From Sideroxydans sp. (GTDB lineage: Bacteria; Pseudomonadota; Gammaproteobacteria; Burkholderiales; Gallionellaceae): DNA of 38,803 nt. The number at the start of each line of letters is the position of its first letter. Position 1 is the stretch's first letter. Of the stretch, positions 1 to 38,803 are shown piece after piece. Made by a program: the position numbers and the translations under genes. The notes beneath the pieces are model-generated. The model worked only from the letters and a program-made list of their open reading frames with translations, made no database searches and was not told where the DNA came from. Where the stretch lies: assembly GCA_011620315.1 (NCBI GenBank), contig WOZO01000102.1:1-38803 (forward strand), in the 5' to 3' direction.

Positions 1-463
1 CCGACTGTCCAGTTTGCTCTGGACTGAGTGTCCAAGTTGCGTGGAATACGCAGTTTCCCGGCTGTTCCGTGTTTCTTCTCCAGGTGCGCGGCTAACTCCG
101 CCAGCAGATCAGATGCGATTGATGGGCTAGAAATGCTCTCGAAACGGAAAAGTGCGCCGCACTGCTTGCGGTGTTTGAGTACACAGGTGCAGACAATGGA
201 GATTCGTTCTAACGATAGTTATTATGAGCCATCACCCCCTCGCACAGCATGCTGCACCAGACACTGCATAACGCTTTTCCCGGCCTGCACAAACAGGACC
301 TTCCCATCCTTCCCATCCTTGTCGCCTCGCTGACTAGGGTATTTTGCGAGCAGGGCAAGCCCTCGGGCCAATAAGCGCGGGCAGTCTTCATCAACGGGAT
401 TTCTTGTCGGACTCGGTGCGGGGGCGGTGTTAAAATCCGCGCCTGAATTGACTGCCTCCGAAC
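1..463. other. Gene-poor leader upstream of dnaE
   Basis: I see no complete gene here. On the minus strand a reading frame is open from about 218 to the window edge. It has plausible composition, including an Ala/Leu/Glu-rich helix-like stretch, but it has no ATG, GTG or TTG start after the two TAA stops at 219-224. If coding, it would be the tail of a 5'-truncated gene continuing to the left. The first 25 bases contain a 6-bp inverted repeat (GTCCAG at 7-12, CTGGAC at 19-24), and TGTCC-AGTTTGC / TGTCCAAGTTGC recurs at 8-17 and 30-41. A TTAAAAT box at 430-436 lies about 30 bases before dnaE and could be a -10 element, but no -35 at good spacing is visible. Confidence 0.4.
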
Positions 464-3400
464 ATGCCTCAACCAGCCTTCGTCCATCTTCGTCTCCATA
501 GCGAATACTCAATCGCCGATGGCATCGTGCGCATCGACGAAGCGGTGGCGGCGGCGCAGGCGGACGCCCAGCCGGCGCTGGCGCTGACCGATCTCTCCAA
601 CGTGTTCGGGCTGGTGAAGTTCTACAAAAAGGCGCGCGGTGCGGGTATCAAACCCGTGGCCGGTTGCGATGTGTTCGTCAGCAACGATGCCGCGCGCGAC
701 CAGCCGCACCGCCTGCTGTTGCTGTGCCAGTCCAATGCCGGCTATCTGAAGCTGTGCGACCTGCTGACCCGCGCCTATCTGGGCAATCAGTATCGTGGCC
801 GTCCCGAGATCCGTCGCGAGTGGCTGAATGAGGGCTCCGAGGGCTTGATCGCGCTGTCCGGCTTCCACATGGGCGAGGTGGGGCTGGGCTTGCAGAACGG
901 CAACGCCAATGTCGCGAAACAGGCCGCCCGCGATTACGCCGCGCTGTTCCCCGACCGTTTCTATCTGGAAGTGCAACGCTGCGGCTTCCCGCGCGAGGAA
1001 GAGTACATCCGCGACACGGTAAAGCTGGCGCATGAACTGGACTTGCCGGTGGTGGCCACGCATCCGGTGCAGTTCCTGTCCATCGACGACTACAAGGCGC
1101 ACGAAGCGCGGGTGTGCATCGCCGAAGGCTATGTGCTGAACGACAAGCGCCGCGTGAAGCAATTCACCGCGCAGCAGCACTTCAAGACGCAGGCCGAGAT
1201 GGCCGAACTGTTCGCCGATCTGCCGCAGGCTTTGCAGAACAGCGTGGAGATCGCCAAACGCTGCAACCTCACGCTCAAACTCGGCACCAACTATCTGCCC
1301 GATTTCCCCACGCCCAACGGCGAATCGCTGGACCAGTTCCTGCGCGACGAATCGCAGCGCGGACTGGAGCGGCGCATGGCGCAGCTTTATCCGGACGAAG
1401 CGGTGCGCGCGGCCAAGATGCCGGACTATCAGGCGCGCCTGGATTTCGAGGTCAACACCATCATCAACATGAAGTTCCCCGGCTACTTCCTGATCGTGGC
1501 CGACTTCATCCGCTGGGCGAAATCCTACCGCCACGAGCGTTTCCCCAACGGCGTGCCGGTGGGGCCGGGGCGCGGTTCCGGTGCCGGTTCGCTGGTGGCG
1601 TATTCGCTGGGCATCACCGACCTCGACCCGCTGCGCTACGAGTTGCTGTTCGAGCGCTTCCTCAATCCGGAGCGAGTGTCCATGCCCGACTTCGACGTGG
1701 ACTTCTGTCAGGACGGGCGCGAACTGGTCATCCAGTATGTGCGCCGTCACTATGGCGAGGCCTGCGTGTCGCAGATCGCCACTTTCGGCACCATGGCCTC
1801 CAAGGGCGTGATCCGCGACGTCGGGCGCGTGCTCGATTTCCCCTACATGCTGTGCGACCGGCTGTCCAAGCTGGTGCCGGTGGAAGGCGTGAAGCCGGTA
1901 TCGCTGGCCAAGGCGCGCGAGATGGAGCCCGAGTTCAACGCTATCATCGCCAGCGAAGAAGGTGTGGACGAACTGATGGAGCTGGGTGAGCGTCTGGAAG
2001 ACCTGACGCGCAATGTCGGCATGCACGCCGGCGGCGTGTTGATCGCGCCGGGCAAGCTCACCGATTTCTGTCCGCTGTATTGCGCAGAGGGCAGCGAAAG
2101 CACGGTCAGCCAGTTCGACAAGGACGACGTGGAAGCGGTCGGTCTGGTGAAGTTCGACTTTTTGGGCCTGCGCACGCTGACCATCATCGACTGGGCGGTG
2201 CGCTACATCAAGGCGTCCGGCATCGAAGGCACAGCGTCGTTCAACATCGATCTGATCCCGCTCGACGACAAACCCACCTACGACAACATCTTCCGCAACG
2301 CCAACACCACCGCCGTGTTTCAGTTCGAATCGCGCGGCATGAAGGACACGCTGGTCAAGGCGAGGCCGGACTGTATCGACGACCTGATCGCGCTGAACGC
2401 CTTGTACCGTCCCGGCCCGATGGACTTCATCCCCGACTACATCAACCGCAAGCACGGCCGCGAGCAAGTCATCATCCCGCACCCGCTGCTGGACAAGGTG
2501 GTGCGCAGCACCTACGGCATCATGGTGTATCAGGAGCAGGTGATGCAGGCCGCGCAGGCGGTGGCCGGTTACTCACTGGGCGGCGCCGACATGCTGCGCC
2601 GCGCGATGGGCAAGAAGAAAGCCGAGGAGATGGCCGAACAGCGCGCCATCTTCGTGGCCGGTGCGGAAAAGAACAACATCGATGAGGCGAAGGCGAACGA
2701 GATCTTCGACACCATGGAGAAATTCGCGGGCTACGGCTTCAACAAGTCGCACGCCGCCGCCTACTCCGTGGTCGCCTACCAGACCGCCTACCTGAAGTGC
2801 CATTACCCGGCCGCGTTCATGGCGGCCACGCTGTCCTCGGAAATGGACAACACTGACAAGGTGAGTTTCTTCTATCAGGACACCGCGCTGCAGGGCGTGC
2901 AGATCCTGCCGCCGGACATCAACAGTTCGCTGTACCGCTTCACGCCCACCGACGAGAAGACCGTGGCCTACGGACTGGGCGCGGTGAAGGGCACCGGCGA
3001 GGCGGCGGTGGAGAACATCGTGGCGGCGCGCAAGGAAGGCGGGCCGTTCACCGACCTGTTCGACTTCTGCCGCCGGGTGGACAAGCGCGTGGTCAACCGT
3101 CGCGCCATCGAGGCGCTGATCCGCGCCGGCGCGTTCGACAGCATCAACGACCACCGTCATCAGATGCTCGCCTCGCTCGATGCGGCGCTGGGCAGCGCCG
3201 AGCAGCATGCGCGCGCGGCCAACCAGGTCAGCCTGTTCGGCGACGATCCGGCGGAAGACATGAACCTGCCGCTGGCAGACGTGGAGCGCTGGAAACTGCG
3301 CGAACAACTGCAGCAGGAAAAGACCGCGCTCGGTTTCTATCTGTCTGGCCACCCGTACCAGGAATACGAACAGGAGCTGTCCAATTTTGTGAGCATGCGC

Positions 3401-3961
3401 CTGCACAAAGTCACGCCGGAGATATTGCCCGCTGCCAACGGCCGCTCGCGCCGCCAGGAAAAAGAACTGGTGCTGTCCGGCATCGTCAGCGGCATCCGCA
3501 TCCTGCAAACGCGGCGCGGGCGCATGGCCGTGCTGACGCTGGACGACGGCAGCGCGCAGATCGAGATGACGGTGTTCAACGACCTGTTCGAACCCAACCG
3601 CAACTGGCTGCGCGACGACCAGCTGGTGGTGGCGCGCGGCCGCGCCAGCATGGACGAGTATTCCGGCGGCATGCGCATCAGCGCCGATGCGCTGTTCGAT
3701 TTCGCCTCGGCGCGCGCGGTGTTTGCCAAGCGGCTGGATATCGATTGCAGCATGGACGACAAGGTATGCACCAGGCGTCTGGCCGAGATGCTCAAGCCTT
3801 ATTGCGGCGGCGACTGCATGGTGCAGATCAACTATCGCAATCTGATCGGCGCGGCACCGCTGCGTCTGGGGGACGAATGGAAAGTCACCCTGCCCGAAGA
3901 ATTGATCGAGACACTGTGCGAAGAGATCGGTCACGACAAGGTGCGCATCGTCTACTCATAG
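464..3961 (+). CDS. dnaE: DNA polymerase III subunit alpha
   Basis: This is the catalytic subunit of the replicative DNA polymerase, which extends the primer within the replisome. At 1165 residues it matches the family (about 1160 in E. coli). The N-terminus shows the PHP-domain opening (FVHLRLHSEYSIADG). The polymerase core follows, with PGRGSGAGSLVAYSLGITDLD and the two-aspartate metal-binding motif PDFDVDF at residues 408-414. FDFLGLRTLTII near residue 565 carries the third catalytic aspartate. The C-terminal half has the helix-hairpin-helix/tau-binding region and an OB-fold (VLSGIVSGIRIL). ATG at 464 is chosen because the PHP motif begins just after it, although the ribosome binding site is weak. 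It is a single-copy housekeeping gene with no sign of damage, and the long opposite-strand reading frames are GC artefacts. Confidence 0.97.
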   Translation: MPQPAFVHLRLHSEYSIADGIVRIDEAVAAAQADAQPALALTDLSNVFGLVKFYKKARGAGIKPVAGCDVFVSNDAARDQPHRLLLLCQSNAGYLKLCDLLTRAYLGNQYRGRPEIRREWLNEGSEGLIALSGFHMGEVGLGLQNGNANVAKQAARDYAALFPDRFYLEVQRCGFPREEEYIRDTVKLAHELDLPVVATHPVQFLSIDDYKAHEARVCIAEGYVLNDKRRVKQFTAQQHFKTQAEMAELFADLPQALQNSVEIAKRCNLTLKLGTNYLPDFPTPNGESLDQFLRDESQRGLERRMAQLYPDEAVRAAKMPDYQARLDFEVNTIINMKFPGYFLIVADFIRWAKSYRHERFPNGVPVGPGRGSGAGSLVAYSLGITDLDPLRYELLFERFLNPERVSMPDFDVDFCQDGRELVIQYVRRHYGEACVSQIATFGTMASKGVIRDVGRVLDFPYMLCDRLSKLVPVEGVKPVSLAKAREMEPEFNAIIASEEGVDELMELGERLEDLTRNVGMHAGGVLIAPGKLTDFCPLYCAEGSESTVSQFDKDDVEAVGLVKFDFLGLRTLTIIDWAVRYIKASGIEGTASFNIDLIPLDDKPTYDNIFRNANTTAVFQFESRGMKDTLVKARPDCIDDLIALNALYRPGPMDFIPDYINRKHGREQVIIPHPLLDKVVRSTYGIMVYQEQVMQAAQAVAGYSLGGADMLRRAMGKKKAEEMAEQRAIFVAGAEKNNIDEAKANEIFDTMEKFAGYGFNKSHAAAYSVVAYQTAYLKCHYPAAFMAATLSSEMDNTDKVSFFYQDTALQGVQILPPDINSSLYRFTPTDEKTVAYGLGAVKGTGEAAVENIVAARKEGGPFTDLFDFCRRVDKRVVNRRAIEALIRAGAFDSINDHRHQMLASLDAALGSAEQHARAANQVSLFGDDPAEDMNLPLADVERWKLREQLQQEKTALGFYLSGHPYQEYEQELSNFVSMRLHKVTPEILPAANGRSRRQEKELVLSGIVSGIRILQTRRGRMAVLTLDDGSAQIEMTVFNDLFEPNRNWLRDDQLVVARGRASMDEYSGGMRISADALFDFASARAVFAKRLDIDCSMDDKVCTRRLAEMLKPYCGGDCMVQINYRNLIGAAPLRLGDEWKVTLPEELIETLCEEIGHDKVRIVYS

Positions 3962-4051
3962 CCCGGCGGGCCGCTGGGTTATGGCGTTCTTCATCCTGCT
4001 TTGTGTGGTAATTTCGCGGAGGGTGGCTGTAGCACAGGCCGGAGAGAAAGC

Positions 4052-7000
4052 ATGAAGGGCAATACACAAGAACATTTACGCTTGATAGATATCGCCACGC
4101 GCGATGTCACGACAAGCAAGGCGCAAGCAAGCCTGGCTGAAGTGGCGGGATTGATGTCCCAGCGGCGTTATTCATCCATCGTCGTGATCGACGATGATCG
4201 CCATCCGGTCGGCATCGTCACGGAACGCAACATCCTGCACGCCATGCACGACGGCATCGATGACGCAACGCCCGTGCGCGACGCCATGTCCGCATCGGTG
4301 CTGGTCATGTCCGGCGAGACCGGCGTGCTGGAGGGATACCGCACCTGCCAGCGCGAGGGGCTGCGCCATCTGGTGCTGACCGATGAGCGCGGTGCCGTGG
4401 TCGGCGTGGTGAGCCAGACCGATTTCCGCCTGCATCTCGATCTCACGATATTGGCCGGACGCCGCCGCATCGCTTCCATCGCCCAGCGCACCGGCATCAC
4501 GCTGCCGCCCGATACGCCGCTGATGCAGGCGCTGGACATGATGCATGCGCAGTACAAAAGCTGCGTGGTCGTGGTCGAGCAAGGCAAGCCGCTCGGCATT
4601 GTCACCGAACGCGATGTGGTGCGTTTGTATTCCTGCTGTCCCGGTTGGCAAGAGACGACGCTGGAAAAAGTGATGGTCGCGCCGGTGTTGACCGTTCCCG
4701 TCGGCTCCACCACCAGCCAGGCAGCCGAACAGATGCTGGTGCACAAGGTGCGCCATCTGGTGGTGGTCGACGGCAACGGCGATATGCACGGCATGGTAAG
4801 CGAGCACGACCTGACGCAGCTGATGGCATCCGGCATGTACGAGCAACGTGTCGGCATCGAAGCGTCCTTTCTGCATGCCCTGCTGGATACGCTGCCCGAT
4901 CTGGTCTGGCTGAAAGATGTCGAAGGCCGCTATCTGGCTTGCAACCACCGTTTCGAACAATTCTTCGGTGCCGGCGAGCAGGGCATACTCGGCAAAACCG
5001 ATTACGACTTCAAGGACAAGGCGCTGGCGGATCTTTTCCGCGAACACGACCAGTTCGCGATGGCGGCGGACCATTCCGTGGTCAACGAGGAATGGGCCAC
5101 TTTTGCCGACGACGGGCATCGGGAGTTGCTGGAGACCATCAAGACACCTATGCGTGACAGATTGGGCAAGCTGATCGGCGTGCTCGGTGTCGGACGCGAC
5201 ATCACCGAACGCGAGCGTGTCAAACACATACTGGCCGAGAGCGAACACGAGTTCCGTTCGCTTACGGAGAATCTGCCGGACAACATCATCCGCTACGGCC
5301 GCGACTGCCGGGTGCTGTACATGAACCCATCGATGGCGCGCACCATCGCTCCGCAGTTGCTGCCGGTGGTCGGCAAGATGCCTGTCGAGGCGACGCCCGA
5401 TTTGCCCGAGGTGCGCGAACTGCAAAGCCTGGTGGAAAAGGTCATGGACCACGGCGAACGGGTGGAGATCGAGTACCCGATCAGGCATCCGGACGGCGGT
5501 TTGCACTGGCATCACGTCATCTTCGTCCCCGAATGGAACCAGGAGGGAATGGTCGTTGGCGCGCTGGGCATAGGCCGCGATATCAATGAGCGCAAGCAGG
5601 CGGAGCAAGCGATCAAGGACAGCGTCGACCAGTACAGCGAACTGGTCCAGAAGATCCCCGTCGGGGTTTGCAAATATCGCATGCTGGCGCAGGGCGGCGG
5701 GGTGTTCGAATACGTCAGCCAGCGCTGGTGCGAACTGCTGGATGTGGAAGAGCGCGATGTGCTGCGCGACCCGCAGGCCGCGTTCGGCCGCCTGCTGCCG
5801 GACGATCTGCAGGAGTTCGCCTGGCTCAACGAAGCCGCCCGCCAACAGATGCACCCTTTCGAATGGGAAGGCCGCAGCAAACGCCGCAACGGCGAGATAC
5901 GCTGGCTGCACATCGCATCGCAGCCGACGCTGCTGGAGAACGGCGACATCCTGTGGGACGGCATCCAGTACGACATCACCGACCGCCGTCGGGCGGATGA
6001 ATCGCTGCGCATCAACGCCAGCGTGTTCGACAACAGCCAGGAAGCCATCGTCGTCACCGATGCGGACAACCGCATCATCGACGTCAACGCGGCCTTCACC
6101 GCCATCACCGGCTACACCCGCGCGGAGGTGATGGGCAAGAATCCCAACACACTGAGTTCCGGCAAGCAAGACAAGGCGTTCTACGATGCCATGTGGCAGT
6201 CGCTGCGCGAGAAAGGTGCCTGGCACGGCGAGATATGGAACCGGCGCAAGAGCGGCGAGGTGTTCGCCGAGATGCTGTCCATCTCGGTCATCGCCGACCA
6301 TCTGGGGCAGGTGCAGCGCCACGTCGGCATCTTCTCCGACATCACCTATTTCAAGGAGCACGAGGCCGAGCTCAGCCATGTCGCCAACTACGACGCACTG
6401 ACCGGCGTGCCCAACCGCCGGCTGCTGGGGGACAGGCTGCGTCAGGCGACTGCGGTGGCAAAGCGCAGCGGGGCGGCGCTGGCGATCTGCTACATCGACC
6501 TGGACGGATTCAAGGATGTGAACGACACCTACGGGCACGATATGGGCGACAAGCTGCTGATCGACATCACGCGCCGCCTGCAGGACGAACTGCGCGCGGG
6601 CGACACCCTGTCGCGCCTGGGCGGCGACGAGTTCGTGATGCTGTTCAACGAGATGCGCGACGAAAGCGAATGCTATCTGGTGCTGGAACGCGTGCTGACC
6701 GTCATTGCGCAGCCGGTAGTGCTCAAGGGGACGCAGGTCATCGTATCGGCCAGTGTCGGCGTCACCCTCTATCCAGAGGACGACGCCGACAGCGACACCT
6801 TGCTGCGGCATGCCGACCAGGCCATGTACATCGCCAAGCAGAGCGGAAAGAACCGCTTCCATCTGTACGACGCCATGCACGACAAACGCGTGCGCACGCT
6901 GCACGAAGGACGCCGCCGCATCGCCGAGGGGCTGGAAACGGGCGAATTCGAACTGTATTACCAGCCCAAACTGGAACTTTCCAGCGGCCACATCTTCGGC

Positions 7001-7687
7001 GTCGAAGCATTGATCCGCTGGAACCATCCCGAACGCGGCCTGCTGGCTCCCGCCGAATTCCTGCCCATTATCGAAAACTCGGAACTGGATGTGCAACTGG
7101 GCGAATGGGTGATCAAGCACGCACTCGCGCAACTGTTCGCCTGGGAACGGGCGGACCTGCAGTTGCAAGTGAGCATCAACATCTCCGCGCGGCATCTGCA
7201 GGTCGCCGACTTCGTCGTAAATCTGCAAGGCGAGCTGGCGCAGTATCCGCAGCTGCGCGACGGCGCGCTGCAGATCGAAGTGCTGGAAACCGCCGCGCTG
7301 GAAGACATCGCCCAGTCGTCCGCAGTCATCGACGCCTGCCGCGAGCTGGGCGTCACCTTCGCGCTGGACGATTTCGGCACCGGCTATTCCTCGCTGGTGT
7401 ATCTGAGCAAGCTGTCCGCCGACACGCTGAAGATCGACCAGTCCTTCGTGCAGGGCATGAGCATCAACAAAGGCGACCATGCTATCGTGCAGGGCGTCAT
7501 CGCGCTGGCGCAGACCTTCGGTTGTCTTACCGTGGCGGAAGGCGTGGAAGACGGCGCCTTGAAGGGGGAGCTGCAAGCGATGGGCTGCGGTTTCGTGCAG
7601 GGCTACAGCGTGGCGCAGCCCATGCCGGCCGGAGAGATCGTTGGGTGGGTAAAACAGTTCGCTGATTCAGCCAAACCGCAGCCCTGA
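4052..7687 (+). CDS. CBS-PAS-GGDEF-EAL signalling protein
   Basis: This 1211-residue protein is predicted to make and/or degrade cyclic di-GMP in response to ligands. Domain order: two CBS-domain pairs (about 8-135 and 140-265), four PAS-like sensor domains (about 269-390, 393-515, 520-645, 648-770), GGDEF (about 780-935) and EAL (about 960-1205). The cyclase motif GGDEF (857-861) is intact. RAGD at 848-851 sits exactly five residues before it, the position of the product-inhibition I-site. The EAL motif is intact (985-987, followed by IRW), and DDFGTGYSS is present, so both activities look possible. There is no signal peptide or clear membrane segment, so it is likely cytoplasmic. The start at 4052 is preferred over 4001 because GGAGAGAAAG lies just upstream. 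CBS pairs usually bind adenine nucleotides, so it may link energy state to c-di-GMP. Confidence 0.93.
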   Translation: MKGNTQEHLRLIDIATRDVTTSKAQASLAEVAGLMSQRRYSSIVVIDDDRHPVGIVTERNILHAMHDGIDDATPVRDAMSASVLVMSGETGVLEGYRTCQREGLRHLVLTDERGAVVGVVSQTDFRLHLDLTILAGRRRIASIAQRTGITLPPDTPLMQALDMMHAQYKSCVVVVEQGKPLGIVTERDVVRLYSCCPGWQETTLEKVMVAPVLTVPVGSTTSQAAEQMLVHKVRHLVVVDGNGDMHGMVSEHDLTQLMASGMYEQRVGIEASFLHALLDTLPDLVWLKDVEGRYLACNHRFEQFFGAGEQGILGKTDYDFKDKALADLFREHDQFAMAADHSVVNEEWATFADDGHRELLETIKTPMRDRLGKLIGVLGVGRDITERERVKHILAESEHEFRSLTENLPDNIIRYGRDCRVLYMNPSMARTIAPQLLPVVGKMPVEATPDLPEVRELQSLVEKVMDHGERVEIEYPIRHPDGGLHWHHVIFVPEWNQEGMVVGALGIGRDINERKQAEQAIKDSVDQYSELVQKIPVGVCKYRMLAQGGGVFEYVSQRWCELLDVEERDVLRDPQAAFGRLLPDDLQEFAWLNEAARQQMHPFEWEGRSKRRNGEIRWLHIASQPTLLENGDILWDGIQYDITDRRRADESLRINASVFDNSQEAIVVTDADNRIIDVNAAFTAITGYTRAEVMGKNPNTLSSGKQDKAFYDAMWQSLREKGAWHGEIWNRRKSGEVFAEMLSISVIADHLGQVQRHVGIFSDITYFKEHEAELSHVANYDALTGVPNRRLLGDRLRQATAVAKRSGAALAICYIDLDGFKDVNDTYGHDMGDKLLIDITRRLQDELRAGDTLSRLGGDEFVMLFNEMRDESECYLVLERVLTVIAQPVVLKGTQVIVSASVGVTLYPEDDADSDTLLRHADQAMYIAKQSGKNRFHLYDAMHDKRVRTLHEGRRRIAEGLETGEFELYYQPKLELSSGHIFGVEALIRWNHPERGLLAPAEFLPIIENSELDVQLGEWVIKHALAQLFAWERADLQLQVSINISARHLQVADFVVNLQGELAQYPQLRDGALQIEVLETAALEDIAQSSAVIDACRELGVTFALDDFGTGYSSLVYLSKLSADTLKIDQSFVQGMSINKGDHAIVQGVIALAQTFGCLTVAEGVEDGALKGELQAMGCGFVQGYSVAQPMPAGEIVGWVKQFADSAKPQP

Positions 7688-7904
7688 CAGCGGCAGACAA
7701 AACGCCATACCCCGCTTGGGGGATGTGTCGCTTTCAGATTGACAATAGACTAGCCCAAGCGCGGTGTCGTCTATGTCCATGGCGAGTTCCGCGATGGCTG
7801 AGGAAGGCAAATGCGAAATATCGGCCGCAGGCAACATGACGGCAATGAAGCCTGTCGTGACCGGATCGATCCGATACCGGGACAAGGCTGAATGGGGGGT
7901 GATG

Positions 7905-8675
7905 ATGAATGTTCGAATGAATATAAGAATGGCTTTGCTTTCCGGCATGCTCGGATTGATGACCGCAGGTGCCTGCTTTGCCGATCAGACAATCGAGGTG
8001 GTCAAGTCGGAAGGGACGCTCAAAGTCGGCGAGCCGGACAAGCAAGCCTTTGATGCCAAGCTGAAGCCTCTGACGGGAAACCGTTATGTGTTCAGCACCG
8101 GTGCCAATGGCAGGGCGGTGGTCAGAGTGGGGAATTCCGGTTTTGTTGTCGTTGAACGGAACAGCTCGCTGGAAGTGGACCGCTCCAGCGGCGCGGCGAA
8201 TGTGTTCAGGCAGATCAGCGGCATGATCTATTACGCGATGAACAAGGTGCAGCGCTCCACGCAAAAGGTCAAGATCAAGACGACAACCGCCGTGATCGGT
8301 GTGCGGGGTACGCGCTTTGTGGTGGTGGAAGATGGCGCGCGCAAAGAGATCGGTATGCGCAAGGGCGAGATCAGCGTGACCAGTCCGCGCGATGAGTATG
8401 AGATACATCGCAAGCAAGCAGAAGACGAGTTCGCCGCACTCAAGAAAGAAGCAGCCGATGCGATTGCGGGCGAGCGGAAAGCGTTCGAAGACTATCGTAC
8501 AGACACAGCCAAAGAGTTCATCGAATACAAGCGCGCGTTCACGCTGGGCAAAGACAGAATGGTTTCCTTTGACGGCAACAAAGTCACGGAAGGCGCGCTC
8601 AACGAAAAGATGACGCGGGATATGGAAAGCCTGGAGTCGTTCGGGGCGGACTGGATAGGGACAGTGCGCGACTGA
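7905..8675 (+). CDS. Secreted FecR-domain protein with aromatic coiled-coil repeats
   Basis: This is a 256-residue exported protein. The start at 7905 (alternatives 7902 and 7917) follows a GGGGGG ribosome binding site and opens with a signal peptide ending near ACFADQ. The body has the FecR-type domain: a RAVVRVGNSGFVVVE strand block followed by TTTAVIGVRGTRFVVVEDG, which closely resembles the usual 'TPTAVIGVRGT' signature. The C-terminal third is a charged helix with aromatic residues spaced Y-11-F-18-F-11-F-7-F. The same spacing style appears at the N-terminus of the next gene's product. FecR domains of this periplasmic kind are not necessarily anti-sigma factors, and no sigma factor gene lies nearby. 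The exact role is unknown. A TTGACA at 7739-7744 upstream may be a -35 box, but no convincing -10 accompanies it. Confidence 0.8.
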   Translation: MNVRMNIRMALLSGMLGLMTAGACFADQTIEVVKSEGTLKVGEPDKQAFDAKLKPLTGNRYVFSTGANGRAVVRVGNSGFVVVERNSSLEVDRSSGAANVFRQISGMIYYAMNKVQRSTQKVKIKTTTAVIGVRGTRFVVVEDGARKEIGMRKGEISVTSPRDEYEIHRKQAEDEFAALKKEAADAIAGERKAFEDYRTDTAKEFIEYKRAFTLGKDRMVSFDGNKVTEGALNEKMTRDMESLESFGADWIGTVRD

Positions 8676-8771
8676 GTCGGACTCGCGTGCTGAAATCAAA
8701 TGGGGTACTTGGGCGAATCAATCGGGGGAGTGCGTCATGCATGATCTGATAGCGGCTGCGGGCTGTCTTGT

Positions 8772-10244
8772 ATGAAATCCGGCAATCACTATGCGCAGCT
8801 TGTGCTGTGCGGGATGCTCGCCGTTGCGCAAGGTGCGCTGGCTGCCGACGATTTTGAAAGTTACCGCCGCCAGCAACAGCAGGGCATACAGCATCAGCAG
8901 GCCGAGTTCCATGCATACCGCGAGCAGCAGGATGCCGAGTTCGCAGATTTCCTCAAGAGCCAGTGGCGCGAGTTCGAGAGTTTTCAGGGAAAGGTGCGCA
9001 TCAAAGAGCCCAAGCCGAAGCAAATACCCGTCGCCCCCACGGTAAGTCCGCCCAAGCAAACCATTGCACCGAAGCCGGTCGCGCTTGCGCCTCCGGTTCC
9101 GCCCGTGCCGCCCAAGCCGCTGCCGGGGGTGCCGGATACCTTGCAAGTCGACTTCTACGGCAACCGGTTCGACTTCGGTTTCGATCCGGCTTGGCAGCGT
9201 TACCGTTCCGGTGCGCAAGCGTCGGCGGAAGCGATGAGCGCATTCTGGACGATGATGAGCGGCAGCCGCTACGCGCAGACGCTGCAGGCCGTCGAACACG
9301 CAAAAGAACGATTCAAGCTGGACGACTGGGGGGAGGTCTCGCTCTGGCGAGAAATTGCTCAGTCACTGCAGCCCGGTCTCCGGACTGAGCAGAGCCTGTT
9401 GCTCTGGTACTTCCTGGTCAAATCCGGCTATGACGTGCGTTTGGGCTATGCCGGTAACGATGTCTATCTGTTCGTGGCGGTGCAGCAGCCGGTATACGCG
9501 ACGAAGTTCACACGGGTCGGCAATCAGACTTATTACGCCGTGCTGGCCGCGGATCGCGGCGACAGCATCGGGCGCTTCTACACTTATGAGGCCAACTATC
9601 CGGTCAAACTGAAAGCCGTAGATATCGGCTCGGCAGCCGTCGGCTTCTCCCGGGAAGCGCGCGCCGAGCGCACTTTGTCTTTCGCTTACAAAGCGCAGAC
9701 GGTGAAGCTGAACGTGTCGTATGACCGCCGCCTGGTCGAATATCTGGAAGGTTTTCCGCAGTCGGAGTTCGCGCTCTACTTCGATACCGCTGGCAGTTCA
9801 TTGCTCAGCCGCAGTCTGTTGGCGGAGCTGCGCAAATACACGGCAACGATGGGCGAACAGGAAGCGGTCAACTTTCTGCTGGCCTTTGCGCAGCGCGCTT
9901 TCGCCTACAAGACGGACAGGGAACAGTTCGGGCGGGAGAAATATTTCTTTATCGAAGAATCGCTGTACTTTCCCTACAACGACTGCGAAGACCGTTCGGT
10001 GATGTTCGCCTGGCTGGTGCGCGAGCTACTGGGGATGAAGGTGATCGGTTTGCTGTATCCGGGGCATATGACGACCGCTGTCGCGCTCGCGCAGCCGGGA
10101 AACAGCATGGCGAGCATCGAATATCACGGGCAGCGGTTCGTCATCGCCGACCCGACCTATATCGGCGCGACGGTCGGCATGGCGATGCCGGCCTATGCCG
10201 CGATCAAACCCGACCGGGTCGTGCCCATAAGGGGCGGACGCTAA
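8772..10244 (+). CDS. Secreted transglutaminase-like cysteine protein
   Basis: This 490-residue protein starts with a signal peptide (cleavage near GALAADD). A Gln/Glu-rich helical region follows, with Phe at 18-, 11- and 11-residue intervals, and then a proline-rich linker (about residues 78-120). The C-terminal half resembles a transglutaminase-like fold, with the triad in the right order: Cys405 in NDCEDRSVMFAWL, His432 in YPGHMTTAV and Asp460 in VIADPTY. Such folds act as cysteine peptidases or amidases, or as inactive binding domains; the substrate is not predictable. It follows the FecR-domain gene by 96 bp on the same strand and shares its aromatic-repeat helix, so the two may form one envelope complex. 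The ribosome binding site at 8772 is weak. I recognise no named family for the whole protein. Confidence 0.7.
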   Translation: MKSGNHYAQLVLCGMLAVAQGALAADDFESYRRQQQQGIQHQQAEFHAYREQQDAEFADFLKSQWREFESFQGKVRIKEPKPKQIPVAPTVSPPKQTIAPKPVALAPPVPPVPPKPLPGVPDTLQVDFYGNRFDFGFDPAWQRYRSGAQASAEAMSAFWTMMSGSRYAQTLQAVEHAKERFKLDDWGEVSLWREIAQSLQPGLRTEQSLLLWYFLVKSGYDVRLGYAGNDVYLFVAVQQPVYATKFTRVGNQTYYAVLAADRGDSIGRFYTYEANYPVKLKAVDIGSAAVGFSREARAERTLSFAYKAQTVKLNVSYDRRLVEYLEGFPQSEFALYFDTAGSSLLSRSLLAELRKYTATMGEQEAVNFLLAFAQRAFAYKTDREQFGREKYFFIEESLYFPYNDCEDRSVMFAWLVRELLGMKVIGLLYPGHMTTAVALAQPGNSMASIEYHGQRFVIADPTYIGATVGMAMPAYAAIKPDRVVPIRGGR

Positions 10245-10352
10245 GCGCCGTTTTGCTGTCCGCGACCCATTGGCGCGCACGCTGCAGCGCTGTCGAAGAA
10301 TCCACGCCGGTCATCTCATGCATCTTAAGGATAGCCTCCCTCAAGCGAGTTG

Positions 10353-10382
10353 TTGAATTGCGGCAGAGGGCAGGAGTAGAAT
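10353..10382 (+). promoter_or_regulatory. Candidate promoter of the hyf-like operon
   Basis: TTGAAT (10353-10358) and TAGAAT (10377-10382) form a sigma-70-like pair with an 18-bp spacer, ending about 52 bases before the hyfB start. This is sequence resemblance only. It is the best promoter match in the 190-bp gap before the six-gene operon. Confidence 0.45.
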
Positions 10383-10434
10383 CGCGGCCTTCTTCGTACC
10401 GCCCAACATTTGCGAGGTGTACAAGTAACACCGC

Positions 10435-12441
10435 ATGAACGCAGCAAGTCTCTTGACGCTTGATGTAATGAATGGCGTGATCCTGTCCTGGATCATGCTC
10501 GGCGCGGTCGGCTTATGGCGGCGCGATACCCGTCTGATCACCCGTATTCTGTTTCCGCTCGGCGCGCTGGCCTCTTTGTCGCTGGCTGTGGCCGGCTTCA
10601 TGGCACTGGGCAGCGCGGCGCAGACGCTGGTGCTGCCGCTGGGGCTGCCGGAACTGCCTTTTCACCAGCGCCTGGATGCGCTGTCCGCCTTCTTCCTGAT
10701 CCTGCTCGGTGTCGCATCAACCGGCGTGTCGCTCTATGCCGGCGGATATTTCCGCCACATGGAGGGCAAGACGCTGGGCTTGCTCTGCCTCGAATATCAC
10801 GTGTTCCTCGCCGGCATGACGCTGGTGTTGCTGGCGGACGATGCCTATCTGTTCATGGTGGCGTGGGAGATGATGGCGCTGTCCTCGTATTTCCTGGTCA
10901 CCACCGACCACGCCGTGCCGGACATCCGCAAGGCGGGATTCCTGTATCTGCTGGTCGCGCACGTCGGCGCGATCGCCATCCTGCTCTGCTTCGGCGTGAT
11001 GCAGGGCGGCAACGGCATCGCTGCCTACACCTTCGACGCGATGCGCGCCGCGCCGCTGACGCCGTTCTGGGCCTCGGCCGCGTTCCTGCTGGCCCTGTTC
11101 GGCTTCGGCGCCAAGGCCGGCGTGCTGCCGCTGCACGTGTGGTTGCCGGAGGCGCACCCGGCCGCGCCGTCGCCGGTGTCGGCACTGATGAGCGGCGTGA
11201 TGCTGAAGACCGCAATCTACGGCATCCTGCGCGTCAGCTTCGACCTGCTGCCGCTGCAACTGTGGTGGTGGGGCGTGCTGGCGCTGGGGCTGGGGCTGGC
11301 CACTGCCGTGTTCGGCGTGATGTTCGCCGCCGTGCAGGGAGACATGAAACGCCTGCTGGCTTATTCCTCCATCGAGAACATCGGCCTGCTGCTGGTCGGC
11401 ATCGGTCTCACCCTGATCTTCCACGTGTACGGCAAGGACACGCTGGCCGCGCTGGCGCTGGCGGCGACGCTGTACCACAGTCTCAACCACGCCATGTTCA
11501 AGAGCCTGCTGTTCGTCGGCACCGGCTCCATCCTGCACGCCACCGGCGAGCGCAACATGGGACGGCTGGGCGGGCTGATCCACCGCATGCCGTGGGCATC
11601 GGTGCTGATGCTGGTGGGTGTGCTGGCCATCGCCGGCCTGCCGCCGCTCAACGGCTTCGTGTCGGAATGGCTGCTGCTGCAGGCCTTCCTGCTGTCGCCG
11701 GGCCTGTCCAACAATTACATCAACATGCTGGTGCCGGTGGCAGCAGCCGTGATCGCGCTGGCGGCGGCGCTGGCCGCTTACGTGATGGTCAAGTTCTACG
11801 GCGTGATCTTTCTTGGCCAGCGGCGCGATCCGGGGCTGGCGCATGCGCACGATGCCGGCCGCATGGAGCGCACCGGCATGGTGTGGCTGGCGCTGGCCTG
11901 CGTGGCGCTGGGCCTGTTCCCGGTGTTCGTGCTGGGGCAGATCGATCATGTGGCGCAATCCCTGCTCGGTACGCGGCTGGGCAACGCCAGCGCCGACTGG
12001 ATGTTCCTGGCTCCGGTGGATACCGACCGCGCCAGCTACAGCCCGCTGTATTTCCTGCTGGCGGTGGCGGGCGTGACGGGACTTTCCGTGTTGCTGGTGC
12101 ACCGTCTGTACCACGGTCGTCTGCGTCGCGGAGCGGCGTGGGACTGCGGTTTTCCGGCGCAGACCGCGCGCATGCAGGATAGCGCCGAAGGTTTCGGCCA
12201 GCCGATCCGGCGCATCTTCGAGCCCTTCTTCCGCATCGAGCGCGAAGTGCCCGGCGCGCTCGACACGCGTCCGAAATATCACGGACGCAGCGATGACAAG
12301 CTGTGGTTCCTGCTGTATCTGCCGCTGCGCGATCTGACCGAGAAGCTGTCCGGCTGGGTGTCGCTGCTGCAGCACGGGCGCATCCACCTGTATCTCACTT
12401 ATACCTTCGCCACGCTGGTCGTGCTGCTGATCTTCGTATGA
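10435..12441 (+). CDS. hyfB: Hydrogenase-4 component B-like antiporter subunit
   Basis: This is a large, hydrophobic membrane subunit of the Mrp-antiporter/NuoL family, 668 residues against about 672 for E. coli HyfB. It is expected to sit at the distal end of the membrane arm and move protons or Na+. The family signature HVWLPEAHP lies at residues 234-242, followed by AAPSPVSALMSGVMLKTAIY; KRLLAYSSIENIG and YHSLNHAMFKSLLF are also typical. The long C-terminal extension holds further hydrophobic segments, as in HyfB and HycC. It is the first gene of a compact operon, and its TGA overlaps the next gene's ATG. With hyfF it gives this complex two antiporter-type subunits. Confidence 0.9.
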   Translation: MNAASLLTLDVMNGVILSWIMLGAVGLWRRDTRLITRILFPLGALASLSLAVAGFMALGSAAQTLVLPLGLPELPFHQRLDALSAFFLILLGVASTGVSLYAGGYFRHMEGKTLGLLCLEYHVFLAGMTLVLLADDAYLFMVAWEMMALSSYFLVTTDHAVPDIRKAGFLYLLVAHVGAIAILLCFGVMQGGNGIAAYTFDAMRAAPLTPFWASAAFLLALFGFGAKAGVLPLHVWLPEAHPAAPSPVSALMSGVMLKTAIYGILRVSFDLLPLQLWWWGVLALGLGLATAVFGVMFAAVQGDMKRLLAYSSIENIGLLLVGIGLTLIFHVYGKDTLAALALAATLYHSLNHAMFKSLLFVGTGSILHATGERNMGRLGGLIHRMPWASVLMLVGVLAIAGLPPLNGFVSEWLLLQAFLLSPGLSNNYINMLVPVAAAVIALAAALAAYVMVKFYGVIFLGQRRDPGLAHAHDAGRMERTGMVWLALACVALGLFPVFVLGQIDHVAQSLLGTRLGNASADWMFLAPVDTDRASYSPLYFLLAVAGVTGLSVLLVHRLYHGRLRRGAAWDCGFPAQTARMQDSAEGFGQPIRRIFEPFFRIEREVPGALDTRPKYHGRSDDKLWFLLYLPLRDLTEKLSGWVSLLQHGRIHLYLTYTFATLVVLLIFV

Positions 12442-13400
12442 TGCCCGCACCGGAAACCACGCTCGCCATTGTGTTCCAGCTGACCCAGTTGCTGCTGGTG
12501 GTGCTGGCCGCACCGTTGCTGACCGGCTGGGTCAACCAGTGCCAGGCCTGGCTGCAGAACCGCTCCGGAGCGGGCGTGCTGCAACCATACCGCGTGCTGC
12601 ACAAGCTGTTCCGCAAAGACGCGGTGATGGCGCACAACGCGTCCTGGCTGTTCCGCATCACGCCCTATATCGTGTTCGGCTGCATGTGGCTGGCCGCCGC
12701 CATCATCCCTGTCATCGCGGCCGACCTGCCGTTCTCGCGCGCGGCCGACGTGATCGCGCTGGTCGGCGTATTCGCGCTGGCGCGCATGTTCATCGCGCTG
12801 GCGGCGATGGACATCGGCACGGCGTTCGGTTCGATGGGCGCGCGGCGCGAGATGCTGGTGTCGTTCCTCGCCGAACCGGCATTGCTGATGGTGCTGTTCA
12901 CCGCCTCGATGATCAGCCATTCCACCCAGTTGCCCAGTATCGTGCAGGCGCTGGCGCACCACGAGTTCGTGCTCTACCCCAGTCTGGCTTTCGCCGCGCT
13001 GGCTTTCGTCATCGTGCTGCTGGCCGAGAACGCGCGCATCCCGGTGGACAACCCCGGCACCCACCTCGAACTGACCATGATTCACGAGGCGATGATCCTC
13101 GAATATTCGGCGCGCCATCTGGCGCTGATCGAATGGGCCAGCAGTCTGAAACTGTTCGCCTACATCTCCATCGGCATCGCGCTGTTCCTGCCGCACGGCA
13201 TCGCCGCAGTGGGGGACTGGGCCGGGCTGCCGCTGGCGCTTGCGTTGCTGGTGCCGAAGCTGATGCTGGCCGGCGCGGGCCTGGCGCTGCTGGAGGCGGT
13301 ATCGGCCAAGATGCGCATCTTCCGCGCGCCCGAGTTCCTCGGCACCGCCTTCCTGCTGGCGGTGCTGGGCCTGCTCATCCACTTCCTGCTGGGGGCGTAA
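12438..13400 (+). CDS. hyfC: Hydrogenase-4 component C-like (NuoH-type) membrane subunit
   Basis: This is a NuoH/HycD-family subunit, 320 residues against about 315 in E. coli HyfC. It joins the membrane arm to the peripheral arm. The family hallmark NARIPVDNPGTHLELTMIHE is present near residues 197-216. Arginine- and glutamate-rich loops such as GARREMLVSFLAEPALL correspond to the connecting, quinone-chamber region of complex I relatives. The start is ATG at 12438, overlapping the hyfB stop (ATGA); 12441 is an in-frame alternative. Tight coupling to hyfB and hyfE supports co-translation. Confidence 0.9.
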   Translation: MMPAPETTLAIVFQLTQLLLVVLAAPLLTGWVNQCQAWLQNRSGAGVLQPYRVLHKLFRKDAVMAHNASWLFRITPYIVFGCMWLAAAIIPVIAADLPFSRAADVIALVGVFALARMFIALAAMDIGTAFGSMGARREMLVSFLAEPALLMVLFTASMISHSTQLPSIVQALAHHEFVLYPSLAFAALAFVIVLLAENARIPVDNPGTHLELTMIHEAMILEYSARHLALIEWASSLKLFAYISIGIALFLPHGIAAVGDWAGLPLALALLVPKLMLAGAGLALLEAVSAKMRIFRAPEFLGTAFLLAVLGLLIHFLLGA

Positions 13401-13403
13401 GAG

Positions 13404-14072
13404 ATGACCGCGCAATCCCCGTTCATCCTGCAATTCATCAACCTGCTGGCGGCGCTGCTGCTGCTGATCGTGTTTGCCATGCTGGCGCAGCGGCGCATCC
13501 TGTCGCTGATCAAACTGTTCGCCTGGCAGGGCGCGCTGCTCACGCTGAGCACCGCCGTGGTGGCCTATTCCACGGCGCAGCACCACCTGTACTACTCGGC
13601 CGCGCTGACGCTGGTGCTCAAGGTGCTGTTGCTGCCCTGGTTGCTGTACCGCCTGATCCACAAACTGAACGTGCGCTGGGATGTGGAGACGCTGATCAAC
13701 ATCCCGGCCACCATGCTGTTGGGCATCGCGCTGGTCATCTTCTCGTTCAATCTGGCGGCGCCGATCTCCGAACTGTCCGAGGGCGTCACGCGCGGCCTGA
13801 TCGGCATCGCGCTGGCCTGCGTGCTGATGTCGCTGCTGATCATGCTGACGCGGCGCAAGGCGGTGACCCAGGTGGTGGCCTTCCTGTCGCTGGAAAACAG
13901 CCTGTTCTTTGCCGCCACCAGCGCCACCCACGGCATGCCGCTGGTGGTCGAGTTCGGTATCGCGCTGGACGTGCTGGTGGCCACCTTCATCTTCGGCATT
14001 TTCTTCTTCCAGATTCGCGAGACCTTCGACAGTCTGGACATCACGCACATGGAAAAGCTGAAAGATGATTGA
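13404..14072 (+). CDS. hyfE: Hydrogenase-4 component E-like membrane subunit
   Basis: This 222-residue hydrophobic protein (E. coli HyfE is about 216) resembles the HyfE family, which corresponds to NuoK plus extra segments in group-4 hydrogenases and complex I relatives. Visible features are a run of hydrophobic helices, the segment FLSLENSLFFAATSATHGMPLVVEFG with a membrane glutamate typical of NuoK-like subunits, and a polar C-terminus ending in HMEKLKDD. It starts 3 bp after hyfC and overlaps hyfF by 8 bp. Stand-alone HyfE proteins also occur in other hydrogenase-related operons, so the name reflects family, not proven hydrogenase function. Confidence 0.85.
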   Translation: MTAQSPFILQFINLLAALLLLIVFAMLAQRRILSLIKLFAWQGALLTLSTAVVAYSTAQHHLYYSAALTLVLKVLLLPWLLYRLIHKLNVRWDVETLINIPATMLLGIALVIFSFNLAAPISELSEGVTRGLIGIALACVLMSLLIMLTRRKAVTQVVAFLSLENSLFFAATSATHGMPLVVEFGIALDVLVATFIFGIFFFQIRETFDSLDITHMEKLKDD

Positions 14073-15522
14073 TCTCTATCTGCTCGCGCTGTTGCTCATC
14101 CCGCTGTTCGGCGGCGGCATGCTGGCGGTGTTCGGATCGCGTCCGTGGGCGGCCGAGCTCAATTCGCTGATGAGCGGCTGTACCTTCGCTGCCGCCGTGG
14201 CGCTCACCGTGCAGGTGGTCGATGCCGGTCCGCAGGTGGTCTTCAACGAGCAGTTCTTCATCGACCCGTTCAACGTCTTTCTGGTCGCGCTGACCGCCTT
14301 CGTCGCCTTCACCACCTCGCTGTTCTCGCGCCCCTATATGCGCATCGAACAGCATCACGGCAAGCTGTCGGTGTCCATGCTGCACCTGTACTACAGCATG
14401 TACCAGCTGTTCACCTTCGCCATGCTGGTGGCGCTCACCACCAACAATATGGGCATCCTGTGGGTGGCGATGGAAGCGGCCACGCTGACCACCGTGCTGC
14501 TGGTGTCGCTGTACCGCACTCCGGCCAGTCTGGAAGCGGCATGGAAGTATTTCATCCTGTGCGGCGTGGGCATCGCGCTGGCGCTGTTCGGCACCATCCT
14601 GCTGTATTTCGCCGCCGAGCGCGTGCTGGGGCAGGGCGGCACCGCCTTGCTGTGGACGCACCTGAACGAGGTGAAGGGCGAACTGGAACCGACCGTGCTC
14701 AAGCTGGCCTTCATCTTTCTGCTGGTCGGTTACGGTACCAAGATCGGCCTGGTGCCGCTGCACAGCTGGCTGCCCGACGCGCACGCCGAAGGCCCCACGC
14801 CAGTGTCCGCCGTGCTGTCCGGTCTGCTGCTCAACGTCGCGCTGTGCGCCGTGGTGCGCAGCAAGGTGCTGGTGGACGGTTCGCTCGGCAACCATTTCGC
14901 CGGCAACCTGATGATCGGTTTCGGCCTGCTGTCGGTGGTGGTGGCGGCGCTGTTCCTGTCGCGCCAGAAGGACATCAAACGCATGTTCGCCTACTCGTCC
15001 ATCGAGCATATGGGGCTGATCACCTTCGCGTTCGGCATGGGCGGGCCGGTGGCGACCTTCGCCGGTATGCTGCACATGACCATGCACTCGCTGACCAAGT
15101 CGGCCATCTTCTTCGCCGTTGGCCATGCCGTACAGAAAGTGGGCACGCAGAAGATGGAAGACATCCGCGGCCTGTTGCAGGTCAGCCCCACCGTGGGCTG
15201 GGGGCTGGTGCTGGGTACTTTCGCCATCCTCGGCATGCCGCCGTTCGGCGTGTTCGCCAGCGAATTCCTCATCATCACCACCGCCATGCATGAATATCCG
15301 TGGACCACGCCCATCCTGCTGCTCGCGCTGGGCATCGCCTTCGCCGCCATCTTCGGCAAGGTGCAGCCGATGGTGTTCGGCGAAACCACCGCCAAGCCTC
15401 TGCCGCATCCGCCCGCGCTGCTGCCGGTGTTCCTCCACCTGCTGCTGGTGCTGATGCTCGGTCTGTACATGCCGTCCTATCTGGCGGACTGGTACCGCCA
15501 GGCGGCGGCGCTATTGGGATAA
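14065..15522 (+). CDS. hyfF: Hydrogenase-4 component F-like antiporter subunit
   Basis: This is the second antiporter-type (NuoN/NuoL/HyfF) membrane subunit, 485 residues against about 526 in E. coli. The signature HSWLPDAHAEGPTPVSAVL lies around residues 233-251. KDIKRMFAYSSIEHMGLITF and MHSLTKSAIFFAVGH carry the conserved lysines and histidines used for ion translocation in this family. It is closely related in kind to hyfB but shorter, lacking the long C-terminal extension. The E. coli operon also has a third such subunit, HyfD, which is absent here. Its start overlaps hyfE by 8 bp. Confidence 0.9.
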   Translation: MIDLYLLALLLIPLFGGGMLAVFGSRPWAAELNSLMSGCTFAAAVALTVQVVDAGPQVVFNEQFFIDPFNVFLVALTAFVAFTTSLFSRPYMRIEQHHGKLSVSMLHLYYSMYQLFTFAMLVALTTNNMGILWVAMEAATLTTVLLVSLYRTPASLEAAWKYFILCGVGIALALFGTILLYFAAERVLGQGGTALLWTHLNEVKGELEPTVLKLAFIFLLVGYGTKIGLVPLHSWLPDAHAEGPTPVSAVLSGLLLNVALCAVVRSKVLVDGSLGNHFAGNLMIGFGLLSVVVAALFLSRQKDIKRMFAYSSIEHMGLITFAFGMGGPVATFAGMLHMTMHSLTKSAIFFAVGHAVQKVGTQKMEDIRGLLQVSPTVGWGLVLGTFAILGMPPFGVFASEFLIITTAMHEYPWTTPILLLALGIAFAAIFGKVQPMVFGETTAKPLPHPPALLPVFLHLLLVLMLGLYMPSYLADWYRQAAALLG

Positions 15523-15528
15523 ACGAAT

Positions 15529-17076
15529 ATGCCGATCAAACATCCCGATCTGAAACTGCGCCGTCTGACTGATACCGTGCCCGCCTGGCAGGGCGAGACC
15601 GTGCCGGCGGCGTTGCCCGAGATCTGCATGCAGGTGCGCGACGGCGGCGGTCGCCTGGTCGCGCTGTGGGGCAGCGACCAGCGCCAGCAGGCGCGCGGCT
15701 ATGTCCTGCATGTGACGCTGATGAACGAATCCGGTCTGGTCTGCCTGCATGTGCCCCTGCCGGAAGCACACCCGCACTATCCCGACATCAGCGAGATATT
15801 CCCCGCCGCAGCGCGCATGCAGCGCGCGGCCTATGACCTGCTCGGCATCCACGCGCAGGGAGCACGCGACCACCGCAAGTGGCTGCACCACGGTGTCTGG
15901 CACGGCGGCAGCTTCCCGTTGCGCAAGGATTTCGATGCGGCCGCCAGCCTCACCCGCGAAGCGGATGACTATCCCTTCGTGCAGGTGGAGGGACAGGGTG
16001 TGCACGAGATCCCGGTGGGGCCGGTGCATGCGGGCATCATCGAGCCTGGGCATTTCCGTTTCTCCATCATCGGCGAGCGCGTGCTGCGGCTGGAGGAGCG
16101 TCTGGGCTACACGCACAAGGGCACCGAAAAACGTTTTGAGAGCATGACGCTGCAGCAGGGGGCGAAGCTCGCGGGACGCGTCAGCGGCGACAACACGGTG
16201 GCGTACGCCTGGGCCTATGCCATGGCGGCGGAAAGCATTGCCGGTGTGACGCCGCCCGGTCGCGCGCTGTGGCTGCGCGCGCTGCTGCTGGAGCGCGAGC
16301 GCGTCGCCAACCATCTGGGCGATCTCGGCTATCTGGGCAACGACGTGGCGCTGTCGTTCGGCTTCGCCCAGTTCTGGATATTGAAGGAGCAGGTGCTGCG
16401 CCACAACGCCGCCCTGTTTGGACACCGTTACCTGATGGATAAGATCGTGCCGGGCGGCGTCGCCTGCGACCTGACGCAGGACGGGCGGCAGGTCATCGCC
16501 GAGGAATGCGCCATGCTGGAACGCGAGGTGCGCCTGCTGCGCAGCATCTACGACGAACATGCGGGCGTGCAGGATCGTTTCATCGGTGCCGGCCGGGTCG
16601 AGCCCAAACTGGCCGCGCAGCTCGGCCTGTGCGGCATGGCCGGGCGTGCCAGCGCGCAGGCGTGGGACGCGCGCGTGCAGTTCGCCGCCGCGCCCTACGA
16701 CAGGCTGGACGTGAAGATGGCGACCTACCGCAACGGCGACGTGGCGGCGCGCGTCATCGTGCGTTTCGACGAGTTGCTCGAATCGTTGCGTTTGCAGCGC
16801 GAGATCATTGGGCGCCTGCTCGGTGACGATCTGGTGCGGCCCTTGCCAACCTTGCCCGGCAACGGCTTCGGCATCGGTCTGGTGGAAGGCTGGCGCGGCG
16901 AGGTGCTGGTGGCGATGCATACCGACGCGGAGGGCAAGCTGGCGCGCGTGCACCCGCACGACCCTTCCTGGCAGAACTGGCCGGTGCTGGAGCACGCCAT
17001 CCTGAACGACATCGTGCCCGATTTCCCGCTCATCAATAAATCGTTCAACCTGAGTTATTCCGGACAGGATCTGTAG
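15529..17076 (+). CDS. hyfG: HyfG-like large subunit lacking NiFe ligands
   Basis: This 515-residue fusion has an N-terminal NuoC-like part (PHYPDISEIFPAAARMQRAAYDLLGI region) and a NuoD/HycE-like part. True group-4 hydrogenases bind the NiFe site through two CxxC motifs. Here the first (RVCGxC in hydrogenases) reads RVSGDN, with Ser219 and Asn222 in place of the cysteines. The second (DPCxxC) reads DPSWQN, with Ser480 and Asn483. The protein has no CxxC anywhere, and no maturation protease is encoded nearby. It therefore cannot carry a normal NiFe centre and resembles the Ehr-type (energy-converting hydrogenase-related) large subunits or complex I NuoCD. The partner reaction is unknown. It starts 6 bp after hyfF, and 8 bp separate its stop from hyfI. 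Confidence 0.88.
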   Translation: MPIKHPDLKLRRLTDTVPAWQGETVPAALPEICMQVRDGGGRLVALWGSDQRQQARGYVLHVTLMNESGLVCLHVPLPEAHPHYPDISEIFPAAARMQRAAYDLLGIHAQGARDHRKWLHHGVWHGGSFPLRKDFDAAASLTREADDYPFVQVEGQGVHEIPVGPVHAGIIEPGHFRFSIIGERVLRLEERLGYTHKGTEKRFESMTLQQGAKLAGRVSGDNTVAYAWAYAMAAESIAGVTPPGRALWLRALLLERERVANHLGDLGYLGNDVALSFGFAQFWILKEQVLRHNAALFGHRYLMDKIVPGGVACDLTQDGRQVIAEECAMLEREVRLLRSIYDEHAGVQDRFIGAGRVEPKLAAQLGLCGMAGRASAQAWDARVQFAAAPYDRLDVKMATYRNGDVAARVIVRFDELLESLRLQREIIGRLLGDDLVRPLPTLPGNGFGIGLVEGWRGEVLVAMHTDAEGKLARVHPHDPSWQNWPVLEHAILNDIVPDFPLINKSFNLSYSGQDL

Positions 17077-17084
17077 AGGCGCGC

Positions 17085-17600
17085 ATGTACCAGATACTCA
17101 AACAGATCATCAAGACAGGCATCAAGACCGAAGCCTATCCGCAGGCGGACGAGTCCATGCGTTTGACCGAACAGCGCCTGCAGAAGGAAATACTCGACGT
17201 GTTCGGCGGCGCGCTGGCGATCCGCATGGTGGATGCCGGTTCCTGCAACGGCTGCGAGCTGGAGATCCACGCGGTCAACAACGCCTATTACAACATCGAA
17301 GGACTGGGCATCAAATTCGTCGCCAGCCCGCGCCATGCCGACCTGCTGCTGGTCACCGGCCCGGTGTCGCGCCATATGGCAGAGGCCTTGCAGCGCACCT
17401 ACGATGCCACACCGGATCCCAAGCTGGTGGTGGCCGTCGGCGAATGTGCCTGCGACGGCGGTATCTTCGGCGAGAGTTATGCCAGTTGCGGCAAGGTGTC
17501 CAACGTCATCCCGGTGGATGTGGTGGTGAGCGGTTGCCCGCCCGCGCCCGCCGCCATCCTGCAAGGCATCCTCACCGCCATCAGCCGCGGCAAGTCATAG
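17085..17600 (+). CDS. hyfI: HyfI-like (NuoB-type) iron-sulfur subunit
   Basis: This 171-residue protein belongs to the NuoB/HyfI small-subunit family (E. coli HyfI is about 252 residues, so this one is short). It keeps the four cysteines expected to hold a proximal [4Fe-4S] cluster: SCNGCE (two), GECACDGG (one) and SGCPPAP (one). It should bind the large subunit encoded just upstream. No HyfH or HyfA ferredoxin-like subunit is encoded in the operon, so how electrons would reach this cluster is unclear. A GAGG motif precedes the ATG. Its stop codon abuts the stop of the convergent glucokinase gene, with the reading frames overlapping by 6 bp. Confidence 0.88.
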   Translation: MYQILKQIIKTGIKTEAYPQADESMRLTEQRLQKEILDVFGGALAIRMVDAGSCNGCELEIHAVNNAYYNIEGLGIKFVASPRHADLLLVTGPVSRHMAEALQRTYDATPDPKLVVAVGECACDGGIFGESYASCGKVSNVIPVDVVVSGCPPAPAAILQGILTAISRGKS

Positions 17601-18575
17601 CCGCTGCGCGGCATACAGCGCCGGGCCGTACAACGCGGCGCGGTCGTTGAGGATCACCTTCACCGGCATCGCTTCCAGCAGCGGGCGCATGCGTCCCTTG
17701 TCGAAGAAGGCATTGAGGAAGGTGCCGCTCTCCAGCAGCGGCAATATCTTCGGCGCGATACCGCCGCCCACATACAGCCCGCCTGCGCACATCGTCTTCA
17801 GCGCCAGATTGCCCGCCTCCGCGCCGTACAGGCCGACGAAACGGTGCATGGTTTCGCTACACAGCGCATCGCGTTCCGACAACGCCGCGTTCGAGATGGC
17901 CACCGCCTTGCCTTGGCGCTGCATCGCATCCGCCAGCCAGTCCGGCGTGTGTGCGCCGTTGCGGGCCAGCAGAAAATCATACAGATCGGGGATACCCATG
18001 CCGGACACCACGCGCTCCCAGCTCACATGGCCGAAGCGCTGGCGCAGGTGTTGCGCGAAATCGAACTCCAGCGCATCGCGCGGCGCGAAGCTGGCGTGCC
18101 CGCCTTCAGTGGCATAGGGGCGATGCGTGCGGCCGTCCCAGAACAGGCCGACTTCGCCCAGCCCGGTGCCGGCGGCGATGATGGCGCGGTTGCCGTGTGC
18201 ATCGTGCTTGCCCGCATGCAGTGTGAACAGGTCGTCCGCCTGCAGCGCGGGCAGGCCATAGGCGGTCGCTTCCAGATCGTTCAGCAGGTGGCAGTTGGCG
18301 AAACCGCAACGTTTGCGCAAGGCGGCGGCTTCGATACGCCAGGGCAGGTTGGTGGTTTGTACGGTGTCGTCGTGCACCGGCCCGGCCACGCCGAAAGCGG
18401 CGGAGTGGATCTCACCAGTACCGGCCATGAACTCGGCCAGCAGCTCATCGAAAGTTCTGTAGTCGGCGCTGGCGAATTCGCGCTCGCCGGTGATCGTCGC
18501 TTGCGTGCCGCGGACTTCGGCCAGCGCCAGTCGTGTCTTCGTGCCGCCGATGTCACCCGCCAATACGCCTGCCAT
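17595..18575 (-). CDS. glk: Glucokinase
   Basis: This is an ATP-dependent glucokinase of the E. coli Glk type, 326 residues, phosphorylating glucose to glucose 6-phosphate in the cytoplasm. Near the N-terminus VLAGDIGGTKTRLAL is the phosphate-binding loop. LLNDLEATAYG, GTGLGEVGLFW and EGGHASFAPRD are characteristic, with the catalytic aspartate in NDLEA. The start at 18575 (reverse strand) is chosen because an AGGGG motif precedes it and the preceding residues from the longer frame do not fit the family. It is transcribed towards the hyf-like operon, the only interruption of the plus-strand layout in this half of the window. Confidence 0.92.
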   Translation of the reverse strand: MAGVLAGDIGGTKTRLALAEVRGTQATITGEREFASADYRTFDELLAEFMAGTGEIHSAAFGVAGPVHDDTVQTTNLPWRIEAAALRKRCGFANCHLLNDLEATAYGLPALQADDLFTLHAGKHDAHGNRAIIAAGTGLGEVGLFWDGRTHRPYATEGGHASFAPRDALEFDFAQHLRQRFGHVSWERVVSGMGIPDLYDFLLARNGAHTPDWLADAMQRQGKAVAISNAALSERDALCSETMHRFVGLYGAEAGNLALKTMCAGGLYVGGGIAPKILPLLESGTFLNAFFDKGRMRPLLEAMPVKVILNDRAALYGPALYAAQRL

Positions 18576-18685
18576 GTAAGCCCCTAACCCAAAGGAAATG
18601 TACGGGCCGATGATACCTGCAGTCTTCATCAAAATCTCACGCGCCTGTCATCCGCGCTTCACACGGGCTACACATACTGCGCGCC

Positions 18686-19534
18686 ATGAGGCATCCGACT
18701 AAACATTGGCGTTGGTGGATCCCGCTGCTGTTGTGGAGCGCGGATGCCAATGCATGGGGGCTGTACACCCATGTCTACTTCGCGCAGATGCTGCTGTGGG
18801 CCGTGCCGCTCAGCGACGCGCGTTTCCGCAAAGCGGTGCTCGCCTATCCGCGGCTGGTGCTGGCCGGTGCCTGCCTGCCCGACCTCGCGCTGTGGAGCGA
18901 CCGCAGCTGGGGCGAACCGTTCTCCACCACCCACCAGTGGCAACGCGCACGCAAGCTGCTGGACGATGCCAGCAGCGACGAGGAATATGCGCTGTCGCTG
19001 GGCTTCGTCAGCCACCTGCTGGTGGACGTGATCGCGCACAACCACTTCGTGCCCGCCCACGAAAAACTGTGGGGCAACGTGCCGGTGCTCACCCACGCCG
19101 CCTGCGAATGGGCGATGGACATGCACATCCGCGAGCAACTGTTCGCCGAACCGGGCGAACTGATGGATGCGCATCGAAATGAACTGGCCGAATACATCGC
19201 GCAACATTTCAACTGCCCGCAGCCCATCGCCAAACGCAGCATCGCCATGCTGTCCGGTGCGGAGCAATTGCTGCGCGTCAGTCACCTGTCGCAGTTATGC
19301 CATCGCGGCGGCAAGTTGCTCGACGGCGGCATGTCGCGCCGCTTCGACTACTACCTGAACCAGACTGGCGCGCGCCTCGCGCATATCGACCGCATCCTGT
19401 CCGGCGAAGAACCGGTATGGGACGCCAACCCGCATGCCGACGATCCCGCCATCCGCCAGCGCATCGCACTGCTGCGCCCGCGCGAACTGCGCCATCGCAT
19501 GCCGTTGCCGCAGGACGTGTTCAGCGAAGGCTGA
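18686..19534 (+). CDS. Secreted zinc-dependent phospholipase C-like protein
   Basis: This 282-residue protein has an N-terminal hydrophobic signal (about residues 10-23, ending near ANAWG) and then the zinc-dependent phospholipase C / S1-P1-like helical domain. Trp at the start of the mature protein (WGLYTHVYFAQ) plus later His and Asp residues (ACLPDL, FVSHLLVDVIAHNHFVPAH, HAACEW) match the metal-binding pattern of that family. The likely role is hydrolysis of phospholipid head groups outside the cytoplasm, but related proteins of unknown specificity are common. It lies between the divergent glucokinase gene and phnF. No strong ribosome binding site is visible at 18686. A link to phosphate scavenging with the neighbouring phn genes is possible but not shown. 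Confidence 0.75.
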   Translation: MRHPTKHWRWWIPLLLWSADANAWGLYTHVYFAQMLLWAVPLSDARFRKAVLAYPRLVLAGACLPDLALWSDRSWGEPFSTTHQWQRARKLLDDASSDEEYALSLGFVSHLLVDVIAHNHFVPAHEKLWGNVPVLTHAACEWAMDMHIREQLFAEPGELMDAHRNELAEYIAQHFNCPQPIAKRSIAMLSGAEQLLRVSHLSQLCHRGGKLLDGGMSRRFDYYLNQTGARLAHIDRILSGEEPVWDANPHADDPAIRQRIALLRPRELRHRMPLPQDVFSEG

Positions 19535-19615
19535 AGCGGTGGATTGTTACTGAACTGCAATAAACATTTCACTGATGCGAAATATTCACTCCGCAATATG
19601 GCTGCACCACATATC

Positions 19616-19625
19616 TAGACATCTA
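19616..19625 (+). promoter_or_regulatory. Candidate PhnF operator before phnF
   Basis: TAGACATCTA, a near-palindrome (TAGA/TCTA arms), ends 5 bases before the phnF start. The identical 10-mer occurs before phnG (23262-23271) and I noticed no other copy. Its position over the ribosome-binding region suggests autorepression by PhnF, a GntR/HutC-type repressor. No ordinary ribosome binding site is visible at phnF. Confidence 0.6.
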
Positions 19626-19630
19626 TCGTC

Positions 19631-20362
19631 ATGAGCTTGTACGCCATAGACCGCGACACCGGAATCACCTTGTATGCACAGATTGCAGAAGTGCTGGAGC
19701 GCGAATACGTGCGTCAGGGCTCGCCCGGCGACCGACTGCCCGCAGAAGGCGAGTTGGCGGCGCGCTTCGGTGTGAACCGTCACACCCTGCGCCGCGCGGT
19801 GGATGAGCTGATCATCGAGGGCCTGCTGGAGCGGCAACACGGCGTGGGCATCTTCATCACCGACCGCCTGCTCGACTACCGCGTCGGCAGCGGCACACGC
19901 TTCACCCAGACACTGGCCGAGATCGGCATCGCCACCGATACCAAGGTGGTCCGCAAGATGGTGGCACCTGCCTCGTCGGGTGTGGCCAAGCATCTGGCCA
20001 TCGGGGCCGACGAAGACGTGTTGTGGATAGAGACGCTGCGCATCGCAGACGGCATGCCATTTTGCGTGATTTCGCACTTCCTGCCGGTGACGCCGTATCG
20101 CGAACTGCTGGAGGACTACCAGAGCGGATCGCTGCACGCATTGCTGAACCAGCACTGCGGGAATCTGCGACGTACCGAGAGTCTGGTCACTGCCGTCATG
20201 CCGCAGGGCGACGACGCGAAACTGCTGGGCATCACCCAGCACCGGCCCGTGCTGCGGGTCAAGAGTCTGAACGTACTCGAACACGATGCGACACCGGTCG
20301 AGTACGCCATCACACGGTTCCGGGCTGACCGGATCCAACTTTGCATCACCCCGACCCAGTAA
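19631..20362 (+). CDS. phnF: GntR/HutC-family phosphonate regulator PhnF
   Basis: This 243-residue repressor has an N-terminal winged helix-turn-helix (LYAQIAEVLEREYV, then LPAEGELAARFGVNRHTLRR and GVGIFI) and a C-terminal UTRA ligand-binding domain ending in the ITRFRADRIQL motif usual for HutC-type proteins. Length and position at the head of the phn cluster fit PhnF. It is expected to repress the C-P lyase genes and to release DNA on binding a phosphonate-related or phosphate-related ligand. The same near-palindrome precedes both phnF and phnG. The gene ends 34 bp before phnD. Confidence 0.92.
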   Translation: MSLYAIDRDTGITLYAQIAEVLEREYVRQGSPGDRLPAEGELAARFGVNRHTLRRAVDELIIEGLLERQHGVGIFITDRLLDYRVGSGTRFTQTLAEIGIATDTKVVRKMVAPASSGVAKHLAIGADEDVLWIETLRIADGMPFCVISHFLPVTPYRELLEDYQSGSLHALLNQHCGNLRRTESLVTAVMPQGDDAKLLGITQHRPVLRVKSLNVLEHDATPVEYAITRFRADRIQLCITPTQ

Positions 20363-20396
20363 CACCTTTTTATCTTTCCAGACAGGAGCCTCACAA

Positions 20397-21329
20397 ATGA
20401 AACTCAAGCAAATCTTATTCTCAGCATTGCTCTGTACCGCGATGGTCGCACCCCAGATCATGGCAGCCGCCATGCAGGACGGCAGCAAGGCACACCCCTT
20501 GCGCGTCATGTTGATCCCCGCCGACGGCGGTACCGAAGACGGTACCAAGGCGGACTTTCTGCCGATCTTCAACGCGGTGACCAGATCCACCGGCCTGCAT
20601 TTCGACATCCGCGTGGGCCAGAGCTACAGCGCCGTGATGGAAGCCATGTGTCTGAAGCAGACCGAGATCGCCTTCTTCGGCGCTGCAAGCTACATCCCGG
20701 TGCGCGACAAGGGCTGCGCCAAGCTGCTCGCCGTTGCAGTGCACAAAGGTGCTTCCGTGTACCACTCCGGCATCTTCGCGAGCACGAATTCTTCTTACAA
20801 AAGCCTGAAGGATACGAAAGGTGCGCGTCTGGCGCTGGGCGATGTGAATTCGACATCGAGCTTCGTCTATCCGGTGGCCATGCTGATGGATGCGGGTGTC
20901 GATCCGGCACGTGACATGGGGCAGGTGGTGATCACCGGCAGCCATGCCAACTCGCTCAAAGCGGTAGCGGAAGGCAAGGCAGACCTGAGCGGCGCATCGT
21001 TCGACTCCTTCGAGAAAGCCGTGAAGCAGGGTGCAATCGATCCGACCAAGGTGCGCGTGCTGGCCAAGAGCGAGCCTATCCCCCAGCCGCCGCTGGCGAT
21101 GTCGACAGCGCTGCCTAAAAAGATCCAGCAGAAGCTGAAGGATGCTTTCAACACCGTGCACAAGGCACCTGGCGTCACGCCCGACATGATCCGCGGTTAC
21201 GGTGGTTCGAAAGTGGACCGCTACGATGCAGACTTCCCGGAATCCGGCATGGATGCACCCGGCAAGAAGCTGGCATTGGTGGACGACCAGGTGAAGGCTG
21301 AACTGCTCAAGAAAGCAGCCCAACGCTAA
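20397..21329 (+). CDS. phnD: Phosphonate ABC transporter substrate-binding protein
   Basis: This 310-residue periplasmic binding protein captures phosphonates (or phosphite/phosphate) for the PhnCE importer. It has a signal peptide (MKLKQILFSALLCTAMVAPQ, cleavage near MAAAM) and a PhnD-type body: LRVMLIPADGGT, VGQSYSAVMEAMCLKQTEIAFFG, GDVNSTSSFVYPVAM and LSGASFDSFEK. These contain the serine/threonine-rich phosphonate-binding loops. The start at 20397 follows AGGAGCC and begins exactly at the signal peptide. A perfect 38-bp palindrome follows the stop, so phnD transcripts may be more abundant or stable than those of downstream genes, as is usual for binding-protein genes. Confidence 0.95.
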   Translation: MKLKQILFSALLCTAMVAPQIMAAAMQDGSKAHPLRVMLIPADGGTEDGTKADFLPIFNAVTRSTGLHFDIRVGQSYSAVMEAMCLKQTEIAFFGAASYIPVRDKGCAKLLAVAVHKGASVYHSGIFASTNSSYKSLKDTKGARLALGDVNSTSSFVYPVAMLMDAGVDPARDMGQVVITGSHANSLKAVAEGKADLSGASFDSFEKAVKQGAIDPTKVRVLAKSEPIPQPPLAMSTALPKKIQQKLKDAFNTVHKAPGVTPDMIRGYGGSKVDRYDADFPESGMDAPGKKLALVDDQVKAELLKKAAQR

Positions 21330-21331
21330 AC

Positions 21332-21369
21332 ACAGAACAGCCGCCCGCAATTGCGGGCGGCTGTTCTGT
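21332..21369 (+). terminator. Perfect 38-bp palindrome between phnD and phnC
   Basis: Positions 21332-21350 and 21351-21369 are exact reverse complements (19-bp arms meeting at CAATTG). In RNA this would form a very stable GC-rich hairpin with an A-rich left flank and a T-rich right end. It starts 2 bases after the phnD stop. It could be a partial terminator or a 3'-protective structure lowering phnC relative to phnD expression. Confidence 0.75.
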
Positions 21370-21395
21370 CATCAGCTATTGAAGAGGAAATAAAC

Positions 21396-22199
21396 ATGCT
21401 GAGATTCGATAGTGTCTACAAACGTTTTCCGGATGGCACGGAAGCGTTGAGGAATATCTCGTTGCACGTACCCAAAGGCCAGTTCTGTGTGCTGCTCGGC
21501 CCGTCCGGCGCGGGCAAATCCACCTTGCTGCGCATGCTTAACGGCTTGTCCAGTCCGACTGAAGGCAGTGTCCATCTGGCAGGCGAACGGATCACCGAGC
21601 GATCGGTGCAGCGGTTGCGCAAACGCGTCGCAACGGTGCACCAGCAATTCAATCTGACGCCGCGCATGTCGGTGGCGCTCAACGTGCTGTCAGGCGCATT
21701 GCCGCAGGTCGCCCATTGGCGTGCAGCGATAGGTCTGTTCCCACCAGAGTTGCGTCAGAAGGCCTGTCGCCTGCTGGATGAGGTCGGTCTGACTCCCGAA
21801 CATGTGAACCGCCGCGTCTCCGAACTATCGGGCGGGCAACAGCAGCGCGTCGGCATCGCGCGCGCCTTCATGATGGATCCGGCGGTATTGCTGGCCGATG
21901 AACCGGTCGCCAGCCTAGATCCGCGTATCAGTCGCGGCATCCTGGAATTGCTGCATCGCCAATCGCGCAACCACGACACCACTGTGCTGTGCAGCCTGCA
22001 CCAGCCCGAACTGGCACGCGAGTTCGGCGACCGCATCATCGCGGTCAATCAGGGGCGTCTGGTATTCGACGGTACACCGGCGCAACTCACCGACAAGGTC
22101 TGCGAGGAGCTGTATCACGGTGCACTGGCTCACAAACACGATGCACCGGAAGTGGATGAAGCCGCGTGCGAACCCGAACTGGAACTGGCTGCGGCCTGA
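21396..22199 (+). CDS. phnC: Phosphonate ABC transporter ATP-binding protein
   Basis: This 267-residue ATPase powers phosphonate import through PhnE. It has a Walker A (GPSGAGKST), a Q-loop (VHQQFNLTPRMS), the ABC signature (LSGGQQQRVGIARA), a Walker B with catalytic glutamate (VLLADEPVASLDP) and an H-loop (LCSLHQPELA). The start at 21396 is set by GAGGAA seven bases upstream. The acidic C-terminal tail after GALAHKHD is not needed for the fold. phnE follows with 1 bp between stop and start. Confidence 0.95.
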   Translation: MLRFDSVYKRFPDGTEALRNISLHVPKGQFCVLLGPSGAGKSTLLRMLNGLSSPTEGSVHLAGERITERSVQRLRKRVATVHQQFNLTPRMSVALNVLSGALPQVAHWRAAIGLFPPELRQKACRLLDEVGLTPEHVNRRVSELSGGQQQRVGIARAFMMDPAVLLADEPVASLDPRISRGILELLHRQSRNHDTTVLCSLHQPELAREFGDRIIAVNQGRLVFDGTPAQLTDKVCEELYHGALAHKHDAPEVDEAACEPELELAAA

Positions 22200-22200
22200 G

Positions 22201-23220
22201 ATGAATATGATGAAAAACCTGTCAGTGAATCGCGATGCCACATGGCATCTGGACCAGCCCTATAACGCGCGACATCTGATGTTCGCCATCGCCGCCCTGC
22301 TGATACTCGCAGTGACCGGGAGCCGCATGGAAGTGCCGCGTATGGTGCAGGAGACCGCGCAGGGAGTCGGCTACGCCGTCGGCCTGAACGAAGAATCCTC
22401 CGTGGCCACCGGCGTGAAGCGCATCGCCGAATCGATCTGGCCGCTGCGCATCTCCGAAGAGATCGAGGTCTCGCGCATCGAGAATTTCGACCGCAACGAT
22501 CTGCCCTGGCTCTCGCATGTGGAAGTGATCGAATCGCGCACGCCGCACTTGAATACCGAGACGCTGCAATTGGAGGAGACCGTCGAGAGCAAAGAGATGC
22601 TGGTCAAGCCGGTCGGCTATCTGATGCATGTGCTGCTCAAGATGCTGGAAACGCTGGAAATGGCGCTGTGGGGGACGATACTGGCTGTGCTGTTGTCGAT
22701 CCCGTTGGCATGTTTCGCCGCGGCCAACTATGCGCCCAACCGCTTCATCTACAACCTGGCGCGTTCCACCATCAGCCTGTTCCGTGCGATTCCGGAACTG
22801 GTCAGCGCACTGTTCCTGGTGCTGGCATTCGGCTTCGGCCCCATCGCCGGTTTTCTGGCGCTGGGCATCCATAGTGCGGGCTTCCTCGGCAAGTTCTACG
22901 CGGAAGACATCGAGAACGCCGATCACGGCCCGCAGGAGGCGTTGCAATCCATCGGTGCGGGACAGATCAAGACGCTCTGGTATGGCGTGTTGCCGCAAGT
23001 CCTGCCGCAGTACATCGCCTACACGCTCTACATCCTCGACCGCAACATCCGCATGGCCACGGTGATCGGCATCGTCGGGGCGGGCGGCATCGGGCTTGAG
23101 CTGAAAGGGCGCTTCGACATGTTCAACTTCGACCACGTCGGCACCATTCTGGTGATCATCTTCCTGACCGTGATCATCCTCGACCAATTCTCGGCGAGAT
23201 TGCGCAGCCGGTTGATGTAG
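22201..23220 (+). CDS. phnE: Phosphonate ABC transporter permease with long periplasmic loop
   Basis: This is the membrane permease of the phosphonate importer. The C-terminal two thirds contain the standard fold: MALWGTILAVLLSIPLACFAA, ISLFRAIPELVSALFLVL and the EAA coupling motif region EALQSIGAGQIKTLWYGVLPQ, then GIVGAGGIG. It is 339 residues, longer than the usual 260-290. The extra length is a roughly 100-residue polar segment between the first transmembrane helix (about 22-40) and the core, rich in Glu and with no cysteines, predicted to face the periplasm. The start at 22201 has in-frame alternatives at 22207 and 22210, and the ribosome binding site is weak, suggesting translational coupling to phnC. 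Confidence 0.92.
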   Translation: MNMMKNLSVNRDATWHLDQPYNARHLMFAIAALLILAVTGSRMEVPRMVQETAQGVGYAVGLNEESSVATGVKRIAESIWPLRISEEIEVSRIENFDRNDLPWLSHVEVIESRTPHLNTETLQLEETVESKEMLVKPVGYLMHVLLKMLETLEMALWGTILAVLLSIPLACFAAANYAPNRFIYNLARSTISLFRAIPELVSALFLVLAFGFGPIAGFLALGIHSAGFLGKFYAEDIENADHGPQEALQSIGAGQIKTLWYGVLPQVLPQYIAYTLYILDRNIRMATVIGIVGAGGIGLELKGRFDMFNFDHVGTILVIIFLTVIILDQFSARLRSRLM

Positions 23221-23225
23221 GAGTT

Positions 23226-23246
23226 CCTGCCTGTTTTTCAGGCAGG
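23226..23246 (+). terminator. Perfect hairpin after phnE
   Basis: CCTGCCTG (23226-23233), a TTTTT loop and CAGGCAGG (23239-23246) form an 8-bp perfect stem 5 bases after the phnE stop. No T-run follows on the plus strand, so it is not a classic intrinsic terminator. It separates the transporter genes from the C-P lyase genes and precedes the second operator copy. Confidence 0.5.
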
Positions 23247-23261
23247 GAAAGCAAACTTGTA

Positions 23262-23271
23262 TAGACATCTA
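23262..23271 (+). promoter_or_regulatory. Candidate PhnF operator before phnG
   Basis: This is the second copy of TAGACATCTA, identical to the one before phnF. It overlaps TATAGA (23260-23265 area), which could serve as a -10 element, and lies about 30 bases before the preferred phnG start. This implies an internal PhnF-controlled promoter for the lyase genes. Confidence 0.6.
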
Positions 23272-23300
23272 ACAGCATGGCAGCACAAGGAAGAATGAAT

Positions 23301-23765
23301 ATGAACGTAGCAAGAAATGAATGGGCGGCCGCGCTGTGCGCATTGCCCGCCGCCGAAGTGAAACATCTGGCCAACGTGCTGTCTGGTGAACTGGAAGTTC
23401 GCGACGTCGCACTGCCGCACGCAGGACTGGGGCTGTTGAACCTGCGCGACGGCGCGTTCGAAGAATCCTATTTCATCGGCGAGATCCCGGTGGCGCGCGC
23501 CGAAGTGATCGTGCGCAGCGCAGCGGGTGTGGAAGAACGCGGCGGCGCATTGATCGTGGACGACCGCGCGCAGTTCGCGCGCTCCATCGCCATCCTCGAT
23601 GCGGTACTGGCCGGCAAGCTGCCCGGCAGCGTAGCGGCCATGGCGCTGGTGCAGCGCGGCATGCAAGTGCGCCGGCAAAAACAAAGTGAACGTAAAAAAC
23701 TGCTGGCCGCGACGCGCGTGGATTTCTCGCTGTTGGGACAAGAGGACGACGAAGATGAAGAGTGA
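23301..23765 (+). CDS. phnG: C-P lyase core subunit PhnG
   Basis: This 154-residue PhnG is part of the PhnGHIJ core complex that, with PhnI, transfers phosphonate to the ribose C1' of ATP. Typical features are RNEWAAALCALPAAEVKHLA at the N-terminus, then RDGAFEESYFIGEIPVARAEV and the C-terminal KLLAATRVDFSLL. The start at 23301 is preferred because AAGGA lies about nine bases upstream; in-frame ATGs at 23277 and 23295 are alternatives. It overlaps phnH by 11 bp. Confidence 0.92.
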   Translation: MNVARNEWAAALCALPAAEVKHLANVLSGELEVRDVALPHAGLGLLNLRDGAFEESYFIGEIPVARAEVIVRSAAGVEERGGALIVDDRAQFARSIAILDAVLAGKLPGSVAAMALVQRGMQVRRQKQSERKKLLAATRVDFSLLGQEDDEDEE

Positions 23766-24327
23766 AATGACGATGGCCGAAGCCGACATCTGGCATCCGG
23801 CACAACAGCAGCAACTGTTCCGCAGCCTGCTCGATGCGTACAGCTATCCGGGGCGCATCCAGACCTGCCCGGCAGAGCCGAGCCTGGCTTTGCTGAGCGC
23901 GCTGCTGGACGGACAGACCACCTTGTCCGATCCGCAAGACCTGCTGCCGGAATCCATCTGGCCGAAACTGGAAGCGCAGCGTGTGCCATACGAACTGGCT
24001 GCCTTCATCCTGCTGGACGGCAGCCGCGCGCCGCAAATGGTGCCGAACCTCGGCACACTGGAAGCACCGGAACATGGCGCGACCCTGCTGTTGCGCGTCG
24101 CATCACTGCATGAAGAAAGCGCGGGCGCATTGTGCTTGCAATTGAGCGGCCCCGGCATCCGCCAGTCGGTCACTATCAGCGTCGATGGTCTGCATGCGGA
24201 CTGGATCAAGGCGCGCAACGACTGGGTGAGCAACTTCCCGCTCGGTGTGGAACTGGTGCTGTGTGACGCACAATGTTTCGTCGCACTGCCGCGCACCACG
24301 AAGATCGTGTTGGGAGGTTCGGCATGA
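23755..24327 (+). CDS. phnH: C-P lyase core subunit PhnH
   Basis: This is the PhnH core subunit, 190 residues (E. coli 194). It forms the outer part of the PhnGHIJ assembly and has a PLP-transferase-like fold without the cofactor. Visible features are HPAQQQQLFRSLLDAYSYPG near the N-terminus and the terminal GVELVLCDAQCFVALPRTTKI, both usual for PhnH. The chosen start overlaps phnG; ATGs at 23767 and 23773 are possible alternatives with better-placed GAAGAG. Its TGA overlaps the phnI ATG. Confidence 0.92.
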   Translation: MKSEMTMAEADIWHPAQQQQLFRSLLDAYSYPGRIQTCPAEPSLALLSALLDGQTTLSDPQDLLPESIWPKLEAQRVPYELAAFILLDGSRAPQMVPNLGTLEAPEHGATLLLRVASLHEESAGALCLQLSGPGIRQSVTISVDGLHADWIKARNDWVSNFPLGVELVLCDAQCFVALPRTTKIVLGGSA

Positions 24328-25436
24328 GTTACGTCGCGATCAAAGGCGGCAAGGCTGCCATCGACGGTGCAGCAGCGACCACCGATTACCTGCGTTGCAA
24401 AGGTGGACTGCAAGAGCCGCTGACGCTGGCGATGATAGAAGAGCAGTTGCGCTTGCTCACTTCGCGCGTGGTGTCGGAAGGCGGCTTGTACCACCCGCGT
24501 CTGGCCGCACTGGCACTCAAGCAGTTCCAGGGCGACACACTGGAAGCGGCATTCGCCTTGCGTGCTTACCGTTCCACCAAACCGCGCCTGCTCGAATCGC
24601 CGGTGCAGGACACAGCCAACATGCGCTGCATCCGCCGCATCTCGTCCGCGTTCAAAGAAGTGCCGGGCGGACAGTATCTGGGTGCGACCTACGACTACGC
24701 ATTGCGCCTGCTGCAACTCGATCTCGCCAATGAAGACCCGGCGGCGTTCAAAGCCGTGGCGAAAAGTTTCCTGCAAGACACGCCGGATAGCGAAGTGCCG
24801 GACAACTTCCCCAAGGTGATCGACGCGTTGCGTGCCGAAGGTCTGCTGCCGCCGGTCGCACCGAGCCGTGCTGCCGCATTCGACATCACGCGCGACCCGC
24901 TGGTGTTCCCGGTGCCGCGTTCCGCAGCACTGGCCACCATGGCGCGCGCCGAGACCGGCGGCCTGCTGGCGATGGCGTATTCCAATATGCGCGGTTACGG
25001 CGATGTGCACCCCACGGTGGCGGAACTGCGCGTCGGTTATCTGCCGGTGATGTTGCCGCATCCGGTGACGGGCGAACTGATGGAAGCGGGCGAAGTGCTG
25101 GTCACCGAATGTGAAGTGGTGGCGATGTACGAAGGCACGAACGGCGACGAGTTGCCCACTTTCACGCTCGGCTACGGCGCGTGCTTCGGCCACAACGAAG
25201 TGAAGGCGATCAGCATGGCGATCCTGGACCGTGCGCTGCAGAAAGGCATGCAAGACGGCCCCACCAATCCTTCGGAAGATCCCGAGTTCGTATTGCTGCA
25301 TGTGGACGGTGTGGACTCGATGGGCTTCGCCTCGCACTACAAGATGCCGCACTACGTGACCTTCCAGTCCGACATGGACCGTCTGCGCACCACGCAACAG
25401 AAGATGAAAGAGCAAGACACGGAGGAGACAGCATGA
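24324..25436 (+). CDS. phnI: C-P lyase core subunit PhnI
   Basis: This 370-residue PhnI is the nucleosidase-like subunit that, with PhnG, PhnH and PhnL, exchanges the adenine of ATP for methylphosphonate to make ribose 1-methylphosphonate 5-triphosphate. Recognisable blocks are YVAIKGGKAAI at the start, TARGETs such as GGLYHPRLAALALKQFQGD, DTANMRCIRRISSAFKEVPG, the GYLPVMLPHPVTGE strand block and LGYGACFGHNE-VKAISMAILD. A GGGAGG ribosome binding site precedes the start at 24324, and ATGA overlaps join it to phnH and to phnJ. Confidence 0.95.
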   Translation: MSYVAIKGGKAAIDGAAATTDYLRCKGGLQEPLTLAMIEEQLRLLTSRVVSEGGLYHPRLAALALKQFQGDTLEAAFALRAYRSTKPRLLESPVQDTANMRCIRRISSAFKEVPGGQYLGATYDYALRLLQLDLANEDPAAFKAVAKSFLQDTPDSEVPDNFPKVIDALRAEGLLPPVAPSRAAAFDITRDPLVFPVPRSAALATMARAETGGLLAMAYSNMRGYGDVHPTVAELRVGYLPVMLPHPVTGELMEAGEVLVTECEVVAMYEGTNGDELPTFTLGYGACFGHNEVKAISMAILDRALQKGMQDGPTNPSEDPEFVLLHVDGVDSMGFASHYKMPHYVTFQSDMDRLRTTQQKMKEQDTEETA

Positions 25437-26329
25437 ACGCGCATTACGAATTGCCGCTGGAAGACGCGGGCTACTCCTTCGGCTTCCTCGACGAGTACGC
25501 CAAGAAGGAAGTGCGTCGCTGCATCCTGAAAGCAATCTCCATCCCCGGTTACCAGACGCCTTACGCCTCGCGCGAGATGCCGATGGGGCGCGGTTTCGGT
25601 ACCGGCGGTCTGCAACTCACGCTGTCGCTGATCGGCGAAGACGATACGTTGAAAGTGATCGACCAAGGTTCGGACGACTCCGTGAACGCGGTGAACCTGC
25701 GCCAGTTCGTGCAGCTCACCTGTCCCGGCGTGGACGTCACCGAGAAGACGCAGGAGGCGACGCTGATCCAGTCACGCCACCGCATCCCCGAGAAGATGCT
25801 CACTGAAGAACAGATTCTGGTGCTGCAAGTGCCCTATCCCGATGCGCTGGTGGTGGTCGAGCCGTCGGAAGCGCGACGCAAAGTCATGCACGGCGAAGCG
25901 GACTACTCGCGCCTGCTGGTCAAGTTGTACGAGGACGTGGTGCGCTTCGACGAGATTACCATCTCGCACCGTTACCCCACACGCATCAACGGTCACTATG
26001 TGATCGATCCGTCACCCATCCCGCGCTGGGACGTGCCGCGTCTGCATCAGTCGCCCGCCTTGGTGCTGCTCGGTGCAGGTCGCGAAAAGAAGATCTACGC
26101 CGTGCCGCCCTACACCGTGGCCGAGCCGCTGGTGTTCGACGACATCGCCTTCCGTGTGGAAGATTTCCGCGATGCGAACGGCCAGCGCATCGCCTGCCGC
26201 TGCTGCGGTTCGACCGTGAGCTTCCTGGACGAACTGATCGACGACGCGGGCAACATCACCCATCAATGTTCCGATTCCACGTACTGCGAGGAACAACAGG
26301 AAACCATCAGCGCAAGGAAACGAGCATGA
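25433..26329 (+). CDS. phnJ: C-P lyase catalytic subunit PhnJ
   Basis: This is the radical-SAM-type enzyme that breaks the carbon-phosphorus bond, releasing the alkane (methane from methylphosphonate) and 5-phosphoribosyl 1,2-cyclic phosphate. At 298 residues it is slightly longer than E. coli PhnJ (281). The key cysteines are in the right layout: Cys255, Cys258, Cys279 and Cys285 (CxxC-x20-C-x5-C). In the family three hold the [4Fe-4S] cluster and the last forms the thiyl radical. An extra cysteine, Cys257, sits inside the first pair. MPMGRGFGTGGLQLTLSLIG is also conserved. Start/stop overlaps with phnI and phnK indicate coupled translation. Confidence 0.96.
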   Translation: MNAHYELPLEDAGYSFGFLDEYAKKEVRRCILKAISIPGYQTPYASREMPMGRGFGTGGLQLTLSLIGEDDTLKVIDQGSDDSVNAVNLRQFVQLTCPGVDVTEKTQEATLIQSRHRIPEKMLTEEQILVLQVPYPDALVVVEPSEARRKVMHGEADYSRLLVKLYEDVVRFDEITISHRYPTRINGHYVIDPSPIPRWDVPRLHQSPALVLLGAGREKKIYAVPPYTVAEPLVFDDIAFRVEDFRDANGQRIACRCCGSTVSFLDELIDDAGNITHQCSDSTYCEEQQETISARKRA

Positions 26330-27159
26330 GCAACAAGATATTGTCCGTGCGCGGCTTGTCACGCATCCACGGTGAGCAGTGCCCGCTGTGTATCAGCAGC
26401 ACCGGGCCGGAACACGACACCAACATGTGCTCGCACTGCGGCAGCGTGGTGGCCGCGCACGATGTGAACTTCGACCTGTATCGCGGCGAGATACTCGGCA
26501 TCATCGGCGAATCCGGCAGCGGCAAGTCGAGCACGGTGAAGATGCTGTATTTCGATGACATGCCGACCGCGGGCAGCGCGACCTTTTACGACGGCGATGT
26601 GCAGCACGACATGTTCGCGCTCAATGCCGCGCAGCAACGCAGCATGCGCAACAAGCGTTTCGGCATGGTGTATCAGAACCCGCATCTGGGTCTGAACTTC
26701 CAGATATCGGCGGGTGGCAACATCGCCGAGCGTCTGCTGATGAGTGACCTGCGCCACTACGTAGAGATCCGCACCCGTGCCGGTGACCTGCTGGCGCGCA
26801 CCGAAGTGTCGCGTGCACGCATGGACCAGAACCCCAAGACTTTCTCCGGCGGCATGCAGCAGCGCGTGCAGATCGCCAAGGCACTGGCCACACAACCGCC
26901 GCTGTTGTTCCTGGATGAAGTCACCACCGGTCTAGATCTGTCAGTGCAGGCCGCCATCCTCGACCTGATTCTGGAGATCCAGCACGAGCTTGGCACCGCG
27001 ATGATCGTGGTCACGCACGACCTCGGCGTGATCCGTTTATTGGCGGGCCGCACGCTGGTGATGAAGCATGGCCGCGTGATCGAGTCCGGCCTCACCGACC
27101 AGATACTGGAAGACCCGCAGCACGCTTACACCCAGCGGCTGGTGGCTTCCGCATTGTGA
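26326..27159 (+). CDS. phnK: C-P lyase ABC protein PhnK with four-Cys insertion
   Basis: This 277-residue ABC-type ATPase docks on the PhnGHIJ core in the C-P lyase complex. Motifs: Walker A GESGSGKSST, Q-loop YQNPHLGLNF, signature FSGGMQQRVQIAKA, Walker B LLFLDEVTTGLDLS and the H-loop VVTHDLGV. The start at 26326 follows AAGGAAA. Between the first two strands it carries an extra segment with Cys19, Cys22, Cys35 and Cys38 (CPLC, CSHC), a zinc-knuckle-like pair that my memory of E. coli PhnK does not include. A 157-bp repeat-bearing gap follows, the first real break in this part of the operon. Confidence 0.93.
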   Translation: MSNKILSVRGLSRIHGEQCPLCISSTGPEHDTNMCSHCGSVVAAHDVNFDLYRGEILGIIGESGSGKSSTVKMLYFDDMPTAGSATFYDGDVQHDMFALNAAQQRSMRNKRFGMVYQNPHLGLNFQISAGGNIAERLLMSDLRHYVEIRTRAGDLLARTEVSRARMDQNPKTFSGGMQQRVQIAKALATQPPLLFLDEVTTGLDLSVQAAILDLILEIQHELGTAMIVVTHDLGVIRLLAGRTLVMKHGRVIESGLTDQILEDPQHAYTQRLVASAL

Positions 27160-27182
27160 GATGAACCCGATGACTTCTGTTC

Positions 27183-27293
27183 GTCCACGAAATACACGAA
27201 ATACACGAAATACACGAAAAGTAACAGAGGGTTGCGTTGTGCGGCAGTTGAATTCTTTGCTTTTGTTCGTGTTCTTTCGTGAGTTTCGTGGAC
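27183..27293. repeat. Inverted CACGAAA-type repeat between phnK and phnL
   Basis: The left arm (27183-27209) begins GTCCACGAAATACACGAA and repeats the 9-mer ACACGAAAT. The right arm (27266-27293) is an imperfect reverse complement ending TTTCGTGGAC. The loop is about 56 bases and has no reading frame. I recall similar CACGAAA/TTTCGTG intergenic sequences in many environmental bacteria. Here the element fills most of the only wide gap within the phnG-P run. Confidence 0.7.
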
Positions 27294-27316
27294 AACAATA
27301 TTTTCCAGGATAAAAA

Positions 27317-28039
27317 ATGAACACAGCCATCCTCGACATACATAACTACGCCAAGACCTTCCGTCTGCACGAGCGCAACAAGCTCATCCCGTCCGCCTCG
27401 CATGTGAACCTGAGCGTGTATCCGGGCAAGCTCACCGCGCTGATCGGCCCGACCGGTGCGGGCAAATCGTCGGTGCTGAAAGGCGTGTACCGCACCTACC
27501 TGCCCAGCGCCGGACATATCCTGTTCCGCACTGCCGCAGGCGAGATCATCGATCTGGCACATGCGGATGAGCACCGCATGTTGGAACTGCGCAAGACCGA
27601 GATCGGTTTCGTCACCCAGTTTCTGCATTGCCTGCCGCGCAAGTCCGCGCTGGATGTGGTGGCCGAACCTTTGTTCGCACGCGGCGTGCCGACCGAAGAA
27701 GCACGCGGACGCGCTGCCGACCTGCTGGCGCAACTGGCAGTACCTGCACACTTGTGGAACGTGCCGCCCGCCACTTTCTCCGGCGGCGAGAAGCAGCGCG
27801 TGAATCTGGCGCGCGGTCTCATCGCACAGCCGCGACTGCTGTTGCTGGATGAACCGACCGCCAGTCTCGACCCCGCCACCACCGAGCGCGTGGTCGCGCA
27901 CATCGAATCACTGAAGGAGACCGGCATCGCCATGCTGGCCATCTTCCACCACCCCGATCTGGTGAAGCGGTTGGCCGATGACGTCATCGAATTGTCACCC
28001 CCCATCACTATCGTAGAACCCGCAGAGGAAACCGTATGA
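27317..28039 (+). CDS. phnL: C-P lyase ABC protein PhnL
   Basis: This 240-residue ABC-type ATPase is the second NTPase of the C-P lyase complex, needed with PhnG, H and I for the nucleosidase step. Motifs: Walker A GPTGAGKSS, Q-loop FVTQFLHCLPRKSALDVV, signature FSGGEKQRVNLARG, Walker B LLLLDEPTASLDP and H-loop AIFHHPDL. An AGGA precedes the start at 27317. Unlike PhnK it has no cysteine insertion. Its stop overlaps the phnM start (ATGA), so translation of the downstream genes is coupled even though the gap before phnL is wide. Confidence 0.94.
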   Translation: MNTAILDIHNYAKTFRLHERNKLIPSASHVNLSVYPGKLTALIGPTGAGKSSVLKGVYRTYLPSAGHILFRTAAGEIIDLAHADEHRMLELRKTEIGFVTQFLHCLPRKSALDVVAEPLFARGVPTEEARGRAADLLAQLAVPAHLWNVPPATFSGGEKQRVNLARGLIAQPRLLLLDEPTASLDPATTERVVAHIESLKETGIAMLAIFHHPDLVKRLADDVIELSPPITIVEPAEETV

Positions 28040-29196
28040 ACAAGCATTTTTATCTGACCGGCGCGCAAGTCGTGCTGGAGAACGAAACACTGCAAGACGC
28101 CGCGGTGCTGATCGCGGACGGTCACATCGTCGCCATCGATCCGGCCAGCAGCGAAGGCGTGCAAGAGGTCGACCTGCGCGGCCAGACATTGATGCCGGGC
28201 ATGATCGACCTGCATTGTGATGCGCTGGAGAAAGAAGCCGAGCCGCGTCCCGGCGTGCACTTCCCCTTCGACTTCGCCTGCGCGCAGGCCGACAAGCGCA
28301 ACGCTGCAGCAGGCATCACCACCATCTATCACGCGCTGTCATTCGCCAATGCCGAGCTGGGCGTGCGCAACAACGCCACCGCCGCAGAGCTGGCGCGCGC
28401 GGTGCACGCCTGGCAGCAACACGCGCTGGTCGACAACCGCGTGCATGCCCGCTACGAGATCACCGATCCGACAGCACCCGAAGTGCTGAACGAGTTGCTG
28501 GGTAACGACGAGATCCACCTGATGTCGTTCATGGATCACACACCGGGGCAGGGACAGTTCAAGAGCATCGACGCTTACCGCAGCTTCCAGGCGCGCACTT
28601 ACAAGAAGGACGATGCCGAGTTCCAAGCGCTGCTGGCCGAGAAACTGGCGCAGGGCGCGGGCGCGGAAGGCCGCATGCAACAACTGGCACAGCACGCACG
28701 CGAACTCGGCATCCCGCTCGCCAGCCACGACGATGACCGCCCCGAGAAAGTGGGTGTGGTGAAAGACCTGGGTGTGAGCGTGTCCGAATTCCCGATCAAT
28801 CTGGAGACTGCCGTCGCCGCGCGCGCCGCCGGTCTGTCCACTCTGTTCGGTGCGCCGAATGTGGTGCGCGGTAAATCGCAGTCCGGCTCCATGCGTGCGC
28901 TGGATGCGGTACGCGAAGGCGTGGCAGATTGTCTGTGCGGCGATTATTCGCCTGCGGCGCTGCTGCCTGCCGTTTTTCAGCTGCCGGAGTTGGCGGGTAT
29001 CAAGTTGCATCAGGCGGTGGCACTGGTCACCTGCAATCCCGCGCGTGCCGTCAGCCTGAACGACCGAGGCTCCATCGCGGTCGGCAAGCGCGCCGACCTG
29101 CTGGCCGTGCGTTATCTGGGCGGTCTGCCGCAAGTGTCGCGCGTGTGGTCACAAGGCTTGCCGGTGATGACGCTGTCCTTCGACCACGGAGCATGA
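28036..29196 (+). CDS. phnM: Ribose 1-methylphosphonate 5-triphosphate diphosphatase PhnM
   Basis: This 386-residue amidohydrolase-superfamily enzyme removes pyrophosphate from ribose 1-methylphosphonate 5-triphosphate, giving the PhnJ substrate. Metal-ligand motifs include MPGMIDLHCDALEKEAEPRPG near the N-terminus, HALSFANAELG, SFMDHTPGQGQF and ASHDDDRPE, with CNPARAVSLNDRGSIAVGKRAD at the C-terminus. Length matches E. coli PhnM (378). It overlaps phnL by 4 bp and ends 1 bp before phnN. Confidence 0.95.
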   Translation: MNKHFYLTGAQVVLENETLQDAAVLIADGHIVAIDPASSEGVQEVDLRGQTLMPGMIDLHCDALEKEAEPRPGVHFPFDFACAQADKRNAAAGITTIYHALSFANAELGVRNNATAAELARAVHAWQQHALVDNRVHARYEITDPTAPEVLNELLGNDEIHLMSFMDHTPGQGQFKSIDAYRSFQARTYKKDDAEFQALLAEKLAQGAGAEGRMQQLAQHARELGIPLASHDDDRPEKVGVVKDLGVSVSEFPINLETAVAARAAGLSTLFGAPNVVRGKSQSGSMRALDAVREGVADCLCGDYSPAALLPAVFQLPELAGIKLHQAVALVTCNPARAVSLNDRGSIAVGKRADLLAVRYLGGLPQVSRVWSQGLPVMTLSFDHGA

Positions 29197-29197
29197 G

Positions 29198-29761
29198 ATG
29201 AGCGGCGTCCTGCTCTATGTGATCGGCGCATCCGGCAGCGGCAAGGACAGCCTGATGCAGCACGCACGCTTCAAGCTGGCGCAGGATGCCAGCGTGGTGT
29301 TCGCCCACCGCTACATCACGCGTCCTTCCGACGCGGGCGGCGAGAACCATGTGGCGCTGAGCGAGGACGAGTTTGAATCGCGTGTGGCGCAGAAACTGTT
29401 CCCCTTGCACTGGCACAGCCACGGCCTGCGCTACGGCATCGGCTGCGAACTGAACCATTGGTTGGCGAGAGGTCTCACTGTCATCCTCAACGGTTCGCGC
29501 GCCTATCTGCAGGAGGCCGCACGCCGTTATCCGGAACTGGTGCCGGTGCTGATCGAAGTGTCGCCCACCGTGCTGCGCGAACGTCTGCAGGCACGCGGTC
29601 GCGAGAGCGATGAAGAGATCGAATCGCGCCTGCGACGCGCGGGGGAATTCGCTTCCCTGCAACATGGCAGACTTGTGCGCTTCCGTAACGATGATGCGCT
29701 GGAGAGCACCGGCCCGGAATTCGTCGAACTCATCCGCAGTCACGAACAGGTGAGGCTATGA
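29198..29761 (+). CDS. phnN: Ribose 1,5-bisphosphate phosphokinase PhnN
   Basis: This 187-residue guanylate-kinase-like enzyme phosphorylates ribose 1,5-bisphosphate to PRPP, returning the phosphonate-derived ribose to nucleotide synthesis. The P-loop is IGASGSGKDSLM near the N-terminus; HRYITRPSDAGGENHVALSE and HWHSHGLRYG are typical of PhnN, and LQARGRESDEEIESRL forms the lid. It lies 1 bp after phnM, and its stop overlaps the phnP start. Confidence 0.94.
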   Translation: MSGVLLYVIGASGSGKDSLMQHARFKLAQDASVVFAHRYITRPSDAGGENHVALSEDEFESRVAQKLFPLHWHSHGLRYGIGCELNHWLARGLTVILNGSRAYLQEAARRYPELVPVLIEVSPTVLRERLQARGRESDEEIESRLRRAGEFASLQHGRLVRFRNDDALESTGPEFVELIRSHEQVRL

Positions 29762-30519
29762 GGTTGACCTTCCTCGGCACCGGTGCGGCCGGTGGTGTGC
29801 CGCTGTGGGGTTGCGATTGTGCGGTGTGCACTTTGGCGCGGTTGGACATCACCGCGCGCAGACAGCCGAACTGTGCCGTGCTGGAAGCGGGTGGCACGCG
29901 CTTGTTGATCGATGCGGGTGTGATGGATGTGGCGGAACGTTTCCCGCCGGGTGCACTGGATGCGGTGCTGGTCACACATTTCCACGCCGACCATGTGCAG
30001 GGCTTGTTCCATCTGCGCTGGGGCAAGGGCGCGCTGGATGTGTATTCACCGCACGACAGCGAAGGCTGCGCCGACTTGTACAAATCCCCCGGCCCCTTGC
30101 AGTTCACACAGCTATCAAAGTTCGAGCAGATAGTACTGGGCGAGGTGCGCATCACGGCGGTGCCGCTGGTGCATTCCAGGCCCTCGCTGGGCTATTGCAT
30201 CGAGCATGAGGGCGCGCGGCTGGCTTATCTTTCCGACTGCCGCGAGCTGCCACCCGCCACGCTGGAATTCCTGCAACGCTGGCAGCCGCACACCCTCTGT
30301 CTGGATTGCACCTTCCCGCCTGCCGCACCGGAACCGCGCAACCATTTCGATCTGCTGGAAGCCATCGCTATTGCGCAGAATTTCCCGAACGGCGAGACTG
30401 TGCTGATGCACATCGGCCACAAGCTGGATGCCTGGTTGCTGGATAGACCCGATGCGTTGCCGGACGGTATGACGCTGGCGCGCGACGGCGAGACAGTGGT
30501 CTGCATCCCCACCTCATGA
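29758..30519 (+). CDS. phnP: Phosphoribosyl 1,2-cyclic phosphate phosphodiesterase PhnP
   Basis: This is a metallo-beta-lactamase-fold enzyme, 253 residues (E. coli 252), that opens 5-phosphoribosyl 1,2-cyclic phosphate to ribose 1,5-bisphosphate, the substrate of PhnN. The metal-binding motif THFHADHVQGL (about residues 77-87) is intact. The N-terminal GCDCAVCTLARLD carries the cysteines that bind a structural zinc in this family. DCTFPPAAPEPRNHFD and MHIGHKLDAW supply the later ligands. ATGA overlaps join it to phnN before and to the EamA transporter after. No phnO acetyltransferase is present. Confidence 0.95.
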   Translation: MRLTFLGTGAAGGVPLWGCDCAVCTLARLDITARRQPNCAVLEAGGTRLLIDAGVMDVAERFPPGALDAVLVTHFHADHVQGLFHLRWGKGALDVYSPHDSEGCADLYKSPGPLQFTQLSKFEQIVLGEVRITAVPLVHSRPSLGYCIEHEGARLAYLSDCRELPPATLEFLQRWQPHTLCLDCTFPPAAPEPRNHFDLLEAIAIAQNFPNGETVLMHIGHKLDAWLLDRPDALPDGMTLARDGETVVCIPTS

Positions 30520-31376
30520 CACCGCTACTGGCCGTCGGCCTTTCGGTGTTGCTGCATGTGTCGTGGAATCTGCTGACACGGCGCACGCACAGCGATGCCA
30601 ATTTCCTGTGGTGGATCGTTGGTCTGCATGTGCTGATCTTCGCGCCGTTCGCCTTGCCCGCCTTTCTGCATGCTGCGCAGGAATCTCCCGTACTCTATCT
30701 GTGTGCCGCCATCAGCGGTACCGCCAACGGTTTGTATTTCCTCGGTCTGCGTGCCGCTTATCACGCGGCACCAGCCAGTGCGGTCTATCCCATGGTGCGC
30801 AGTTCGCCGCTGCTGATCGCGGTGATCGAGACACTGTTCTTTGCGCGCGATTTCCCGTTGTGGTCGTGGGTCGCCATCCTGGTCGCGGCAGCTGGTCTGT
30901 GGCTGATCGCCACCAGTTCGCACGACGGCGTGCGGCGTTTGAGCCAAGCCTGGCCGTACGCGCTGTTCGCCGCGGTCATGACCGCGGTGTACAGCCTCAG
31001 CGACAAAGTGGCGGCGGGGTATCTGGATGGGTTGCATGTCGCGCTGGGTTACGTGTGTGTGAACTACGCCATCGGCTGGTTGTTCCTGTGCGGCGAGCAG
31101 AAACGCCGCACGCAACGCTGGGTGCCATCGGTCACGCCGTCCAAGCGTTCACTGCTGATCGGCGCACTGGGCGTGGGCACGGCTTACGCGCTGGTGATCT
31201 ACGCCATGCGCTGGCTGCCCGCCTCCTACGCGGTGACGCTCACCAATGCGGGCATCGTGCTCACCGTGTTGCTGGGTATTGTGTGGCTGAAGGAACACGA
31301 AGGCTGGCGCCAGCGCGTGGCCGGTGCCGCCCTGGTGGTGGTGGGCTTGGTCGGGATCGGGGTGCTGTCCGGCTGA
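30516..31376 (+). CDS. EamA/DMT-family transporter
   Basis: This 286-residue protein is almost wholly hydrophobic, with about ten predicted membrane helices and two repeated halves, the pattern of drug/metabolite exporters of the EamA type. SAVYPMVRSSPLLIAVIETLFF and the C-terminal YAVTLTNAGIVLTVLLGIVWLKE are the usual EamA helix motifs. The start codon overlaps the phnP stop (ATGA), so it is co-translated with the C-P lyase operon. It may export a by-product or take up a substrate, but nothing in the sequence fixes what it carries. The stop is directly abutted by the stop of the convergent chemoreceptor gene. Confidence 0.85.
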   Translation: MTPLLAVGLSVLLHVSWNLLTRRTHSDANFLWWIVGLHVLIFAPFALPAFLHAAQESPVLYLCAAISGTANGLYFLGLRAAYHAAPASAVYPMVRSSPLLIAVIETLFFARDFPLWSWVAILVAAAGLWLIATSSHDGVRRLSQAWPYALFAAVMTAVYSLSDKVAAGYLDGLHVALGYVCVNYAIGWLFLCGEQKRRTQRWVPSVTPSKRSLLIGALGVGTAYALVIYAMRWLPASYAVTLTNAGIVLTVLLGIVWLKEHEGWRQRVAGAALVVVGLVGIGVLSG

Positions 31377-32993
31377 TCAGGCGGCCTTCGCCAGCTTGAA
31401 TTGCCCGACGGTATCGAACAGCGCTTTGGAATTGTTCGCAAGCGTCAGCATCTCGTTGCGCGCCTGCTCGAAGCTGACGGCGGTGTCAGCGCTGATGGTG
31501 GCGACGGAATCGATGTTGCGCCAGATATGTTGGCCTGCGGCGGACTGGTCTTCGGTGGCGCTGGCGATCTGGCGCATCATGTCGGACACGATGTGCATGG
31601 AATCCTCGATCTGTTGCAGCAACTGTCCCATGCCTTCGCCGTGCAGCACGCCTTGCGCGACTTCCTGCTTGGCCAGTGCCATCGCCTTGCTGGCACCGGC
31701 CGTCTCGCTCTCGATGATCTGCACGATCTTGTTGATGTCGGTGGTGGCATTGGCGGTGCGCTCGGCCAGTTTGCGCACCTCGTCGGCCACCACCGCGAAG
31801 CCGCGTCCCTGCTCGCCGGCGCGCGCCGCTTCGATGGCGGCGTTCAGCGCCAGCAGGTTGGTCTGGTCGGCGATGTCCTTGATGAGCGTGCTGACCGAGC
31901 CGATCTGCTTGATCGACTGATGCAGCGCCTGCATGGTCTGCACCGAGGAAGCGACGGTCTGCTCGATCTGGTTCAGCGCCACGATGGTGGCGCGGCCGGT
32001 ATCGCTGCCGGAACGCACCAGGTCCAGCGTCTTGCTGGACGCGGCGGCGGCATTGCCCGCGTTGCTGGCGATGGTCTTGATGGTGTTTCCCATGCCTTCG
32101 ATGGCGTCGCTCACCTGCGAAGCCTTGGCCGATTGTTCCTTGGCGTTGGCCGTGACCGAGTGCGCCATCCGGCTCACGCCGTGCGCGCTGCGCTGCGTCT
32201 GGTCGGCCGAGCTGTGCACCTCGTGCAGGATAGTTTGGAAGCGCGCGATGAAGTTGTTGATGGTGGTGGCGAGATGGCTGATCTCGTCGTTGTTGTACAC
32301 CGGCAGGCGGCGGCTCAGGTCGCCGTTGTGCAGATGGGTGATTTCGCCGATGATGGCTTCCAGCCGTTTGCGCAGATGCTGGCCGAACAGAGTCTGCGAC
32401 ACCAGCGTCAGCAGTCCCAGCAACAGCATCGGTGCCAGCACGATCCACAGCAGGTCGTTCATGCCGCTGCGGATGCTCAGCGCCGACGCGACTTCAAGTT
32501 CCTTGTTGGCCAGCACCATCCTGTCCAGGCTTTGCACGATGGGTTCCAGATACATGCCGTAGATTGCATCCGGGATCACCAGCGCATCCTCCGGGCTGGT
32601 GGCCGCGATCTTGATCGCGCTGCGGAAGCTCTTGGTATAGGCCGCCCAATGCTCGGAAATCTGCTGCAGCTGCTTCTGCATGCCCGCATCCGCCGTCGCT
32701 TCGGTGATGCGTTGCAGCGATGCGGCGATGTCGGCATCGGCCTGCTGCAACTGCGCCTCGCTCTCGAGCATCACCGGGTCGGCGCGGCTCACCGCCAGCG
32801 CGGTCGCCTTGATCTCGATCAGGCTCTTGGATGTGGTCTGCAGCGACTGATAACCGCGGAACTCCTGGCGCAAATGGTTCAGGTTCAGCATCACGAACAC
32901 GATCACCGCCAGCATGCCCAGCAGCGACAGGCCAGTCATCAGGCGTAACTGGTTCTGCAGCGACAGGGTATTCAGGGGTGAAAAGAGCGTCAT
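31377..32993 (-). CDS. Methyl-accepting chemotaxis protein
   Basis: This 538-residue receptor has two membrane helices (about residues 17-37 and 178-203 from the chosen start) flanking a helical periplasmic sensor, then a HAMP domain ([24 protein letters not shown]) and a long cytoplasmic coiled coil. The hairpin tip, [34 protein letters not shown], is the conserved CheA/CheW-binding region. The start at 32993 is chosen because a GCGGAG motif precedes it and the first helix follows closely; an upstream in-frame ATG would add 39 unlikely residues. The ligand is unknown. It sits next to the phn genes but on the opposite strand, with its own upstream region. Confidence 0.92.
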
Positions 32994-33151
32994 GGTCGGA
33001 TACTCCGCAGGAAGGACGGGAAGCGCATCATAGGAGCGCTTTGTTACAGTCCGATGAACAGGGTCGGCATCCGGGGCGGCGGCCTTCATGTGCGCGTAAC
33101 GAAACTGCATTAAAGTGCGCGATCCGCATTGGCACCCACCGCATCAGGAAT

Positions 33152-33574
33152 ATGTCGAAACAGATAACGATCTTCCCCGAGAGCAAATGCTCGCGCTGCA
33201 AACCCTCCAGTTGTTGCACCTATATCACCCAACCGATCAAGAAGCCCCGCGACCAGGACGACTACATGAACCTGCTGTGGCAGGTCTCGCATGAGCACGT
33301 CTCGGCGTTCAAGGACAGAGACGGCTGGTATCTGATGATCGACGGCAAGTGCGAACATCTACAGCCCGATGGGCGCTGCGGAATCTATGAGAGCCGCCCC
33401 GATGCATGCCGCGAACATAGCGACGAGTCATGCGAATTCGACAGGGTGCTCTCGACCGATTTCAAACTGTTTTTCCCGACGTATGAATCCCTGCTGGCGC
33501 ATTGCAAGAAGAAGTTCAAGGATTGGGGTGAGGAGAGCGCCAAGTCGAAAAAGAAAGCAAAGTTAAAAACTTGA
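33152..33574 (+). CDS. YkgJ-family cysteine cluster protein
   Basis: This 140-residue cytoplasmic protein has the YkgJ (zinc/iron-chelating) cysteine pattern: Cys13, Cys16, Cys21 and Cys22 in CSRCKPSSCC, then GKCEHLQPDGRCGIYESRPDACRE, where the Cys-x-Leu...Asp-Gly-x-Cys-x-Ile-Tyr block is diagnostic. Members are thought to bind a metal or Fe-S cluster, and their cellular role is poorly known. The C-terminus is lysine-rich. The start at 33152 follows AGGA closely. It is divergent from the chemoreceptor gene. Confidence 0.8.
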   Translation: MSKQITIFPESKCSRCKPSSCCTYITQPIKKPRDQDDYMNLLWQVSHEHVSAFKDRDGWYLMIDGKCEHLQPDGRCGIYESRPDACREHSDESCEFDRVLSTDFKLFFPTYESLLAHCKKKFKDWGEESAKSKKKAKLKT

Positions 33575-33664
33575 GTTCTACAATCGCGCGAACCTTCGGC
33601 GACATGCTGAGGTTTACCGATTTGAGCTGAGCAGGTGTGCCTCAGCAGCGCTTTCGTTCGCTGT

Positions 33665-33692
33665 GATAGACTGAAAACCATCAGTATCTATC
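33665..33692. promoter_or_regulatory. Candidate toxin-antitoxin operator
   Basis: GATAGACTGA (33665-33674), a 6-base loop and TCAGTATCTATC (33681-33692) form an inverted repeat, the right arm with a 2-base insertion. It ends 15 bases before the antitoxin start, where autoregulating antitoxin/toxin complexes bind in such modules. Confidence 0.5.
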
Positions 33693-33707
33693 GTGCCGGA
33701 GGTTAGT

Positions 33708-33935
33708 ATGAGTACAAATCTTGAGGTCTTGGAAACCGAGGTCTTACAGTTGCCCCCAGTTGAACGATCTCACCTGCTTGAGCGACTGATCTCAAGTCTT
33801 GATACGGATCCAGAAGTCGAGGAAGCCTGGGAGCGAGAAGCAGATCGAAGGGAAGCTGAACTGGAGTCTGGATCAGTCTCGGATATTCCCGGGCAGGAAG
33901 CCATCGCCCGGCTTCGGGCAAGACTGCAGAGATGA
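33708..33935 (+). CDS. Addiction module antitoxin
   Basis: This 75-residue acidic protein matches the 'putative addiction module component' antitoxin type: LQLPPVERSHLLERLISSLD, then EEAWEREADRREAELESG and a C-terminal GQEAIARLRARL. It is expected to bind and neutralise the toxin encoded just downstream. The start at 33708 is set by GGAGGT five bases upstream; a further upstream in-frame ATG (33693) is less likely. It overlaps the toxin gene by 4 bp. Confidence 0.85.
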   Translation: MSTNLEVLETEVLQLPPVERSHLLERLISSLDTDPEVEEAWEREADRREAELESGSVSDIPGQEAIARLRARLQR

Positions 33936-34225
33936 TCTACACGCTCCATCCCGGGGCGGAGCAAGACATTGCGGATGCGCTGGATTTCTACAAAGAACAT
34001 GCTGGGCCAGTAGTCGCCGAACGCTTTCTCGAAGAGTTTGAGCGCGCCGCCAACCTTTTGATGAACCATCCCGGCATTGGAACGCCCTCGGCAAGAGGCC
34101 GGAGAGTTTTTCCGCTGAGGATATTTCCGTATTCGGTCGTATATCGAAATCTGGAGAACAGTATTCGAATCTTGATCGTGCGCCATCAGCACAGGAAGCC
34201 CAACTACGCGAGCGGAAGACGGTAA
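33932..34225 (+). CDS. ParE/RelE-family toxin
   Basis: This 97-residue basic protein has the RelE/ParE fold pattern: LHPGAEQDIADALDFYKEHAG at the N-terminus, then the FLEEFERAANLLMNHPGIG helix and a strand pair with RRVFPLRIFPYSVVYRNLE, ending IRILIVRHQHRKP. Members act either as ribosome-dependent mRNA nucleases (RelE) or gyrase inhibitors (ParE), and the sequence alone does not tell which. ATGA overlap with the antitoxin is typical of a co-translated pair. Confidence 0.87.
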   Translation: MIYTLHPGAEQDIADALDFYKEHAGPVVAERFLEEFERAANLLMNHPGIGTPSARGRRVFPLRIFPYSVVYRNLENSIRILIVRHQHRKPNYASGRR

Positions 34226-34250
34226 GTATTAAGGAGGCGCTGAGTAAGTT

Positions 34251-34275
34251 GTCATTCCCGCGAAAGCGGGGGCCA
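34251..34275. repeat. ATTCCCGCGAAAGCGGG-type repeat
   Basis: GTCATTCCCGCGAAAGCGGG with its small internal hairpin (CCCGC/GCGGG) is a widespread intergenic palindrome in proteobacteria. Here it lies in the 177-bp gap between the toxin gene and the PAP2 gene, and no gene is visible there. Confidence 0.6.
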
Positions 34276-34376
34276 GTGTTTGTCTGACTAGGTTCCCACC
34301 ATGCGAGCAGTCGTTGTGCGGCTTGCCTGCTTACCCCTTTGCGCGGTAACGAAAAAATCGAATGGATCAGTCAAAG

Positions 34377-34400
34377 GTAGGGTGCGCAAGCGCACCCTAC
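34377..34400 (-). terminator. Hairpin after the PAP2 gene
   Basis: GTAGGGTGCGC (34377-34387), AA, then GCGCACCCTAC (34390-34400) is a perfect 11-bp stem. It lies just beyond the stop of the minus-strand PAP2 gene and could end its transcript. The GTAGGGTGCG type is also a common dispersed palindrome. Confidence 0.6.
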
Positions 34401-34402
34401 GA

Positions 34403-34936
34403 CTACAAGATCAGGAACGACACCCAGGCGATTATCCCCCCCAGCGCCGCACCGGCCAGCACATCGCTGGGGTAGTGCAGACCGAGGATGGGGCGCGACA
34501 GTGCGACCATCGCCGAGAACGGCACCAGCAACCAGAACAGGCCTGGGTAATAAGACAGCGCCACGATGCAGAACACGGTGGCGTGCAGGGTGTGGCCGGA
34601 AGGGAAGCTGAACTGGTCCAGCGTCTTGCCAACACATTTGATCGCGGGGTAAACGTTGAAAGGGCGCGGACGCAAGGTCTTGCCCTTGATAAGTTTGTAC
34701 AGCAGCGTGCCGCAACCGCCCGCGAGCAGCATGTGCAACACGGCGGGCACCGCTTCGTAACCATCCTGTAGCAGGAAAGAGATCATCAGCACATACCAGA
34801 ACACGCCGTCGCCCAAACGGCTGGCGATGCGGAACAGGTTGCGCAGGGTGAAGCTGCGGCTCAGCCGGTTGCACGAAACGCACAACGCGACATCGAACTG
34901 CTTAATCTGTTGCAGCGGAGAGCTCAGGTTGTCCAT
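34403..34936 (-). CDS. PAP2-family lipid phosphatase
   Basis: This 177-residue integral membrane phosphatase has all three PAP2 motifs: KLIKGKTLRPRP (81-92), PSGH (112-115) and SRPILGLHYPSD (147-158), with the catalytic histidines present. Members dephosphorylate phosphatidate, undecaprenyl diphosphate or similar lipids. The start overlaps the 3' end of the upstream glycosyltransferase gene by 35 bp and has a good GGGAGTG ribosome binding site. The pairing suggests a shared lipid or glycan pathway. Confidence 0.88.
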   Translation of the reverse strand: MDNLSSPLQQIKQFDVALCVSCNRLSRSFTLRNLFRIASRLGDGVFWYVLMISFLLQDGYEAVPAVLHMLLAGGCGTLLYKLIKGKTLRPRPFNVYPAIKCVGKTLDQFSFPSGHTLHATVFCIVALSYYPGLFWLLVPFSAMVALSRPILGLHYPSDVLAGAALGGIIAWVSFLIL

Positions 34937-36116
34937 GTTTCACTCCCTGTGAACGTACGGTATCTACCAGAACAGCTTCCATCTGACCCATGATGTGTTC
35001 CCAGGTCAGCGATTCAACCGTGTCGCGTGCAGTCTTGCCCAGTCGGCGCACGCGCGGCAGATCGTTCGCCAGCGTGCGTGCCTCGGCGATGAAGGCATCG
35101 CTGTCGGCATAGGTCGCCAGCAGGCCGTTCACGTCATGTTTGATGTGTTGCTGCGCGGCGGCGTAGTTGTAGGCGAGCGTCGCCAGTCCGCTGGCCATCG
35201 CCTCGACGGTCACGTTGCCGTAGGTCTCGGTCAGGCTGGGGTAGAGGAAGATGTCACCGGAAGCGTAATGGCGCGCCAGCGCCTCGCCGGTCTGCATACC
35301 CGCGAAGATCACCTGCGGATGCTGCTTCTGCAGTTCGGCGCGCGCCGGGCCATCGCCCACCATCACCAGACGCAGCAGCGGGTTGATCTTGCGCATCTGC
35401 TCGAACGCCTGGATCACCACCTGCAGGTTCTTCTCCGGCGCGATGCGGCTCACCAGCATCACCACCGGCGTGTCATCGTCCGCGTTCCATGTCGCGCGCA
35501 GTTCCGCATCGCGCTTGGCCGGATGGAACAACTCGGTATCCACCCCGCGCGACACCACCAGCACGTTCTGATACCCCTCGTGCTCCAGTTGCTGTTGCAG
35601 CGAAGCGGTGGGCACCAGCGTGCAGGCCGACTTGTTGTGGAAGTGGCGCAGGTAAGCGGCGATGGGCTTCTTCAACAGGCCGATGCCGTAGTGCTGCGTG
35701 TAATTGTGGAAATTGGTATGGAAATCCGTGCTCACCGGGATCGCAAGCTTGCGCGCCGCCGACAACGCCGACCAGCCCAGCGGCCCCTCGGTCGCGATGT
35801 GCACCACGTCCGGCCGCTGCGCGCGCCACAGCTTCAGCAGCAGGTTCTTCGCGGGTAGGCCGGATTTCAGTTCCGGGTAGCCGGGGATCGGCATGCCCGA
35901 CACCAGCGTCTCCGCATAGTTAGCCTCGGCGGCCGGCGCATCCTGCTTGCCCTGCCGCGGGCGGATCATATGGATGCGATGCCCGCGCTTGAGCAGCCCG
36001 TGCACCATGCGGCCGATGGTGATGGCCACGCCGTTCACTTCCGGCACATAGGTTTCGGTAACCAGCGCGATACTCAGCGCTGGCGCGACTTGGAGAGTTT
36101 CGTTTGGTGTATTCAT
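34902..36116 (-). CDS. GT4-family glycosyltransferase
   Basis: This 404-residue protein has the GT-B fold with an N-terminal acceptor domain (IALVTETYVPEVNGVAITIG, then VHIATEGPLGWSALSAARKL and STDFHTNFHNYTQHYG) and a C-terminal donor domain (VVSRGVDTELFHP, MLVSRIAPEKNLQVVIQAFE, SLTETYGNVTVEAMASG). It resembles GDP-mannose- or UDP-sugar-dependent mannosyl/glucosyltransferases acting on lipid acceptors. The start at 36116 is chosen; 36125 adds three residues, and neither has a strong ribosome binding site. It shares an operon with the PAP2 gene. Donor and acceptor are not identifiable by eye. Confidence 0.88.
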   Translation of the reverse strand: MNTPNETLQVAPALSIALVTETYVPEVNGVAITIGRMVHGLLKRGHRIHMIRPRQGKQDAPAAEANYAETLVSGMPIPGYPELKSGLPAKNLLLKLWRAQRPDVVHIATEGPLGWSALSAARKLAIPVSTDFHTNFHNYTQHYGIGLLKKPIAAYLRHFHNKSACTLVPTASLQQQLEHEGYQNVLVVSRGVDTELFHPAKRDAELRATWNADDDTPVVMLVSRIAPEKNLQVVIQAFEQMRKINPLLRLVMVGDGPARAELQKQHPQVIFAGMQTGEALARHYASGDIFLYPSLTETYGNVTVEAMASGLATLAYNYAAAQQHIKHDVNGLLATYADSDAFIAEARTLANDLPRVRRLGKTARDTVESLTWEHIMGQMEAVLVDTVRSQGVKHGQPELSAATD

Positions 36117-36125
36117 GGCGCGCAT

Positions 36126-36485
36126 CGTGGCGCGGATGCATGAATATTTGATTACGGGGGGGTGAAGAGTTTGTGACGGGGGAGGGGGCTAAGAAAAAAA
36201 TATATAGGCCGTCGAAGTCGTTGACGTCTTTGTGTTGGATGTTTACGGTTCGTGTCGGTGAAGTTTGAAGTGCATTCAATCGACACCTGCCCCTTTCTAA
36301 GTTCTGTTCAGTGATCGGGGTATTGGGGGGTGTATTTGTCGGGTTATTTAGGGTGTGCGAAAAATTGACCGTCTTTAAATTCAACACATAAAAAAACAGA
36401 ATTCCAGATTAGACACATCGAAGGTGCCTTTCGCGGCATTTTTTTAGGGTGTCTACTTTAACGTTAGGTTTTTCAGAGGGGTAGT
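36126..36485. other. AT-rich intergenic region with nested hairpin
   Basis: There is no gene here that I can support. The region is much more AT-rich than the flanks. TAGACAC (36410-36416) pairs with GTGTCTA (36449-36455), and inside it TGCC (36425-36428) pairs with GGCA (36435-36438), followed by seven T residues (36439-36445). The nested stem could be a terminator for a plus-strand transcript. Just after it, GTTAGGT (36463-36469) matches the integron core consensus GTTRRRY. Confidence 0.5.
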
Positions 36486-37022
36486 ATGCTCAACATTCTC
36501 ACAGGCGAATTTTTCCTTAAGTTCATGCCAAATGGCGGGAAAGCGGTTCTATTTAGAGCAGCTTTTGTTTCTGTATACCTCTACCTAGTTGCTATAGCGA
36601 TAAAGTCATATACCGGCGATGGTGCTGTCCTTGTGTTCTCGCTTGAGCAACTCTTCGCTGAAGTGAATGAAACTATTCCATGGGCCGGCGCAATTTTCGG
36701 CGCAGTTTACGCGGCTTTGTATGCACGATTTTCGTCCCAGTGGACGTACCTGGCTGACCTTTACAATCAGCAGTTGGCGGTCGCGGTGACCGCGTCCGAA
36801 GGAAACCTGAATGAAGAAAACTATGCAATCTGGCAGGCGGCATTTATTGAAGATGCCGTTTGCATGCATTTGGCAACTAAGCGAGGTTTTAGCAATGCGA
36901 TCTATTCGATGCTTAAGGAGCAGCAGATTAGGAATATTCTTGAGAAAGATGGCCACTTTGGAACGGATCGTGTTCAAGAACTAGAGGCCAAACTAAAGGC
37001 GATTTTCGAAGGAAATCCCTAA
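36486..37022 (+). CDS. Small membrane protein of unknown function
   Basis: This 178-residue protein belongs to no family I recognise. Two hydrophobic helices are visible, about residues 20-39 (AVLFRAAFVSVYLYLVAIAI) and 62-81 (ETIPWAGAIFGAVYAALYARF). A soluble C-terminal region follows, containing AIWQAAFIEDAVCMHLATKRG and ending in a charged helix. A GAGGGG motif precedes the ATG. Its base composition is lower in GC than the genes to the left, a sign of different origin, and a GTTAGGT box lies 17 bp upstream. Confidence 0.75.
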   Translation: MLNILTGEFFLKFMPNGGKAVLFRAAFVSVYLYLVAIAIKSYTGDGAVLVFSLEQLFAEVNETIPWAGAIFGAVYAALYARFSSQWTYLADLYNQQLAVAVTASEGNLNEENYAIWQAAFIEDAVCMHLATKRGFSNAIYSMLKEQQIRNILEKDGHFGTDRVQELEAKLKAIFEGNP

Positions 37023-37086
37023 CCCGCCAGTCGAGTGGTATTGCGCTAAAGCGCGTAGCCCCTTGTATCTTAGCTCCAGGTTATGC
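37017..37086. other. Possible attC-like cassette boundary
   Basis: CCCTAAC (37017-37023, including the stop of the previous gene) and GTTATGC (37080-37086) bound a 70-bp spacer with a central GCGCT-AA-AGCGC hairpin. Their layout resembles the R''...R' ends of integron attC sites, but both depart from the strict consensus by one base and the arms pair weakly. Confidence 0.25.
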
Positions 37087-37127
37087 ATCAGATTCCACAG
37101 CACCTTTTCTTTAGGAGAGAAACATAA

Positions 37128-37580
37128 ATGGCCGTTAATCCGCTGCTGAATTGGCATAAACCCATTGATCTTCCAGATGGGAAGACAGACGCCGCAGTCA
37201 AGCTAATCCCCTCTAAACCTGGCATCTACGTGTTCTTTCGAGAGTTTGGAAGTAGTGTCCAAATCTTCTACGTCGGTAAAGCGCTGAAGCTTCAGGGGCG
37301 AATCAAGGGGCAGCTCAACAATCACAGCCTAATGACGGCAATAAGCCGAGCCAAGAACGGCAAACGCAAGCTTGTTTGGGCTGAACTGAAGCTGAAGCCG
37401 GGTCAAACTGTTGACAGTGCTCTGAAAGCGGCAGAAAAGCTCATGATCCGACACTTTGTTGAAGAGGGACAGCCGGTTCACAATATTCAAGGCAAGAGAA
37501 TTCCTGTTCAAACCCTAACGAACAAGCTGATTAAAGAGGTCAAACACTTTGTTCCCAGTTCTGTCACCGTTGACGCATAA
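37128..37580 (+). CDS. GIY-YIG-like nuclease domain protein
   Basis: This 150-residue protein has the GIY-YIG pattern: PGIYVF (Gly32-Ile33-Tyr34), FYVGKA (Tyr48-Val49-Gly50), Arg58 in LQGRIKGQ, Glu103 in AEKLMIRHF and Asn119 in PVHNIQGK, matching the catalytic Tyr, Arg, Glu and Asn of the family. It is small and stands alone, as in several poorly characterised GIY-YIG proteins. A TTAGGAGAG site precedes the ATG. It follows the unknown membrane protein gene on the same strand and has similarly low GC. It could be part of a defence or mobile unit, but this is unproven. Confidence 0.75.
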   Translation: MAVNPLLNWHKPIDLPDGKTDAAVKLIPSKPGIYVFFREFGSSVQIFYVGKALKLQGRIKGQLNNHSLMTAISRAKNGKRKLVWAELKLKPGQTVDSALKAAEKLMIRHFVEEGQPVHNIQGKRIPVQTLTNKLIKEVKHFVPSSVTVDA

Positions 37581-37609
37581 CCTTTCGCTCTGTAATCAAA
37601 TGAATCAAA

Positions 37610-37670
37610 GGGGCCAGGCTCGAATATTTGGAGAGCTAAATGGAGCTAAACGGGTCAGCCTCGGATTAAC
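37610..37670. repeat. Imperfect GGGTCAG-type repeats before the HTH gene
   Basis: GGGGCCAGGCTCGAATATT (from 37610) and CGGGTCAGCCTCGGATTAAC (37651-37670) are diverged copies of one sequence. Both share GGG-T/C-CAG with the repeats at 38720-38803. No gene is visible in the 179-bp gap apart from these and the following promoter. Confidence 0.5.
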
Positions 37671-37708
37671 GTCCCACCCTCTCGCCCACCCCGTGCCTAG
37701 TAGTAATT

Positions 37709-37758
37709 ATGTTTCTCATTGTTGACATTTATCCATAAATACAAATAATGAGAAACAT
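37709..37758 (+). promoter_or_regulatory. Promoter and paired operators of the HTH/AbiEii genes
   Basis: TTGACA (37722-37727) and ATAATG (37745-37750) form a near-consensus sigma-70 promoter with a 17-bp spacer. The exact inverted copies ATGTTTCTCATT (37709-37720) and AATGAGAAACAT (37747-37758) sit just upstream of the -35 and over the -10. This is the layout of an autoregulated antitoxin promoter. Confidence 0.75.
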
Positions 37759-37759
37759 T

Positions 37760-38242
37760 ATGCCTACCAACCCCTCCATCCTTGCAAGCACCACTGCCGA
37801 CAAGCTGATCGCTCTGGGTGGGCAGATTCGTGCGCAGCGCAAGGCGTTGCGTATCAGTGCAACCGCTGCGGCGGAGGCGGCGGGTATGTCGCGCGTGACT
37901 TTGCACCGTATCGAAAAGGGGGAGCCTTCGGTCGCCATGGGCGCGTACCTGAGTGCGATGGCGGTGCTGAACATGGATCTTGGCATCGTCGATTCGGCTG
38001 CCGATGTGCCGATTTCGGATCGCACCGGCTGGATCCCCGCGCGCATCGATCTGTCCGATTACCCGCAACTCAAACAGCTTGCCTGGCAAGTGCATGGCGG
38101 CGGTGAGTTGTCGCCGACAGAGGCGTTGAGCATCTATGAGCGCAACTGGCGTCATATCGATGTGAAGTCGCTGGCGCCGCGTGAGCAGCAGTTGATCGAT
38201 GCATTGCGTAGCGGATTGGGCGGGCAAATTGGAACTGTTTAA
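37760..38242 (+). CDS. XRE-type HTH antitoxin-like regulator
   Basis: This 160-residue protein has an N-terminal Cro/CI-type helix-turn-helix (LGGQIRAQRKALRISATAAA, then AGMSRVTLHRIEKGEPSV). The C-terminal half, with WIPARIDLSDYPQLKQLAWQ and ending SGLGGQIGTV, has no domain I recognise. The ATG at 37760 is favoured because the promoter -10 ends at 37750, so an earlier ATG at 37748 would lie inside it. The transcript would then start within a few bases of the start codon. It overlaps the next gene by 14 bp and very likely represses its own promoter. Confidence 0.8.
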   Translation: MPTNPSILASTTADKLIALGGQIRAQRKALRISATAAAEAAGMSRVTLHRIEKGEPSVAMGAYLSAMAVLNMDLGIVDSAADVPISDRTGWIPARIDLSDYPQLKQLAWQVHGGGELSPTEALSIYERNWRHIDVKSLAPREQQLIDALRSGLGGQIGTV

Positions 38243-38803
38243 CCGTCCGCACCATCGGCAGATCGCCCATGTCCTCGGCTCCCTCGATGGCACTATTTTG
38301 CGTGCGCACGATTGTCTGTTCGGCGGCGGAACGGCGATTGCGCTTCGCTATGGCGAATATCGCGAGTCGGTCGACATCGACTTTCTGGTGTCGGACATCA
38401 CCCGTTACCGCGACTTGCGTCAGCTACTCACCGGAACGGATGGGATCGCTGCGCTCGTGCGCGAGGGCGCGGTCCCCTTGGTGCAGACCCGCGAGATACG
38501 GGCGGATCAATATGGTATCCGCACGATGTTGCAGGGGACGGACATGCCGATCAAGTTCGAGATCATCCTTGAAGGGCGAATCGCGTTGGCGGCACCCGGC
38601 AGCAAGGATGAGATCTGCGGTATCGCGACATTGACGGCAGTGGATATGGCCGCCGGCAAATTGCTGGCTAATTCGGATCGCTGGAATGACGACGGTGTAT
38701 TTAATCGCGACATCATCGACCTAGTCTCGGGGTCACCTAGTCTCGGGGTCAGGTCTTGCATTACGACATTCCTCTCGGGCTATAGGAGTCTCGGGGTCAG
38801 GTC
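38229..38803 (+). CDS. AbiEii-family nucleotidyltransferase (partial)
   Basis: The frame starting at TTG 38229 begins MELFNRPHHRQIAHVLGSLD and contains CLFGGGTAIALRYGEYRESV-DIDFLVSD, the nucleotidyltransferase GG-x-DID motif of AbiEii/AbiGii toxins. No ATG start exists, so it is easily missed. It overlaps the HTH gene, forming a likely antitoxin/toxin pair. After residues VFNRDIIDL (about 38719) the frame enters 16-bp repeats and stays open to the window edge, so the authentic C-terminus is either replaced by repeat-encoded residues or lies beyond the window. The gene is partial here. Confidence 0.75.
   Translation, partial: MELFNRPHHRQIAHVLGSLDGTILRAHDCLFGGGTAIALRYGEYRESVDIDFLVSDITRYRDLRQLLTGTDGIAALVREGAVPLVQTREIRADQYGIRTMLQGTDMPIKFEIILEGRIALAAPGSKDEICGIATLTAVDMAAGKLLANSDRWNDDGVFNRDIIDLVSGSPSLGVRSCITTFLSGYRSLGVR
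38720..38803. repeat. AGTCTCGGGGTCA direct repeats at window edge
   Basis: CCTAGTCTCGGGGTCA occurs twice in tandem (38720-38735, 38736-38751). The 17-mer AGTCTCGGGGTCAGGTC occurs at 38739-38755 and again at 38787-38803, exactly at the last base. I recall such GGGGTCAGGTC sequences beside IS200-like (REP-associated) transposase genes, but none is visible here. Confidence 0.75.

Follow-up and report, generated by a model that had tools for sequence, protein, structure and literature searches.

An open reading frame of Sideroxydans sp. (Gallionellaceae) raises the question of whether a protein built like the large subunit of a group 4 [NiFe] hydrogenase, and deprived of every cysteine ligand of the metal centre, can still be a hydrogenase, and of what the complex around it may do. 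The frame lies on the forward strand of contig WOZO01000102.1 (assembly GCA_011620315.1), of which positions 1 to 38,803 were analysed; this whole stretch of 38,803 nucleotides is called the window hereafter. Its product, HyfG, is probably the large one among the six subunits of a complex-I-like membrane assembly (hyfBCEFGI) of the energy-converting hydrogenase-related (Ehr) type, devoid of [NiFe] ligands and no hydrogenase. Ehr complexes were reportedly treated by Marreiros in 2013. Excerpts of more recent papers describe them as lacking the NiFe motifs and as being of unknown function (PMC10284858, PMC4378227, PMC12342949, PMC6349859), and they are also named in excerpts of PMC10432482 and PMC6688271. 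Redox-coupled ion translocation is suspected, for example in a passage of PMC6349859.

The hyfBCEFGI cassette

HyfG is encoded by the fifth of six co-directional genes that overlap or are separated by at most 8 bases (Table 1). For hyfC, the list of open reading frames holds a longer frame starting at 12303.

Table 1. Cassette genes and motifs of hyfG in the window
Feature	Position	Strand	Remarks
hyfB, antiporter-like membrane subunit, 668 aa	10435..12441	+	NF005086 911 bits, cut-off 667
hyfC, NuoH-like membrane subunit, 320 aa	12438..13400	+	PF00146; start deduced from its 4-nt overlap with hyfB
hyfE, membrane subunit, 222 aa	13404..14072	+	NF008556 74.7 bits, below cut-off 136
hyfF, antiporter-like membrane subunit, 485 aa	14065..15522	+	NF005045 883 bits, cut-off 543
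hyfG-like (Ehr/Hyq large subunit), 515 aa	15529..17076	+	NuoC-like N-terminal and NuoD-like C-terminal domains
First former ligand motif, codons 219-222	16183..16194	+	S-G-D-N for C-G-I-C; aligned to HycE C241/C244
DPSWQN, codons 480-483	16966..16977	+	Non-ligand; aligned to HycE RAATYANW
Second former ligand motif, codons 509-512	17053..17064	+	S-Y-S-G for C-Y-S-C; aligned to HycE C531/C534
hyfI, NuoB-like subunit, 171 aa	17085..17600	+	PF01058

Pfam recognises the Complex1_30kDa and Complex1_49kDa domains in HyfG, and the nearest PDB sequence is 7z0s_E, the formate hydrogenlyase subunit 5 HycE of E. coli (phmmer, E 7.6e-54). An AlphaFold model, computed with the window sequence and 68 of the 80 related loci (60-82% identical) as input, has a mean pLDDT of 81.4, with values below 50 in the pocket segments 147-197 and 501-512. 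Its top fold match is again 7z0s_E (TM-score 0.83 by query, 26% identity). A first-pass annotation of this DNA had assigned the protein to the hydrogenase-4-like large subunits (HycE/NuoCD family), and the Pfam domains together with the best sequence and fold matches bear this out. The NuoD subunit of complex I is encoded separately in the same genome.

The partner HyfI keeps the four cysteines of a proximal 4Fe-4S cluster (positions 54, 57, 121 and 151), the first two being CxxC-spaced as in hydrogenases; it counts 171 residues versus 252 in E. coli HyfI, the C-terminal extension being missing. No HyfA/HyfH-type ferredoxin or dehydrogenase subunit is present in the window cassette. What defines Ehr is assembled here, namely a group-4-like large subunit without NiFe ligands, accompanied by NuoB-, NuoH- and antiporter-like subunits.

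On the upstream side, a FecR-domain protein (Pfam) and a 490-aa protein without family match occupy positions 7764-10244 before hyfB. Five loci likewise have both before hyfB, and a sixth has just the 490-aa protein there. A glucokinase gene flanks the cassette downstream and, beyond it and a 282-aa protein, the open reading frames at 19631-26329 resemble a phosphonate/C-P lyase cluster; from their translations, we take them to be phnF, phnD, phnC, phnE and phnG to phnJ.

Loss of the four cysteine ligands

The MAFFT alignment places RVSGDN (217-222) of HyfG opposite RVCGIC of HycE, so that C241 and C244 correspond to S219 and N222. The cysteines C531 and C534 face S509 and G512, in the last 12 residues of HyfG, KSFNLSYSGQDL. 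The two CxxC motifs of group 4 [NiFe] hydrogenases are thus replaced at all four positions, and the protein contains five cysteines, none of them within a CxxC, as the first-pass annotation had stated. The latter was also right in reading RVSGDN as the first ligand motif, with Ser219 and Asn222 at the cysteine positions, and erred in locating the second at DPSWQN (Ser480, Asn483). Indeed, phmmer and MAFFT both put DPSWQN on RAATYANW of HycE, a region where the Asn column holds Asn and the Ser column Thr in 11/11 true hydrogenase rows. Its claim that four NiFe ligands are replaced therefore holds as far as the disappearance of all four cysteines is concerned, the replacements being S, N, S and G and the second pair belonging to SYSG.

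The columns were compared over 130 Ehr-type rows, window included, which amount to 129 genes, L113 and L163 being the same gene. They read S/S/S/G in 103 rows, S/T/S/G in 10 and other combinations in 17. After thinning at 85% identity (98 rows), the four columns hold S in 95, S in 82 and T in 8, S in 94, and G in 97 rows, respectively. CxxC at the first site occurs in none of the 130 rows. A single cysteine is kept at one ligand column in three rows standing for two genes, L104 (genome G003) with C/S/A/G and L113/L163 (genome G064) with S/C/S/G. Asn at the second ligand column is found in the window only, where the codon is AAC; the six near relatives read have AGC, coding for Ser. The Ser/Asn pair formerly described at both sites is thus an artefact, because the second motif was misplaced and the N222 substitution is private to the window genome among the rows examined. 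As an argument for selection, the pair is ruled out by the alignment of DPSWQN to RAATYANW. The conservation of DPSWQN in the 80 loci is itself partly selected, since the peptide HDPSWQNW was one of the six used to find these relatives; the loci drawn from the phylum are free of that bias. Alignment with hydrogenases confirms the absence of the four cysteines, and the same four-position pattern appears in other assemblies.

Absence of the maturation tail

The C-terminal tail of [NiFe] large subunits is the part cut off by maturation proteases. Among these, HycI and HyfK are named in an excerpt of PMC7654741. The extension on which HycI-type processing acts in HycE and HyfG of E. coli is missing from the window protein, whose chain stops three residues past the last ligand column. 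The same end is found in 130/130 Ehr rows, with the sequence x-D-L in 125, versus 34-35 residues past the last ligand in 11/11 hydrogenases (E. coli HycE and HyfG plus nine loci). This chain end, usually x-D-L, separates Ehr from hydrogenases in the present data. Concordantly, none of the 130 Ehr loci, 79 of which span at least 11 kb and the others less, has a match to HycI, HycH, HyfJ or Hyp proteins at E<=1e-4, versus 9/9 hydrogenase loci with HycI/HycH/HyfJ and both ferredoxin subunits, and 7/9 with Hyp genes.

An unusual hydrogenase would have to hold Ni and Fe on non-cysteine ligands and borrow the Hyp machinery of the genome. HypC and HypF are indeed encoded there, and Hyq, to which HyfG is related, was published as an endo-hydrogenase (PMC2650096, excerpt). 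Nevertheless, such an enzyme is very improbable, because the four ligands and the maturation tail are missing and because the Hyp proteins have other possible targets in the genome, namely a further [NiFe] large subunit on contig C122 and a partial one on C215. HyfG is a predicted member of the Ehr (Hyq) class, assigned from its sequence, without [NiFe]-centre ligands and no hydrogenase.

Selection, phylogeny and distribution

Compared with eight relatives, hyfG evolves with a dN/dS of 0.12-0.21, and the range over all six cassette genes is 0.06-0.28, which therefore indicates selection and not decay. The earlier view that the replacements reflect selection is in this way upheld by the rates and by six open reading frames. 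A decaying hydrogenase or a sequencing artefact, for which the one private substitution S222N could be quoted, has a negligible probability given purifying selection on six genes and the presence of the same four-position pattern in other assemblies. Both a decaying gene and an artefact were rejected on these grounds.

A quick maximum-likelihood tree of 100 rows, to which hydrogenases contribute only 7, NuoD only 2 and published Ehr references none, and in which long branches were flagged, gathers the hydrogenases in one group (SH-aLRT 99), NuoD being the outgroup. The Ehr proteins form one group with L137 outermost (SH-aLRT 96; 100 without L137). Ligand loss and a position apart from hydrogenases and NuoD agree with the first-pass proposal of an Ehr-type relative. 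L137 (genome G416) is a divergent Ehr subtype from the window's family, 34% identical, with ligand columns S/D/S/G, hyfG near 8208-9503 and a NuoI/HyfH-like ferredoxin gene immediately downstream of it.

Matches at E<=1e-40 were obtained in 73/398 Pseudomonadota genomes sampled. In ten of them identity is 29-31%: the four cysteines are all present in the nine whose sequences were read, and the tenth (G258), with the same bit score as G199, is counted with the four-cysteine hydrogenases by score. An Ehr-type large subunit is consequently assigned to 63/398 genomes, from the ligand columns in 41 and from the score in the other 22. The window's family matches in 28/60 genomes, or 27 without the divergent G416. 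Plasmids contribute 77 matching records, mainly from Rhizobium, Azospirillum, Cupriavidus, Paraburkholderia and Burkholderia, with few enterobacterial ones. The 80 named loci are the best 80 of 585 relatives.

Residues lost and kept in the pocket

The quinone-headgroup residues of complex I are absent, H224 and Y273 of NuoCD (H38 and Y87 of Nqo4) being replaced by I171 and G220; Ile and Gly are each found at these positions in 128/130 rows. A complex-I-like quinone cavity, as the first-pass annotation had envisaged, is hence not supported. A quinone reductase resembling complex I with a shortened arm would fit the NuoD-like fold of HyfG and its NuoH-like partner HyfC, but the family-wide loss of the headgroup His and Tyr, together with a HyfI proximal cluster of the hydrogenase-type CxxC instead of the tandem CC of NuoB, renders it quite improbable.

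Glutamate E172, by contrast with these losses, aligns to MbhL E21 and is conserved in 99% of the thinned set of 98 rows. According to an excerpt of PMC7684303, E21 plays a key part in the reduction of protons by MBH and has no counterpart in MBS. Other residues conserved in Ehr and different in the hydrogenases examined include D221, N261, D265, H299, D304, D478, N503, K504 and N507.

Genes beside the cassette

Clustering of the flanking open reading frames gave the SulP transporter (PF00916) as the cluster found in most loci. The count covers ninety loci, each with a distinct Ehr protein, hyfB and 1.5 kb or more of upstream sequence. It is restricted to relatives of those SulP and carbonic anhydrase genes that had been identified before, over stretches of unequal length: SulP stands on the same strand at most 1.5 kb before hyfB in 20/90, a carbonic anhydrase homologue lies anywhere in the fetched stretch in 9/90, and one or both are present in 22/90, nearly all within one set of close relatives. 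The gap between SulP and hyfB is 33-305 bases in 19 loci and 1041 in one. At L049, on the same contig as L182, SulP lies 1 kb from hyfB with an opposite-strand open reading frame between them. The SulPs beside hyfB form five groups that share no more than 35% identity, a single group accounting for 15 of the 20, and the trait needs 13 changes on the tree, at least 8 of them forced by well-supported branches (fragment hit L024 included). Six SulPs were scanned; two score above the sulfate-permease cut-off (TIGR00815) and none above that of BicA, so that their cargo may be sulfate instead of bicarbonate.

Most of the linked loci belong to the similarity-ranked set, whose record titles are largely betaproteobacterial. 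Among the phylum-drawn loci with enough upstream sequence, SulP is found in 1/26 (L141), and a further phylum genome (G270, locus L186) has a gamma-carbonic anhydrase before the cassette. In the family sample, 4/27 Ehr genomes have a SulP neighbour versus about 0.01 expected from SulP density, a guide only, as related genomes are taken as independent and SulP gene numbers were merged by hand. Neither SulP nor carbonic anhydrase was found beside the window cassette or those of its nearest tree relatives, and in the window's genome PF00916 is matched solely on a different contig, C105.

Three kinds of carbonic anhydrase homologue occur. A CsoSCA-related protein is present in five loci (TIGR02701 40 bits, far under the cut-off of 241; PDB CsoSCA, E 0.0045), and a beta-type homologue in one (NF007756 78 bits, below cut-off). 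Gamma-type homologues, found in L186 (identical to L150), L182, L051 and L056, are nearest to the CcmM/carbonic anhydrase models NF053794 and NF040597, below cut-off, and to gamma-class PDB entries with E down to 1e-29. All four display three histidines at the alignment positions of the zinc ligands of the Methanosarcina-type gamma-carbonic anhydrase.

Two arrangements deserve a description of their own. In L182 (8346-16338; Gallionellales), a SulP, a CcmM/Cam-like gamma-carbonic anhydrase, a 237-aa protein, two further SulPs and an opposite-strand open reading frame are followed by hyfBCEFGI. In L150/L186, hyfB is directly preceded on the same strand by genes for a gamma-carbonic anhydrase and for an anion transporter of the DASS/CitMHS type that carries TrkA_C domains. 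This putative counterpart of the SulP arrangement thus uses a different family of transporter. Separately, an XRE-type regulator of 180-190 aa precedes the cassette in L162, L163 and L164 (family f39), its HTH and cupin domains being recognised by Pfam in L162 and by eye in L163 and L164.

An association of Ehr with RuBisCO is seen at the genome level. Over the 398 genomes, 39 have both Ehr and RuBisCO, 24 Ehr only, 59 RuBisCO only and 276 neither (odds ratio 7.6, p 4e-12), and the counts without family f39 are 15, 17, 26 and 266 (p 3e-7), in statistics that ignore common descent and with RuBisCO called at E<=1e-100 plus six partial genes, weaker RuBisCO-like matches being dropped. At this cut, 24/63 phylum Ehr genomes are without RuBisCO. 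For A. caldus, an excerpt of PMC3826726 describes a hyf cluster that directly adjoins a beta-carbonic anhydrase gene and is interpreted as a hydrogenase; it also reports that the core hyf genes co-occur with carbon-fixation genes. This is the one carbonic anhydrase remark among the matches listed in the literature search, in which no published link between Ehr/hyf and SulP was recognised. The genomic context, with SulP and carbonic anhydrase beside the cassette, thus appears to be the new element, and this neighbourhood lead, comprising SulP and three kinds of carbonic anhydrase homologue, makes the Ehr class testable.

Proposed role of the complex

In the Ehr complex proposed here, a proton-coupled event would take place in the pocket between HyfG, HyfI and HyfC. 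The single Fe-S cluster, with an external partner, would sense or drive this event, which would be linked to protons or sodium moving via HyfB and HyfF. In lithoautotrophic relatives, such a machine, working with SulP and carbonic anhydrases, might tentatively be seen as helping to take up or energise inorganic carbon or a different anion. A bolder and slightly more doubtful version would make the Ehr/Hyq hexamer the ion-driven part of the inorganic-carbon (or related anion) supply of lithoautotrophs, with the emptied, proton-connected pocket gating or energising the handling of CO2/bicarbonate. If that were true, the endo-hydrogenase phenotype of Azorhizobium would not be due to H2 oxidation. 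A lithotrophic role has been argued against, because the Cupriavidus genome authors consider it very unlikely (PMC2864759, excerpt) and because detection of a group-4 subunit failed in H2-grown At. ferrooxidans (PMC7735108, excerpt).

The strongest competitor, plausible though short of an even chance, is a classical Ehr that receives its electrons from a soluble low-potential donor, be it ferredoxin or an unlinked dehydrogenase, docked on HyfI/HyfG. The electrons would pass to an acceptor within the pocket, with HyfB/HyfF pumping ions, and the carbon genes nearby would then be incidental. The Fe-S ligands and antiporter-like subunits are kept, and the related MBS of P. furiosus transfers electrons to polysulfide (PMC7684303, excerpt). 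However, the cassette has no electron-input subunit: HyfA/HyfH-type matches (E<=1e-4) exist in 4/130 rows, and directly downstream on the same strand in L137 only. Moreover, MBS has three clusters with a three-cysteine proximal one, whereas the window encodes a four-cysteine proximal cluster only. No recurrent gene for an electron donor or acceptor was recognised beside the cassette among the part of the flanking open reading frames that was family-scanned.

The complex could also run in reverse, the proton-motive force driving the reduction of a low-potential carrier that would supply N2 or CO2 fixation. This is unlikely, even though hyq of Azorhizobium is induced by NifA and a deletion mutant grows more slowly under diazotrophic conditions (PMC2650096, excerpt), and though Ehr co-occurs with RuBisCO and weakly with nifH. 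The nifH link amounts, in the same order as for RuBisCO, to 14/13/9/24 in the family (p 0.065, or 0.018 counting two partial nifH genes) and 11/52/27/308 in the phylum (p 0.03), so 52/63 Ehr genomes have no nifH over cut-off. No exact sigma54 -24/-12 match is found in the 190 bases before hyfB, and the whole window contains 10 such matches versus 8.4 expected. Coupling to nitrogen fixation was rejected as a general role of Ehr on account of the weak association and of these 52 genomes.

Comparison with known systems

The window cassette shares with Ehr complexes its group-4-hydrogenase-like subunits, the missing ligand cysteines and an antiporter-like membrane arm; nothing essential differs, N222 being a private variant of the window. 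Some Ehr complexes are thought to be paired with formate dehydrogenase (PMC6349859, excerpt), whereas the cassette here has no ferredoxin subunit. With E. coli HycE/HyfG (7z0s_E), HyfG has fold and domain order in common, but, unlike them, it has no cysteine ligands, no C-terminal tail and no HyfA/HyfH/HycI partners.

Like the window complex, MBS/MBX of P. furiosus (6u8y) includes a hydrogenase-like module in which the NiFe site and quinone residues are lost, according to an excerpt of PMC7684303. The same excerpt attributes to MBS two of the four cysteines, three clusters, a three-cysteine proximal cluster and no equivalent of MbhL E21. The window instead retains E172 and has four cysteines in HyfI with no HyfH/HyfA. 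The DAB2 CO2-uptake complex, described in an excerpt of PMC13144422, likewise possesses a PF00361-type proton-conducting membrane subunit and is found in chemolithoautotrophs, as is the Ehr cassette. Unlike DAB2, the window has no DabA (PF10070) match among its six cassette proteins, which sets it apart from the DAB/DAC systems, and no zinc site is recognised in HyfG. A functional resemblance of the Ehr cassette to DAB2 can be suggested as a hypothesis only, by analogy.

The closest counterparts are cassettes of the same six genes. Excerpts describe hyfBCEFGI in Cupriavidus metallidurans (PMC2864759), Acidithiobacillus ferrooxidans (PMC7735108) and Nitrospira, beside CO dehydrogenase in one comammox genome (PMC5596200). 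The six gene names and their order in C. metallidurans, At. ferrooxidans and the hyq operon of Azorhizobium are identical to those of the window, and the large subunit of C. metallidurans (L174) reads S/S/S/G with the same chain end as the window HyfG. Azorhizobium hyqRBCEFGI was published as a NifA-dependent Ni,Fe endo-hydrogenase whose deletion causes a diazotrophic growth deficit persisting with 20% H2 (PMC2650096, excerpt). Directly before hyfB, the window has the 490-aa protein without family match, which is not hyqR-like. Rhizobium johnstonii 3841, a strain that used to be classified as R. leguminosarum, carries the same six genes on pRL11 (L175), with a large subunit that reads S/S/S/G and has no tail. 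R. leguminosarum is named as the carrier of an orthologous hyq operon in the excerpt of PMC2650096. A Rhizobium relative of the published Hyq endo-hydrogenase is thus without the active site, and the reading of the Hyq family as hydrogenases needs re-examination because the L175 large subunit is without all four ligand cysteines.
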